Assembly: GCA_001692895.1 (NCBI GenBank)
Contig: KV748266.1
Coordinates: 186,001-250,000 of the forward strand
Length of the DNA stretch: 64,000 bases
Reading direction: 5' to 3'
Source: Cenococcum geophilum 1.58
Taxonomy: Eukaryota; Ascomycota; Dothideomycetes; Gloniales; Gloniaceae
In this document: piece by piece, positions 1 through 64,000 of the stretch
Layout: each line of letters opens with the position of its first letter
How positions within the stretch are numbered: position 1 is the first letter of the stretch
Program-made: the position numbers and the translations under genes
Notes under the pieces: model-generated
Database searches by the model: none
Told to the model about the DNA's origin: nothing
What the model saw: the letters and a program-made list of their open reading frames with translations, nothing else

Positions 1-179
1 AGATATCAAAGTTAAGTGCTCCCGCAGTAACGCTAGTAGGCAAATTGCCATTATCTGATGCTTATTAATGGTAAGGTAAATTAAGAAGTTCTAGTGAATA
101 CGCAGAATGCCGAGTCTAGCGGCATTTTGCGGTAAATTGCCTTAGGTAGTATAAGTCTTATATAGTTATAATTTTTAGG

Positions 180-1123
180 ATTTAAGAACTAAACTAACTT
201 ATTAATTTATTAAACCTTATAAATCCTGCCTCGACTACTAATATAAAAAGGTAATAACTTAGCTAAGTATAGAATTTACGTATTGTTTTTGATTATTTTT
301 TAATAGGAGACTAGGTAAAGCTAATTGAGCCTTTACTATAGCCTCCTTTAAGCCCTCCTATACCGCCCTTAATTAATCCTCTATATTGAACAGCCGCTAG
401 TTAAACCGTTTAACTACTTATAGCACTTAATACACCTCATTTAGCGTATATAGTACGTCCTCCCTTATAACCTTAAGCTGGTCCTTTACCAAAAGCTCTT
501 AAAATATTACCTTTCTTTAATTTATATTATGCGCTTCGGTTAGTTGCGAATATAGTTTTATAACCTTAGAGATGATCCTACTTTATTACTTAGGCGTCCT
601 AGATTAAATTGACGATAGATATATTTTAAGCCTTTTTAGCTTTTTAAAGTTCCTTAATTTCCGTCTTTAAACTCTCTATTCTGGTGATTAGTGGGTAATG
701 TAGTCTGTAAAGCATCCTATCCCTCCTTTATACGACTAATTGTCTGACTTACAATATTAAAGAGGTCCCTCTTTGTAGTTTTCTAGTTTCTATAACAGCT
801 ATCTCCGCGGCGCTGTTTTTATTCAACTTGGTTCTCCCTAGACTATATATAGCAGCATTTCCAGCGGCTAGTAGGACAGAATAGGTTGGCGGAGGCTTCT
901 TAATAGGTAGCTAAGCTGTTTTTGTGGCTTTAGCTACCTTACCATTCTTCTCCTACTTAATTAAAAACCCTTTAATCTCCTTCTAGTAACTATCCGCCGC
1001 TTTTCTTCTTTCGCGGCTTTAGAGCTGGCTTAGTGGTCCCATCTCTATTCTTTAGTGACGCCTTTTTAATGTAGGGACGCTTAGTGCGCTTAGCTGGGGT
1101 AGTTGTATACCTAAGGTTTTCAT
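180..1123 (-). pseudogene. Relic of a basic, helix-rich protein, family not recognised
   Basis: Read on the minus strand, a frame starting with ATG at 1123 keeps coding character for about 300 codons, broken by TAG/TAA stops of the kind RIP makes from CAG, CAA and TGG. The first third is rich in Lys and Arg. The middle has charged heptad-like stretches such as IESLKTEIKEL, which suggest a coiled coil. The reading frame appears to shift once near 500-530. The C-terminal third is again helical (for example DQLKVIREDVLYTLNEVY) and fades out near 180-260. I see no catalytic motif. It lies on the same strand as the helicase relic at 3480-6950 but about 2.4 kb downstream of it. I do not recognise the family. 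An accessory or structural protein of a mobile element is only a guess. Confidence 0.4.
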
Positions 1124-1959
1124 TTATCTGTAATAGCCAATTAGCGTAAGATATCTATAACTCCTCATTAGCATATATACTATTGCGACGTTTACTTTAA
1201 AAATAGGTTAAGGGCTAGTATGTAGTTAAGTTAAGGGGAAATTAGTTTTAATATAGAGAGTAGGTAATAAATAGATAGATAGTGTTTAGTAGTAAGATCT
1301 AAGAGGGAAGCTTATCCTTATTAACGTTAAGAATGCGTATAAAGCGGATAGGTGGTAGTAATTCGGGGGAAGACTTTAATAGAGGATTATTCTATATAAT
1401 CGGCAGCTGGTTAATAGAGGAAGGGCAGAAACCTATAGTTATAATATTATATATTACGACATTTTGCCTAACTTCCTTAAATATATATATAGGTGGTGGC
1501 CTTCTATAGCATTTTATCGGCATTATAAGTTGACGCGTTTTGGTGAGGCTTGCTAATAAAATTACGCTAGTTAGGGTGCCCGTAGTATGCTAACCTAGGC
1601 AGGAGCGCCCAAAGCGCCTAATATAAAAAGTCTTTTTTACTAGACGAAGGGATATGGAGCTCGAAGCTCCTTACTATTTGGTTATAAATCGCCTCTATAT
1701 TATAACTGTTCAATCTATACGCCTTTTAGTATCACCCGTTTTATAATTAGTGGCGGCTACTACTATAGCTTATTTAAATCTGTAATTAAGTTAATTGTTT
1801 AGTAAAGCTCTAGAATAAGGCTCCAGATTTAACTTCGTATATTAATACGTAATTAACGTTAGTGAATAATTCGAAAGAGCCCCTCTCTGCTACTAGGCCT
1901 CTATCGCGACTCCCTACTTTAGTATAGCAATGGAGCCTCCTCCTTGACCAACGTCCTCT
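1124..1959. other. Stretch without a recognisable gene
   Basis: The sequence is A+T-rich with scattered TpA, and I found no frame with sustained coding character on either strand. It would be the upstream flank of the minus-strand relic ending at 1123. No promoter can be called. Confidence 0.4.
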
Positions 1960-2400
1960 CTATAATCGGCGTTTCCTATATCTTTGCCTACCTCCTGTAC
2001 AAACCCCCTAGAAACAAGCTTATCGCAATTAAAAAGGTTAAGATAATAACATTATATAAGGCATGTAAACGCGACTATAGTATCGCGATCAGGGTATATA
2101 TCTAGAACGAGCCGTGTACTAGTATAAAGAGAACAGTAGTAGAATAAGCGGGTGTTTTAGATTTTATAGCTAATGCGCCCCTTAATAGATACTAAGTCAG
2201 TAGTAAAGCTCTAGGAGTTACTAATTGGCCTTATATTAAGCATAGAGTTACCAGTAATCTATTCTTCCTTAGCCGCATTTTGAATTAGGTATAGATCTAG
2301 AGCTCTAAGAGCTATATTAACTTTACATTCACTCCGCTCTACTAATTAAATGGTTAGATCCAAAGTCTATATTAATTGTGACTTTAGCTAGGAGCTCCAA
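1960..2400 (+). pseudogene. Short coding-like fragment, not recognised
   Basis: One plus-strand frame, beginning about NVLSIIGVSYIFAYLLYKPP, runs for about 145 codons with roughly nine RIP-type stops and balanced amino-acid use, including WPYIKHRVTSNLFFLSRIL towards the end. It ends just before the 75-bp tandem array at 2418. No domain is recognisable. It could be the 3' part of an accessory gene of the proposed large element, or a chance open stretch. Confidence 0.25.
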
Positions 2401-2417
2401 TCTAATAAGATTACTGC

Positions 2418-3455
2418 CTTAAAGAGCAAACCAGCAGACTTTAATTACTAAGCGTGAAATTGCCGTATATTGCCTAGTATACGCCCAGTTTCTTAAGCGG
2501 CAAGCCAGCAGACTTCCATCACTAAGCGAGAAATTGTCGCATATTGCCTGGCATATTGCCCAGTTCCTTAAGCGGCAAGCCAGTAAACTTCCATCACTAA
2601 GCGCGAAATTGCCGCATATTGCCTAGCATACCGCCTAATTCCTTAAGCGGCAAGCCAGTAGACTTCCATTACTGAGCGCGAAATTGCCGTATATTACCTG
2701 GCACACCGCCTAGTTCCTTAAGCGGCAAGCTAGCAGACTTCCATTACTAAGCACAAAGTTGCCGTATATTGCTAGGCATATTGCCCAATTCTTTAAATTA
2801 CAAGCTAGCAGGTGTTGCCTATTAGCAGAGTATTCCGATATATTAGCTTGTATATTGCCCGGCTCCTGCGCTATAAGCTAGCAGACTTACTATATTAATA
2901 GAGCACCATAATATATAGCCTGGCGTATTACTTGGGTCCTTAAATAGTAAACTAGTAGGCGCTGCTTATTAACAGAGCACTATAATATACCTAATCGTGC
3001 GTTGCCCGGTTCCTGCATCGTAAGCTAGTAGGCTCCTCTTATAAGTAGAGTATTCTAAATATTGGCTCGTATATTGCCTAGTTCCTACGTTATAAGCTAG
3101 CGGCTTCTTTTATTAACGGAGCACTGCGATATATTACCCGCGTATTGCCCGGTTCCTTAAATAGCAAGATAGTACCTTCTCTTATTAATAAAAGAATTGT
3201 GGTATATTGCCGATATATCGCCTAGTTCCATAAAAAATAACTTAGTATATGCCTTCCATTAGCCGTAAGACTGCTGCACATTGTTAAGTATATTGCTTAA
3301 TTCTATAAAAAAAATAATCTAGCATTTGCCTTTTACTAACCGTAAGACTACGGAATACTGCCTACTATATTGCCTAATTCTAAAAATAATAGTCTGTTAT
3401 ACTTCTTCTACTAGAGAAGAATTTACGGCAAACTACCTAGTATATTGCCTAATTC
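2418..3455. repeat. Tandem array of a 75-bp unit, about 14 copies
   Basis: Units begin with CTTAAGCGGCAAGCCAGCAG or a decayed form. Clear unit starts are at 2418, 2492, 2567, 2642, 2717 and 2791, spaced 74-75 bp apart. After that the same register can be followed (CCTGCGCTATAAGCTAG, CCTTAAATAGCAAGATAG and so on) to about 3455. Each unit carries two or three TTGCC motifs in the form ATATTGCCTGGCATATTGCC. The left units are nearly identical apart from C/T and G/A changes. Units to the right are increasingly diverged, with A-rich insertions near 3230-3320. The array lies just beyond the 3' end of the helicase relic. It may be a subterminal array of a transposon. Confidence 0.9.
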
Positions 3456-3479
3456 CGCGCTAAAAGGATTAAAAATATA

Positions 3480-6400
3480 TCGCTACTATAATCTATAACA
3501 TTTATATTAGCTGCTTCTTTAAATTTCCGGGCTTATTTATGTCTACGTTTTTCTTAAACTTAAGCTTATCTAGAATTCCACTTTCGATACGGGAAGCCGT
3601 TAATAGTAACACCCTCCGCAATAGCCTTTAGAAATAATAAGAGAATTTACGGTCCGTTTAGCTGCTTCCACAAGTTATAGATTATATAGTCTTTTTGCTT
3701 TAGTAGTGTTCCTTTAGGGAGGTATATAACGGCATCCTTACTATATTTAGCAACTAAGGCCTAAAATAAGTGTTAGCTTAGAGTTCTAGTTAAGCGTGCT
3801 GCTATTAAGAGGTAAAAAGATAGAGTGTTTTACTACTTACTGGTATATATACCGCCCTAATAAATAAAAAATTTACTATAATAGCCTTTAACATATAGTG
3901 CTGCTATAATTTCTTTATAGATAGCTAAAAGCGTCTTAAACTTCGCGTCGTTATAAAGAATTTCCTCCTTGTTCTAATCTAAGATACTTTTAATGGGATT
4001 TTTAACTGCGTTAGTGTAGTATTAAACTGGACGTTTATTTTTTTTATTGTCTAGAAGATCCTTATTAAATCTATCCTTCTATAAAAGTAACCCGGGCGTT
4101 ATCGCTGGATTATAGCACGTAAAGTAGCTGCTTAAGGAGCTGCTGGCCATTTATACTAGTTTTTTCCTAGTAGGAGAACTATCTTCTCTCCATTTGACCA
4201 TTTTCTGCTAGAATGCCTCTTCTATTTTTAACACTATTGCACCTTCTATGCTGTATAGGAATTTAAGTTCTTTAGTTTTATAATTACACTTTACGTATTA
4301 AATTTAGAGCTAGCCTGGGACAGCTTTCAGTTTTCGGTTATTAAAGTTAATAGTATCCCGGTTACGGCGAATAAGAAAATTTATAAGAATTAGGCCACCG
4401 ACCTTAACTAATTCTTTATATGTCGCAGACTGCAAGGCACTTTTAGGGTTGCTCCTTCCCTGCTTTAAAAATTGGGTCTATAGTTTAGCTATTTTATTAA
4501 CTTCCGCGGACGTGTATTTTCTAAAAATACTAGGTTAGCTTAAGCGGTTGCCCAATCTACATCTTTAAGGGCGCTTATAATAAACTAGCATATATCCATA
4601 ACACCATTTTCTATTACTGTGCTGGAAATGGCCTAGGCAAAGAATCTTAGGTATAGCGGTACTATATTTTTTTTTAAGAATGAAGGAATTGGTTAATATA
4701 AGTTTCTTAATTTTTTTTATTATAAAACTTATCCTATAAGATTCTGCTAAAGAGCGTAGTTGTGACAGTCTATGTACTTCTATAAAGGACCGTTAGAGAA
4801 CTATAAGTAGGGCGTTTTCTTTTTACCTATAAGAGTCCGACTATTATTTATTGTATCGTAATCTAACTAGTCCCCTAAAGTCCCCATTTAAAGCTATTCC
4901 TAAGGGTTTAATCGCGCTATTCCTTTAAATATACCTTCTGTCTCGTAGTATATTACAAACCGTAGTAGCGTCTGCTTTTTTATTATAAGCGTAGAGTCCT
5001 TAAATAATAAGATATAATTGTCTCTCTAGCTAGTAATTATACTTAGAATTATAATGACTAGATTTGCACCATGCTGTCTTTGTATTATAGATATGGCGTT
5101 TCGATTTATATATAAGTATAGAAAAGGCATCTTGTCCTAGCTAGGATACTTAGCGTCTTTAGCCTAGTTGTCCTTCTATAGATGCTGATTTGCATTCCTA
5201 GCCGCTTAATTAGCAGCCGCTTTGTCTAGGTTTATAGTATAGTAGTAACTAAGGACAATAGTTAAGTACGCGGTTACGATTTTTCCGGTTCCTATACTAT
5301 TAGTAAAAACCCTACCGTTTAGTTGCGTGCGCTCTTGGTGGAATATCTTAGATACGCTATATAGTTAGTATAGGAATGATTTAAACTTTAGATTTAGACC
5401 CTATTTACTAGGAATGGGGACCGGGTTCTTTGCTAAGACGGCCTTTTTAGGAACTCTATATAGCTTAGCCGAATGTTTATATATTTACTGCTCTATTCGT
5501 TAAACCTTGCCTCTTGCTTTAGCTATAGCGGCCTCTTAAAATCTAAAAAGAGCTAATATTAGTCTAATTTAAGATGTACTCTATATAACTATATGCTTAT
5601 ACCTTTGCGTAATAGGCATTATAGCCTATATCTCCTTAGCTTGGGTTATATTATCCTTAGGCGCATTTTTACCTAAGGTATCTTAGATCGCATTGGTTTC
5701 TATAATTTTACTAAGGAAAGCTTTTACGGGTATAGTGTTAAATTATTATATGGAGTCTAAGCTAATTAGGGATATAAAGCAGTTTTACTTTAGGGAGTAT
5801 CGCAATTATCCTTACCGTGCTTTGTATTGTTGGGATTGTCTATAGGCTAGATAACTAGATCATTGCGGCTGTTCCTAGTAGCTTGCCGCAGTTTGCCGTA
5901 GTTTGCCTGTGGATGCCTCTAGTAGGTTACTCCCTTTTATAATTACGTTTCTTCGGACTTAATAGACTTGGAATGCCGCTATGTATTAATAAGATAGATA
6001 AAGCATCGCTCTTATTCTTGCTGTCTTTATTAATAAACTTAATATCTAAGTGCTTGCGGATCGGCTTAGGCGTGATCTTCTGCCGTTTCTTAAGTGCGGC
6101 CTTAGCGCGCGAATACTGTGGGTTAGAGTATCGGCAATTCTGGGAGGGTTTGTGCCCTACTTGTTTGGTAATTGGTATAGTGCTTTTACAATTAAATGCT
6201 TAGCTGTAATTATTAGTATATAGATAGCTAGATGTTATTAAAGGGACTTATAATCCGTACTCTTGAGTAGAAATTCCACTCTACTCCTGTTATATAGTAT
6301 ACACTACTAAAATAAGGCTTATAATGGCCCTCGCTAGGTGATATAAACCTCCTTATCGGTGACCACGTCGAGCTAGGTAATTTCATTCTTATCTAAGATA

Positions 6401-6950
6401 AAACCTACTAATACTAAGACCTCTTAAAATAGCGAGAAACTAATTTCTTTAACTGTCGGAGTTTCTGTATTGCCTTTTAAAATTTATAGACTATATAAAG
6501 CTCTACAGTGCTTTAGGTAATTGGGTTTATTCTTTAAAACTAGAAGGTTATATTTTTAAGTAAGAACGGCTTATTTAGTGATGTAAAACCGTGTAATTTG
6601 GAGATTGGCTTGGAAGTAAATGTACGTGCTAGCGTTATTATGGGTTTGAATTGGGTTTAACTTCCGACTTTATATTATTTTGCCGTTTAGTGGTATTAGT
6701 CCTTTAGGATAATATAAAAGGAATAATAGCCTATCTAGACTAGCTGTTTAAAGCACGTTCCTTCTTAGTTAAGTTGCTAAGAATCTTCCAAATAAACTAA
6801 TTACACGGCACTTTATCTTTGGCAGTATAAAACGTAGGTTTTTTAAGCCTAGCCTCTTATATGTCATCCAAGATTATATCTCTTAATTTCCTTAAGGCGA
6901 CGAGTATTAATATCTTATCCCTTCGTGATATCCGAGTCCTTTATTATAAT
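3480..6950 (-). pseudogene. Relic of an SNF2-like (superfamily 2) helicase gene
   Basis: The minus strand has long coding character with many RIP-type stops. Near 5265-5312 it reads VFTNSIGTGKIVTAYL, which fits the Walker A (motif I) of SNF2-family ATPases (G-x-GKT followed by a hydrophobic helix). Further down, LDYDTINNSRTL could be a decayed motif II region. Near the C-terminus (about 3575-3725) LLFLKAIAEGVTINGFP matches the motif V style of this family, in which a hydrophobic strand precedes a K-A-x-x-E-G-x-x-[IL] turn. Order and spacing (roughly 1 kb or more between motifs) suit an SNF2 ATPase with insertions. SNF2 proteins move or remodel DNA-protein complexes using ATP. The N-terminal limit (5460-6950) is vague, and an open + frame at 5973-6203 is antisense noise. 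The gene is convergent with nothing and points towards the 75-bp array. The alternative is another superfamily 2 helicase. Confidence 0.5.
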
Positions 6951-7460
6951 GCGTAAAGATACTAAGATGGAATAAAGAAGGAGTGGAGCGTTGCTATATA
7001 AAAGTGGAAGAATCTAATTAGTGATTGGTAAAGGTGCGAGTCTAAAGTAGGTGGGTGAGATAAACTAATTATAAGAGTTAATCTGCTAGGCAGATTGCCG
7101 TAGTTTTAGGAAGTAAGTCGCAGCTTAAAGCAGCAATTGGCGGTTAAACTAATTGATTGACTAATTAATGTCGCGTAGAGGCGCTGTGCGAGAGTTAGTT
7201 GAGGTAGTAGAGGTAAAGAGTGAAGTAAAGTGGATAAGCCTAAGGTAAATGCTCTTGTTAACGGAATGTGATGCGCGCGAGTTAAAGGGCAATTTGCTAT
7301 GGCAGATTGCCGCTAAATACGCTTCCTCTAGTTATAGAAAATATTCTTTATAAAACTAGTATAATGGGCGGAGCTAGAAGTATATTAGAATATGCAACCT
7401 AAGAACGAGGGTTAATACGCCTAGGACGTTTTGCCTATCTAGGATTGATGTTTTGGCTTA
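6951..7460. other. Gene-poor spacer with GGCAAT/ATTGCC motifs
   Basis: No coding frame stands out. The stretch contains copies of the motif family seen elsewhere in the window: GCAGATTGCCG near 7090, AGCAATTGGCGG near 7132, and GGCAATTTGCTATGGCAGATTGCCGC near 7288-7313, which forms a partial inverted repeat. It lies between two minus-strand gene relics. Confidence 0.4.
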
Positions 7461-7469
7461 ATTAAGACC

Positions 7470-8350
7470 GCTTTAATATACCCTTTTAAGTAGGGCTTCT
7501 AGTAAATAATTAAGACTCTAAATAGTATTAGATTTAAAGCTATAAGGACTAATACTATATACCGCGTATATTCGCAACTATAAAAACAATTATATCCTTA
7601 GAGGCTTTAAGCGTTTGTTATATTATATACTTTAAAAGTCCCATATTCCGAACTGGCATAATTATTAGTATATCTGCCTATAACTCCTCCGTCTCTAGGT
7701 TAACTCTAGCGTCCTAGGCAATATTGAGAAATTTAGGGAAATCTAGAAGACTCGTCTACCCTTTTGCCGAGTTAGTTTGAAGTAGACTAGCACCTAAGTC
7801 TATATAAATTATAGACCGTAGTATATTCTCTAAATCTCGGCATATATAGATTATAAGACCCTAAACGTCATATTTGTTAATATGTTTAGGTAAAAGAGAT
7901 TAATATATATCCTAAGGCTCTGCATAAGGGTACCCTATAGCAGAATTTGTAGCTCTATACTGAAGTCCTAATTTAGCACTGGCCCGGCTAGCTTTCTTGC
8001 GCATATTTAACTACGTGCGAGTAAGGAGATGTTAGGCCACTTCCTTAGTCTACTTAACCGGAGCATTACTGGACTCTGGGATTTAATTGACGATTTTGGC
8101 TATAATCTCACTTTAAATAGTGTAATTTATTCGGTTTTGGAAGCGTATAGATATTATATTGCTTTTATTTATAATGTCCTTAACTGCCCCTTTAATCTTA
8201 TATAAACAAGCGCTGCTAATACTAAACCCGGATATAATCTGCTTATCCTTCCTAGAAGTTTTACCGGTAGACTTATACTATGCCTCCTCTATAGTATATA
8301 CACCATTTAATTATGTTATTGCTATGCTAGGTATGTATGGTGTTGGCGAG
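7470..8350 (-). pseudogene. Gene relic, family not recognised
   Basis: A minus-strand frame shows sustained coding character, for example SRASAKLGLQYRATNSAIGY and, further on, GLIIYICRDLENILRSIIYI and LKYIIQQTLKASKDIIVFIV. RIP-type stops interrupt it. The mix of polar and hydrophobic segments suggests a globular protein of at least 280 residues. I recognise no motif. It lies head-to-head with the Plavaka transposase relic that begins near 8557 on the other strand, so the two could have shared a divergent promoter region at about 8350-8556. The plus-strand open frame at 8159-8374 is its antisense shadow. Confidence 0.35.
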
Positions 8351-8556
8351 GGACGCGGGATTAAAGGTTTATAAATGTTTGGCGGTTGTAAATTGATTGT
8401 AATAGGTACTGTAGGATATAATACTGCTTTATATATTATTAGCGCTTAGGATAATATGCTACTTAGTATATTTAACTTATAATTTAAAAGGAGCAAGCCG
8501 TTACAGTTATTAGGATGGCTAGCAGATCGCCGCAGATTACGGCCATTGGATTAGTT

Positions 8557-11500
8557 ATGTAATGTACTACCCTTTTTAGGCATAAACCTACCTGTTAAAT
8601 CTTAATAACAACGTAAGGAGCCGCATTTGTCGCTATTATAATAGGCTCGATAAATCGCTAGTGCCCTAAATATAAGCGCATGATTTCTACCGTAGGTGGA
8701 TTAGCGCGATATAAGCTATACTATAAAGCTGTGGGTATAGACTATCTTAACTAACAGGATGATGTCTATTCTATAATTTAGGCTTAAGCGGATACACATA
8801 AAGACGACGAATTTACTATAGAATAATGGGTATACGACCTTATAGCAACTGATACCGCTATTAATAATACTTTACTAACCATTATAGGAAATACTGGCTT
8901 AATATTAGCAGAGGAGCTAAGCAATATAGCACCGGCAGAACAACTAACTAGCACTAAAACGTACAGTTACGCGGTAATAAGCCTCTCTACCTTAAATATT
9001 TATTATACCCAAACTTATTATAAAGTGACTGGCCGCTATATAGGAACCCTACTTAGCCACCTAGAGGGGAACTCTAATTAGCAGTCTGCCACAGATCGCG
9101 ACTACCCGCTAAGGCCTAGCTAGCCAGCAAATGGAATAAATAAAGGCAATAACATATTCTACCCTTTTGCAAGCTCTGCAGAATGGGCGCAAGTTGCCTA
9201 GTAGGTACGTAATAGCACGTTAGTAAAAAAAATAGACGCGTGGCTATGAGACCCCCGTATTAAAAATATAAGGGACGGATATATATTATGCCGAAATGCA
9301 AAAGAAGTTAAGACAAAACTATATTCTATTTCTAAAGGTGTAAGTAATAAGAGCTGGCAAATTATAGAACTTAATATATACGGTAAAAACCTAAAGATAT
9401 ACCACCGTAATATACTTAGCGTGGTGGCCTTCCTAATCGGTCATTTCCCATTTAAAGATAATATGGTTTATTCTCCTATTCGTTAGTTTAACGTAAAAGG
9501 TAATAGAGTATATAACAAGGCATATACGGCCGACTGTTAGTGGGAGATCCAAGATTAATTACCTAATAGTATAATGGCTATTATAGTAATACCTAGTAGC
9601 GACCAAACTAAGCTAATTATACTATCTAAAGACAAAAAGGCGCATCCGGTTTACATTACGATACTTAATATCCTATTAAAGACTTAACGTACGGCTAGTA
9701 GGCCAGCAATACTTCTTCTAGGTTATATACCTATAGACTTACTAAGTAACCGGATAAATAAGCTAGATGTATACTATTAAGTAATAAGCATTATATTTAA
9801 ACGTAAGTATTTACCTTAGCAGTGTGTAGGTACTTAAGTTAATATAAAAACTAGCCCTTAAACGCGCTGCTAGGCGCGGCATGCCAATGTAATATATGGA
9901 TGGGTTTATCCGGCAATACTACCCTATACTTACTAGGTTTATAGCAGACTATAAGAAGCAGGTTATATTAATAGGAGTAAAATTAGGGCAATACTATATA
10001 ATGTGTTATGTACCGCCTTATAAACAAGATAACCTACTAAGCACTATATCCGGCAAATAGCCGCGACGGACGCATAAATCGACCATTAAGCAACTTAAAC
10101 GACAGCAAAACTTGTAGCTAGATCGCAGCGACCCTAAGTATATTAGGCTAATTTAAAATTTTGCCTGGTCCTATTATATAGCGGATATACACGCTATAAT
10201 AGCCCCTAATTTACTATACTAGCTGTATAAAGGCGTCACGGAGCATTTAATAAGCTGGCTTTAGGCACTACTACTTAATATTAAGAAAAGGAAAGGGAAG
10301 GTTCTAATAACTAATTAGAGTGGTATAAAAACCCTATTATCTGCTAAGGATAGGGTAGAACATCTTCTAACCGCATAATTCGCCGAGGTTAAACCCTTTT
10401 AGGGTATAATTAGATGGGATAACTTTATAGAGTTAAGCTAATGGACTAGAAAGATGTACAAGTCCCTTCTTTATTAGATTATACTAGTTGTGGCACTATT
10501 GCTATATAGGCACGAGGGGGCAATGCTATTTATTCGTGCTATAGTTAACTTTACATTATTAGCCGAATATGAATTACACGATGAAGATATGATTAAATAT
10601 CTTAAAGCTATATTATATTGAATAGATAAGACTAAGGAGGCGTTCTTACTATACTAACCTAACGACAAAAACCTACCCAATTTTAACATACCTAAACTTT
10701 ATGCAATTTCCCACTATCCGGAGATAATTTGTATATTTAGCGCCCTAATGGGAACTATAATAGAGTACGGCGAAAGGGCATATATTCCTTAGAAGAATTT
10801 CTATCGAAGATTAAATAAGCGTAAAGGGTATAAAGAGTAAATAATTTATCTTAATACGGAATTAACAAACACTATAGTAATGTAAGAGATGGAGCTATAG
10901 GAAAACACAAGGCCAATACTAGCAGCTAATACTATGGAAGATTTATATATTGCATTATTATTAGGCATAGTTAACCTAATAGACGAGCCATATAGATAGG
11001 ATTACTGCCAGTTAACTAACTAAATGTTTTCGATATGCGGAATAAACCCAAATTTATGGCGTAGAGCCTGCGAAATTCAGATTAGGCTAGGTATTAATGA
11101 ATTTGTTATAAAACTAGCTTTATTTATACAGGAATGTCGTAAGCGAGTTAATGGTATATAAGCAACGGATTTAGACGTTAAGCGCCTTAAAAGGGATGCA
11201 GCCTAGGCACAAGATTTACCTATTAGTATTTATCACTCTATAATATACTATATTTAACGCGGTAAAGACTCCTATAATCTCAATCGACTATATAAAGCAC
11301 GGGCACGCTATAATCTAGTCTAGATGCGGACTACTGCCCTATAAAGGGACTAAGTTCTTATACGAGAATATAAGAACGTAATAGATGGAATAAAGGGAAC
11401 GCGGGCTGCCCGTCTAGAATTACTGGTATTGGTATAGGACTTAAATTATATAGGTAAGAATGGTAGATACCAAGTGTACCATAGAGCACTTCTTAAGCTA

Positions 11501-11640
11501 TTCCGTCTATACAATAGAGGCAAGGTAAATCCTTTTAATAAGATAATTAAAGTGGAACGATTTCCTATAAATACAGCGTAAAATAGACAAAACCTAGACG
11601 GCTACCAAATATACGACATTTCCCATATTAAGAGACCCAT
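8557..11640 (+). pseudogene. Plavaka-type (CMC superfamily) transposase relic
   Basis: The + strand carries the characteristic run of Plavaka transposases. First comes a region matching the family's 'VVAFLIGHFPFKDNM' segment (9424-9470). Then SSDQTKLIILSKDKKAHP (9594-9647), equivalent to the family's conserved S-S-D-K-T-x-L...D-K-x-x-x-P-V-Y block, and LGYIPIDLLS (about 9720-9750). A stretch near 10188-10262 reads IHAIIAPNLLY, a stop, then LYKGVTEHLISWL, which is the decayed D-x-L-H-Q-L-x-K-G-V core. FNIPKLYAISHYPEII follows at 10680-10728. The protein would have been about 1000 residues, usual for the family. The transposase cuts and pastes its element through a DDE/RNase H-like fold. Dozens of TAG/TAA codons at expected Gln or Trp positions show RIP inactivation. 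The N-terminal start is not certain; ATG near 8556 is only one option. Its relatives are best known from basidiomycetes but also occur in ascomycetes. Confidence 0.8.
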
Positions 11641-12065
11641 ATAACTAATACCAACTTCGCTAAATAAAAGAAGAACGTTCTAGATAAACTTATATATAGA
11701 TTAGGACATATATAATCGATTCTATAATAATAATTTTCTTTGGATTAACAGCATACGCGTAGATAAGTTTATAAAGAAATAAAAATCTAAAACTAAGCTT
11801 CTAATTAAATTATAGAAGGCCTTAGAACGAAAACGAAAATGGCTAACATAATAGGGAATCCGGCATATTTAATCCCTAGGAATCTGGGTAAACTGGCTAT
11901 AAGACGAGGTAAGATAGAAAGAAGTTAAGAAAGCCGTTGGTTGGCTTAAAGGTAGAGGCGGCGTGTCCGATATATGGGTAAATTAAGTAGTAGAGGGGCT
12001 CGTTAGAGTAAAAGGCTGGCTAGCTATACGTATTTTTATGGATTTTGTATTGGTAGAGTAGTGTA
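11641..12065 (+). pseudogene. Downstream coding relic: transposase C-terminus or separate small gene
   Basis: The plus-strand coding character continues past the transposase core. One frame contains SKTKLLIKL, a basic helix (ERKRKWL), then GWLKGRGGVSDIWVN and VEGLVRVKGWLAIRIFMDFV, with stops between. It stops abruptly at 12065-12075, where a C-rich run begins and coding signal switches to the minus strand. I cannot tell whether this is the transposase C-terminal extension or an independent accessory protein. The basic Trp-containing segments would fit nucleic-acid binding, which is inference only. Confidence 0.35.
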
Positions 12066-12665
12066 ATAACCCCCCCTCTTCTGCCTTTCTCTTCTAATTT
12101 GCCGCACGTTTTTCTTTAATAGGCTTCATTTTTATAATAATCTCTACCTTTACAGTCTAAGCTTCTTCTAACTGTTTATAATCGAGTATATTAACTCTAT
12201 TAACACTTAGGGCTAAATTAATAGCTAATCTTTGTAACCGCCGCTTCTTAATATATAGAATAGCCTTATATTGCTTCTCTGCGAAGGCTCTCCTTAAGTT
12301 TTAAATATAAAACGACTTTATCAGCTTATCGCCTAAGCTAATACGCTTTAAGGGAGATTCTAGGTAGAAAAAGGTAGAAATAGCGCGATTAAACTAACTC
12401 TACGTCTCGGGTGTATCTATAGGCTAACTAGGTGTAAAGGGGAGCTCCGGAGTACGTCTTAATAAGGAAAGAGAATAAGGACAACCGTTAAGCACTTGCT
12501 GCTTAGGTAGTGTTAACCTATTAAACCGCTAGAAAAGGTTAGCCATATCCATATAAATTAGTTAAATTCTTATATTTTTACAGGCGGTTATAACGCTCTT
12601 GCCCGTAAAGATTAGCTTTAGTGCTTGCTTATTAATAGGAATTCTTAATATTGCGTAGCTGACGG
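12066..12665 (-). pseudogene. Relic of a small basic protein, family not recognised
   Basis: A minus-strand frame runs from about 12665 to 12060 with few stops. It includes PINKQALKLIFTGKSVITAC, then MDMANLF (possible internal Met near 12553), LTLPKQQVLNGCPYSLSLL, a Pro/Thr-rich linker (RRTPELPFTPS), and a strongly basic helical end (KKRRLQRLAINLALSVNRVN and KMKPIKEKRAAN). The layout of a folded N-terminus, a TP-rich linker and a basic helical tail recalls the C-terminal part of pogo/Fot1-like transposases, but no catalytic residues are visible and I do not make that call. It converges tail-to-tail with the plus-strand relic ending at 12065. Confidence 0.35.
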
Positions 12666-12949
12666 CAAGATATACGGCAATCTGCTATAATTTGCCCTAA
12701 GTAGGCTAGTAATAGGTCTAAGCTCCCTAGCAGAACCTTAAAATCTCCCCCTTTACTCCTCTATTTTATTAACTATATCCATACTAGCAAATATATGATT
12801 TAAAAGTGTTATACTTTATCTTTATATCTTTATTAACTTCTTTAACTTCTTCTATGTTAGTTATACTAAAGGTTTACTAACCTCTACTATCCTAAAAGAA
12901 TATAACTATAGCTTTTAAAAAGAATAAGGTATAGACTACCCTCTATATA

Positions 12950-15297
12950 ACTGCTCGAAATACTAATATATACCTGCCACTAAGGTAAAGGCAAAAGAAA
13001 TAGCACTGCTAGTATGAGAAGAATCTAGAAACGCATACGCGAACGGCAGTCGGGCTAAAGTACTATAAATAGTACATGCACGGTAGCATGCAGCTAACTT
13101 TAGCAGACGGCTATATATAGCGATAGAGTATCCAGGGATGGCATCCTAAAACGTTAGTTAGATATGAATAGCGATTCTAAAGAAGATAAAGGCTTAATAC
13201 CCCAGGGAAGAGCGTATTGTTAATAACTCCAGCAGAGTTTAGACGAAGAATCTTTAGATCTATATATACAGAATTCAACTATGGTATCTATTACATAGAC
13301 TCTATTCCTTTACACCCGCTTACGCTTTAATAGCGGTTATAAGTCTTAAATCGCCCCAATAAGCGGCTCTAATACTACCGTCCCTTTACTAAAGAGTTTA
13401 TCTCTAGTGCCGAAGATAACTCTATAGCCGAGTCGTTTTACACGGCGCCTATACGCAGTAATAAACCGTAGAAGTCTTAATATGGTATATATACAGTTAA
13501 AAGATAGTAAGGAATAAAACGTGGCAGTAAACCTAAATTAAAACTTATGGATAAACTAATATTAAAAGCTGCTGTGCGCTTCTTTTTAATGTTTATAATG
13601 TCGGGCAAGGCTCCTAAAGGTCTTTCTCTTACGCTATAGCCGGAAGGGAACGTAAAGACTCTAGAAAAGACGATGGACTTAGTATAGGATAAAGCAGTAG
13701 AGTATAATAGGGTTTCTAAAGGCAACGGTTCTAGCGAGGCTATATAAAAACCGTCGCTATTAATGTATTACATAGTAAGCTACCTCTTATTACTTCTATA
13801 TATACTAATATAAAATAGATATATAATAGCATTAGCCAGTTCCAGTCTTACCTATTAAGACGTATACAAGATTGCGTAAAGGCTAAGTACTTATTTAGAA
13901 AGCTCTCTAAGCAGGAAATAATTGCTAAAGTAGAAGAGCTACTCTATATAGATAACTTTTAATACTTTAAAATAGTACGCATAGCTACACTACCTTAGCA
14001 CTCTCCTAACTATTTATAGGGCGAGTAATCCCGCTTTATAGCACCGGTTATTATAGTCAGTCTCTCCAAGTTATTCTTTAAAAAAAGGTGGCAATTTAGG
14101 TTCGGTATAGATACGCAGCACTTTCTGCGCCCAATTAGCCCCGGGGCTGTTATACTAATTTATGTAATAATCCGCCACGTTATTAATAAATAGAAAAGTG
14201 GTAGTTTTACCTAATAAAAGCTTAAAGCAGGTGCCAATGTTAATAGTAATTTATTCTTTCTCTACCCTCGTTCTAACTACCTAGGCTACGCCGTAACTAA
14301 CTCTAATATTAGCCATATGGGAACGGACAAAGGCTATATAGGCGGATCAGTTAACAGAGCGCTAAAACCGGATTTTAGGGCTTCTGCGACAGGGCGTCTT
14401 AAAAAGACATTAAGTAACTATATATAGCAACGACCCTGCTGCACGAGCAATTCCAAATCCATTTAAATATAGTCTTAATGATCTTTCTAACCTGGATTCC
14501 GACTATAACGCAGGATTTGATAAGTAGCGCTTTAATATACTTCCACTAGTATATAACTACTTATAATAACAGTTCTGGACTAATACTTATATCTAGGTAC
14601 TTAACGCGTCCCTTTCCTTAAACCTAGACACCTCCCGCCCTTCCGGCACTGTTACTCAGCCTAATATACCCCACGATATATCGCCTAATCAGACCAACTA
14701 TAGTACCAATTACTAAGGCGGTAGGCCTAACGATGTCAGCGACCCTAATAGCGGTATAGATAGCGGGACTAATACAAATAAGTGTTGTGACGGATATAGT
14801 GGAGTTAATACAGATAAAGATGGCGATGCGGATAATGGAATAGATATAGCTCTAGGTGGAAATATGGATAATTAGAATAGTGCGAGAAAAGGGGGCAATG
14901 AATATAATGGAGTGGATATAGGCAATAATGCTAGCGTAAATAGTGGAGAAGATATAGACAAGGATAGTGGCGCTGGCAATAATTTCGGAAATAGTACCTA
15001 TAAGCTTATCTTTAAAGGTATAAAATCGCGGAATCGGAAACGTACTATTAATATACTATATCGCTGGAATTACGAACAGTTAATAGCTGCAGTTAAGCTA
15101 TTTAGAAAGACGCTTGGGGCTAAACCCAATATAAGTCTTTAGTATACTATTGGAAAAGGGGTTAAGTCTATACTATTTAATAATAAGGATTTAGATATCT
15201 TTAGAACGAGGGTAAAGGAGGGGCTAGGCAAGGCAAATGCTTTATAGTCTGTAATAGGTTTAGAGGAGTAGCTATTTTATATAGTAGTTATAATATA
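12950..15297 (+). pseudogene. Relic of a large protein with an Asn/Asp/Gly-rich linker, not recognised
   Basis: Coding character on + is traceable from about 12970 (KVKAKEIALLV), through a helical part near 13495-13735 (GSKPKLKLMDKLILKAAVRF), a segment around 14210-14620 (WERTKAI; NDPAARAIPNPFKYSLNDLS), and a low-complexity Asn/Asp/Gly/Ser linker at 14640-14990. A conserved-looking basic end follows (YKLIFKGIKSRNRKRTINIL and ending near 15297). The reading frame is open from 14912 to 15142 only because RIP spared it. The same frame continues on both sides, so the full relic is longer. The acidic linker followed by a basic domain would suit a regulator or a DNA-binding factor, but I recognise no family. 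It could also be two adjacent genes. Confidence 0.35.
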
Positions 15298-15318
15298 AAT
15301 ATATTTTTAAAGGCATAT

Positions 15319-15365
15319 TATAGCAATCTATAGCAATCTGTGGCAATCTATAGCAATCTATAGCA
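15319..15365. repeat. Short tandem array of a 12-bp unit (TATAGCAATC)
   Basis: Four to five copies of (C)TATAGCAATCTG-like units, including one TGTGGCAATC copy. The ancestral unit was probably TGGCAATC, a relative of the CGGCAATCT motif found elsewhere in the window. It directly abuts the 9-bp array. Confidence 0.8.
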
Positions 15366-15567
15366 GTATATTATAATTTATACAGTTTGTATAGTTTATA
15401 CAGTTTGTATAATTTGTATAGTTTGTACAATTTATACAGTTCGTATAATTTATACAGTTCGTACAGTTTATACAGTTTGTACAGTTCGTATAGTTCGTAC
15501 AGTTCGTACAGTTCGTACAGTTCGTACGGTTTGTATAGTTCGTACAGTTTGTATAGTTTACGCGCTA
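15366..15567. repeat. Minisatellite of a 9-bp unit (TTGTACAGT)
   Basis: About 22 copies of TT[GA]TA[CT]AGT or TTCGTACAGT-like 9-bp units. Translated, it gives a Tyr-Ser-Leu/Ser repeat, so the open frame at 15387-15578 is an artefact of the 9-bp period. Unit variants are interspersed and differ mainly by C/T and G/A changes. Confidence 0.9.
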
Positions 15568-15624
15568 TTTATTTATAGGGTAGCAAAAAGCTAGTATTAG
15601 TTTGGTAGTTGAGCGTTTTGCTGT

Positions 15625-15760
15625 AATTTGCTATTAGATACTGCAAACTTGTTATAAAACGCGCGGTTTGCTATTAAATGCTGCAAACTTATTGCAAAAC
15701 GCACGGTTTGCTATTAGGGTGCTGCAAACTTGTTACAAAACGCACGGTTTGCATAATTCG
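15625..15760. repeat. Tandem array of a 40-bp unit, about 3.5 copies
   Basis: Units carry GCACGGTTTGCTATTA and CTGCAAACTTGTTACAAAAC, with unit starts near 15621, 15661, 15701 and 15742. It is followed by a GC-richer inverted motif, GTTTGCGGCAATTTGCCGCA, at about 15796-15815. TTTGC/GGCAA motifs tie it to the other arrays in this half of the window. It ends just before a Gypsy relic. Confidence 0.8.
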
Positions 15761-16424
15761 CTAACGACCATATCCACCTGCCGCAACCGTACAGTTTGCG
15801 GCAATTTGCCGCAAACCGCAACAACCAGCCCAAAAAAAAATTTCCTGATGTAGACTACTACCTAGCTATTAACTAAGGCCTTTATTAAATTAAGGTATAA
15901 GCTAAGCAGTATAAAGCTAGAAGCTCTTTAAACTAAACTATAAGCTCTATAAGAATGGCTTATAGTACCCTAGTATAATCTATAACTCCTATATCTCCTA
16001 CTATATAGCCTATTGTTAATCTCGTAACTAGTTATATAGCTAGTCCTACTACGGGCCTAGTATATACTTAGCCTATATATAGCAACTCCTATAAATAAGC
16101 CCATAGTAATTAAAAAGCTTACTTTTTATATAGCTAGAAAGACTACTTTATAAAGGACTACCTAATAGCGGTAAAGATAAATAAGGTTTTATTAATTTAG
16201 AAGAATAGTATAAAATTAAAAAAAGAGGAACCTTAAAGGAAGACTCCTCTTTAGGGTTAAAAGGGATTAAAATATTATATATTAGTCTAGTATATATTAG
16301 TCTAGGTCGGCTAATTAGTAGAAAAAGCTATACTATCCCTTATACTTTATTCTATAATAAATATTAAGTTTTAACCTGTAACCGACTACCGGACCTTATA
16401 TATTACCCTGTTTTACCTGCGTCA

Positions 16425-16575
16425 GCACTACCCTTATATGTCTTAAATACGTTGGAAATAAGTTATAGGCTTTAGAGTTCAGGGTCTACTTTTATGTATT
16501 TATATCACTTGATTTCCATAGATTTACAATAAAGTCGCTTGTTTAATTCCTATACACTATAAAAGCTTACATAAC
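16425..16575. repeat. LTR-like short repeat, copy 1
   Basis: About 150 bp here match 42915-43090 in the same orientation, including TAGATTTA, AATAAAGTCG or a variant, TTTAATTCC and ending near CTACACTACAAAAGCTTA. Both copies interrupt Gypsy gag or post-gag sequence. An AATAAA-like signal followed by a C/A-rich end is what the 3' part of an LTR often looks like, so a solo LTR or LTR fragment is my best reading. Confidence 0.5.
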
Positions 16576-19500
16576 CTCTGCTTTAGCTAACTTAAAAATA
16601 AATGCTTTTGCCTTAATTAATATAAAGTGCGTTATAAAACTAGCTAACTTTTTAAATAACTGCCTAAACTAATTATTATTTAAGGGTATAACGGATAAAT
16701 AGAGCTACCTATTATAACTATCTTGCGGATTTACCTCCATATTAATAAATAAAGGTAATATAATACCCCCTTTCTTATTATAAACCTTAAAAATTATAAT
16801 ATAATCTTANAAAGAAAATGGCTAGCCTATTTAGGCTTATAGCTTAATATATAGAATAAACAGCTTATCTAGCCTAAAACTATACGCCTAATACCTTCNT
16901 TTATAAAAGAAATNAGNATTATAATAGAGAACTTTATATAGCNNTANATAAATATAATTTATTAGGCTAATACTATATAAAGGCACTAGGCTTTTAAAAA
17001 AGATATATAGCTTAATCCATAACAGATCTATATACTATACCGCCTCTAGACTACCTATATTATACTACCTATACTAAAAATTAAAGAAGTTAGTAATAAG
17101 CTAGCTAAGCTCCCTATAGAGAGCTTAGGCCCTATATAGCTATAAAGAATAGTAAGGGATATTAGACGCTATGCTAAACTAATAAATTAAAGGGATAACT
17201 TCTAAAAGATAAAGTAGAAGCTAAACTATAAAGTATAGTCTAGTAAATGGCTATAAGGAAACCTACGGACCTCCTACTAGTTAATATTTACTATATTAGC
17301 GCCGTAAAATTATACTAAAACTTAGTCTAGCCTAATATTATTACTTCTATAACTAGCTTATATAAAATTAACTAAATATATAAGAAAAAGAAAAGTAGAC
17401 TTAGTAAATAGGAAGGCGAGCTTATAGATAAGAAGCTAGTAGAATAGAAACTACTTTATTAATACTAAAAGTTTAAAGATATATTTTCTAAGGTAGCGTT
17501 TAATAGACTCCCACCTTACTAACCATATAACTATAAAATTGAGATTAAGCTAGATAAGGAAAATGCCCTTAGCTTTAGCCCCCTTTACTAGTAGTCTACT
17601 CCTTAATTATAGGCTATAAAATAATACCTTATTAATAACCTAAATAAGGGCTTTATTAAGCCTAGTTAAGCCCTTTTTAACTTACCTATTCTCTTTATTA
17701 AAACCCTAAATAGAGGACTCTGTTTTTATATTAATTACTATAAATTAAATAATATAACCCGTAAGGACCGCTATTTACTACTCCTATTTAATAAGACACT
17801 AGCCTAAATAAGTAGAGCTAAGGTATTTTTAAAGTTTAATATCCACTAGGCCTTCTACTAAATTAGAATAAACCCTAGCTCTAAGAATTTTACTATATTT
17901 TAAACCTATTATAGAACGTATAAATATAAGGTACTACCATTTAGGCTAACTAATGGAGGGGCTACGTACTAGGGGTATATAAATAATATACCTTTTAACT
18001 ACCTTAATNACTTCTATACGGCCTACCTAGATAATATTATAATCTACTTTAAGAATAATCTAAAATATAAGGAGTACGTCTATAAAGTTCTCTAATAACT
18101 TTATAAGGCTAGCCTCTAGGCTAATATTAAGAAGTTAAAGTTTAGTATTAAATATATAAAGTACTTNGGGTTTATTATTAATATAAATAGAATTAAAACT
18201 AACCTAAAAAAACGGCTGTAATTATCTAGTAGGCACCCCTATAGACCGAAAAGGGAGTATAATTATTTCTAGGTTTCTATAACTTCTACTAACGCTTTAT
18301 TAAGGACTATAGCAANATTACTAGACCCCTTAATTGCCTTACCTATAAAGAGTAGCCCTTTTACTTTAATACTATATATAGGTAGGCTTTTAATAAGCTT
18401 AAGAAATAACTAGTCTCTACTCTCTTATTTACCCACTTTAACCTAAAACGGCCCTTAGATGGTATTATAGCTAGTATTTATTCCTAAAAGTAGACGGATA
18501 GAAAATAGGACCCTATTACTTACTATTTAAAGACTATAATAAACGCTAAGCTAAACTACCTAATTTATAATAAAGAAATGCTAGCTATTATCTCTAGCTT
18601 TTAGTATAGCGAGTATAGTTAAAATGAACCCCTAAGCCTATTTAGTTAGTTTTTAATTATAAGGCCTTTGAATATAGTAGGTACGCTAAATAGATATTCT
18701 ATTTTAGTTTAACTTCCTAATTATATATAGGCTAGGCGCTACTAACTATATAAATATACTTATAAGATATAAATAGGACCTAGATAAATAGGTAGCTATA
18801 AAGATCTTATTATAGAGCTAAACGCTACTATAACTAGAGTACCTTAACCCTTAGATATAGGTAGAACTAAGTATATAATGTTTAGAAGCTAAAATATACC
18901 CTATTAACTCTATAGAACTTAACCTTATTAATAAGCTACTATAGGTAAACTATACAACCCCTTCTCCATAGGAGTGCCGTAAAAAGGTAAAGAATACTAC
19001 TAGCCTATAGTCCCTTAAAAATAGACTGCTTAAGTATTAGGTATAGCTAGTAGTAGTANAGAAATAGAATTTATAGACTTAGCTTATTACTAAAGTATAT
19101 ACCTAGGTCTTTATAGCCTATTTTATAAAACAATAGGACCTATAAGATTATTAGTAACCGTTACTATTAGCCTAGAATAGCTATAAATATTAACCGTTAT
19201 ATAGAGAACTGTAATAGTTACTATAAGCTTATAATTCTATAAGATAAAACCTTAGGATTATTAAAACCCCTCTTAATACCTAATCACCCCTAGTAATATA
19301 TCTTTATAGACTTTTATAAGCTACTTATAGACCGTAACGGATATAATATAGTTATAATCCTAGTTAACTACTTTAGTAAACACTCGTTCTTAATTCCCTA
19401 TTATAAAAATATTAATACTAAAGAGGTAGCCTAACTATATATTTACTACGTCTACTAAATTTATAAACTACTAGATACTATTATATATAATTATAGGCTG

Positions 19501-20502
19501 TAGTTTATATCAGCCTTCTAGAATAAGTTTACCTAGATTTTAGGTATTAAGCTAAAGCTTTTTATAGCATACTACTCCTAAATAGATGGTTAAATAGAAA
19601 TTATAAACTAATACCTAGACTAGAGGCTCCGGCCCTTTATTAACTATTTTTAAGATAATTAGGTTAAACTACTACCCCTTATAAACTATACCTAGGCAAC
19701 CCTACCCTATAACTTTACTAGATTTGCCCATATTTAACTAGAAATTAGCTATTTGCCCTATACTAGCTTTAACTAAAAAGACTAAAAGAACCCTAGACTA
19801 TACGCGAAAAACTATTTTATAAGCAAGCCTAGTAGCACGTTAAGCGCTTAGAAGAAGCCTAGATAGTAGCCTATATAACTCTAAAAAAGGCCTAAAAATT
19901 AATAAAATAGTAGATAAATAAATATAGGCGCAAGCCTAACTTTACTATAGGTAATATAGTTTAGGTTATAATAAAGAACTAGGGGGTAGAACAACCTAGC
20001 TATAACCTAGACTATTAGATATTAGGACTATATAAGGTCCTTAAAAAGAAAGGCAACTTATATAAGGTAAAACTCTTAGATTTAATAAAGCTTTACCCTG
20101 TTTTCTTACTAAATAAGCTATAAAAAGCTATAGATAACCTATTACCTAAATAAAAGAATAAACCCCCCCTACTAATTTAAGTTAATAGCGACAATAAATA
20201 GAAAATTAAAGAAATACTAGCTTATAAACTAGTAAGGAGAATACTAAAATACCGCGTTAATTAGAAAGGCTATAATCTAAATCCTACCTAGTACTCTATA
20301 TAGAACTTTATTAGCAGTCCTTATAAGCTTTAAAAATTCTATAGCTATTACCCTAATAAACTAGAACCCTTAAAGCACCTAAATAAGTAGATAGAGTGCT
20401 AGTATAGCGAAGATAATAAGCTATTAGAAGAATATAAGGATAAGAACGCCCTATAGGAGTAATATAGATATATAAAGCCTAAGGGTAGGCTTTATTAAGG
20501 GG

Positions 20503-20790
20503 GAGGGGATAATATTACGGCACTAGCAGAAAATGGTAGAACTTAGTTAGTAGAACTTAGTAGAACTTTATAGTCCTTTATACTAGCAAGTTGCTATAAA
20601 CTACTATATATTATAATTATATAATATAAAGATCTTATAAAATATTAAGCGGTGCTAATTTATTTTCCTTTCCTTTCTCTAGCTTTAAATCCTTATTTAT
20701 AGATAATTTAACTATATAGGCTTATATACATCCCCCTTATTATACTTATACCTTAATTAACTAAGGCGCTAATATTATTAACTCTTAATT
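20503..20790 (+). repeat. Probable 3' LTR of the 15849-20502 Gypsy relic
   Basis: It follows the purine-rich tract and begins TATTACGGCAC, consistent with an LTR starting TG...ACGG after a G-to-A change. The far end is uncertain (around 20780-20790, near GGCGCTAATATTA). There is no 5' partner in the window to confirm its length. Confidence 0.4.
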
Positions 20791-20859
20791 ATTATTTAAT
20801 ACGGTCCTAAATAAGGTTTATAAAGACTAATCCCATTAATATTAGGTATAAAACCCCTT

Positions 20860-21125
20860 AAGGAAGATATAAGAGGTAATATAGTATATACCCCTCTAGG
20901 TAGTATATCTATACTATATTAATGGGAGGAAAAATACTATTAGGTTATTACTCTAAGAGTCCTATAAAGGAGTATCCTAATTATTTATCCTACTTTATTT
21001 ACCCTTTATATTATTATTAATTGCTATTAAATATTATTACTTACCTATCCCTAGCTTTTTATTACTTTATATATATATCCGCGTTGCTAATAGTCTTCCT
21101 ACTTATAGCTAAATAACTCTCCCTA
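20860..21125. repeat. Dispersed repeat, inverted partner at about 33700-33975
   Basis: The stretch from ATAAAACCCCTTAAGGAAGAT to about CTTATAGCTAAATAACT matches the reverse complement of about 33700-33975 over some 265 bp, with mainly C/T and G/A differences and small length changes. The partner lies just downstream of a G-rich tract, so the family may be an LTR. Here it is isolated between an LTR and a gag fragment. Confidence 0.6.
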
Positions 21126-21429
21126 TTTTAATAATCCTTCTTTACCTCTATTTCTTATCTTTCTATATTTAATAGCGCCCTTAACCTAATATTACGGTAT
21201 AAGGGTATACTAAGCCCCTATAGCTGGGTACCTATACTATAATATATATTATAATATATTAGATAGGTTAAGATATAAAGGAGTAAAAGTTAGTTTAGAT
21301 AAGAGGTTTATTATTATAGGCCTTTTACCTATAAGATATATACGGTTTAGCTATATAAATAGGTACTATATAGTATATATTACTATTACTATATAATAAA
21401 AGGAGGAGGGAATTACTACTATAGGTTAA

Positions 21430-22241
21430 TGCTGTAATTTAAGTATACTAGATATATATATAAAGATATAGTAGTTGTATTTATAGGCCTTTATTAGGGC
21501 TTAACCTCTTAATAAAAAAACTTTCCGTACTACTACTATATCGTAGCATTAGCGCTATATAGCTATATGTATATCTCCGCGTTTACTCTAGTAGTTTATT
21601 AGTATAATTTTAATAAAACGTTAATAGTAGCTATTAAGTTCTTAAGCTTTACTATATAGATATATAAAGGCTAATTTTATAAAGTACTAAAAGCTTTAAT
21701 TATAGAATAAGCTTAAAGTTAATATAGACTATTCCCTATTACCCTAGTAAAAATAACCTATATCTTTAGCTATATTAGTAGAAATACTTAGATATACATA
21801 TATCCGCGATATACTTAAGACTTAGTAAACCCCCTTCTCTATAAAGAAAAGATAATTAACTACCTATATTCTATTTATAAGGACCCTTTAAGGTATAGAA
21901 TATTTACCTTAATTATAAAGGCCTAATAATAAAAATAATAGAGACCTTTTAGCCTTTAGACTTACTTTTTATACCTAGTTAACTAGGTCTAAATTTCTTA
22001 AAAAGACCTATAATTAAACCTCTTTAATAAGCTTACCTTAAATCTATAGTAATTTATACTACTAGTTTTTACTACTATATAGATATTAAAGAAACTTATA
22101 AATTACTACCTAGTTATTAACTAAGGCCTCTACTAAATTAAGGTATATACTAAGCGGTTTAAGGCTAAAAATCCCTTAAACTAGACTATAAGTAATATAA
22201 GAACAGCTTATAGTGCCTTAGTATAATCTATAACTTTTATA
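21430..22241 (+). mobile_element. Gag fragment of the same Gypsy family as 15849-20502
   Basis: About 140 bp at 22101-22241 match 15849-15985 in the same orientation and lie within gag just before the zinc knuckle. The coding-like stretch upstream of it (from about 21880, possibly from 21430) would be the earlier part of gag that the first copy has lost. It stops abruptly at 22241, next to a palindrome and the Helitron. It is a broken fragment, and RIP decay is heavy. The first copy could be the same element displaced by rearrangement, or a tandem neighbour sharing an LTR. Confidence 0.55.
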
Positions 22242-22253
22242 GTACTAGTTATA

Positions 22254-22346
22254 CGAGAATTCCATTAAATTTTCTAAGGAAAATTTCCAAATTACTGACT
22301 TATAGCCAGTAATTTGGTTCCTTGGGGAAATTTAACGGAATTCTCG
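22254..22346. repeat. 93-bp near-perfect palindrome (foldback or MITE-like)
   Basis: Left arm CGAGAATTCCATTAAATTTT... and right arm ...AAATTTAACGGAATTCTCG are inverted repeats of each other over about 42 bp, around a loop of a few bases (near ACTTATAGC). Arm mismatches are mostly C/T or G/A, plus a small indel. It sits exactly between the truncated Gypsy gag fragment and the 3' end region of the Helitron. It could be a tiny foldback element, or a structure linked to the Helitron terminus. Confidence 0.85.
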
Positions 22347-22356
22347 CGCTTACGGC

Positions 22357-22368
22357 GGGCTTTTGCCC
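22357..22368. other. Small hairpin, candidate Helitron 3' end structure
   Basis: GGGCTTTTGCCC is a perfect 4-bp stem with a TTTT loop. Helitrons typically carry a short GC-rich hairpin just inside their 3' end, and the Rep-helicase relic on the minus strand has its 3' end on this side. I could not identify a convincing CTRR terminus next to it. Confidence 0.35.
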
Positions 22369-22374
22369 TTCTAA

Positions 22375-22435
22375 ACTTAGTCTGCCCTACTACTACCCTA
22401 CTACTACCCTACTACCACCACTGCTGCCATACTAT
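22375..22435. repeat. Microsatellite-like CCCTACTAC repeats
   Basis: Several copies of CTACTACC(C)T are followed by ACCACCACTGCTGCC. It lies between the stop-codon region of the Helitron helicase relic and its presumed 3' end. Confidence 0.7.
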
Positions 22436-24012
22436 CCCCCCGCGTCTTAGCCCGTAACGGCTAGTAAAACCTTTAGATATATAATATTAGCAGTTATACT
22501 ATCCCTATCCTGCGGTAGTAATAGCGAGGGCCTATATATATCCGTTATTCTTAATAGTGTAATATATAGCTGCCTATGCGTAAAGACTAGTATACGTAAA
22601 TTAACCCTAATAAAGTTAAAAGACTGCCCTTATGACTTATTTACGGTTATAGCAAAGTATAGCCGGATTAGAAACTACCTTCTACTAATAATAAACGGCA
22701 GTTCCTCCTCTATAAAGGTAAGCTTAATATAAGGGATTAGCCGCAGCTACTTATAAAAGCTACCGCTAAGTATCCGAGCTTTAATATAGCGGCGGCTTAG
22801 GCGCGTAGTAACTATATAGGTGTCGTTATAGAGCCCTTTCTTAGGGTAGAGGTTCCATAAAAGGATTACGGGCGCGCCTACCTTTAGGGAAAGCTTTAAC
22901 GGTAGGCTGCTAGGGTTAAATATCTGTAAGAGCTCTACTAGTAGCAGTTCTATATAATTTTCTTCTCTATTTTACTCTATAGAGTCTATAAAATAAAAGG
23001 TGCTTAGGGAGCCGTAGAGCTATATAAGGATAGCCTCATTAATCTTAGCTATAGTGTTATTATAAATAGTTAGGATAGCGCGATTATGGAAGGTATTTAG
23101 GTTATAGTATACCCGCGTAAGTAGATATAGAGGGTATATATACCCGTAAAAGGATTCCTAGGACTAAAACTAGGCTATACTAGGTAGAATACTAACCCTA
23201 TTAGCTAGGGATATATTATAGGATAAGCTTCGCACCTAAGCGGCAAACTACTAACTTATCTCGCCCTAGCAGATATATATATTTAACCGTAGGAAGAGGA
23301 TACGGAAGGTAGGCTAGAGGAATAACCGCTATAGGCAAATACCTATAATAGCTGCGTGGTTCCCCTATAGGACAATAGGTAGTATTTAAGTAAAGTTACC
23401 ACCTAAGATAGTAGGGAGTTTGCTAAAGGTAGAGTTATTAAAATAGATGTTAGTAAGTATATAGTATATAGCTTTAAAGTAGTAGCGGTAATATATTAGC
23501 ACCTTATCCTAAATAAATAGAGAGGTATAGCGTAGAAGCTTAGCTAGATATAAGTTTTTAGAGATATTATAAGTAGACTTTTTATATAGATTAATAGGTA
23601 TCTAAAAATAGGAGTAGGCGGTACGGCTACTAGGTAGTAAAAGGGCTATAATACTAGAATAATCTTACTATATAAGTAGTAGTAGTGGTAAAGATAGTAA
23701 TAGAGAAACGTTTTACTAGTGCCTATAGGGCCCTAAAGGAAGAAGCGGGCCGTTTACGGATGTGTATCTATAGCGGCAATAATAGTATTAAAGCACGCTA
23801 CCTAATCCGCATTTAGCTGCTAGTATAGGTTAGTAAACTACCGTTCTTCCTTTATAGGGTTATATTATTATAGCTTAGCTATAAGAAGTGGGTTACTTCC
23901 CTTTATAATAATACCCTACTAATACTAGAACTAGGGCAGGCTATAATCTATAAGCGTTTTTTTAGTAATTAGTAAGTATCTAATAGATAAGGTATAGGCC
24001 GTAATTAAAATA

Positions 24013-24139
24013 TGTTAGGTGACGAAGTCACCTCACCTATATATATTGTTCTGTACAGCCGTGTCTAGCATTAAGCCAGTCACTTGCTTACCTTTTATAG
24101 GTTTGTGTAGCTGAGTGGTGCGGAGCTTATCACCTTACA
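24013..24139. mobile_element. 127-bp solo LTR or mini-LTR element with 5-bp TSD
   Basis: It begins TGTTAGGTGA and ends TCACCTTACA, inverted ends matching at 9 of 10 bases and bounded by TG...CA. It is flanked on both sides by AAATA (24008-24012 and 24140-24144). It contains a small hairpin, AGGTGAC-GAA-GTCACCT, at 24017-24033. It keeps many CpA/TpG dinucleotides, unlike the surrounding Helitron, so it looks little touched by RIP and probably young. It lacks coding capacity. A short LTR of a small-LTR retrotransposon, left solo, is most likely; a small non-autonomous element with 5-bp duplications is an alternative. Confidence 0.8.
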
Positions 24140-24832
24140 AAATAGGCGTTATTATTATCAGGAACTATAGGAGGAGTATTAAGTTAGCGGGCTAGAAAGT
24201 AAGGCAGATTATTATAGATAGAGTGTTTAAAGCAGTCCTATAAAACAACTAGCTCCGTAATAAGGCTGTAAAGTAAAGCAGTTATAAATAAGAAGCGTAG
24301 CTAGGGGCTAATAGTATAAACGGCGGCCTCTATTAAGTAATTAATCCACTTATAATTATTCTTTAGTAGGCCTAGGGCTATATAGGCGGCCTAAAAGGTT
24401 AGATAAACTATACTAGCAATAGTACGGAGGTCCTTAAAGAAGGTAGGGCTAGGGATAAACGTTAGTAGTAGCTGTAAGTAGAGCCTCTCGCCTATAACGG
24501 GACTGTAGTAATATATACGGCCTATTATAGTACCTTACTAGCATAGACGCCACTCCCGTTACTTTATATAAAAGATATAGTACTTAGGGAAGTCTTAATA
24601 TAGGCAGTTACGGCTATCCTTATACTTGGCGTTATACTTAAAAAAGGCCATTAAGGTAGAGTAAGAGAGCTTAAGGCGCTGCTAAATCTCCTTAGCGGAC
24701 TAATTAGGCTAAAAGTATATAGGCTACTTACCTAGAAGGTACACCGTAAGCTAGATTATAGGGGGGGACTTATTATAAATAGGAAACTTAAATAGCCGCT
24801 AGATAGCCTTAGAGGGGCCAATATAACGGCCC

Positions 24833-25192
24833 TATTACGGGACACCCCCGTAACACCTTACACACATCTACCTGTTTTCACCGACTTAGCAATTAGAGAC
24901 CAACCGTAAAATGGTAATCTAACGGCAATCTAGCGGCAATCTACGGCATTCTGCTATATTCTGCCAAGTTCTACTAAATTTTACCAAGTTCTGCTAGGAC
25001 TATAACCTGAACCCTATTTTACCCTATGCATATATTAACTAAGCAACTAAGTTAACGATATATGCCCTTTCTTCCTAATCTCCTACCTTCTCTCCTTACG
25101 TAACGTCTTAACCTTATTATATAGTTTATATATATAGCTTAATAATATCTACTTCGTTATATATTATTACCACTTATACTTACTCCATAACA
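24833..25192 (+). repeat. 5' LTR of the 24833-30781 Gypsy element
   Basis: 360 bp, starting TATTACGG (TG changed to TA) and ending CCATAACA, which is the inverted form of the start seen in the 3' copy. It carries the triplet TCTAACGGCAATCTAGCGGC at 24937-24960. Confidence 0.93.
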
Positions 25193-28100
25193 CTACGTTA
25201 TATTAACCACTTACACTACTACCTAAAATAGAAAATGTATCTAAAGCCCCCGTAACAGCCGCTAATATTATATCCATCCTTTAAGAATAAATAGTAAGCA
25301 TATAAAAGTCCTTTATAGAGGCCCTTAAACAATAATAAGTTACCCTAACTTAATAATAAGCTAAATAAGAAGTACGGCATTAGAAAACAATAGAAGCCCT
25401 TTAAGAAGAAGTCTATACCCTTAAGATGCCTACGCCAAAACCCTAAGACCGAACACTATCTTTAGAGATAAACACGCGAAACGCGAGTCCCAAACCTATA
25501 GCAGCTATTTACCCTAAACTAACTACCGCACTATAACAATCTAAGCGGTTACTTAACCCTCTAGTATTTACTAGTAAATAATAAGAGCTCTAATTATTCC
25601 TAAGCTAGCTAAAAAATAAGCTAACTGGTAACGCTAACTGTTACCTAATTAAAGCTAACTAACTCTGTTACGCCCTAAGTTAACTAGGAGGAGAGGTAGC
25701 TAACCTTATTAAACCTCTTTAGCTAACCTTAGTATAAAGCCTAGTTATACTTCTTAAAGCCTTATACGGTAACCTAAACCGCTAAGCTATTACCTAAAGA
25801 AAGATAAACTATATAGCTTAAGGAACAAAAAGTTTCGTAATATACTTCTTTAAATTTAACCATTATATAAGGGAAATAGGCTAGAATAACTCCGCACTAA
25901 TTAATAGCCTTATTAAATCTCTAAGCCCTAAACTAAAAACCTCCCTAATAGGCGTAGACCTACCGGGAGCCCTTAACGCCTATGTAAACGTTATTAACAA
26001 ACGGTATAATGATATACTACGCCTAACACCAAAACACACCCCTTAATACAATATAATAGCCCTATAAACGTCTACTAAGTCGTCTTAGCCTAAGCACCCT
26101 AGCGCTATAGATATTAACACTAGAACCCTAGAGTATGCCCTACTAGGGTTCCCTAAATAAGAAAGATATATTAAGCTAGGCCTCTGCTTTAAGTACAGAA
26201 GTAAGGACTATATCTTAAAATATTATCTTATCCCCTTACCTACGCCCTAAAATAATTTACGAACAGCTAACACCAGTAGCCGTTTACCATATTAATCTTC
26301 TAGTTACTATCTCCAATCTCTACCTAGTTCTAGCCCTATATCTAGCAAGCACTATTTATAAGGACGAAGCTACAGCTGACGTCCTATAAGAACCCTACCC
26401 TAATTGCCTCTAAAAGGAAGGTCCTAGAGCTAAGTCACTCTTCGGGACGGCTCTACTATAGGATTTTATTAAACGCATTTAATGTTATAAACTCTAACTC
26501 TTAGGACCATAGCATAACTATTAACTACCGTTTTTGGTAGAATAGTTAATAGGCTAACGCTTAAATCCTAATTAATACAAGAGCTAGCGGCATAGGATTT
26601 ATTAATAAAATCTTTATATAAGATAAAAGTTTTACCCTAATCCCCCTTAACCGGCATATTAACGTATTTAGATTTAATGGTAAACGTACCGTCTTAGGCC
26701 GTATTACCTACGTAGTATTCCTAAGACTCTAATACCTAAACTATAAAGAATTAATTAAACTTTTTGTTACTACCCTAGGTTACTTAGTAATCCTTAAACA
26801 ACCCTAGATAAAGCTATATAAGGTAACTATTAATTAGGACAACCTTAAGCTTTTATTTACCGCCTCCCGTTATAAGCAGAAGTGCCTTATAACTCGCTAC
26901 TTAGACCTAAAACTAAAATCTAAAAAACCTACTAAGATCCACCAGTCTAAAATTTCCACGACTATTTACCCTACGCCTAAAGAATCTACTAGATTCCACT
27001 AACCTAGGAATTCTACTAAATTCTACTAACGTAAGATTTCTACCAATATCCATTAAGGATCTAAAAATTCCACTAAACCCTATAAACAGACCCTAAGTAC
27101 TATACCGCCCTAAGCTAAGCAGAAGCTTAAGCTTAATATACAAAAATACTAGAAGGACTAGTATTCTACTATAAAAAGGATTTTTAAAGAACCCGAACCT
27201 AAATCTAATACTAACTCCGTACCTAATACTAAACCTAAACCTAAGTAAGAAACTACGAGCAATCCGAGCGAGCTCGGCACCCTAAATATCCGCATAATTA
27301 GAGCTACCCTATTAGCGCAACTTGCTAAGAAACCTAAGTATATAATCTTCGCTGTTACAATAGCCAATATTAAGAAGGCCTTAGCACTAAGGAAGCATAC
27401 TAACCTTACCACGAAGGTACTAATAGAGTATCATTATTGCCTAAATGCGTTCTTACGAAAGAAAGCTAATAAGCTACTAGAATACCAACTATACGACCAT
27501 AAGATTATACTCGAAGAAGGAAAGTAGCCTAGATTTAGACCTTTATATAGGATATCCTAAAATAAACTCTAAGTACTATAAAAGTATTTAGACGAGAACC
27601 TAAGTAAAGGATTTATTAGAGCAAGCTTATCGCCTATAGCCGTACTAGTGATCTTTATTAAGAAACCTAGCGGCGGTTTACGCTTCTATATAGACTACTA
27701 AGCTCTTAACGCCGTTACTATTAAGAACTAATACCTGATCCCGTTAATACAAAAGACGCTAAACCGACTAAGTAAGGCTCATTACTACACGAAGCTTAAT
27801 ATTATCTCTACATTTAACCGTCTCCGTATTACAAAAGGGGATAAATAGCTTACTACATTTCGTACCTAATATAAACTATTTAAATACTTAGTAACACCCT
27901 TCGGCCTCACAAACGCTCTAAGCTCGTTTTAACATTATATAAATAATACCCTACGCCCCTACCTAGACATCTTCTATACTACTTATATTAACAACATCCT
28001 AATATATAGTAATAACCTAACCGAATATCGGAAATACGTTAACCTTATCCTATAAGCCCTATACGGAGCTAGTTTATAATTAGATATAGATAAATACAAG

Positions 28101-30421
28101 TTCTATAAAACGGAAGTTCTATACCTTAGACTCCTTATTTCTATAAACGGTATATAAATGGACCTAAAGAAAGTTAAAGTAATTATAAACTAGTAAGAAC
28201 CCGAAAATATTAAGGACGTAAGAGCCTTTATAGGATTTGCTAATTTCTACTAACGGTTTATTAACAACTTCTCCACCTTAGTTTTACCCCTTATAGCTCT
28301 AACCTAAAAGAATAAAGCCTTTATCTTTAATAAGGAATATAAGAAGGCCTTTACCTATTTAAAGGTTATATTTACTACTGCGCCTATACTCTAATACTTT
28401 AACCTAAACTAAATAAGTATTATAGAAGCCAACTTATCTAACTACGTCACTAAAGGCATCCTATCTCAATATAACAAGGATAGAGTATTATACCCCATAG
28501 TATACTTTTTAAAATAACTAAGCCTAGCTAAATATAACTACGAGATCTATAATAAGGAATTATTAGCTATTATTAGATGCTTTAAATAATAGCAACCTAA
28601 ACTAGAAGGCGCCAGATTTCTAATTAAGGTCCTTAGCGACTATAAAAACCTACAGTACTTTATAACCACGAAACAGCTAAGTTATTATTAGGCCCACTAG
28701 TTAGAATATCTATCTCATTTCTAATTCTTAATTATATACTACCTAGGTGTCTAAGGTTAGAAGCCTAATACCCTAACCTAACGCTTACAAGACGCGCCAG
28801 TCCTAGAAGAAGCGCGCTCTTACTAAAATTAGACCCTACTTCGCCCTAAACTATTTAACCCTCCCACTAAAGATCTTATAGTACTCGTCCTTAAAATAAC
28901 TAATTAATCGATTAAGTAGATTATAGTCAACGAATACCCAAATAACGAGTTTATTTAAGAGACGCTTAAGCTAATACAAGATAGCACTAGACGCTCTAAA
29001 AAGATTTCTCTAAGTAAATATAAAGCCTGTAGAAACCGCTTGTATTACTAGAACTGTCTAATTATCCCTAATTACAATAAGCTTAAGCTTAAGCTCCTTA
29101 AACACATATACGACCTACTAGTAGCCAGCCACCTAGGCTAAGGAAAAACCCTAGAACTGCTCTAACGAGAATACTATTAGCCGAATATGCATAACATAAC
29201 ATAAAGGTACGTCTTTAGCTGCTATATCTGCCGACGAGCTAAAGCTTTACATAAGACGTATAACGGCCTTCTAAAGCCACTACCTGCTCCGGACCGAAGA
29301 TAGAAGGACATCTTAATTAACTTCATTATTAATCTCCCCGTAAGTAAAGGCTGTATAAATATTATAGTAGTTGTAGACCGACTGTCTAAAATAAGACACT
29401 TAATCGCCTGCCCCGATATATTAATACCTACCGTCGCCCGGCTGTTCCTAGATTACATATAAAAACTCTACGGACTTCTTAAAACGATTATCTCTAATAA
29501 AGGTAGCTAGTTTATCTCTATATTTTAGAAAGAACTAACTACCCAACTCCGCATTAAAGCACTATTATCTATAGCATACTACTTGGAAACGGATGGTTAA
29601 ATGGAATATGTAAATGCTATAATAGAGCAGTATATTCGGATATACACGTCGTACTTATAAGATAACTAGATTAACTGGCTTACATTCGCCGAGTTTACGG
29701 CAAATAATTCCGTTTTAGAAACTATAAAGGTCTCCCCGTTTCTGGCTAACTACGGCTAGCATCTATAAATAGGTTTTAAACCCTTTAGTAACGTTCCTTA
29801 CCCCGCTTATTAAGCCTTATAAGTTATAGAAGTAAACAAATTTATAGAAAAGATAGAGGAACTATAACAGTTCCTTACTAACGAAATAATATAGGCCTAA
29901 TCTGTCTATAAGGCCGCAGTATATAAGAAACAAACCCTAGCACTAGCCTACTAAATTAGTAACTTCGTCTGGCTAAATATAAGAAATCTAAACACGAAAC
30001 AACCTGTTAAGAAACTTAATTAGAAGAACGCTGGCCCTTATAAGGTTAAGAAGGTCGTCTCCTCTTACTCTTACTAATTAAAGCTCCCTAATACGGTTAA
30101 AATCCACCCCGTATTTTATACGTCAGTCCTTTACCCTACTACCCCTATATTAGACGCCCTACCTAGACAGATATAGGACCCTCCCCCACCAGTTAAAGTG
30201 GATGGTGAGAACGAGTACTTTATTAAAAGAATTAATAATATTAAGTATAATAAACGGAAACGCCAATATATATATCTTATAAAATAGAGAGGCTTTACTA
30301 AGTCCTTATAGGAACCTGTTAACTCTATAAGACTTATATAAGCTATAGAAGACTTTTATAAACTCCACCTAGAACTACCACAGCCCCACCTCGCAAAAGC
30401 TCGAGTTTAAAGGGGGGGTAC

Positions 30422-30781
30422 TGTTATGGGACACCCCCGTAATACCTTGCACACGTCCACCTATTTCCACCGACTTAGCAATTAAAGACTAACCGCAAAA
30501 TGGCAATCTAACGGCAATTTAGCGGCAATTTACGGCATTCTGCTATATTCTGCTAAGTTCTACCAAATTCTGCTAAGTTCTACCAGGACTACAACCTAAA
30601 CCCTATTCTGCCCTATATACGTATTAACTAAGCAACCAAGTTAACAATATATGCCCTTTCTTCCCGATCTCCTACCTTCTCTCCTTACGCAACGTCTTAA
30701 CCTTATTACACAGTTTATGTATATAGCTTAATAATATCTACTTCGTCATATATTATCACCACTTATACTTACTCCGTAATA
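30422..30781 (+). repeat. 3' LTR of the 24833-30781 Gypsy element
   Basis: 360 bp, starting TGTTATGG and ending CCGTAATA, followed directly by the GGCCC target duplication. It aligns without gaps to the 5' LTR by eye. Confidence 0.93.
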
Positions 30782-30786
30782 GGCCC

Positions 30787-33010
30787 TATAAATACTAGGT
30801 TACCTCATCGCTATTAATAAGCCGTAAAGTAATATAGTTATTCCCCTTATATATATACTTATAGATATACTTAATGGACTATATAGAGGCGTAAACCTTA
30901 ATATTTATATAGGTATAATACTTTATAGATAGATATAGGGAGTACGGAATAATCTAGTAGTTATTTATTTTAAATATACCTCCTTTTAGTAAGTAGATAG
31001 ACCATAACTATAAATTATTATAATAGCGGTATTCTAAATAGCCGTCCTTATATATAATAGTAGTAGGGTTAAAAGGCTTAGGATACCGCTTTAAGTAGGT
31101 TAGCGGAAGGCCTGGCTTTAGCGTAATTATATAGGGAGCTTATTGATTCTAGGAGCCACAAGGGCCGTAAACTATTATTAACTTTATAATCTTAGTAAGA
31201 TAACTAGTAGGATTGTCCTTAGGCTACGGAAGCTCTATAGATATAAAATGGTTAATAATAGCTAGGTTTAGTAGCTTATCGCGGTTATATAGATATAGGA
31301 AGAGTAGTAGGTATAGATAGGGCAGGCCCTATTTTTAGTACTTAATAGTTTAGATAAAGCCAAGGTGCTAGCTAAAGATCTACTTCCGTTTTAGGTTGTA
31401 AAAGAGGTAGGTAAGCTTTATATAGAAGACACGTATAACTAAATCAGGCCTATCTATAGCAGTTTAGCTAGGTAATAGCTTACGGGTAATCTTATTCTAT
31501 TTAGGGTTAGTAGTAAATATAAGAAATATACTTAGACGGCCGTATTTATAGATAATAGCTATTAAATCCTAATAGCACTATCCGATAAAGCAATCTTCGC
31601 TAAGGAAACTAGATAAAAGGACTGCGCGGCGGCCTAATAATTTAGGGTTTAGATTATAGCGAGTAAGAGTATCTATAATACTATTATACAGCTCTACGCA
31701 AAGGGTTATTTAGTTAGAGCGGATCTAGGTAAGCTTATTTTAATTATATAGCGCCTATACATCTATAATATACTGCTAAAATAGCTAGTAGTAGGTAAAA
31801 GGGACCAACTTAGAGTTAATATGGACGTGTAGGCAGAACTAAAAGTAGGCCTACTAGGTTAAACAGTCTTATTAATAGGCTTAATTAGAGTTACGTAGCT
31901 AGAGACCCTAGTGCTAGCCAGTATTACTATAAGAAAAGTGTAGTATATAGTAGAGCGGCATATATATGGCATGCGTTAAGTTAATATAGCAGTATCGCGG
32001 CTGCTTATTAGGCGTATAACGCTCCGTAAGTATAATATCGCGAAAGTAGGTGTTACTATACTTATTTGGTATAATAACGGCCACCTTATTACTTATTAGG
32101 AGGTTCTTACAGTAGTAATTAGTACTAGCCTTTAGGATAAGCCGCATTTATAGGTTTAAGATAATCTATAATAGGGTCGTTATAGGCTAAGCCTAAAGCT
32201 GTTCCCTTATAGTTTAATAAAGGGCAATAAAAGGGTTCCGTATGTTAAATAGTATAGTAGTAAAGCACTATAAAATAGCTATATTTAACTAGGTACTAGA
32301 ATAGGCCTATAGCTAGATATCTATAGTATAACTAGGGTTATAAAAGTATAGCTAGGCATACTACGGAGTAATATTAGTAGGAGGCTCTAGCGGGCCCTAT
32401 AAATAGTAAAGCTTACTATATATCTAGAAGCAATTTAGGCTACTATAGGCTATACTACGGTTAGTAATGGTATAGTTTACGGACGTAAAAGCTAGTATTA
32501 TATTATATAAGCGAAGCTGCTCCCTAAACTGCCTAGTAGAAGTACTATAGGACTCTAAAAGATTATATAGATATTTTAGCGGAGGCTAAAATAGAGGGAG
32601 GGTTATATCGCCGTGCTTATAGTAGGCTTTAAAGCGTAGATTGCTAGGCTATAATATACTAATACGTTTATTAATCCAATATAGGGCGGTATAAAAGTTA
32701 TAGGCAACGTCTATAGAACTAATATTTAGCTGCTTTATAATAGGGCGGACGGTAGTAATAGGGCTATAATCTAGCTACTTAGTAATAGGGCGGACCGTAT
32801 TAGGTTATAGCTAGATAGATATAGGCGGTTGCAGCTAGATTAATATAGTTGGCCGCGGCCGCGGCTAAATTAATATAGGTAATTATAGCTAGATTAATAC
32901 GGGCGGTATAAGGGGAGAAGCAGCAGCGAAAGTAGCGGCGGAAGTAGTAGTAGCTATAGTTTAGGGTATAGGCCGCGAAAGGTCCGCTAAAGGTCTTTAT
33001 TAGGACCACC
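30787..33010 (-). mobile_element. Helitron, replication-initiator (Rep) half
   Basis: Read on the minus strand this is the N-terminal half of the Rep-helicase whose helicase part lies at 22350-24827. Near 31300-31340 it reads GLPYLYLLLFL, the HUH motif of Helitron Rep (G-L-P-H-x-H-h-h) with both His codons turned into Tyr codons, as RIP of CAC/CAT would do. Next come PQPKDNPTSY-like and VYGPCG segments in the family order. Near 30800-30900 a VHLP-like block leads into the helicase half. The Helitron-like N-terminal domain is more weakly traceable from about 32650 to 31380. The start near 33009 is followed by a low-complexity Ala/Tyr/Ile-Asn-Leu stretch and is doubtful. Rep would nick and rejoin DNA during rolling-circle movement. 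Confidence 0.82.
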
Positions 33011-33461
33011 TACTTCTTTTCTCATATATATATAGAGTTAGAGAAGTAATAAGGTAAAAAAAGGATAAAAAAGATTAACCTTATAAGAGTTACACGTTTT
33101 ATACGGAGCTCTATAACGGTTTATTATAAACTTAGTAGAAGAGTAATACTAGTTATAACTAGTATAAAATATACAATTAGAAGGCATTTAGGTGGTAGGT
33201 AGGGAGTAGTAACTTAGGTAATAGTAGTATAGAAGATATTTAAGTAGTAAGGGATAGGAAAGAGGTTGTAAGAGCTTTTATAGAGCTTTATATAGAGCTT
33301 TAGTAGAGCTCCGTGTAGAGCTCCGTATACTCCTTATTAAAAATTTTCCGTAGAGCTCTAAGCCTTAAGATATATAGACGAAAGTAGTGCCATTTAAAAG
33401 CGCTTTATAAGGTTTATAAAGCTATATAAATAGAAATCGTATATACCTACTATTAGGGGGG
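33011..33461. other. Helitron 5' flank and outlying 12-bp-repeat arm
   Basis: No gene is visible. From about 33268 to 33345 there are GAGCTTTATAGAGCTTTAGTAGAGCT-type units belonging to the foldback arrays described below. A G-rich tract (TTAGGGGGG) ends at 33461, just before a TGTATTACAAG start. The tract looks like a polypurine tract preceding an LTR. Confidence 0.45.
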
Positions 33462-33971
33462 TGTATTACAAGTATAAGTATTAGTTAAATTAATGGGGTA
33501 GTATATAAGGGCATATCCCCCTATTAGGTAACTAGAACTAATTTAAACCAATTATATCCTTTACTAAGACCCAAACTTAGTATAATATAGATAACCTATA
33601 GCTAATCTAATAGGAAGCTATATAGTTAAGTTTTACTATAAGTTTAGGGTATACCTAGTCTATATATAATAATCTCTATTAATAGGCCCTTAGTAATTTA
33701 GCTATAGGTAAAAGGACTATAGGCAATATAGATATATATATAGAGTAGAATAAAGCTAAGGGTAGGTAGGTAATAATATTTAATAGCAATTTATAATAAT
33801 ATAGAAGTATAGTATAAAGGGTAAATAGGGTAAGATGGTAGTTAGAATACTCCTTTATAGGAGTCTTAAAGTAGAAACCTAGTAGTATTTTTCCTCTTAT
33901 TAATATAGTATAAGTATACTACCTAGAGGGGTATATACTATATTACCTTTTATATCTCCCTTAAAGGTTTT
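33462..33971 (+). repeat. Probable solo LTR (about 510 bp), inverted relative at 20860-21125
   Basis: It starts TGTATTACAAGTATAAG directly after a G-rich tract. Its right part (33700-33971) matches the reverse complement of 20860-21125. Similarity ends sharply at GGTTTTATA (33971), where the foldback array resumes. Start context and repeat behaviour fit an LTR, possibly of a Ty1/Copia element, given the Copia piece at 34410-34775. Confidence 0.45.
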
Positions 33972-34410
33972 ATATAGAGCTTTAGTAGAGCTCTATATAG
34001 AATCTTAGTAGATCTCTATATAGAATCTTAGTAGAGCTTTATATAGGGTTTTAAGGGCTTTATAAAGGGTTTCTAGTAAAGCTTTCTATAGAGCTTTCTA
34101 TAGAGCTTTTTAGCAAAGCCTTTAGTAGAGCGTCTAGCTTAGTTTTAGTCTATACTATATTTAAGTAAGAGTTTATTAATCTATAATAATTCTAGCTTAA
34201 AGATAATCTCTATAATTAATTTCCCTAACTATTAAAGCTTTATTAGATACTCTATATAGGGCTTTATATAAAGTTTTACCGAAGGCTTTATTAAAAAGCT
34301 TTACTAAAGGCTATCTATGAGGCTCCCTTAGAGCCCTACGCGAAGCTCTACTAAGACTCTATATAGAGCTCTACTAAAGCTCTATATAAGGCTCTATTAA
34401 AAGGATAAGT
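33972..34410. repeat. Foldback element with 12-bp-unit arms, copy 1 (decayed)
   Basis: The left arm (33972-34130) consists of GAGCTTTAGTAGAGCTCTATATAG-type units in AGAGCTT orientation. A unique spacer (about 34137-34255) follows, and then the right arm (34256-34410), made of the same unit in reverse complement (GAAGCTCTACTAAGACTCT). The spacer matches 36127-36250 of copy 2 almost base for base, including CTATAATTAATTTCCCTA. This copy is strongly RIP-mutated, with CAGAG turned to TAGAG throughout. Confidence 0.75.
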
Positions 34411-34775
34411 AGTTATTATTTTATTATTTTATAAGGCTAAATATATAGGAGAAAAATAGGCTTCTAAGTAAGCCGTCTAGCTTAAATACCTTTTAGTAGA
34501 GCTATTTAAGTTAGAAAAAGACCAAATAGTAACTATAATCTATAGAAATAACTAAGGCATTATATTATTAACTAAAAATATCTAATCCTACTTTAAGATA
34601 AAGTATATTATAATTTAATATTACTATATATAGAAAAGATCGGCTAAAGAAAAAGTAGACTTATAGTATATTTTAATATAAAAATAGATAGTAACCGGCC
34701 TTACTAAAGCCTTACTAAAAGGTAAGTTTATTACCTATATAAATATACTAAGGTTAAAAACGTATAAGTACTAAT
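34411..34775 (+). mobile_element. Ty1/Copia pol fragment (RNase H end)
   Basis: A plus-strand stretch resembles the very end of Copia polyproteins: the N-x-x-x-I-x-L-x-x-N segment, the R-x-K-H-I-x-x-x-Y-H region in decayed form, and the final G-L-T-K-A-L motif near 34700-34730 (read as TGLTKALLKGKF). It is a short broken fragment without LTRs attached. It is wedged between the two foldback copies. Confidence 0.65.
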
Positions 34776-35298
34776 ATTAAATATTTCTATATTTAGCTAC
34801 TATATTTTATAGGTCTACCCTACTTAATATAAAGTAGCTCTACTTAATATATAGCTATATTACTAAAAATTAATTAATATAACATTTTTTAATAAAAAAT
34901 AAACTATCTACTATAATATTAAATAAACTAATAACTATATTAACTTATAAGTTTTTAACTTTAAAAAGATATACTTTAAAAAGCTATAAGTTCTAGAGTT
35001 TTAATAGGTTTAACTATAAGTATAAAGCCTATAATAGGTTAGATAGGTATAGGTAATACTACTTTACTCCTTACTTATTTATAAAATAGGTCTATAAAAA
35101 CGTATATTTAAATATTTAAATATCTTAAAGAGATTACTTATAAATAATTAATCCCTACTATATAATATCTACTTTTTATAAATAGAATTTACTTCCTACT
35201 AATTAAGGCTTAATAGTTTTATATGGCCTAATACTAATTTAGTATAATATTATTTTATATAGGAACTAAATATTAATAAAAATCAATCTAATCTAATC
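34776..35298. other. A+T-rich stretch without recognisable content
   Basis: Dense TA-rich sequence with no frame or repeat that I can name. It may be further decayed Copia or target sequence between the foldback copies. Confidence 0.4.
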
Positions 35299-37938
35299 TA
35301 TAGTAGATATAGAGCTCTATATAAAGCTGTAGTAGAGCCCTATATAAAGCTTTAGTAGAACCCTATATAGAGCCTTAGTAGAGTCCCGTATAGAACTCTA
35401 TATAGAGCCTTAGTAGAGTTCTATATAGAGCTTCGGTATAGCTTTATATAGAGTCTTTATATAAAGCTTTAAGGGAGCTTTATAGAGAGCCTTAAGCAGA
35501 GCTTTATATAGAGCTTTTAGTAGAGCCTTTAGTAAAGTTCCGTACGGAGCTTCGGTAGAGCTTTATACAGAGCTCCATATATAGCTTTAGTAACGCTCCG
35601 TGTAGAGCCTTGGTAGAGCTCTACGCAGAGCTTTAAGGGAACTTTGCAGAGAGCCTTAAGCAGAGCTTTGTGCAGAGCCTCAAGCAGAGATTTAAGTAAA
35701 GCTCCGTGCAGAGCTTCGAGCAGAGATTCGAGCAGAGGATTCGAGCAGAGCTTCGAGCAGAGCTTCGAGCAGAGCTTCGAGCAGAGCTTCGAGCAGAGCT
35801 TCGAGCAGAGCTTCGAGCAGAGCTTCGAGCAGAGCTTCGAGCAGAGCCTCAAGTAGAGCCTCAAGCAGAGATTCGAGCAAAGCTCCGTGCAGAGCTTCGA
35901 GCAGAGCCTTAAGCAGAGCTTCGTGCAGAGCTTCGAGCAGAGCCCTTGGTAGAGCTCTATGCGGAGCTTCGGTAGAGCTCTACGCGGAGCTTCGGTAGAG
36001 CTCTACGCGGAGCTTCGGTAGAGCTCTATGCGGAGTCTTGGCAGAGCTTCGTAGAGAGCTCTGAGGGAGCTTCGCAGAGAGCCTCTGGCAGAGCCTTTGG
36101 CAGAGCTCCGTACAGAGCCTTTGGTTAAGCCTCTGACTCAGTTTTAGTACGTGCTATATTTAACCGAGAGTCTACTAATCTATAATAACTCTAGCTTAAA
36201 GCTAGACTCTATAATTAATTTCCCTAGCTACTAAAGCTTTACTAGGGGCTCTGCACGGGGCTTTTACGGGCTCTGCATGAGCTCTGTACGGGCTGTCTAC
36301 GGAGCTCTACCAAAGGCTCTGCATAAAGCTCTGCCAGAGGCCGGGGTGCAGCTCGGGGGGGTTACGGAAAAGTTGAAAGGGGTCACCGATGGGGGTCGGC
36401 GAAAGTTGAACGGGGTCACCGATGGAGCACCGGAAAAAGGTCGGTGGGGTCACACTTTTACCCATACAGAACGTGCATCGGTAGCCACAATTTGCCTTTA
36501 GCGACCGTATGCATTAAATATGCGGTGCATATGCTAAGTATATGCATATATACAACTATAAGATATATACGTCAAATGGTTTATTAGTGGGTGCATATGC
36601 TAAGCATATGCAGGGATAATATAGCGCACCCTACCTTATGTAAAATTAGTGTACGTATAGACTTTGCATATGCCTAGCATATGCAATACATACGCATAGT
36701 CTATACTATAATAACCTAGCTTACTTATTTACTGCTATGGTTAATGGGGGGTATATACTAAGTATATATACCTTAAGCATTATATAATTTTTTATTATTA
36801 TATATACTAAGTAAATACTATAGTATAGCCTACCTTATATAAAATATAAATATAATACTTTAAAAGGTAGTATATGAAGGAGTAAAATCTCTTTAAAATA
36901 AATATAAAATTGGTAGAGTATATACAGAGTATATACTCTGCATATGCTGAGACCATACAACGCGTATACAGGTATATTTTAACAACTTAGGTTATTTATT
37001 TTATTTTAGTATATGTCCTGCATATACCCCGCATATGCCTCGCATATAACTTATTTTATATATATAAAATACTTTAAATTCTATAAAATAAAAAAAAATG
37101 GTCTGTATATGCACTGCATATGCATAAAGCTTAGTGGGGTCAGAAGTTGAGCGGGGTCAGAAAGGTTGTGACCCCGTTGAACTTTGTGACCCCGCCGAGT
37201 TTTTCCGTGACCCCCCCGAGCTGTAAGCCCGCTAGAGGCTCTCTGCGAAGCTCCCTTAGAGCTCTCTGCGAAGCTCTGCCAAGACTCCGCATAGAGCTCT
37301 ACCGAAGCTCCGCATGGAGCTCTACCAAGGGCTCTGCTCGAAGCTCTGCACGAAGCTCTGCTTGAGGCTCTGCATAAGGCTCTGCACGAAGCTCTGCTTG
37401 AGGCTCTGCTCGAAGCTCTGCACGGAGCTTTGCTCGAATCTCTGCTTGAGGCTCTGCTTGAGGCTCTGCTCGAAGCTCTGCTCGAAGCTCTGCTCGAAGC
37501 TCTGCTCGAAGCTCTGCTCGAAGCTCTGCTCGAAGCTCTGCTCGAATCTCTGCTCGAATCTCTGCTCGAAGCTCTGCACGGAGCTTTACTCAAATCTCTG
37601 CTTGAGGCTCTGCTCGAAGCTCTGCTCGAAGCTCTGCTCGAGGCTCTGCTCGAAGCTCTGCTCGAAGCTCTGCTTAAGGCTCTCTGTGAAGCTCCCTTGA
37701 AGCTTTATACAAACTCTGCTAAGACTCCGCATAGAGCTCTACTAAAGGCTCTACTTAAAGCTCTGCAAAAGCTCTGCTTAAGGCTCTCTGCGAAGCTCCT
37801 TTAAAGCTCCGTATAGAGCTCTACTAAGGGTCTATTATAGAGCTCTACCAAAGCTCTATATGGAGCTCTACTAAAGCTATACACGGAGCTCCGTATAGAG
37901 CTTTATTAAAGCTCCACTAAAGCTTTACATCTACTATA
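35299..37938. mobile_element. Foldback element with 12-bp-unit inverted arms, copy 2
   Basis: The left arm (35299-36125) is an array of GAGCAGAGCTTC. The right arm (36251-36348 and 37224-37938) is an array of the reverse complement, GAAGCTCTGCTC. Between the arms lies a spacer of about 125 bp (36126-36250) with the hairpin CTAGCTT-A-AAGCTAG. The outer ends are also inverted: TATAGTAGATATAGAGCT on the left against TATAGTAGATGTAAAGCT read inward from the right. The central units are near-perfect (35740-35845 and 37460-37680) and keep CpA. Units near both outer ends are RIP-mutated. An 875-bp TIR element has inserted in the right arm. The architecture resembles foldback transposons whose arms are simple arrays. 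No protein gene is present, so it would need helper functions. Confidence 0.75.
36349..37223. mobile_element. 875-bp non-autonomous TIR element with GCATATGC palindromes
   Basis: Both ends begin CAGCTCGGGGGGGT and stay inverted for 23 bp with one C/T mismatch (..ACGGAAAA). Subterminal GGGGTCAC-type motifs repeat on both sides (36375-36450; 37130-37210, inverted). The core is A+T-rich and carries eight copies of the palindrome GCATATGC at 36527, 36593, 36604, 36666, 36677, 36940, 37031 and 37116, plus decayed versions. There is no coding frame. The flanks (CCGGGGTG left, TAAGCCCG right) do not show a clear target duplication. The superfamily is unknown. The palindromes look like transposase or host-factor binding sites, which is inference. 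Confidence 0.75.
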
Positions 37939-40900
37939 ATAATTATCTACTATAATACCTTTCCCCCCTCTTTTCTTTACGTAATAAGGTCTTTAAGTAT
38001 TACCTAATAGGGGTTAATTTTATTATATAGATATATACTTTTTTATATACCTATTTAGTAACTAATAAAAAGTAAGGTAGTTATTATCTATTACCTACCT
38101 AGCCTATTATAGGCCTTAGGGGTAATAGTAATTAGTTCTATATAAGAAACTAAAAAGTACTTTATTATTTAAAATTAGAATCTAAAATATATATATAGAT
38201 AATAGTACTTAAAAATAATAATTAAAAGACTATACTCTTTTAGAATATAGAAGAAATTATTAAAGTTTATAAATTAAGAGTAAAGTTAGAAAAGCTATAG
38301 TATAATTCTAATAAAAGGCATTTTAGATAAAATAAGTACCTAGTATATACTCTTTAGTAAATATAAAATATAGCCCTATTAAGAGACTATTATTTAAGAA
38401 AAATAAGTAGATAATAACCTATAAGAGATTAGTTAAATATTAATATTAATAATTTATTAATTTGAATAGATATTACCTAAATACTTTTAAAGATTTAATA
38501 AGGCCTATAGTTTACTTAGTTTATCTATCTATATTATATTTATATAAGGATTAAATAAAAGCTCTCTTCCCTATATAATTAGTTTAAGTAATAGTTATTA
38601 ACTAATACTATTGGTTTAAGTAGGAGTATTAAAAGTTAATTATTTAATAGTATAAGAAGGCTAGTAATTAGGTAGTAAGTCTATTTAGGAAAATAATAAG
38701 GCCTTATTATAATAAATATTATAACTATTATAACCCTACTGCTTACGCTAAATATATAGCTATATCTATTATGTACAGTTATAAGATCTTCCATAATAAG
38801 GATATAAGGTACCTTTTTAAGCCCTAGGATTTATATAATCCTCGCGAGATTTAACTAGATTATCATTTCTACTAAGAAGATACCCTATAATTGTTAAAGA
38901 ATTAAACTCTAAGCTCTAGCCTCCCCAACTACATAATTTCCGAATTCCCTAGCGTTTTTTACTAGAAAAATACTAAACGCCACCCCTTTAAAAGGAGTGG
39001 CCCTTATAAACAAGCGGATCTTCCCTAATATTAATAAAATTTTATTAAAAATTCTAAAGAAAAACACCAGAGGCTTAGATAAAATATTAAAATAATAAAC
39101 TCTCTATAAAATAATAAAAAAACCTACTAATTTAATATTTTTATTAACCATTAGCTAATTAAATGCATTAAATAGTCTAAATAAGTAACTTAACGTAACT
39201 TTTAAGACATCTAGCTATTTAAGTAGAAGAGTCGGTATATTAAGCTAGGGTTCTTCTTAGTTAAAGTAGAGAAAAAAGGGTTAAATTTCTATAAAGCCGT
39301 TAAAATTAAGTAGTTATATTTTAAATTTTTAAGATCTTACCTCCTGTTTAATGTGTTTTCCGAAAATTAAGCATAAGTTTAACCTTTCTAGTAGTAAGGT
39401 TATAGATTTAAATATGCCGAACTTTAATATATAGAACTTTATTAAATCTAAGAAAATAGGCAAAAGCTATCGCATATATAAGGCTTATTATAATTCACTA
39501 ATAAACACCTCCCTAAATCCGTCCTCCTTGGCCTGTAGGAAGATGGGATAACTAAGATGTATATTTAAGATTTACGTTATATTCGTAAAGCTCTTAAAGC
39601 TTTAACGCAGTAATTACTCTTACGCCTTCTTGCGTTTCTCCTACGCGAGTCTATAAAATAGCGTTAGTTATAGTAAATAGTAAAAAAATAATAGTATTAC
39701 CAAGAAAGAAAATATACTTTTCGTCTATATAGACTTCTTATATATCTTGCCATAATATCTAAAAGTGTTAGGTTTCCTGTCTATTCTCTATTACTTTTCT
39801 TAGAAAATTTATTAATTCTAAGACAAACCTTATGAGCATAGAAATAGGAGACTACTGCACGTATTTTTTGCGTATGTGACTAGGTTCTATTCTTACTTTC
39901 TTATAGTAATTAAGAAGATAAGCTAGGTTTGGCCTTTTTATAGATAGACTGAATCCATAGGCATATTAATGGTAGAACGTCTTTATTTAGCTTTTTAACG
40001 AACTTTTTAAACTTTAGGGCTTCCTTTTTTATAAATCTAATATACTTTTTAATTTGCCTAGAATTACCTTATTAGATATAAGTGTTTTTAACTAAATTCT
40101 TAGAATATATAGGAAATATACCCTATATAACCTGATAAAGTTATAGGTNCTAATGCACCCTNTANAGCCTTATATANAGTTTTAAANAACTTATTAATTC
40201 TAACNGAATTNTTAGNTTCTGCTACTAAAATCTCTTATTACTTATTAAGTTCCTTATTAATTTCGGCATCTTCTATAGCTTTCTATATAGGATTTAAGGG
40301 AGTTTTAGTATCTAATAACAAAAGAAAAGAGTTAATTTAAGAGAAATAAGACATTTTCCAAAAAGAATAGAAGTAATTCTTAAATTTTCTAAGGCTAGTA
40401 GTGTGTAAAAAACAATTAGAAGGTTTTTAGTAAAAATAAGGTGCGGGGTAAGTCCTTTATTAAAGAAATTTAAAAAATAATTAGCGTTTATAGAAAAAAC
40501 CGCTAATATAGCTATTTTTGCTATATAAATCTAAAATTAAATATATAAAATTTTAAGATATTTTAATAAAATCTCGAAAAGCTCTATTATAATAATTGTT
40601 TTTATAGTATAGCTTTATTAAAAAGAAAAAAGTAGTAGCTTAATTAGGGTATAGGAGGGACCTTAGGTTTAACAAGAAATAAAGCTTAAAATACTATAGT
40701 TGCTATTTAAAATAAATAGCTTCTTAGGTTTACTAAGGAATTTATTTAATCGGGAAGAAGAATATATAAAGAGATCGCAATTTATAAAAAAATGTTAGTA
40801 TAACTATAAAGAGAGTATATCCTTAATAGAAAAATATAATTAATTTATTTAGGCAAGATAAAGGAGAAATAGTATAGTTTCTTAAAGAATCTAATATAAA

Positions 40901-42559
40901 AGATGTTAATCCTTTAAGAATTTACCTATACCGTGCAAATAATCATCGAAAATACTAAAAGATACCTTTACTTTTTAGTTTCTCTAAGGCCCACTTTTAT
41001 ACTTTTTTAGTCTCTAAGAATTCCTCTAATATATCTTAGCTGTATTAAGAAAGAGACCACGCTTTACCTCTCTAAGTAGAGGTTACTATTTAAAGGTAGA
41101 ATTTATTTAATTTTAACTTAAATATTAAGACTGCTAGAGATTTTACTTTAGTATAGCGAAGTCTTTAGGAGACTTTTTTAGAACTTACGCGAAATCCATC
41201 TTAGTTTAATACCGTTTAGTACCTTAACTAACCTTAAGTATTAACCTTAATTTTCTAGTTAAATACCCTTAAATATTCTCTACTACTCTAAGAAAACTAT
41301 TACCTATTTAGGGAAATTACTATAAACGGAATACTATTAAAGTTCTTAAATAAGGATATTATATGGCCGTACGGAATTATTAGTTATACTAATAATATTT
41401 CTTAATTATTTTATAATTAGTACTACTCTTTACTTATAAAAGTAAAAGGTGCTCTAATTCTATTAAAATATTGGGCTTAATTATACCGTAGCGTAGTAAA
41501 AGAGTCTTAGGAAACCTTAAAAAAGGGCTATTTAAAGTAAAAGGTATTAATATATCTAATTTATACCAAAAGCCCTACCTATATTTACTAATTATACTTT
41601 ATTTTATAGACTATTATATTAATATATAGTATATATTCTAGTAAAACTGCTTTTTAAGAGGACTTTTTTACGGTTAATAAGAGCTCTAAGTAGAGTAGGC
41701 GTATAAAATAGATAGAAATAGTATTAAAAGCTTAGTTAAAACGTTAAATAATTAATACCAAGGATGTTGTAAGGGCAAGAGCTAAATATTAAGGAAAATT
41801 ACTAGGTTTTAATAAAGTTTTTATATATTAAAAAGGTTTAAAGGTAGAGGTATATAAGAGTAATTACTAAATTACTTAGAAATACTAAGAACTTAAAGGG
41901 GAATCTTAGCCTTAGGATAATAATAATCTTAATTAACGCAATAAAACGATAAAACTTTTTTACGGTTTTTTCTTTTATTTTTTCCGATAAATTATAAGTA
42001 CGCATTTAGAATTTATGGTAAGATTTAGTATCTACTATGTTAAAAAATTCGTGCTTACGGCGTATGCCCGCTTTTAAGATTTTCTTAGAAAATTTAGTAG
42101 ATAAGGCCAAATTCCTAGTAGCACCCCTTAAGAATAGTTACCTTTACTATATTTAAACCTCTACTAAACTATTACCGGACAGTTACTAGACGGTTACTTT
42201 TTGGTTTTAAAGAAGCTTTAAGCTAATTTTACTAGTAATTACGTGCCTTTAAAAACCTAGCGCTAGGTTCTATTATAATAGTCCGTTAAGTACTAGAAAA
42301 AGGACTAAATATATATTTTTTTCTTAGAAAATATATAAAATGCGATATATTATCTTATACTTTTAGAGTAAGTCTAACTCCACACCCTGTCTTATATTAA
42401 GGCGTACTAGGTATTTCTAGGCATTAACTAAGCCGTATATAGAATCTTACTAACTTTTCCAAGAAAGGGGCTTATCTTTAGTGGTAACGTTAAGATTTGG
42501 CCTAAGCGCGCGTGGCCTAGGCGGTCTAAGCCCGCTTAGACGTCGGACTATTACTTTTT
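37939..42559. other. A+T-rich region, only traces of coding sequence
   Basis: Most of it is heavily decayed. A plus-strand stretch at about 38620-39010 has coding character (for example AKYIAISIMYSYKIF and FPSVFYQKN), and a minus-strand stretch at about 39640-40140 also does (for example RQIKKYIRFIKKEALKF). I recognise neither. Ambiguous bases cluster at 40149-40216. The rest of the stretch shows no repeat that I can pair within the window. Confidence 0.35.
42524..42541. other. GC-rich hairpin in an A+T-rich setting
   Basis: GTCTAAGC-CC-GCTTAGAC is a perfect 8-bp stem. It sits in a GC-rich patch (42497-42546, GGCCTAAGCGCGCGTGGCC...) immediately before the truncated start of a Gypsy gag. It could be the terminus of an unidentified element. 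Confidence 0.6.
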
Positions 42560-45355
42560 TGGTTTAAAGATTCACTTCTAACTTATATAAAAGGGATTAG
42601 TAATAGACTATATAATGCAGTTTTAGATACTAGCGGCTTAAACTAAGTGGGATTAAAAGGCGTTAATAGCTTAATACTGACAAGGATTAAAGACTAAAAT
42701 TTAAAATATAATAATGCTAATAGACGATCTAAGTAATATAAGAGAGCTAATTAAGTAAGCTATTAAGATTAATAACCGGTTATACTAAAGCGATAAGGAG
42801 TATAAAAGTATTAGGGACCGATATATACTAGAAAAATACCGCAGTAAGTATCTAAACTGTAACTAATTACAGGTACTATGCTAAGACACAAAACTGTAGC
42901 CTAGAAGACTCTAAGACATTATTAGCACTACCTTTATATATCTCGCATACCTTGTATATAACTTAAATGAGTTAGATATTAAGTTATAAACCTTACAGTT
43001 AAGACTCTACATTTATATATATATTTCACCTAATTTTTATAGATTTAAAATTAAGTCGTTTATTTAATTCTCCTACACTACAAAGCTTATACAAACTATA
43101 GTATAGTATAGAGCTAATAGACCTAAGTAGTACTAAAGAAAATAGAAAATAAAATAAGAAACTATGGAAACCTAGAGGTTAAGGATTAAGTAATTATAGG
43201 ACTAAGGAGTAGAGGCTAAACTAGGGATCCTAGTAATAGAAGACGTTTAGGCGAACTCTATAGTAAGAAAGGTAGTTTAAAAATAAAGCTTATATAAACT
43301 GCAGAAAATAGGGTTGTTTCGCTAGAGACTATAGGAGTAGATTGTATAACTATATAGTAAGGGGAATAAGACTAGTAGACGATATATATATATAGAGGGA
43401 TAATAATATACTATAAGAAATAAAAGATTGTTTAATTAAGAGCTTTGCGTTTTATTATAATAACGTATACTAAGTTTATAAGGACGCTAAGTATAGCGTA
43501 AGCTATTAGCTATAAGAGCCTAAGTTAAAAGCACTTTAGAGTATAAGAGAGTTAGATAAAGAACTAAACCAATTCTATAAACTAGATTAGAACTAGAATA
43601 GTATAGTAAGCTAGTAGTTAGTAGAGAAGTTTTTACATACTAGTTCTACTAAGTAATAAAACCTAAGAATTAAGATGATTAGACTATTAGTAGCAATAAT
43701 AAGGCAATAAAGGCAGCTTACTAGAAGTATATAAACCTTAAGGACGCAATAATAGAGGTAGAGGTTAAGTCTACTATAGAGAATGGATTAATAATGAGGA
43801 TTAAGACTCTATTAGATACGATGTCTATTACTTTATAAGATATAAGAGAGGTAGGATAACGAGCTACCTTAGCACTCAATAAAGGTAAAAGGCTAAAGGC
43901 TGCAAATTCTTAAGAAGAGATAAGAGATGCTTAAGATTCCTAAAACGGGATAAAATAAGCTTAAGGACCTATAATAGACGAAAACTAATAGAGGAGAGTA
44001 GTAGCTTAGTTTAATAATAAACAAATAAGCACGGGATGACAATTTCCTATAATAATGGCGTAAGAAGCTAATTAATAGAAGCTGAAAGAGTCTAAATGGA
44101 CTAAGGCAGGAGTATAGCTTAAAAATGAAGTAGGCTTAGGACTAGAAGTACCTACAATAGGTAAATAAGATATTTAGCCTTAAAGTTGGACAATTAATAT
44201 AGGAGTTATAAGATTTTAGGATCTGGAGGATTTAATAACTAGATATAAACTAGGAGAAGATTAAAAAGAATTTAAAAATTAAATTAAAGCGTGGTAAGAG
44301 TAAAGAGGATACCACGGATTAAAGATGCTAGGTAAACTAAAAATAGCCTTAAGGAAGGTTACTAATAGGCCTAGAGTAGGTATGCTAAAAGTAAAGCAGC
44401 TTAAAGAATTAGAATAAGAAGAAAACCTAGGGTTCTAACTAGATTTAAAGAACGGTATATAAAGGGCTATTACGAAGTAGTAATAATAAGATATTTTCTT
44501 ATGGATAGATTATATACGCTTACAGGGCTATATTAAAAGTAGTATAGATAGCGATATAATAATAGTAAGGAATATTTTTACCTATAGCTAAACTAGAGAG
44601 TTATTTAAGACTAAGTAATTATAGAAAGACATATAAGTTATATTAAGGGAGCGTTAATTATAATATCTAAAAATCTAAAAGAAGGACTAGAGGACTAGAG
44701 ATGAGAAAGATAGATCTTAGTACCTATAAATAAAAGACTAACGTTTAGATTAACTAGATAAAGGTTTAAACTTAAGGATAAAGATAAGCTAAGAGTTAAC
44801 CTAAGATACCTAGCGTATTATATATTGGTATAGATTGCGTATATAGATAATATATACAATATATACAATATATATAAAAACCTAAAAGAGAAAAATTAAA
44901 AGTACCTAATAAGAATATATTAGGCGCTAGATAAGCAATAGTATAGGAATATTAAGTATATACACAGCTGGCATCTAATAAAAGTTTAGGAGTTAGATAA
45001 CTTAATACTTTAATTAGAAAGATTTCCTTATAGAAGAATGCTTAAATAGATAATAGTAGTAGGAGTGCCTAGAAAATACGTGTTTATAGTATATTAAAGA
45101 TAAAAAGCGAACTAGGTATTAGCTAAAGAACAAGTTAAGTATATAAGGATTTAGTAGCTAATAGTTAGGAAAAGGAGAGGCCTATAAAACTAGAGGAAGC
45201 TAGTAGTAAAGCCTTAAACCCTTAAAGGAATTTAAGGACAATACCTAAATTTATAAGTTAATTAGTAAGATTAATAGTTTAAAGTATTAATAGATAGTGG
45301 AGTAATAAGAAACCATATATTACTAATAGCAGTAAAAAAGATAGGGCTACCTGCT
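42560..45355 (+). mobile_element. Truncated Ty3/Gypsy relic (gag and protease region)
   Basis: The sequence matches the gag of the full-length element at 47859-55818 from about 42570 onward, including the zinc-knuckle region (about 43295-43345). It continues through the following polyprotein part to the protease region near 45280-45345. Reverse transcriptase, RNase H and integrase are missing: similarity ends at 45355 where unrelated sequence begins. A short LTR-like repeat interrupts gag at about 42885-43090. Broken, with many RIP-type changes. It is a second or third copy of the family that fills 46079-58328. Confidence 0.75.
42885..43090. repeat. LTR-like short repeat, copy 2 (insertion in gag)
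   Basis: It interrupts the Gypsy gag (flanks align to 49020-49150 of the full-length relative). It matches 16425-16575, ending ...TTAATTCTCCTACACTACAAAGCTT. It is probably a solo LTR of another family. Confidence 0.55.
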
Positions 45356-46078
45356 TCTGTTTTAGTAGAGCACTAAGGGGTATAATAATGGCTTTAGAAG
45401 AGTCCTTTATATATATCTATATGTGTTTTCCTACTTATATAAGCAGACTCCTTTAGTTCGGTCTCCGCAGTAACTACTTTAGTATTCGTAGATATAGGTC
45501 TATATTAAGGCCTATATTTCTTATAGTTAGATTCTATAGATTTATTTATTTCAATATTATTCAGTTTATTATAACGTAGTCTTCTTTACTAGGTATAATT
45601 TAGTAATTCTAGCTATTAGGAATAGCCTAGGGAGCTATAAAAGTTAAGATAATTTAGCTTAAAGTAAGTATATATAGGCCTAAATACCCTACGCGGGACT
45701 GATAAAAACCTAAACCATATACCTTTTAATGAAGGTCTTACTAAAAGCGGCTAGCGCCTTAGTAAGGTAAGCCTTAGCAAAAAGGTCTAGGAGCGGAATA
45801 AATTTAGAAAAGCGCTAAGTGTTTAAGGCTTAGGCTAGAGGATATATGGAGTTATTAGTATTTACTATAAAAGTTATTAATTTCTACTTCTTTTAGCTAT
45901 CCCTATAGAACTAATTAAGAAATACCCTATTATATATTAATAGCTAGACTTATACTAACTACTAGGTTTATTACAGACCTTATATTAGTAGTAGTAGCAC
46001 TACTAAAGAGAGATATAAACGGACTAATAGTAGAAGTACAGGAGGTACTAAAACTAGTTAAATTATAGAATAAGGGGT
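45356..46078. other. Unassigned insertion, possible LTR
   Basis: It starts sharply where the preceding Gypsy copy stops. TGTTTTAGTAGAGCACTAAGG begins near 45367, and a TATA-like CTTATATAAGCAGACTCC lies near 45432-45450, as in an LTR promoter. The far end and partner are not found. Just before 46079 a purine stretch (AATAAGGGG) precedes LTR-like sequence. No coding frame is recognised. Confidence 0.3.
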
Positions 46079-47858
46079 AACCAAGTTACGTAGTTAGTTA
46101 GGTTATAAGTTTAGAATATAGGAACGTAAGAATATAGGAACGCAATATACTAACGTACTAATATACTAACTTACTTAGTATATTTCTTAGGCGCAGTATT
46201 ATATATTTAAAGAACTACAGTTTCTACCTAGATAGTTCTCTTTTTTATAGTAAATCTTAGAATATAATTAGAGTTAATCTATTAGGCAACTGCTCTATGA
46301 GTTATTATTACGTTATTAATTTCTTATTTACCTATATACCTAGCCCGTTAATAAGTCTACTATAGTTCCTACTATAAGGCTTTATTATACATTCACTACT
46401 AAGGTTATAGTATTAATAAAGTTAAATAATATACTACTAAAAGCAGCAGTTTTAACGGCGTCTACAATAGCGACTACTTTGGGATTAGGTAACGATACTA
46501 GTATAGTAGATACTAACTTATAACTAGTTACGGTCGGATAGTTATAAGCAATAGTTAATTAATTAATAGATAATAACAGGATATTTAAAGAAAGGATTAA
46601 TAGAATAGGAGCAGTAAAGATTAAGCTACTATCCATTAAGCGGTTTTTAGGGAAGAAGTTAAAACTTAAAGGATTTCTTATATAGATGCACTTTAAGGTT
46701 ATATAAGAGGGGGCGAAGCTAGCAACAGCTATGGACTAAATAGCCTATATAGGACTATTCCTAACGGGAAGGGCACTTAAGTAGTTTAAGCCTTATTTTA
46801 TAGAGATATAAAAAAAATAGCATAGTAATTACTAACTAAGAAGTATAATATATATTTACTAGTTAGAACGGGTTTATAGAATAACTAACATAAATATTTA
46901 GGGACCTAGAGGCGATCACTATAGTAAAATAAAAACTTTAGAACCTAGTATAATAAACCTTAGCAATTAAGTACACGACGTAGTTTTAAATATTGGCTAT
47001 ATAGGTTAAATAGAATAATAAGGCGCTTATAGTATAATATAAATAAGGACTTAAAGCGAAAGTCTAGGACGCGATTATTCTAATAAAAGATGCGGATACC
47101 CTAAGAGAACTAATAGATTAAGTAATTAAGATTAATAATAGGATCTACTAAAGGGAACAGACTAAGAAGGGTTAGAATATAGTTCTATAGTTATATAAGG
47201 CGCAAAGTACGTAATAGTAAAGTTAAAGTTAGAAACTATAGTATAGTGTAAAACTAATAGACCTAAGCGGTACTAAAAAATTTAAAAGGTAAAATAAGAA
47301 ACTATAGAAACCTAGAGGTTAAGGATTAAGTAATTATAGAACTAAAGAGCAAAGGCTAAACTAGGGATCTTAGTAGTAAAAGACGTTTAGGCGGACTCTA
47401 TAATAAGAAAAATAGTTTAAAGAAGAAGCTTATATAAATTACAGAAAATAAAGTTATTTTATTAAAGACTATAAAAGTGGTTAGAGTTACTATATAGTAA
47501 AAGGAATAAGACTAGTAAATAATATATATATATAGAGGGATAATAATATACTATAAGGAACAAAAGAATATTTAATTAAAAGTTTTACGTTTTACTATAA
47601 TAACGCATACCAAATTTATAAGGACATTAAGTATAACGTAAGCTATTAGCTATAGGAGCTAAAATTAATAAAGTTTAGAGGAACTAACGAACTATCTCGC
47701 AGATTAGACATTAAAGACGATAAATTTAATATAGGTAAAGCATTTAGCGATAATAAGGTAATAAAGGCAGCTTACTAGGAGTGTATAAACCTTAAAGAAG
47801 TTATAATAAAAGTAGAGATTAAGACTATTATAGAACGGGGGCCGGTAATAGAGATTAT

Positions 47859-48284
47859 TATTACGGACGCTTTAAGTATAATGTTACGACTACTAGGAGA
47901 GGAGTCGAAAGAAGCTAGTTAGTTAATTTAGGTACAGTCTAGGATAAAACTAGTAGAACTATATGACAAGGAATAGTAACTAAGGTTATATAATATGCTA
48001 CGTATTAAATAAGAGGAATAAGAGGAACTTATGTACCTTATATATAAGACGTACATTACATATAAAGAGGATTTTATAGGAGTACGGTTATATATTTAAG
48101 GACCCTTAGTCCTTACCTAGATAGTTCCTTCTTTATAGTAATTCTTAGAATATAATTAGAGTTAATCTGTTGGGCAACCACTCCACTAGTTATTATTACT
48201 TATCGACTATTGTTACTTATATTTCCTATACACCTAGCCTAATAATAGGACCCACTGTAGTTCTTACTACAAGGTTCCGTTATA
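47859..48284 (+). repeat. 5' LTR of the 47859-55818 Gypsy element
   Basis: 426 bp, TATTACGGACGC at the start and CCGTTATA at the end, matching the 3' LTR without gaps by eye. Confidence 0.92.
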
Positions 48285-51200
48285 TAATTACTACCTAGTT
48301 ATAGTATTAATAATAGTAAGTCGGATAACATGCCACTAAAAGTAGCCACTATAACGCCATTAACGGCAGCAACTACTTTAAGGTTAGGTAATAACACTAG
48401 TATAATAGACACTAACTTATAGCAACCTATAACGGTTGGATAGTTATAAAAGATAGTTAACCAGTTAACAGAAAATAATATAACGTTGGAAAATAGGATT
48501 AACGGGATAGGCGTAGTAAAGGTTAAGTTACTATTAATTAAAAGATACTTAGGAGAGAGATTAAAGCTTAAAGGATTCCTTATATAAATGCACTTTAAGG
48601 TAGTATAAGAGGGAGTAAAGCTAGTAATACCTATGGATTAAATAGTATACGTAGGATTGTTCTTAACAGGAAGAGCACTTAAGTGGTTTAAGCCTTACCT
48701 TACGGAAATCTAGGTAAATAGAATGATAACTATAAACTAAGAGGTACGGTTTATGTTCTTAAGCTGGAATGGATTTGTTAAGCAACTTATATAAATATTT
48801 AGAGACCTAGAGGCAGTAACTATAGCGGAAAGAAAACTCTAAGATATTATGTAACAAACCTTAGCAATTAAGTATATAATATAATTCCAGATGTTAGTAA
48901 TATAAGTTAAGTAGAATAATAGGGCGCTTATGGTATAGTATAAATAGGGACTTAAGGCTAAAGTTTAGGACGTGATTATCCTAATAGAAGATGCGGACAC
49001 CCTAAGGGAACTAATAGATTAAGCAATTAAGATTAATAATTGGATCTACTAAAGGGAATAGGCTAAGAGAGGCTAGGATAGAGTTCTATAGTTATATAAG
49101 ATATAGAGTACGCAATAACTAAAGCTAAGCTAGAAACTATGGTATAGCGCAGAGCTAATGGACCTAAGTAGTACTAAAGAAGCCTATAAGAGATGGAGTA
49201 AGAAACCGTAGAAACCTAGGGGACAAGGATTAAGTAATTAAAGGTCTAAAGAGCAGAGGCTAAACTAGGGATCTTAGCAGTAGAAGACGTTTAGGCAGAC
49301 TCCATAGTAAAAGCAATGGTTTAAAGAGGGAGCTTATATAAATTGTAGGAAATAGGGTTATTTTATAAGGGATTATAAAGATGGTTAGAAGTATTATATA
49401 ATAAAGGGAACTAAACTAATAGCAGATAATATATATATATAGAGAGATAATAATACGCTACGAGGAACAAAAGAATATTTAATTAGAAGTTTTGCGTTTT
49501 GTTATAATAACGTATACTAAATTTATAAAGACGCTAAGTATAGCGTAAGCTATTAGCTATAGGAGCTAGTACTTATAGGATATAGAGGAACTAACGAACT
49601 AGTTTGTAGATCGGATATTAAGGACAATAAATTTAATATAGGCGAAATATTCCGTAACGATAAGGTGATAAGGGCGGCTTACTAGGAGTATATAGACCTT
49701 AGAGATGTTATAAAAGAGGTAGAGGATAATTCCACTATAGAATAGGGAACATTAGTAGGGATTAAGACCCTATTAGATACGATGTCTATTGCTTCGCGAG
49801 ACGCAAGAGAAGTAGGACAGTAAACCACTTCGGCACTCGATAAAGGCAAAAGGCTAAAGGCTTAAGATTCTTAAGACGAGATAAGAGACGACTAAGATTT
49901 TTAAGATAAGATAAGGCAAGCTTAAGGACCTATAATAGACGATAACTGATAGAGCAGAGTAATAGCTTAGTTTAGTAATATATAAATAAGCTTAGGACGA
50001 AGTTTCCTAAAGGCATAAGATTCTTAAGACGAGATAAGTGAGATTTAAAACTCTTAAGATAAGATAAGAATATTAAGTAAGCCTAGTTAGACTAAGGCTA
50101 AAGTAAAGCTTAAGATAGAAGCAAGCTTAGGATTAAGAATCTAAAAGGGTTAAAAATTTAGGGTATAAATTAGGACACCCATAAATAAGAGGCAAGGAGC
50201 TTCTTTATAGATTAAAGAATCTACAGCATAAACAGTAATTAGACTAGGAGACGAATATATAGACCTAGAAGATTTACTAGTAGAATATAGTGTTTAAACT
50301 AAAGATTAAAAAGTTAATACCAAGATTAAGAAGTATAAAGACTTTGAGGATTTAAGTATAAGACGTAAACTAAAGGAAACTATAGAAGAATTTAGGTAAA
50401 GAATTATCGTATAGCAAGAACAGAAACTAGATAAGAGATTTAGTACATTAGGACGTATAAAGGACAGAGCACTAGTATAAAGAATTACTAATAGGCCTAG
50501 GGCAGGCACACTAAGAGCTAAGTAGCTTACTAAACTAGAAGATAAAGAGGATCTAGAAATCCTAACTAGGTTTAAGAAACGACATATAAAGGGCTATTAC
50601 AATATAGTAATAAGAAGATACTTCCTTACGGATAAGCCGTATATACTTTAGTAGCTATACCAAAAGTAGTATAGGTAAAGGCACAACAATAAGTGGGAAG
50701 ATTTCTATATGTGGTTAGATGAGAAAGTTATCTAGGATTACCTAATTATAGAAAAGGCTATAACATATATTAAAGGAGCCTTAATTATAACGTTAAAGGA
50801 TCTAAAGGAATAATTAGAGGACTGGAGAAGTAAGAGACGTATCTTAGTACCTATAAATAAAGTTATAACATTTAGATTAGCATAATAAAGGTTTAAACTT
50901 AAGGATAAAAATAAGTTAAGAGTTAACCTAAAGCACCTAGCGCACTATACGCTATTATAGATTATATATATAGACGATATATATAACATGTATAAGAATC
51001 CAAAGAAAAAGAATTGGAAATACCCTATAAGGATATACTAAATAACAGATAAGCAATAGTATAGGAATGCTAAATATATATATAGATGGCATCCAGCAGA
51101 GGTCTAAGAGGAAGGAAGTTTAGTACTTTAACTAGGAAGATTCCTTACGGAAGAATACTTAGACGGATAATAGTAGTGGGAATGCCTAGAGAATACGTAT

Positions 51201-54200
51201 CTATAGTATATTAAAGATAAGAAGCGAACTAGGTATTAGCTAAAGAGTAAGCTAAGTATATAAGGATTAAGCAGCTAATAGTTAGGAAAAGTAGAGGCCT
51301 ATAGAACTAGAGGGAGCTAGTAGTAAAACCTTAGACCCTTAAAGGAATTTAAGGACGACACCTACATTTATAAGTTAATTGGTAAGATTAGCAGTTTAAA
51401 GCACTAATAGATAGTGGAGTAATAAGAAACTATATCTTACTAGCAGTAGTTAAGAGAATAGGACTACCTTATAGATAGAAGGAGGAACCTTACCTATTAG
51501 TTACAATTTTAGGAGATCTAATAGCCTATAGAGGAGGGATTATTAATCTTAAAACAGGACCTATTTAGTTAACTATTAAAGAAAGATAAATTAAGATATC
51601 TTTTAATATCCTACCATTAAGATGGGATAAGGCAGTATTAGGAATGCCTTAGTTATAGGAATATAATTTAAGGATTAATTGGATTATAGGTTAAGTCAAT
51701 ATTAGAGATACTTAACGCTATAAAATGCGATAATAAGCTAAGTTGGTATAGTACTAAGTCGGAGCGATATATAAGGAGACTAAGTAAGGCTTAAGTTATA
51801 TACTAAAGAGATACTATAAGTACGGTAAGAAACTATAGTTACCGGAAAGTAAAAAGCTATTAGAGTATATAGTATAGGACTATAAGATAAAATTAAAACT
51901 AGGAATAAGTTTAAGGTTCTTTCTAATTTATAAACTTACTAAAGAGGAAGGTAGAGCACTAAAAGAGTTTGTCTAGGAAAATCTATAAAAGGGATATATT
52001 AGACTATTACAGTTATTAGCAGGATATCTAGTACTATTCGTACTAAAGAAAAATGGCAAGCTAAGGCTGTATATTAACTATAGATAGTTAAATAGTATTA
52101 CCAGAAAGGATAGGTATTCTTTACCCTTAATTAGCAAAATCTAAGACAGGATAGGTAACGCGCAAATCTTTACAAAGATAGATCTAAGATAAGCGTACTA
52201 TTAGATTAGGATTAAGGAAGGCAACAAATAAAAGGCAGCCTTTAGGTTAAAGGAAGGACTATATAAACCATTAGTTATACAATTTAGGCTTATAAACGCA
52301 CTAGTAACGTTTTAGAAGCGTATTAACAATATATTAGGAGAATACTTAGATAAATTTGTTATAGTATACCTTGACGATATTATTATCTATTTAATAACTA
52401 AGGAAGAATACGGAGAACACGTTAAATGGGTCTTAAAGAGACTATAAGAAGAACAAATACTAGTAGCAATTAAGAAATGCGAGTTCTTTACTAAGAAGAC
52501 TAATTTCGTTAGATTTATTATTAAACTAGGCCAACTTAGTATAGATCCAAAAAAGATCGAGGCTATAGTAAATTGGTAGGAACTAGAGAACGTTACGCAG
52601 TTAAGATTATTCCTAGGGTTTTATAATTACTGCAGAAGGTTTATAGCGTAGTAGTTAAAGGACATTAAGCCATTTACGCGATTAATAAAGAAAGAAGAAC
52701 TATAGGCATAGGGAGAGGAATAAAGGGAACTCTTTAAAAAAGTTAAAGAGTTGTTTACCTAGGAGCTAGTTCTTAAGATCTATTAACTAGAACTAGAAAC
52801 GGTTATAGAGATGGACGCATTAGACTATGTACTAAGGGTATACTTTATATAGAAACATTAAGATAGATGGCACCTAGTGGTATACTATAGTCGAAAGATA
52901 ACACCGCTAGAGTTAAACTATAATATCTATAACAAAGAGTTATTAGGTATAGTTACAGCATTAAAGGAATAAAGAGCATTCTTATAAGGCATAGAAAAAC
53001 TATTTATAGTTAAAACGGATTATAAGAACCTAACAGGATTCCTAATAATAAAGGAACTTAACTAAAGACAGGTTAGATAGGCAGAGATGCTTATAGAATA
53101 CTATTTTAAGATTTAGTATATTAAGGGTACAGACAATATATAAGCAGATGCTCTAAGTTATAAGGCTAAACTATAAAATAATAAAAAGCCATTAGGGGCT
53201 TTACTGCGAAAAGATATAGACGGATTAATTAGATATAATTATCTAAAAATCGCAGCAACTTAGGAAAATAACGAACTAGAGAAAATCTACAAGATATTAG
53301 AAAGCTTTTAGGTATAGAGAATTCTAAAAGCATAGCTAGAAGATTTATAGACGGATATATACAAGAATTAAGAAGTAAAGTATATTCTAAGAAGTATAGC
53401 AGAGCAGTTTATAGAAGAATTTTATAAGGAATTAACTTAAGGACATAACGGAGCTATAGGCTTAGTATTAAGACTTTAAGAGGAGTATATTATTAACGGA
53501 ATCTGGAGAATAGCTAAAAAGGTTACTAAGGAGTATCTAGATTATTAAAGGAATAAACTAATAAGGTATAAGCTATACGGAGGGCTACAACCTATTAAAA
53601 TACTAAAGAGACTATAGGAGGTTATATTATGGGACTTTATTATAAAGTTACTAAAGTTAAGAGATCCTATTACCGGATAAGATTATAACGCGATTTTAGT
53701 AATAGTAGATAAGCTTATAAAGTGGGGATACTTTATAGCGTATATAGAAGAAATCTTAGCGGAAGATATTGCTAGAATCTATATTAAAGAAGTATTTATA
53801 AGATATAGAGCATTAAATAAGATTATATTAGATAGAGATCTAAGATTCGTAGCAGCATTCTAGGAGGTATTCTTAGTAGAGTAAGGAGTTTAAGTAGTAA
53901 CTTCTACTGTATATTATCCGCAGATAGACGGTTAAACGGAAAGACTAAATTAAACACTAGAACAGTATCTAAGGCACTATATTAATTACGCATAGAACAA
54001 TTAGGTATTGCTATTACTAGTTATATAGTTTATATATAATATAATACCTTAAGAAGGAATAGGTATATTACTATTTAAGGCAAATTATGGATATAAGCTA
54101 AGAATATCGTTATTACTACAATAAGTAAAGAAAATAAGTAGTATAGCTAAAGAAAGAATAAAGACATTAATAAATCTTTATACAGACCTTATAGAATTAG

Positions 54201-55392
54201 TAAAGAAAGTATAAGAGAGAATGAAAAAGTACTATAATGCTAAGAGATCTAAGGGACTAGATCTTAAGGAGGGAGATAAAGCATAGCTACTATATAAAAA
54301 TTTTAAGAGCTAATAACCAAGTAAGAAGTTGGACTACGTTAGACTAGGACCTTTTAAAATTACGTAAAGGATTTTACCGGTTACGTTTAAGTTAAATCTA
54401 CCAGCTAAGATGAAAATCTACCCTATATAGTATATTATAATGCTAGAGCTAGTATACGGGAATATTAAGCTACTAGTTTATAAAGCAGACACGTATAGAG
54501 GATAAGAAGAAGACAAATAGTAAGTTTTAAAGATCGTTAGTTATAAGGATATTGACGATAAAACATAGTATAAGGTTAAGTAGATAGGCTATACTAAGAC
54601 TACCTAAAAGCCACTAGAAAATTTAAAAAATGCTATAGGAAAGGTATAGGAGTATTAGAAGAAATTAGGTTAGGTAGCATTAATAAAGAAGGATCGCTAA
54701 AGAATAAGTCACCTAAGGGGGACCTAAGAAGAGTAGTTGCCGAACTACTTAGATCTGTTTCCTTCTCTATTAGAGGAGAATCCGTTTTTTTATTACTAAG
54801 TTCCTATAAACCTTGTTCTATAAGCTTCTACTCCTTAAAATAAACCTTCTTATATATCTTTTTAAGACGAAGCAGACGAGTAGACGCCGCGATGCGAGTA
54901 TCTAGGGCCTTCTGTTCCGCATTACGAGAATATTCTAATTTAGTAAGGGCTTAAGACAGTTTACTATCTAGCCGCGTAGTAGTAGATTAAATATAAGACC
55001 CTAAGACAAATTAATTAGGGAATTAGACGACTATTAAGAGTAATAGGTTATGTATATTTAGTATTAGAAGTAAAGCAAACGTCACAGGACAAACGAATAT
55101 TTGCTTTAGTGCACTCTAAGTAAGAGGACAGTTGTCGCGAAGATAGGTTCGCCAACGTAATATAAACTAACCCCTCTTTCGAATAACAAGAACACGGAGA
55201 TGGCATAATCTCACTAAGAGATAGTATCGCAGCAATAGTGCGAGCACGACGTTGGGCGTGTGAAGAAGAAATTGCTTTAGGTATAATAAGCAATAGTATT
55301 AACCAAATTAATTAGACGGATATTACACCTCTAGTAAACGACTTAGAGATATTTTAAATCTTTAAGGACGAAGATAAAAAGGAGGGAGATGG

Positions 55393-55818
55393 TGTTACGG
55401 ACGCTTTAAGTACAATGTTATAACTACTAGAAGAGGAGTCGGAAGAAGCTAGTTAGTTAATTTAGGCACGGTCTAGGATGGAACTAGTAGAACTATATAA
55501 CAAGGAATAGTAACTAAGGTTATATAATATGCTACGTATTAAACAAGAGGAATAAGAGGAACTTACGTACCTTATATATAAGACGTATATTACGTATAAA
55601 GAGGATTTCATAGGAGTACGGTTGTGTATTTAAGGACCCTTAGTTCTTACCTAGATAGTTCCTTCTTTATAGTAATTCTTAGAATACAATTAGAGTTAAT
55701 CTATTGGGCAACCACTCCACTAGTTATTATTACTTGTCGACTATTATTACTTGCATTTCCTACACACCTAGCCCAATAATAGGACCCACCATAGTTCTTG
55801 CTACAAGGTTCCGTTACA
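55393..55818 (+). repeat. 3' LTR of the 47859-55818 Gypsy element
   Basis: 426 bp, TGTTACGGACGC at the start and CCGTTACA at the end, followed by the ATTAT duplication. The older surrounding copy resumes directly after it. Confidence 0.92.
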
Positions 55819-58328
55819 ATTATAATACTATTAGATACGGCATCTATTGCTCTATAAGATAAAAGGAGAAATATTTAATAAAAAGGGTTAGGTAAGTAGA
55901 CGACTACTAGTGCTAGCTTATTACTTAATAAAGGCAATAGGCTATAGGCTTAAGATTCTTAGGAAGAGATAAAAGACGCTTAAAATTCCTAAGAAGGGAT
56001 AAGATAAGCTTAAGGACCTATAATAGACAACAACTAATAGAGCAGAGTAACGGCTTAGTTTAGTAATATATAAATAAGCCTAGGACGAAGTTTCCTAAAG
56101 GTGTAAGATTTTTAAGATAAGATAAGTAAAATTTAAGACTCTTAAAACGAGATAAGAACATTATAGAAGCCTAGTTAAACTAAGGCTAGAGCTAAGTTTA
56201 AGAAAGAAGTAAGCTTAGGATTAAGAATCCTATAGAACTAAGATTAAGAAGTAAGAAGACTTTAAGGATCTACTTATAAGGTAAAAAACAAAAGAAACTA
56301 TAGAGAAATTTAGACAGAGAATTCTTATATAGTAAGAATAGAAACTAAATTAAAGATCTAGTATACTAAGATATACTAGGGACAGAGTACCTATATAAAG
56401 AATAACTAATAGGCCTAAGATAGGTACGCTAAGAGTAAAATAGCTTAATAAACTAGAATAAGAAGAGGATCTAGAGATCCCTATTAGATTTAAAAAACAA
56501 TATATAAAGGGCTATTATAATATAGTAATAAGAAGATACTTCCTTACGGATAAGCTGTATATACTCTAATAGCTATACTAAAAGTGGTATAGATAGCGAT
56601 ATAATAATAAGTAGGAAGATTTCTATATATAGTTAGATAAAAAAAGTTATCTAAAACTACCCTATTATAGAAAAAGCTATAAGTTATATTAAGGGAGCCT
56701 TAATTATAATATCTAGGGATTTAGAGGAATAATTAGAGGACTAGAGAAGTAAAAGGCAAATCTTAGTACCTATAAATAAAGTTATAATGTTTAGATTAAT
56801 ATAATAGAGGTTTAAACTTAAGGATAAAGATAAGTTAAGAGTTAACCTAAAGTACTTAGCGTATTATACGCTATTATAGATTATATATATGGATAATATA
56901 TATAAAATGTATAAGAATCCAAAAGAAAAGAATTGGAAGTACCCTATAAGGATATATTAGGCGCTAAATAAGCAATAGTATAGAAATGCTAAGTATATAT
57001 ATAGATGGCATTTAGTAGAAGTTTAGGAGTTAGGAGACTTAATATTTTAATTAAAAAGATTCCTTATAGAAGAATACCTTAATAGATAATAGTAGTGGGA
57101 GTGCCTAGAGAATATATGTCTATAGTATATTAAAGATAAAAAGTAAACTAGGTATTAGCTAAAGAGTAAGCTAAGTATATAGAAATTAAGCAGCTAATAG
57201 TTAGGAAAAGTAGAGGCCTACGGAACTAAAGGGAGCTAGTGGTAAAGCCTTAAACCCTTAAAGGAATTTAAGAATAATACTTAAATTTACGAGTTAATTA
57301 GTAAGATTAGTAGTTTAAAGCACTAATAGATAGTAAAGTAATAAGGAACTATATCTTATTAGCAGCAGTTTAAAGAATGGGATTACCTTATAGATAAAAA
57401 GAGTAACTTTACCTATTAGTTACAATTTTAGGAGATCTAATAACCTATAGAGGAGGGCTTATTAACCTTAAAATAGGACCTATTTAGATAACTATTAAAG
57501 GGAGACGAATTAAGATGTCTTTTAATATCCTACTATTGGGGAAGGATAAGTCAGTATTAAGTATGCTTTAGTTATAGAAATATAATTTAAAGATTAATTA
57601 GGTTATAGGCTAGGTTAATATTAGGGATACTTAACGCCATAAGATGCAATAATAAACTAAGTTAGTATAGTACTAAGTTAGAGAAACTTATAAGGAAACT
57701 AAGAAAGGGTTATCCTATATACTAAAGAGATACTATAAGTATAGTAAAAAACCATAGAGCCTAGAAAATAAAAGGTTAGTAAATTATATAGCATGGGACT
57801 ATAAGATAGAGTTAGAACTAGGAATAAGTCTAAAGTTCTTTCTAACCTATAAGCTTACTTAAGAGGAGTTAAAAGCACTTAAGAGTTTGTTTAAGAAAAC
57901 CTATAAAAGGGATATATTAAACCATTATAGTTATTAGCGGGATATCTAGTACTATTCATACTAAAGAAAAACGGAAAACTTAAGCTATGTATTAACTATA
58001 GACAGTTAAATAACATTACTTAAAAGGATAGGTATTCTTTACCCTTAATTAGCGAAATTTAAGATAGGATAGGTAACGTGTAAATCTTTATAAAGATAGA
58101 TCTAAGATAGGCGTACTATTAAATTAGAACTAAGGAAGGCAATAAATAAAAGGTAGCCTTTAGGTTAAAGGAAGGACTATATAAGCTATTAGTTATATAA
58201 TATAGGTTAACAAATACACTAGTAATATTTTAGAAAAGAATTAATAGTGTGTTAGAAGAACACCTTAATAATAATATTATCTACTTAATAACTAAGGAAA
58301 AATATAGGGAATACGTTAAATAGGTTAA

Positions 58329-58520
58329 TGTTATAGGACGGGGCAGTAGCTATAAGATGTATATATTCGAGGAGTTTATAAGATATTGCGCGATTAATTG
58401 TAAGGGTTGAGGGCGTAAGGAGGTGATATACCTACGCGTAGCTGATATAAGCTGTACGCGAGGTATACGCGAGAGCACGGGGCTCTCCTATGGAGGCCCC
58501 TGCGGTAGGGTTCCGTAATA
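58329..58520 (-). repeat. 3' LTR of the minus-strand Gypsy element
   Basis: 192 bp. On + it runs from TGTTATAGGACGG to TTCCGTAATA, the latter being the reverse complement of a TGTTACGGAA start with one G-to-A change. It is preceded by GTTAA (58324-58328), the candidate target duplication. It is GC-richer than its surroundings and keeps many CpA/TpG, so it seems less affected by RIP than the internal part. Confidence 0.8.
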
Positions 58521-61500
58521 CTACCCCCCCTCTTATAGAGGCGGAGCTCTAGCGATACTATAGTTACTATATATATATAGAAGGGACACTTAGGGTATAA
58601 AAAAGAAGAAAGGGGGGTATTACTAAAGGCTTAAAACAACGTTATGTGATAAGGCTTGGTATCTAAGAATCTGACTAATTAGATAACTTTAACCGCCGGT
58701 CGAAGTTCCTGGACATCTTAACGATATTCCAGTCATGTAATTACACTTTGCCGTAATCTAACGGCAATCTAATGGCAATTTGCCCCTACGTGGCAATATA
58801 TAACGGTTTAACTCTATAAGGGCTCCTATAGAGGATTAGGTATAAAATCTCTGCTTAGGCCCAGTTTCTATAGGTTCGCGTAGTAAAAGTCGCTAATTAA
58901 ATCCTTTGTATTTTTAAAGTCTTCCTATAGTTACTATTCTAGCTAATTTATATCGAATCCTGTATATATAGCTCTGTAGTAAAGCCGTCGTCCTCTACCT
59001 TTGCCAAAGTATTTAGAGTTGATAATTTGTTTAACGGTCCACTCCTTATAGTTTTTGTCTTCGTTCTCGTCTCGGATTAGTACTAGTAGGGGTTTAGGCT
59101 ATATCTGCCCCGGTAAGGGGTTAGGCTAGTAAAGGTATAGTAGCTATAGGTAAAATATAGGCTATATCCCGCGGGTGGCTAGGGTAGGTAGGAGCTCTAG
59201 CTTATATGCGGCTCCCCTATTAATAACTCGTTTAATTAGGTAGGGGCTAAGGTTTTTATAATTAAGTGACTTTATAGGCCTTTACGTAGAGATATTGCGT
59301 GCATTTAGCTATATCTAGTTGCCAACACGCATCTCCGGTAGTGGCGTTCTATAATAGTTAGCGAAGTAAGCCTACTTTGCTTAAGCCCAGGCCATTTCTC
59401 CCTTACAGTAGTTAAGTAGATTTTTTATATGGTCTGTATGCTAGTTAGTAAGTAGCATCTTAAGGCGTTTTCTATATAGTAGTTTCTTATTAATAGGTTC
59501 TGGTGGTTCTATGCCGGATTAGGGGTAATATCTCTTGTTCGCGAAGAACGGGGTAAGTCCTATAGTAGTTAAGACGTAGTTATTTGCTGTGAATTTACCT
59601 AGTAGGAGGTAATCTACCTAGTTATCTTAACTATAGGCAACTACCTATTATAGGTACGCTTTTATGCTAGCATTAGCGTTTTCTGGTTACCTAGTAGTTT
59701 TGTAGTAAAAGGATATAGATATCTTAATGGAGATACTAAGGCGTTAGCAGATTCGTCTCTATACATTAGAGCCGAACTATATGCCTTAGTTAGACATAAT
59801 CGAGTTAGGTAACCTATATAATTGGTAGATTTCGTAGAGGAAAGCGTTAGTAACGTCGCTAACAGCTACGCCTTTAGTTAGGACGTAGTGGCGCTCTTTT
59901 ATAAGTCGGTATATTATTATAAGGATGTTCTTATAGGTATAGCTATATCGCTTATAGGGTAGTAGGTTAACAACGAAATTTATAGCGATATCTGCCTATT
60001 GTTATATAGGTACTGGTAGAGGGTATAGTAGTCCTTAGTACTTTATATTAAAGGCCTTAGTACGCTTATAACTATAACAGGCGCCTATAAAGCGTTTAAC
60101 TAAGTCTATTATTTTAGGCTAGAAGTAGTATCGGCTAAGAAGCTTATAGGTTCCTCCTTTACCTAGGTGGCCGCTTGATTGGAGGTTATAGGCCATTAGA
60201 TTAGTTGCCGTTATAGATTTTCTAAGTTAGGAACGAATAGACGGCCTTTATAATAGAGCCTGTTCTCTTTTACTTCTAAGGCTGCTATATTAATTTAGCC
60301 TAAGCTTTAAAGTTTAGTCGGCAGCGTATAGGCGCCGGCGGTCTTTGCGGCAATAAGTTAATATAGTAATGGGTTAATAGAGGTATTATATGCCGTAGTA
60401 ATAAGCTTGTTAATTTTGGGAGGTAATTCTAGTTCTGTGGTGTGGAGCTAAGGTATAGTTAGCTTTATTATAGGTAGTATACCTAGGGCTAAATTCCGTG
60501 CTTTTAGGATTGTCTGTTATTAGAACTAGTTATAGGGGTTATCTTTAAACTAAGGAAGGTCTTATAAGCGGCATATTAGGCTATTAGGCTTAGTACCTTA
60601 TACTCCTGGCCTATATGCAATTTTAAAGTTAAAACTAAAGAGGAACTTATTTTAGCGTACTTAGCGTTAGTTTAGCTATTTTATAGTTATAAAGTACTTA
60701 AGGTTGCGATAATCCGTAAGGACTTTAGTTGGCTGGTTAGGTTCTGCTAAGAAGAGTTCCGGTTAGAATTTTTTAAATGCTTATATAATCGCGAGAAGTT
60801 CCTTATTATAGATCTTGTAGTTATATTCTTATAGTATAAGCTTAGATAAATAAAATGCGACTAGGTGGAGGAGACCGTTATCACCTATCTGGGAGAGGAC
60901 GCCTGCGTTGACGTGGTCTAAGAAGTTAGTCTTAAAATAGAGTTATTGTCCTGGTATAAAGTGAGCTAGGATAGGTGCTTTAGTAAAAGTATCTTTAAGG
61001 TCTTAGAACGCCTTCTTATATTTAGGCGTCTAGATAAAACGTAGATATATTTTTCTTCCTTTTACGGAAAGACCCTTCGTTCGCATTATTGCTGTAAGTA
61101 GTGCTATAACACCCGAGAAGTTGTATATGAATTTTTAATAGAAGTTAGCGAAACTAAGGAAAGCTTATATATCTTTAATGCAGTTAGGGGTTTGCTATTT
61201 AGTAATTATATATACCTTTTTAGGGTCCATACGGACACCCTTAGTAGTAATAATTAGTCTAAGGTATTTTACTTCTGTGACTAAGAATTTGCACTTCTTT
61301 AAATTAATATAAAGTCCTACGTCCCTAAGGCGCTGTAGGACCTTTTAAACGTGCTTAGTATGCTTAGAAGGGTTATTGCTATAAATAAGTATATTGTCTA
61401 GGTACGTAGAGTAGAAGTCGTTAAGGTAGTCCTATAAGGCGTTATTAATATAGCTTTAAAAGCTGCCTAGGCCGTTATATATACTAAAGGGTATAACAGT

Positions 61501-64000
61501 ATATTTAAATTAGCTAAAGCGCGATGCGAATGCGGTTTTCTATTTATTACCTTCTTATATTTAGAGGCGGTTAAAGGCGGCGATAATATTAAGCTTGGTA
61601 TAGATTTTAGCTTGGCTAAGCCGCTTAAGAGTCTTACGTATAAGCGGTATAGGGTATTAGTTCTTAATCGTGATAGCGTTAAATCCTCTATAGTTAACGT
61701 AGAATTAAATACCTCCTCCTAGCTTCTTAGTAAGGAGGATAGGGGCGGCTGCTAGGGATATACTGGGGCGAATAAACCCTTTGTTAAGGTGTTTGTTAAT
61801 ATACTTTTTAACAACTAGAAGTTCATCTTTTAATATTAGGTAGGATCTCTTATAGGGTAGCGTTTTTCCTTATTTAATATTAATAGTATAGTTATTAGGT
61901 TAATGTGGGGGGAGTATATCTACGCTCTTTTATAAGCATACGTTAATAAAGTTATAGTACCTTTTAGGGAGGAGCTTGCGGAGTTCCTTGTTGGTAAGTC
62001 CTTTTTTAAGCTTTATAAACTTTTTAAAGTCTAAAGGTAAAAGTCCATAGAGTTCTACGGGGGCATTATTTTTTACGAGGTTAACTATATCTATCCTATT
62101 ACTATAGAGGACGTAGTTTTATTTTTTATTAAGCTTATATAGTCATAATTGGGAGGCTACGGTAACGGTCCAGCCTTTTCTATATACTATACGGTAGAAG
62201 GCCACGGCACTTACGTAGTGGCAGTTAGTTATGGGTAAGGTAATAAGGGGTTCCTTAGGTTAGTATTCTAGGGAGTAGATAGAGGCGGCTAGGCCATATC
62301 CTAGGCAGGTCTCTCTACAGTATTTAGAGTTAAAGGTTATTTCTTTCTTTTTCTAGTTAATAGCGGGGTTGTGTTATTTAAGCTAGTTTATTCCAAGGAT
62401 AATAGGGTAGTTAGTAAGTAGTATAATATAGGCCTAAAGTTCTTCCTGGTGCCTATTTATGTCTAGGTGGAGTTATACTATATAGGTAATCTTCTATGCG
62501 GTATAACTACCGTCGGCAAGTTATAGGGCGCGGGCTTTAGTAAGGGGTAAGGTAGGTAGGTTATAAGTACGCACAAATTAGGTATCTATAAATTTATTAG
62601 TAGCTCCGCAATTAATTATAGAATAGCTTTTATATTATTTTTTAGCAGTAGTTCCTATTACGGGTAAAACTATCTATTTCCGTCTATTTATCTTTACTAA
62701 GTTATTTATTAAGTAGGCCGATATATAGATCCCCTTATCATTAGGGCGTCCTAACCTACAACTTAGAGCTAGGACTTAGCGTTTTCCGTTTCCGTATTTA
62801 ACTTTACCGCTATTACTATATCTTTATCTTATACGGTAGTAGCACATAGCGATATATTTAGTATTTAAGGTACTAGGTTAGGTATTAGGCGGCAGCTACT
62901 AAACCTAGCTATTAGGTAGTTTAGGCTATAGCTATAATAGCCTTCTTAACAACATCTATAGCAACGCTTTAGCTTTTAGAGTAGCTCGCGTTCTCCGTCT
63001 AGTAGCTTCTACGGAAAGGTTGGTATAGAAAGGTCGATATTAGGACCAGTAGTATTACTTAGGGTAGTAAGCGTTAGTGGTTTAGTAGGTCCAGAGGGCT
63101 TCTATAGGGAGGTCTTTAGGTAGGGGTTTATAGTAGCGATCTAATTTAGTCGTCGTTTAATCTTCTATATGGCTGCTACCATATTATAAATATTATTGTA
63201 GTTATAGCTGGCGGCTGCGTAACTAAGGCAATAAGTGACTTTTTTAAGAAGATCTTCTTAGTCTTTAGTATTATCTTAGGCAAGGGCTCTGGTATATTCC
63301 TGGAATTTAATATAGAACTTATCGAATAATTTAGTAGGGCTTATTTTTAGGGCACGTAGTTTAGCTCGGTTGGTGGCTAGTAGGTTATAGTCGCGGTATA
63401 TTAGGTTGAGATTATTAAGGACTTCTTAGTAGGACTGCTACTTCCGGGGGCCATTAGTCTCCTATTAGGCGAAGAGTCTGTTAAACAGTATACCCTTTAT
63501 TCGCCTAATAATGTAGCCAATCTTAGTATCTTCCGTAGGAAAAAGGCAGGCGCTCTAAGTTAGTTTCTCGCGGATTTATATCTTTTAGTAGCTATATTCT
63601 TTACGGTCTCCCTAAAAAACTAGGGGATTAGGGTAATATATATTAGACCCTATAGTAGTAGCTTAGGTTCGGTCGTTATAGCTTTTATTATTGCTTTAGT
63701 AGGGGTTTTTATTAGGTAAGGCTGCTCGGCGCTAACCCTTCGTTAAGTATTAAGTAGGTAAAGTTGCTAGGGGCGTAAAGACTTAAGTGGCGTTATATAT
63801 AGTAGAGAGGTGTCTAACGTTGTTACAAATATGCTCATTAAGCTGAGATTATAGGTATTTAATTATGCCTTCTTTTTTAGTGACCGTAGTAATAAGTGCG
63901 ATCTTAGCCTTCTTTAACTATTAGACGTCGCGTTTAGATACATAGAGGTTATCTTCAGTTTCTTAACGCGTGTTATTAGCGAGCGCCTTACGAGCTTATA
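58329..64000 (-). mobile_element. Ty3/Gypsy chromovirus fossil on the minus strand, 5' end beyond the window
   Basis: Read right to left: gag (about 64000-62700) with a decayed zinc knuckle near 62960-62900; protease near 62632-62585 (GATNKFID); reverse transcriptase (61960-61070) with the Y-L-D-[DN] motif at about 61421-61394; RNase H (61060-60480); integrase (60470-59200) with the HHCC-type region near 60300-60180; and chromodomain (59065-58880). A 3' untranslated part follows, then a purine tract (complement of ACCCCCCCTCTTATAG at 58522-58537) and the 3' LTR (58329-58520). It is broken, with many RIP-type changes. It interrupts reverse transcriptase of the older Gypsy copy on +. The 5' LTR and target duplication partner lie beyond 64000. 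Confidence 0.85.

Follow-up and report, generated by a model that had tools for sequence, protein, structure and literature searches.

Two long arrays of a short unit face each other across a spacer in the window, a stretch of 64,000 nucleotides from Cenococcum geophilum 1.58, and the question is whether they form a local satellite or one copy of a mobile element. The arrangement resembles that of the FB elements of Drosophila melanogaster, whose opposed arms of short tandem repeats also surround a middle domain, although unit sizes, sequence and host differ; an earlier note on this DNA had proposed an FB-like mobile family. We find that a dispersed foldback family is real. With a probability of about 0.75, we read the feature as a foldback DNA transposon of Mutator (MULE) type, non-autonomous and aged by RIP, whose middle is flipped by crossover between the arms. 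The window contains the following parts:

33969..34402, plus strand: second, short-armed copy, sharing one host repeat with the main copy; its left arm spans about 33969-34110, its spacer about 34111-34245 and its right arm about 34246-34402
35020..35150, plus strand: outer flank, inverted partner of about 38009-38125 (self-alignment of the window)
35165..35298, plus strand: remnant of the left outer terminal repeat, its tip (about 42 bp) missing (aligned with relatives L026 and L032; L081 compared by eye)
35299..36118, plus strand: left arm, 820 bp, array of 11/12-bp units of the TAGAGCTTTATA / CAGAGCTTCGAG type (arrays, TRF, inverted-arm match, arm comparison)
36119..36244, plus strand: spacer (middle domain) of about 126 bp with hairpin TCTAGCTTAAAGCTAGA (genome matches, same-site comparison)
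36245..36341, minus strand: inner part of the right arm, opposed units (inverted-arm match; end set by the duplication of the nested element)
36342..37231, no strand assigned: nested hAT-like non-autonomous element of a separate repeat family, 890 bp, tips CGGGGTGCAGCT / AGCTGTAAGCCCG (genome copies, 8-bp duplication)
37232..37938, minus strand: outer part of the right arm, array of GCTCTGCTCGAA-type units (arrays, TRF, inverted-arm match)
37939..38003, minus strand: remnant of the right outer terminal repeat, truncated (aligned with L026; L081 compared by eye)
38009..38125, minus strand: outer flank, inverted partner of about 35020-35150 (self-alignment of the window)

The opposed arrays around a hairpin-bearing spacer that had been described here are present, with a unit of 11/12 bp seen by TRF (periods 12, 23 and 36) and in ungapped inverted-arm matches (263 nt at 89% and 232 nt at 93% complementarity), and the outermost bases, TATAGTAGAT...ATCTACTATA, are inverted in the window sequence as claimed. 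Both arms are long and opposed, but the right one, 804 bp with the nested element excluded, is not one continuous array, as the 890-bp element at 36342-37231 splits it. Further out, the flanks form an inverted pair of about 100-130 bp (35023-35121 against 38118-38017, 80.6%); alignment recognised neither tips nor a target duplication of the window copy beyond about 35165 on the left and 38003 on the right. On the minus strand, 37081-37593 holds a 170-aa ORF of SSRA-type repeats, a result of the 12-bp array.

The hAT-like element inserted into the right arm of the window copy between 8-bp target duplications at 36334-36341 (left) and 37232-37239 (right), CCAGAGGC/CTAGAGGC, which differ by one transition. 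Its own family has further copies elsewhere in the genome, and a relative, L053, is flanked by the perfect 8-bp duplication CTGGAAGC. Whether array arms are preferred targets is uncertain: they may or may not be. The nested MITE is rich in GCATATGC palindromes and has GGGGTCAC repeats close to the tips. In L010, L011 and L032, array units adjoin sequences related to the ends of this MITE.

A search of the 177.2-Mb host assembly (162 contigs) with the window spacer returned 40 scored matches of 87 candidates, 86-100% identical and including the window itself; 37 stretches were fetched for the remaining 39 places, one of them an extra stretch beside a copy on contig C3. Together with the window and five later loci, these yielded 57 spacer matches of at least 70 bp, a set in which one C3 copy is counted twice (L009 and L045 overlap) and from which L073, with its split spacer, is omitted. 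A side was scored as passing when forward units outnumbered reverse units on the left, or the opposite on the right. The left side passed in 53 and the right in 52, and opposed arrays on both sides, as the earlier note had expected of further copies, accompany 49 of the 57. The eight exceptions comprise five in clustered loci (L027, L033, L036, L040, L042) and three without counted left units (L023, L030, L041). Within 200 bp of the 57 matches, the left side holds 412 forward and 92 reverse units, the right 108 and 485.

These copies thus have a middle domain between long inverted arms that are themselves built of tandem repeats, and they occur at unrelated sites; because their contexts differ, we regard the family as dispersed. 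The proposal of a mobile, FB-like family is borne out by copies in several unrelated contexts and by complete relatives with terminal repeats and 9-bp duplications, described below; the outcome that would have spoken against it, a spacer unique in the genome or further copies lacking opposed arrays, did not occur. For one class of loci (L028, L031, L034 and L044) we joined the flanks of L034 and found no uninterrupted site; the left flank is a repeat of its own with a fixed end.

Segmental duplication has nevertheless shaped this locus. The flanks around 33578-39887 recur at several loci, the left one (34650-35290) at 93-97% in C45, C3, C9, C5 and C27 and at 83% in C38 and C10, the right one (37950-38560) at 93-96% in the closest copies, with 94-96% in C3, C45, C95, C10 and C5, some of them partial. 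Since the flanks of the window copy are repeated too, transposition of its own does not account for all of the spread of this copy, which multiplied as a passenger of a larger host repeat. A local satellite spread by segmental duplication alone would predict just such repeated flanks, and the window copy did spread in this way, but it is refuted as the whole explanation by copies whose flanks are unrelated and by copies that lie within elements bearing target duplications, and we consider it scarcely credible. The second, older copy that had been noted next to the main one is real, at about 33969-34402; its spacer, however, is 83% identical over 118 bp, not nearly base for base.

The stretches examined for an empty site of the host repeat, L073 (C38), L074 (C1), L077 (C5) and L078 (C7), all bear arrays. 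The host repeat has an inverted repeat of about 280 bp at 82% (window 20847-21118 and 33692-33974). An 11.3-kb stretch of the window, 22254-33577, is absent from the C3 copy, where 22253 abuts 33578; within it lies a direct repeat pair, 24832-25190 and 30421-30779 (88.9%), related to a gypsy LTR region (L056).

The ends of the family are visible in complete relatives. These begin with the tip GGGGTTWATAYAAAATCCACCT, continue through an outer repeat of about 210-270 bp and 11/12-bp arrays to the spacer, and are then mirrored; TTATAGTAGACG units lie outermost in the arrays and AGAGC-type units inside. L026 and L032 have the outer repeat, outside the arrays, in common, and a search with it led to seven fetched tip pairs. 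Genome-wide, the tip pattern with one mismatch allowed gave 52 matches, against 0 for the reversed control pattern. The tip pairs and their target duplications are:

L026: perfect 9-bp duplication TAATCTTTA; arrays and spacer
L080: perfect 9-bp duplication TTTATATTA; arrays on one side, partial spacer, large foreign interior
L081: perfect 9-bp duplication TTATTAATT; arrays and spacer
L082: perfect 9-bp duplication TTTATTATA; arrays without spacer
C28 pair (L088/L089): perfect 9-bp duplication TTTCTTTAA; known here from its tips alone
C20 pair (L086/L087): 8 of 9 bp, T-rich sequence; known here from its tips alone
L083: 6 of 9 bp, the three differences all transitions; arrays and shortened spacer
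L079 and L084: no duplication; no arrays
L085: right tip not recognised; no arrays

Perfect 9-bp duplications thus flank five of the ten tip pairs examined, a set that leaves the C30 and C57 pairs outside, and four of the five known to carry arrays. As L079, L084 and L085 bear tips and are array-free, arrays are not obligatory. Target duplications had been anticipated directly outside TATAGTAGAT; they exist as perfect 9-bp duplications in relatives, but TATAGTAGAT is an array unit there, and the tips lie some 210-270 bp further out. In L080 (C77:124000-127720), the foldback middle holds foreign DNA whose ends are inverted and of CAGTCTTGCGGTCGATACC type; judged by eye, this may be a hAT element.

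These ends make a Mutator-type, non-autonomous family the most likely assignment. The perfect 9-bp duplications fall within the 8-11 bp of Mutator (MULE) elements, and L026, L081, L082 and L083 have long terminal inverted repeats, a combination that fits Mutator (PMC6446971). The MULE transposase domain PF10551 has 79 matches in the genome; none of the matches listed lies inside a tip pair, and the longest tip pair, L079 (5.8 kb), holds no ORF of at least 100 aa, so that a coding partner was not found. As no transposase-bearing element was recognised, the assignment to a superfamily is based on the length of the duplications and on the terminal repeats. One PF10551 match, C51:1087274-1087552, has an array-bearing locus to one side (spacer C51:1084580) and a copy of the right flank to the other (C51:1089797). 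Membership of the whole family in hAT does not fit, as 8-bp duplications with CAGTG-type tips occur only in a subset (L039, L041, L075 and L076), whereas the array-bearing GGGG-tipped elements have 9-bp duplications.

LTR retrotransposons have duplications of 4-6 bp and TG..CA ends. In place of direct LTRs with such ends and a short duplication, the elements here have inverted GGGG tips and a 9-bp duplication. A rearranged retrotransposon in the form of two head-to-head LTRs could still be read into the outer terminal repeats, which carry TATATAAA, look LTR-like and by eye resemble a promoter followed by R-U5 in L026 and L032, the outermost 12-mers being shared with gypsy LTRs; 9-bp duplications and inverted GGGG tips do not fit LTR ends, and this origin appears very unlikely.

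The orientation of the spacer relative to its flanks varies among copies at one and the same insertion site, with three of eight copies in the window orientation and five reversed. The reference was the flanks, for C27 and C38 the left flank only:

Window orientation, same insertion site: C91, C3 (L009), C38 (L073)
Reversed, same insertion site: C27 (L011), C10 (L012), C9 (L013), C5 (L014), C45 (L015)

A related group, for which the right flank served as the reference, has L021 in the window orientation and L016, L017, L019, L024, L077 and L078 reversed. The left-flank tree joins L012 (reversed) and L073 (not reversed) as sisters with 100% support, while support is low (17-52) for the nodes that group the closest copies; if the L012/L073 pair is right, at least two orientation changes would be needed in the first group. 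Inside the spacer of L073 (C38) sits an element of about 435 bp, which has CGTATTCCACC as its inverted tips and is flanked by a TA duplication.

Comparison of the arms places the breakpoints of these flips inside the arrays. In reversed copies, the innermost left stretch scores lower against the same side of the window than against the other side (L015 38/134, L014 39/122, L013 41/92, L012 54/99), whereas an outer stretch matches the same side in two of them (L015 144/61, L014 144/79); in L012 and L013 the right end matches the same side and the outermost left stretch is near even. In the same-orientation pair of L009 and the window, the right inner stretch scores 110 on its own side and 40 on the other, with the left near even (139 and 135). 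Inner arms therefore move with the spacer and outer arms mostly do not, which points to arm-arm crossovers that flip the middle. Against L015, which has the same orientation, right-arm stretches near the spacer of L014 and L013 also score higher on the other side (for example 58 vs 144), so that more than one exchange, or conversion, would have taken place. At this single site the left arm measures between 607 and 1155 bp, the upper value coming from L015, where some 220-300 bp of the arm are free of units, and the right arm between 461 and 898 bp. The old short-armed copy has a single orientation in all six of its loci; the contrast of 0/6 flipped short-armed with 5/8 flipped long-armed copies (0.028) is only suggestive, related copies not being independent.

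The core of arrays and spacer also occurs in other carriers. It lies between CAGTGTGTCC-type, hAT-type tips with 8-bp duplications in L039, L041 and L076, and the same tips enclose no core in L075:

L039: 8-bp duplication ACCTCAAG, one extra base between right tip and duplication
L041: 8-bp duplication GTATAAAT, hAT-type, core present
L076: 8-bp duplication GTTGCGCG, hAT-type, core present
L075: 8-bp duplication GGTTCTTG, same tips, no core, a AAGCTTTGGTAGA unit at the junction

L043 has both hAT-type ends and no duplication by eye, and in L022 no right tip was seen. Joining the hAT-type ends of L041 revealed no uninterrupted copy, L075 having a different interior. In a third context, three filled sites (L029, L037 and L038) compare with 17 uninterrupted places in the genome. 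The 14 of these that were aligned have GACGGTRAGGGTAAGG across the site, with minor variation, and a case can be made for no more than 3-4 duplicated bases; the left flank aligns with the uninterrupted places over only about 70 bp, the filled copies differing further out. The two-unit 12-mer of the outer arms occurs in Ty3/gypsy LTRs as well (L056, L058), and the two-unit pattern with one mismatch allowed has 347 places in the genome, against 0 for a control.

Such carriers would suit a different reading, in which the array-spacer core, rather than being a transposon in its own right, is a hairpin-prone minisatellite that ectopic recombination or break repair, acting at short sequences resembling the unit, has copied into MULE-type, hAT-type and other elements. 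It would explain cores inside hAT-type elements with 8-bp duplications, the unit already at the junction of coreless L075, filled third-context sites with no clear long duplication, and the outer-arm 12-mer in gypsy LTRs. Against it, the core is present in full in L026 and L081, which bear tips and are flanked by perfect 9-bp duplications, and with only some 70 bp of left flank aligned in the third context a rearrangement could hide a duplication; we hold this reading to be possible, but tentatively so. A further thought, on balance doubtful, is that the core outlives its carriers: arrays and spacer would flip in place, renew their inner units amid RIP decay and cross between MULE-type, hAT-type and third superfamilies, making the array the selfish unit.

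Unit types are graded along the arms. Unmutated-looking CAGAGC units become rarer outward from the spacer, in same-site left arms from 43/65 within 200 bp to 0/8 at 800-1000 bp, and the substrate index of the window is 1.75-5.0 in inner arm stretches, 0.27 and 0.81 in the outer arms and 0.07 and 0.31 in the flanks. Flank RIP does not predict the share of outer units (Spearman 0.11, p 0.55) across 33 loci, a set from which L023, L030, L032 and L041 were dropped (no contiguous units) and L045 was left out as a duplicate, and we claim neither leakage of RIP nor protection from it as the cause. TAGAGC-type units are found in L081 too, and unit zonation accounts for the gradient at least as well. 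In Neurospora, RIP homology sensing responds to an 11/12-bp spacing, with other periodicities under other conditions (PMC4858203). The array unit has this same length, which might relate to the fate of arrays under RIP.

The long inverted arms could fold, and PMC6446971 links MULE terminal repeats to siRNA, as one would expect of a hairpin locus retained for a function such as a source of double-stranded RNA for silencing. The copies, however, show RIP-like decay and nested insertions, and we think retention for function very unlikely.

We therefore return to the Mutator-type foldback transposon, a known kind of element in a new family and host, set apart by their descriptions from Tm1, Tetris and Galileo. 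Tm1 Mutator/Foldback elements of root-knot nematodes (PMC3169594) likewise have composite terminal repeats of variable length, 9-bp duplications and MITE-like members; a motif of mostly 14 bp stands in 1-9 tandem units in their repeats, and the two ends differ in this. Some arms here exceed 1 kb; Tm1 has Phantom-like, transposase-coding members, of which we found none, and another host, and the likeness is one of description only. Tetris of Drosophila virilis (PMC4079207) is a non-autonomous foldback element with internal tandem repeats and 8-10 bp duplications, assigned to Mutator on that ground, as here, but its units measure about 220 bp instead of 12 bp. Galileo of Drosophila (PMC3573991, PMC3688188) shares long terminal repeats with tandem repeats, independent change of arm length and exchange between copies; it belongs to the P-element superfamily and has units of about 210 bp (PMC3573991). 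A search of titles and beginnings of abstracts in open-licence literature found no fungal foldback family with array-built arms, the sole foldback-ascomycete paper retrieved concerning hairpin small RNAs.

The mechanism we propose for the family runs as follows. A MULE transposase would act in trans at the tips, with the array units serving as extra binding sites or arising as passive by-products. Slippage and unequal exchange would lengthen and shorten the arms, and crossover between them would invert the middle. The window copy has lost its tips and multiplied as a passenger of the larger, heavily RIPped repeat, and a hAT-like element landed in its right arm.

Same-site copies with opposite orientations of the middle would record crossovers between inverted arrays of a short unit, so that the breakpoints of foldback arms can be read from sequence. 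The family thus gives natural evidence for arm-arm exchange and for a core common to several transposon types, and such a shared core bears on the origin of foldback arms.
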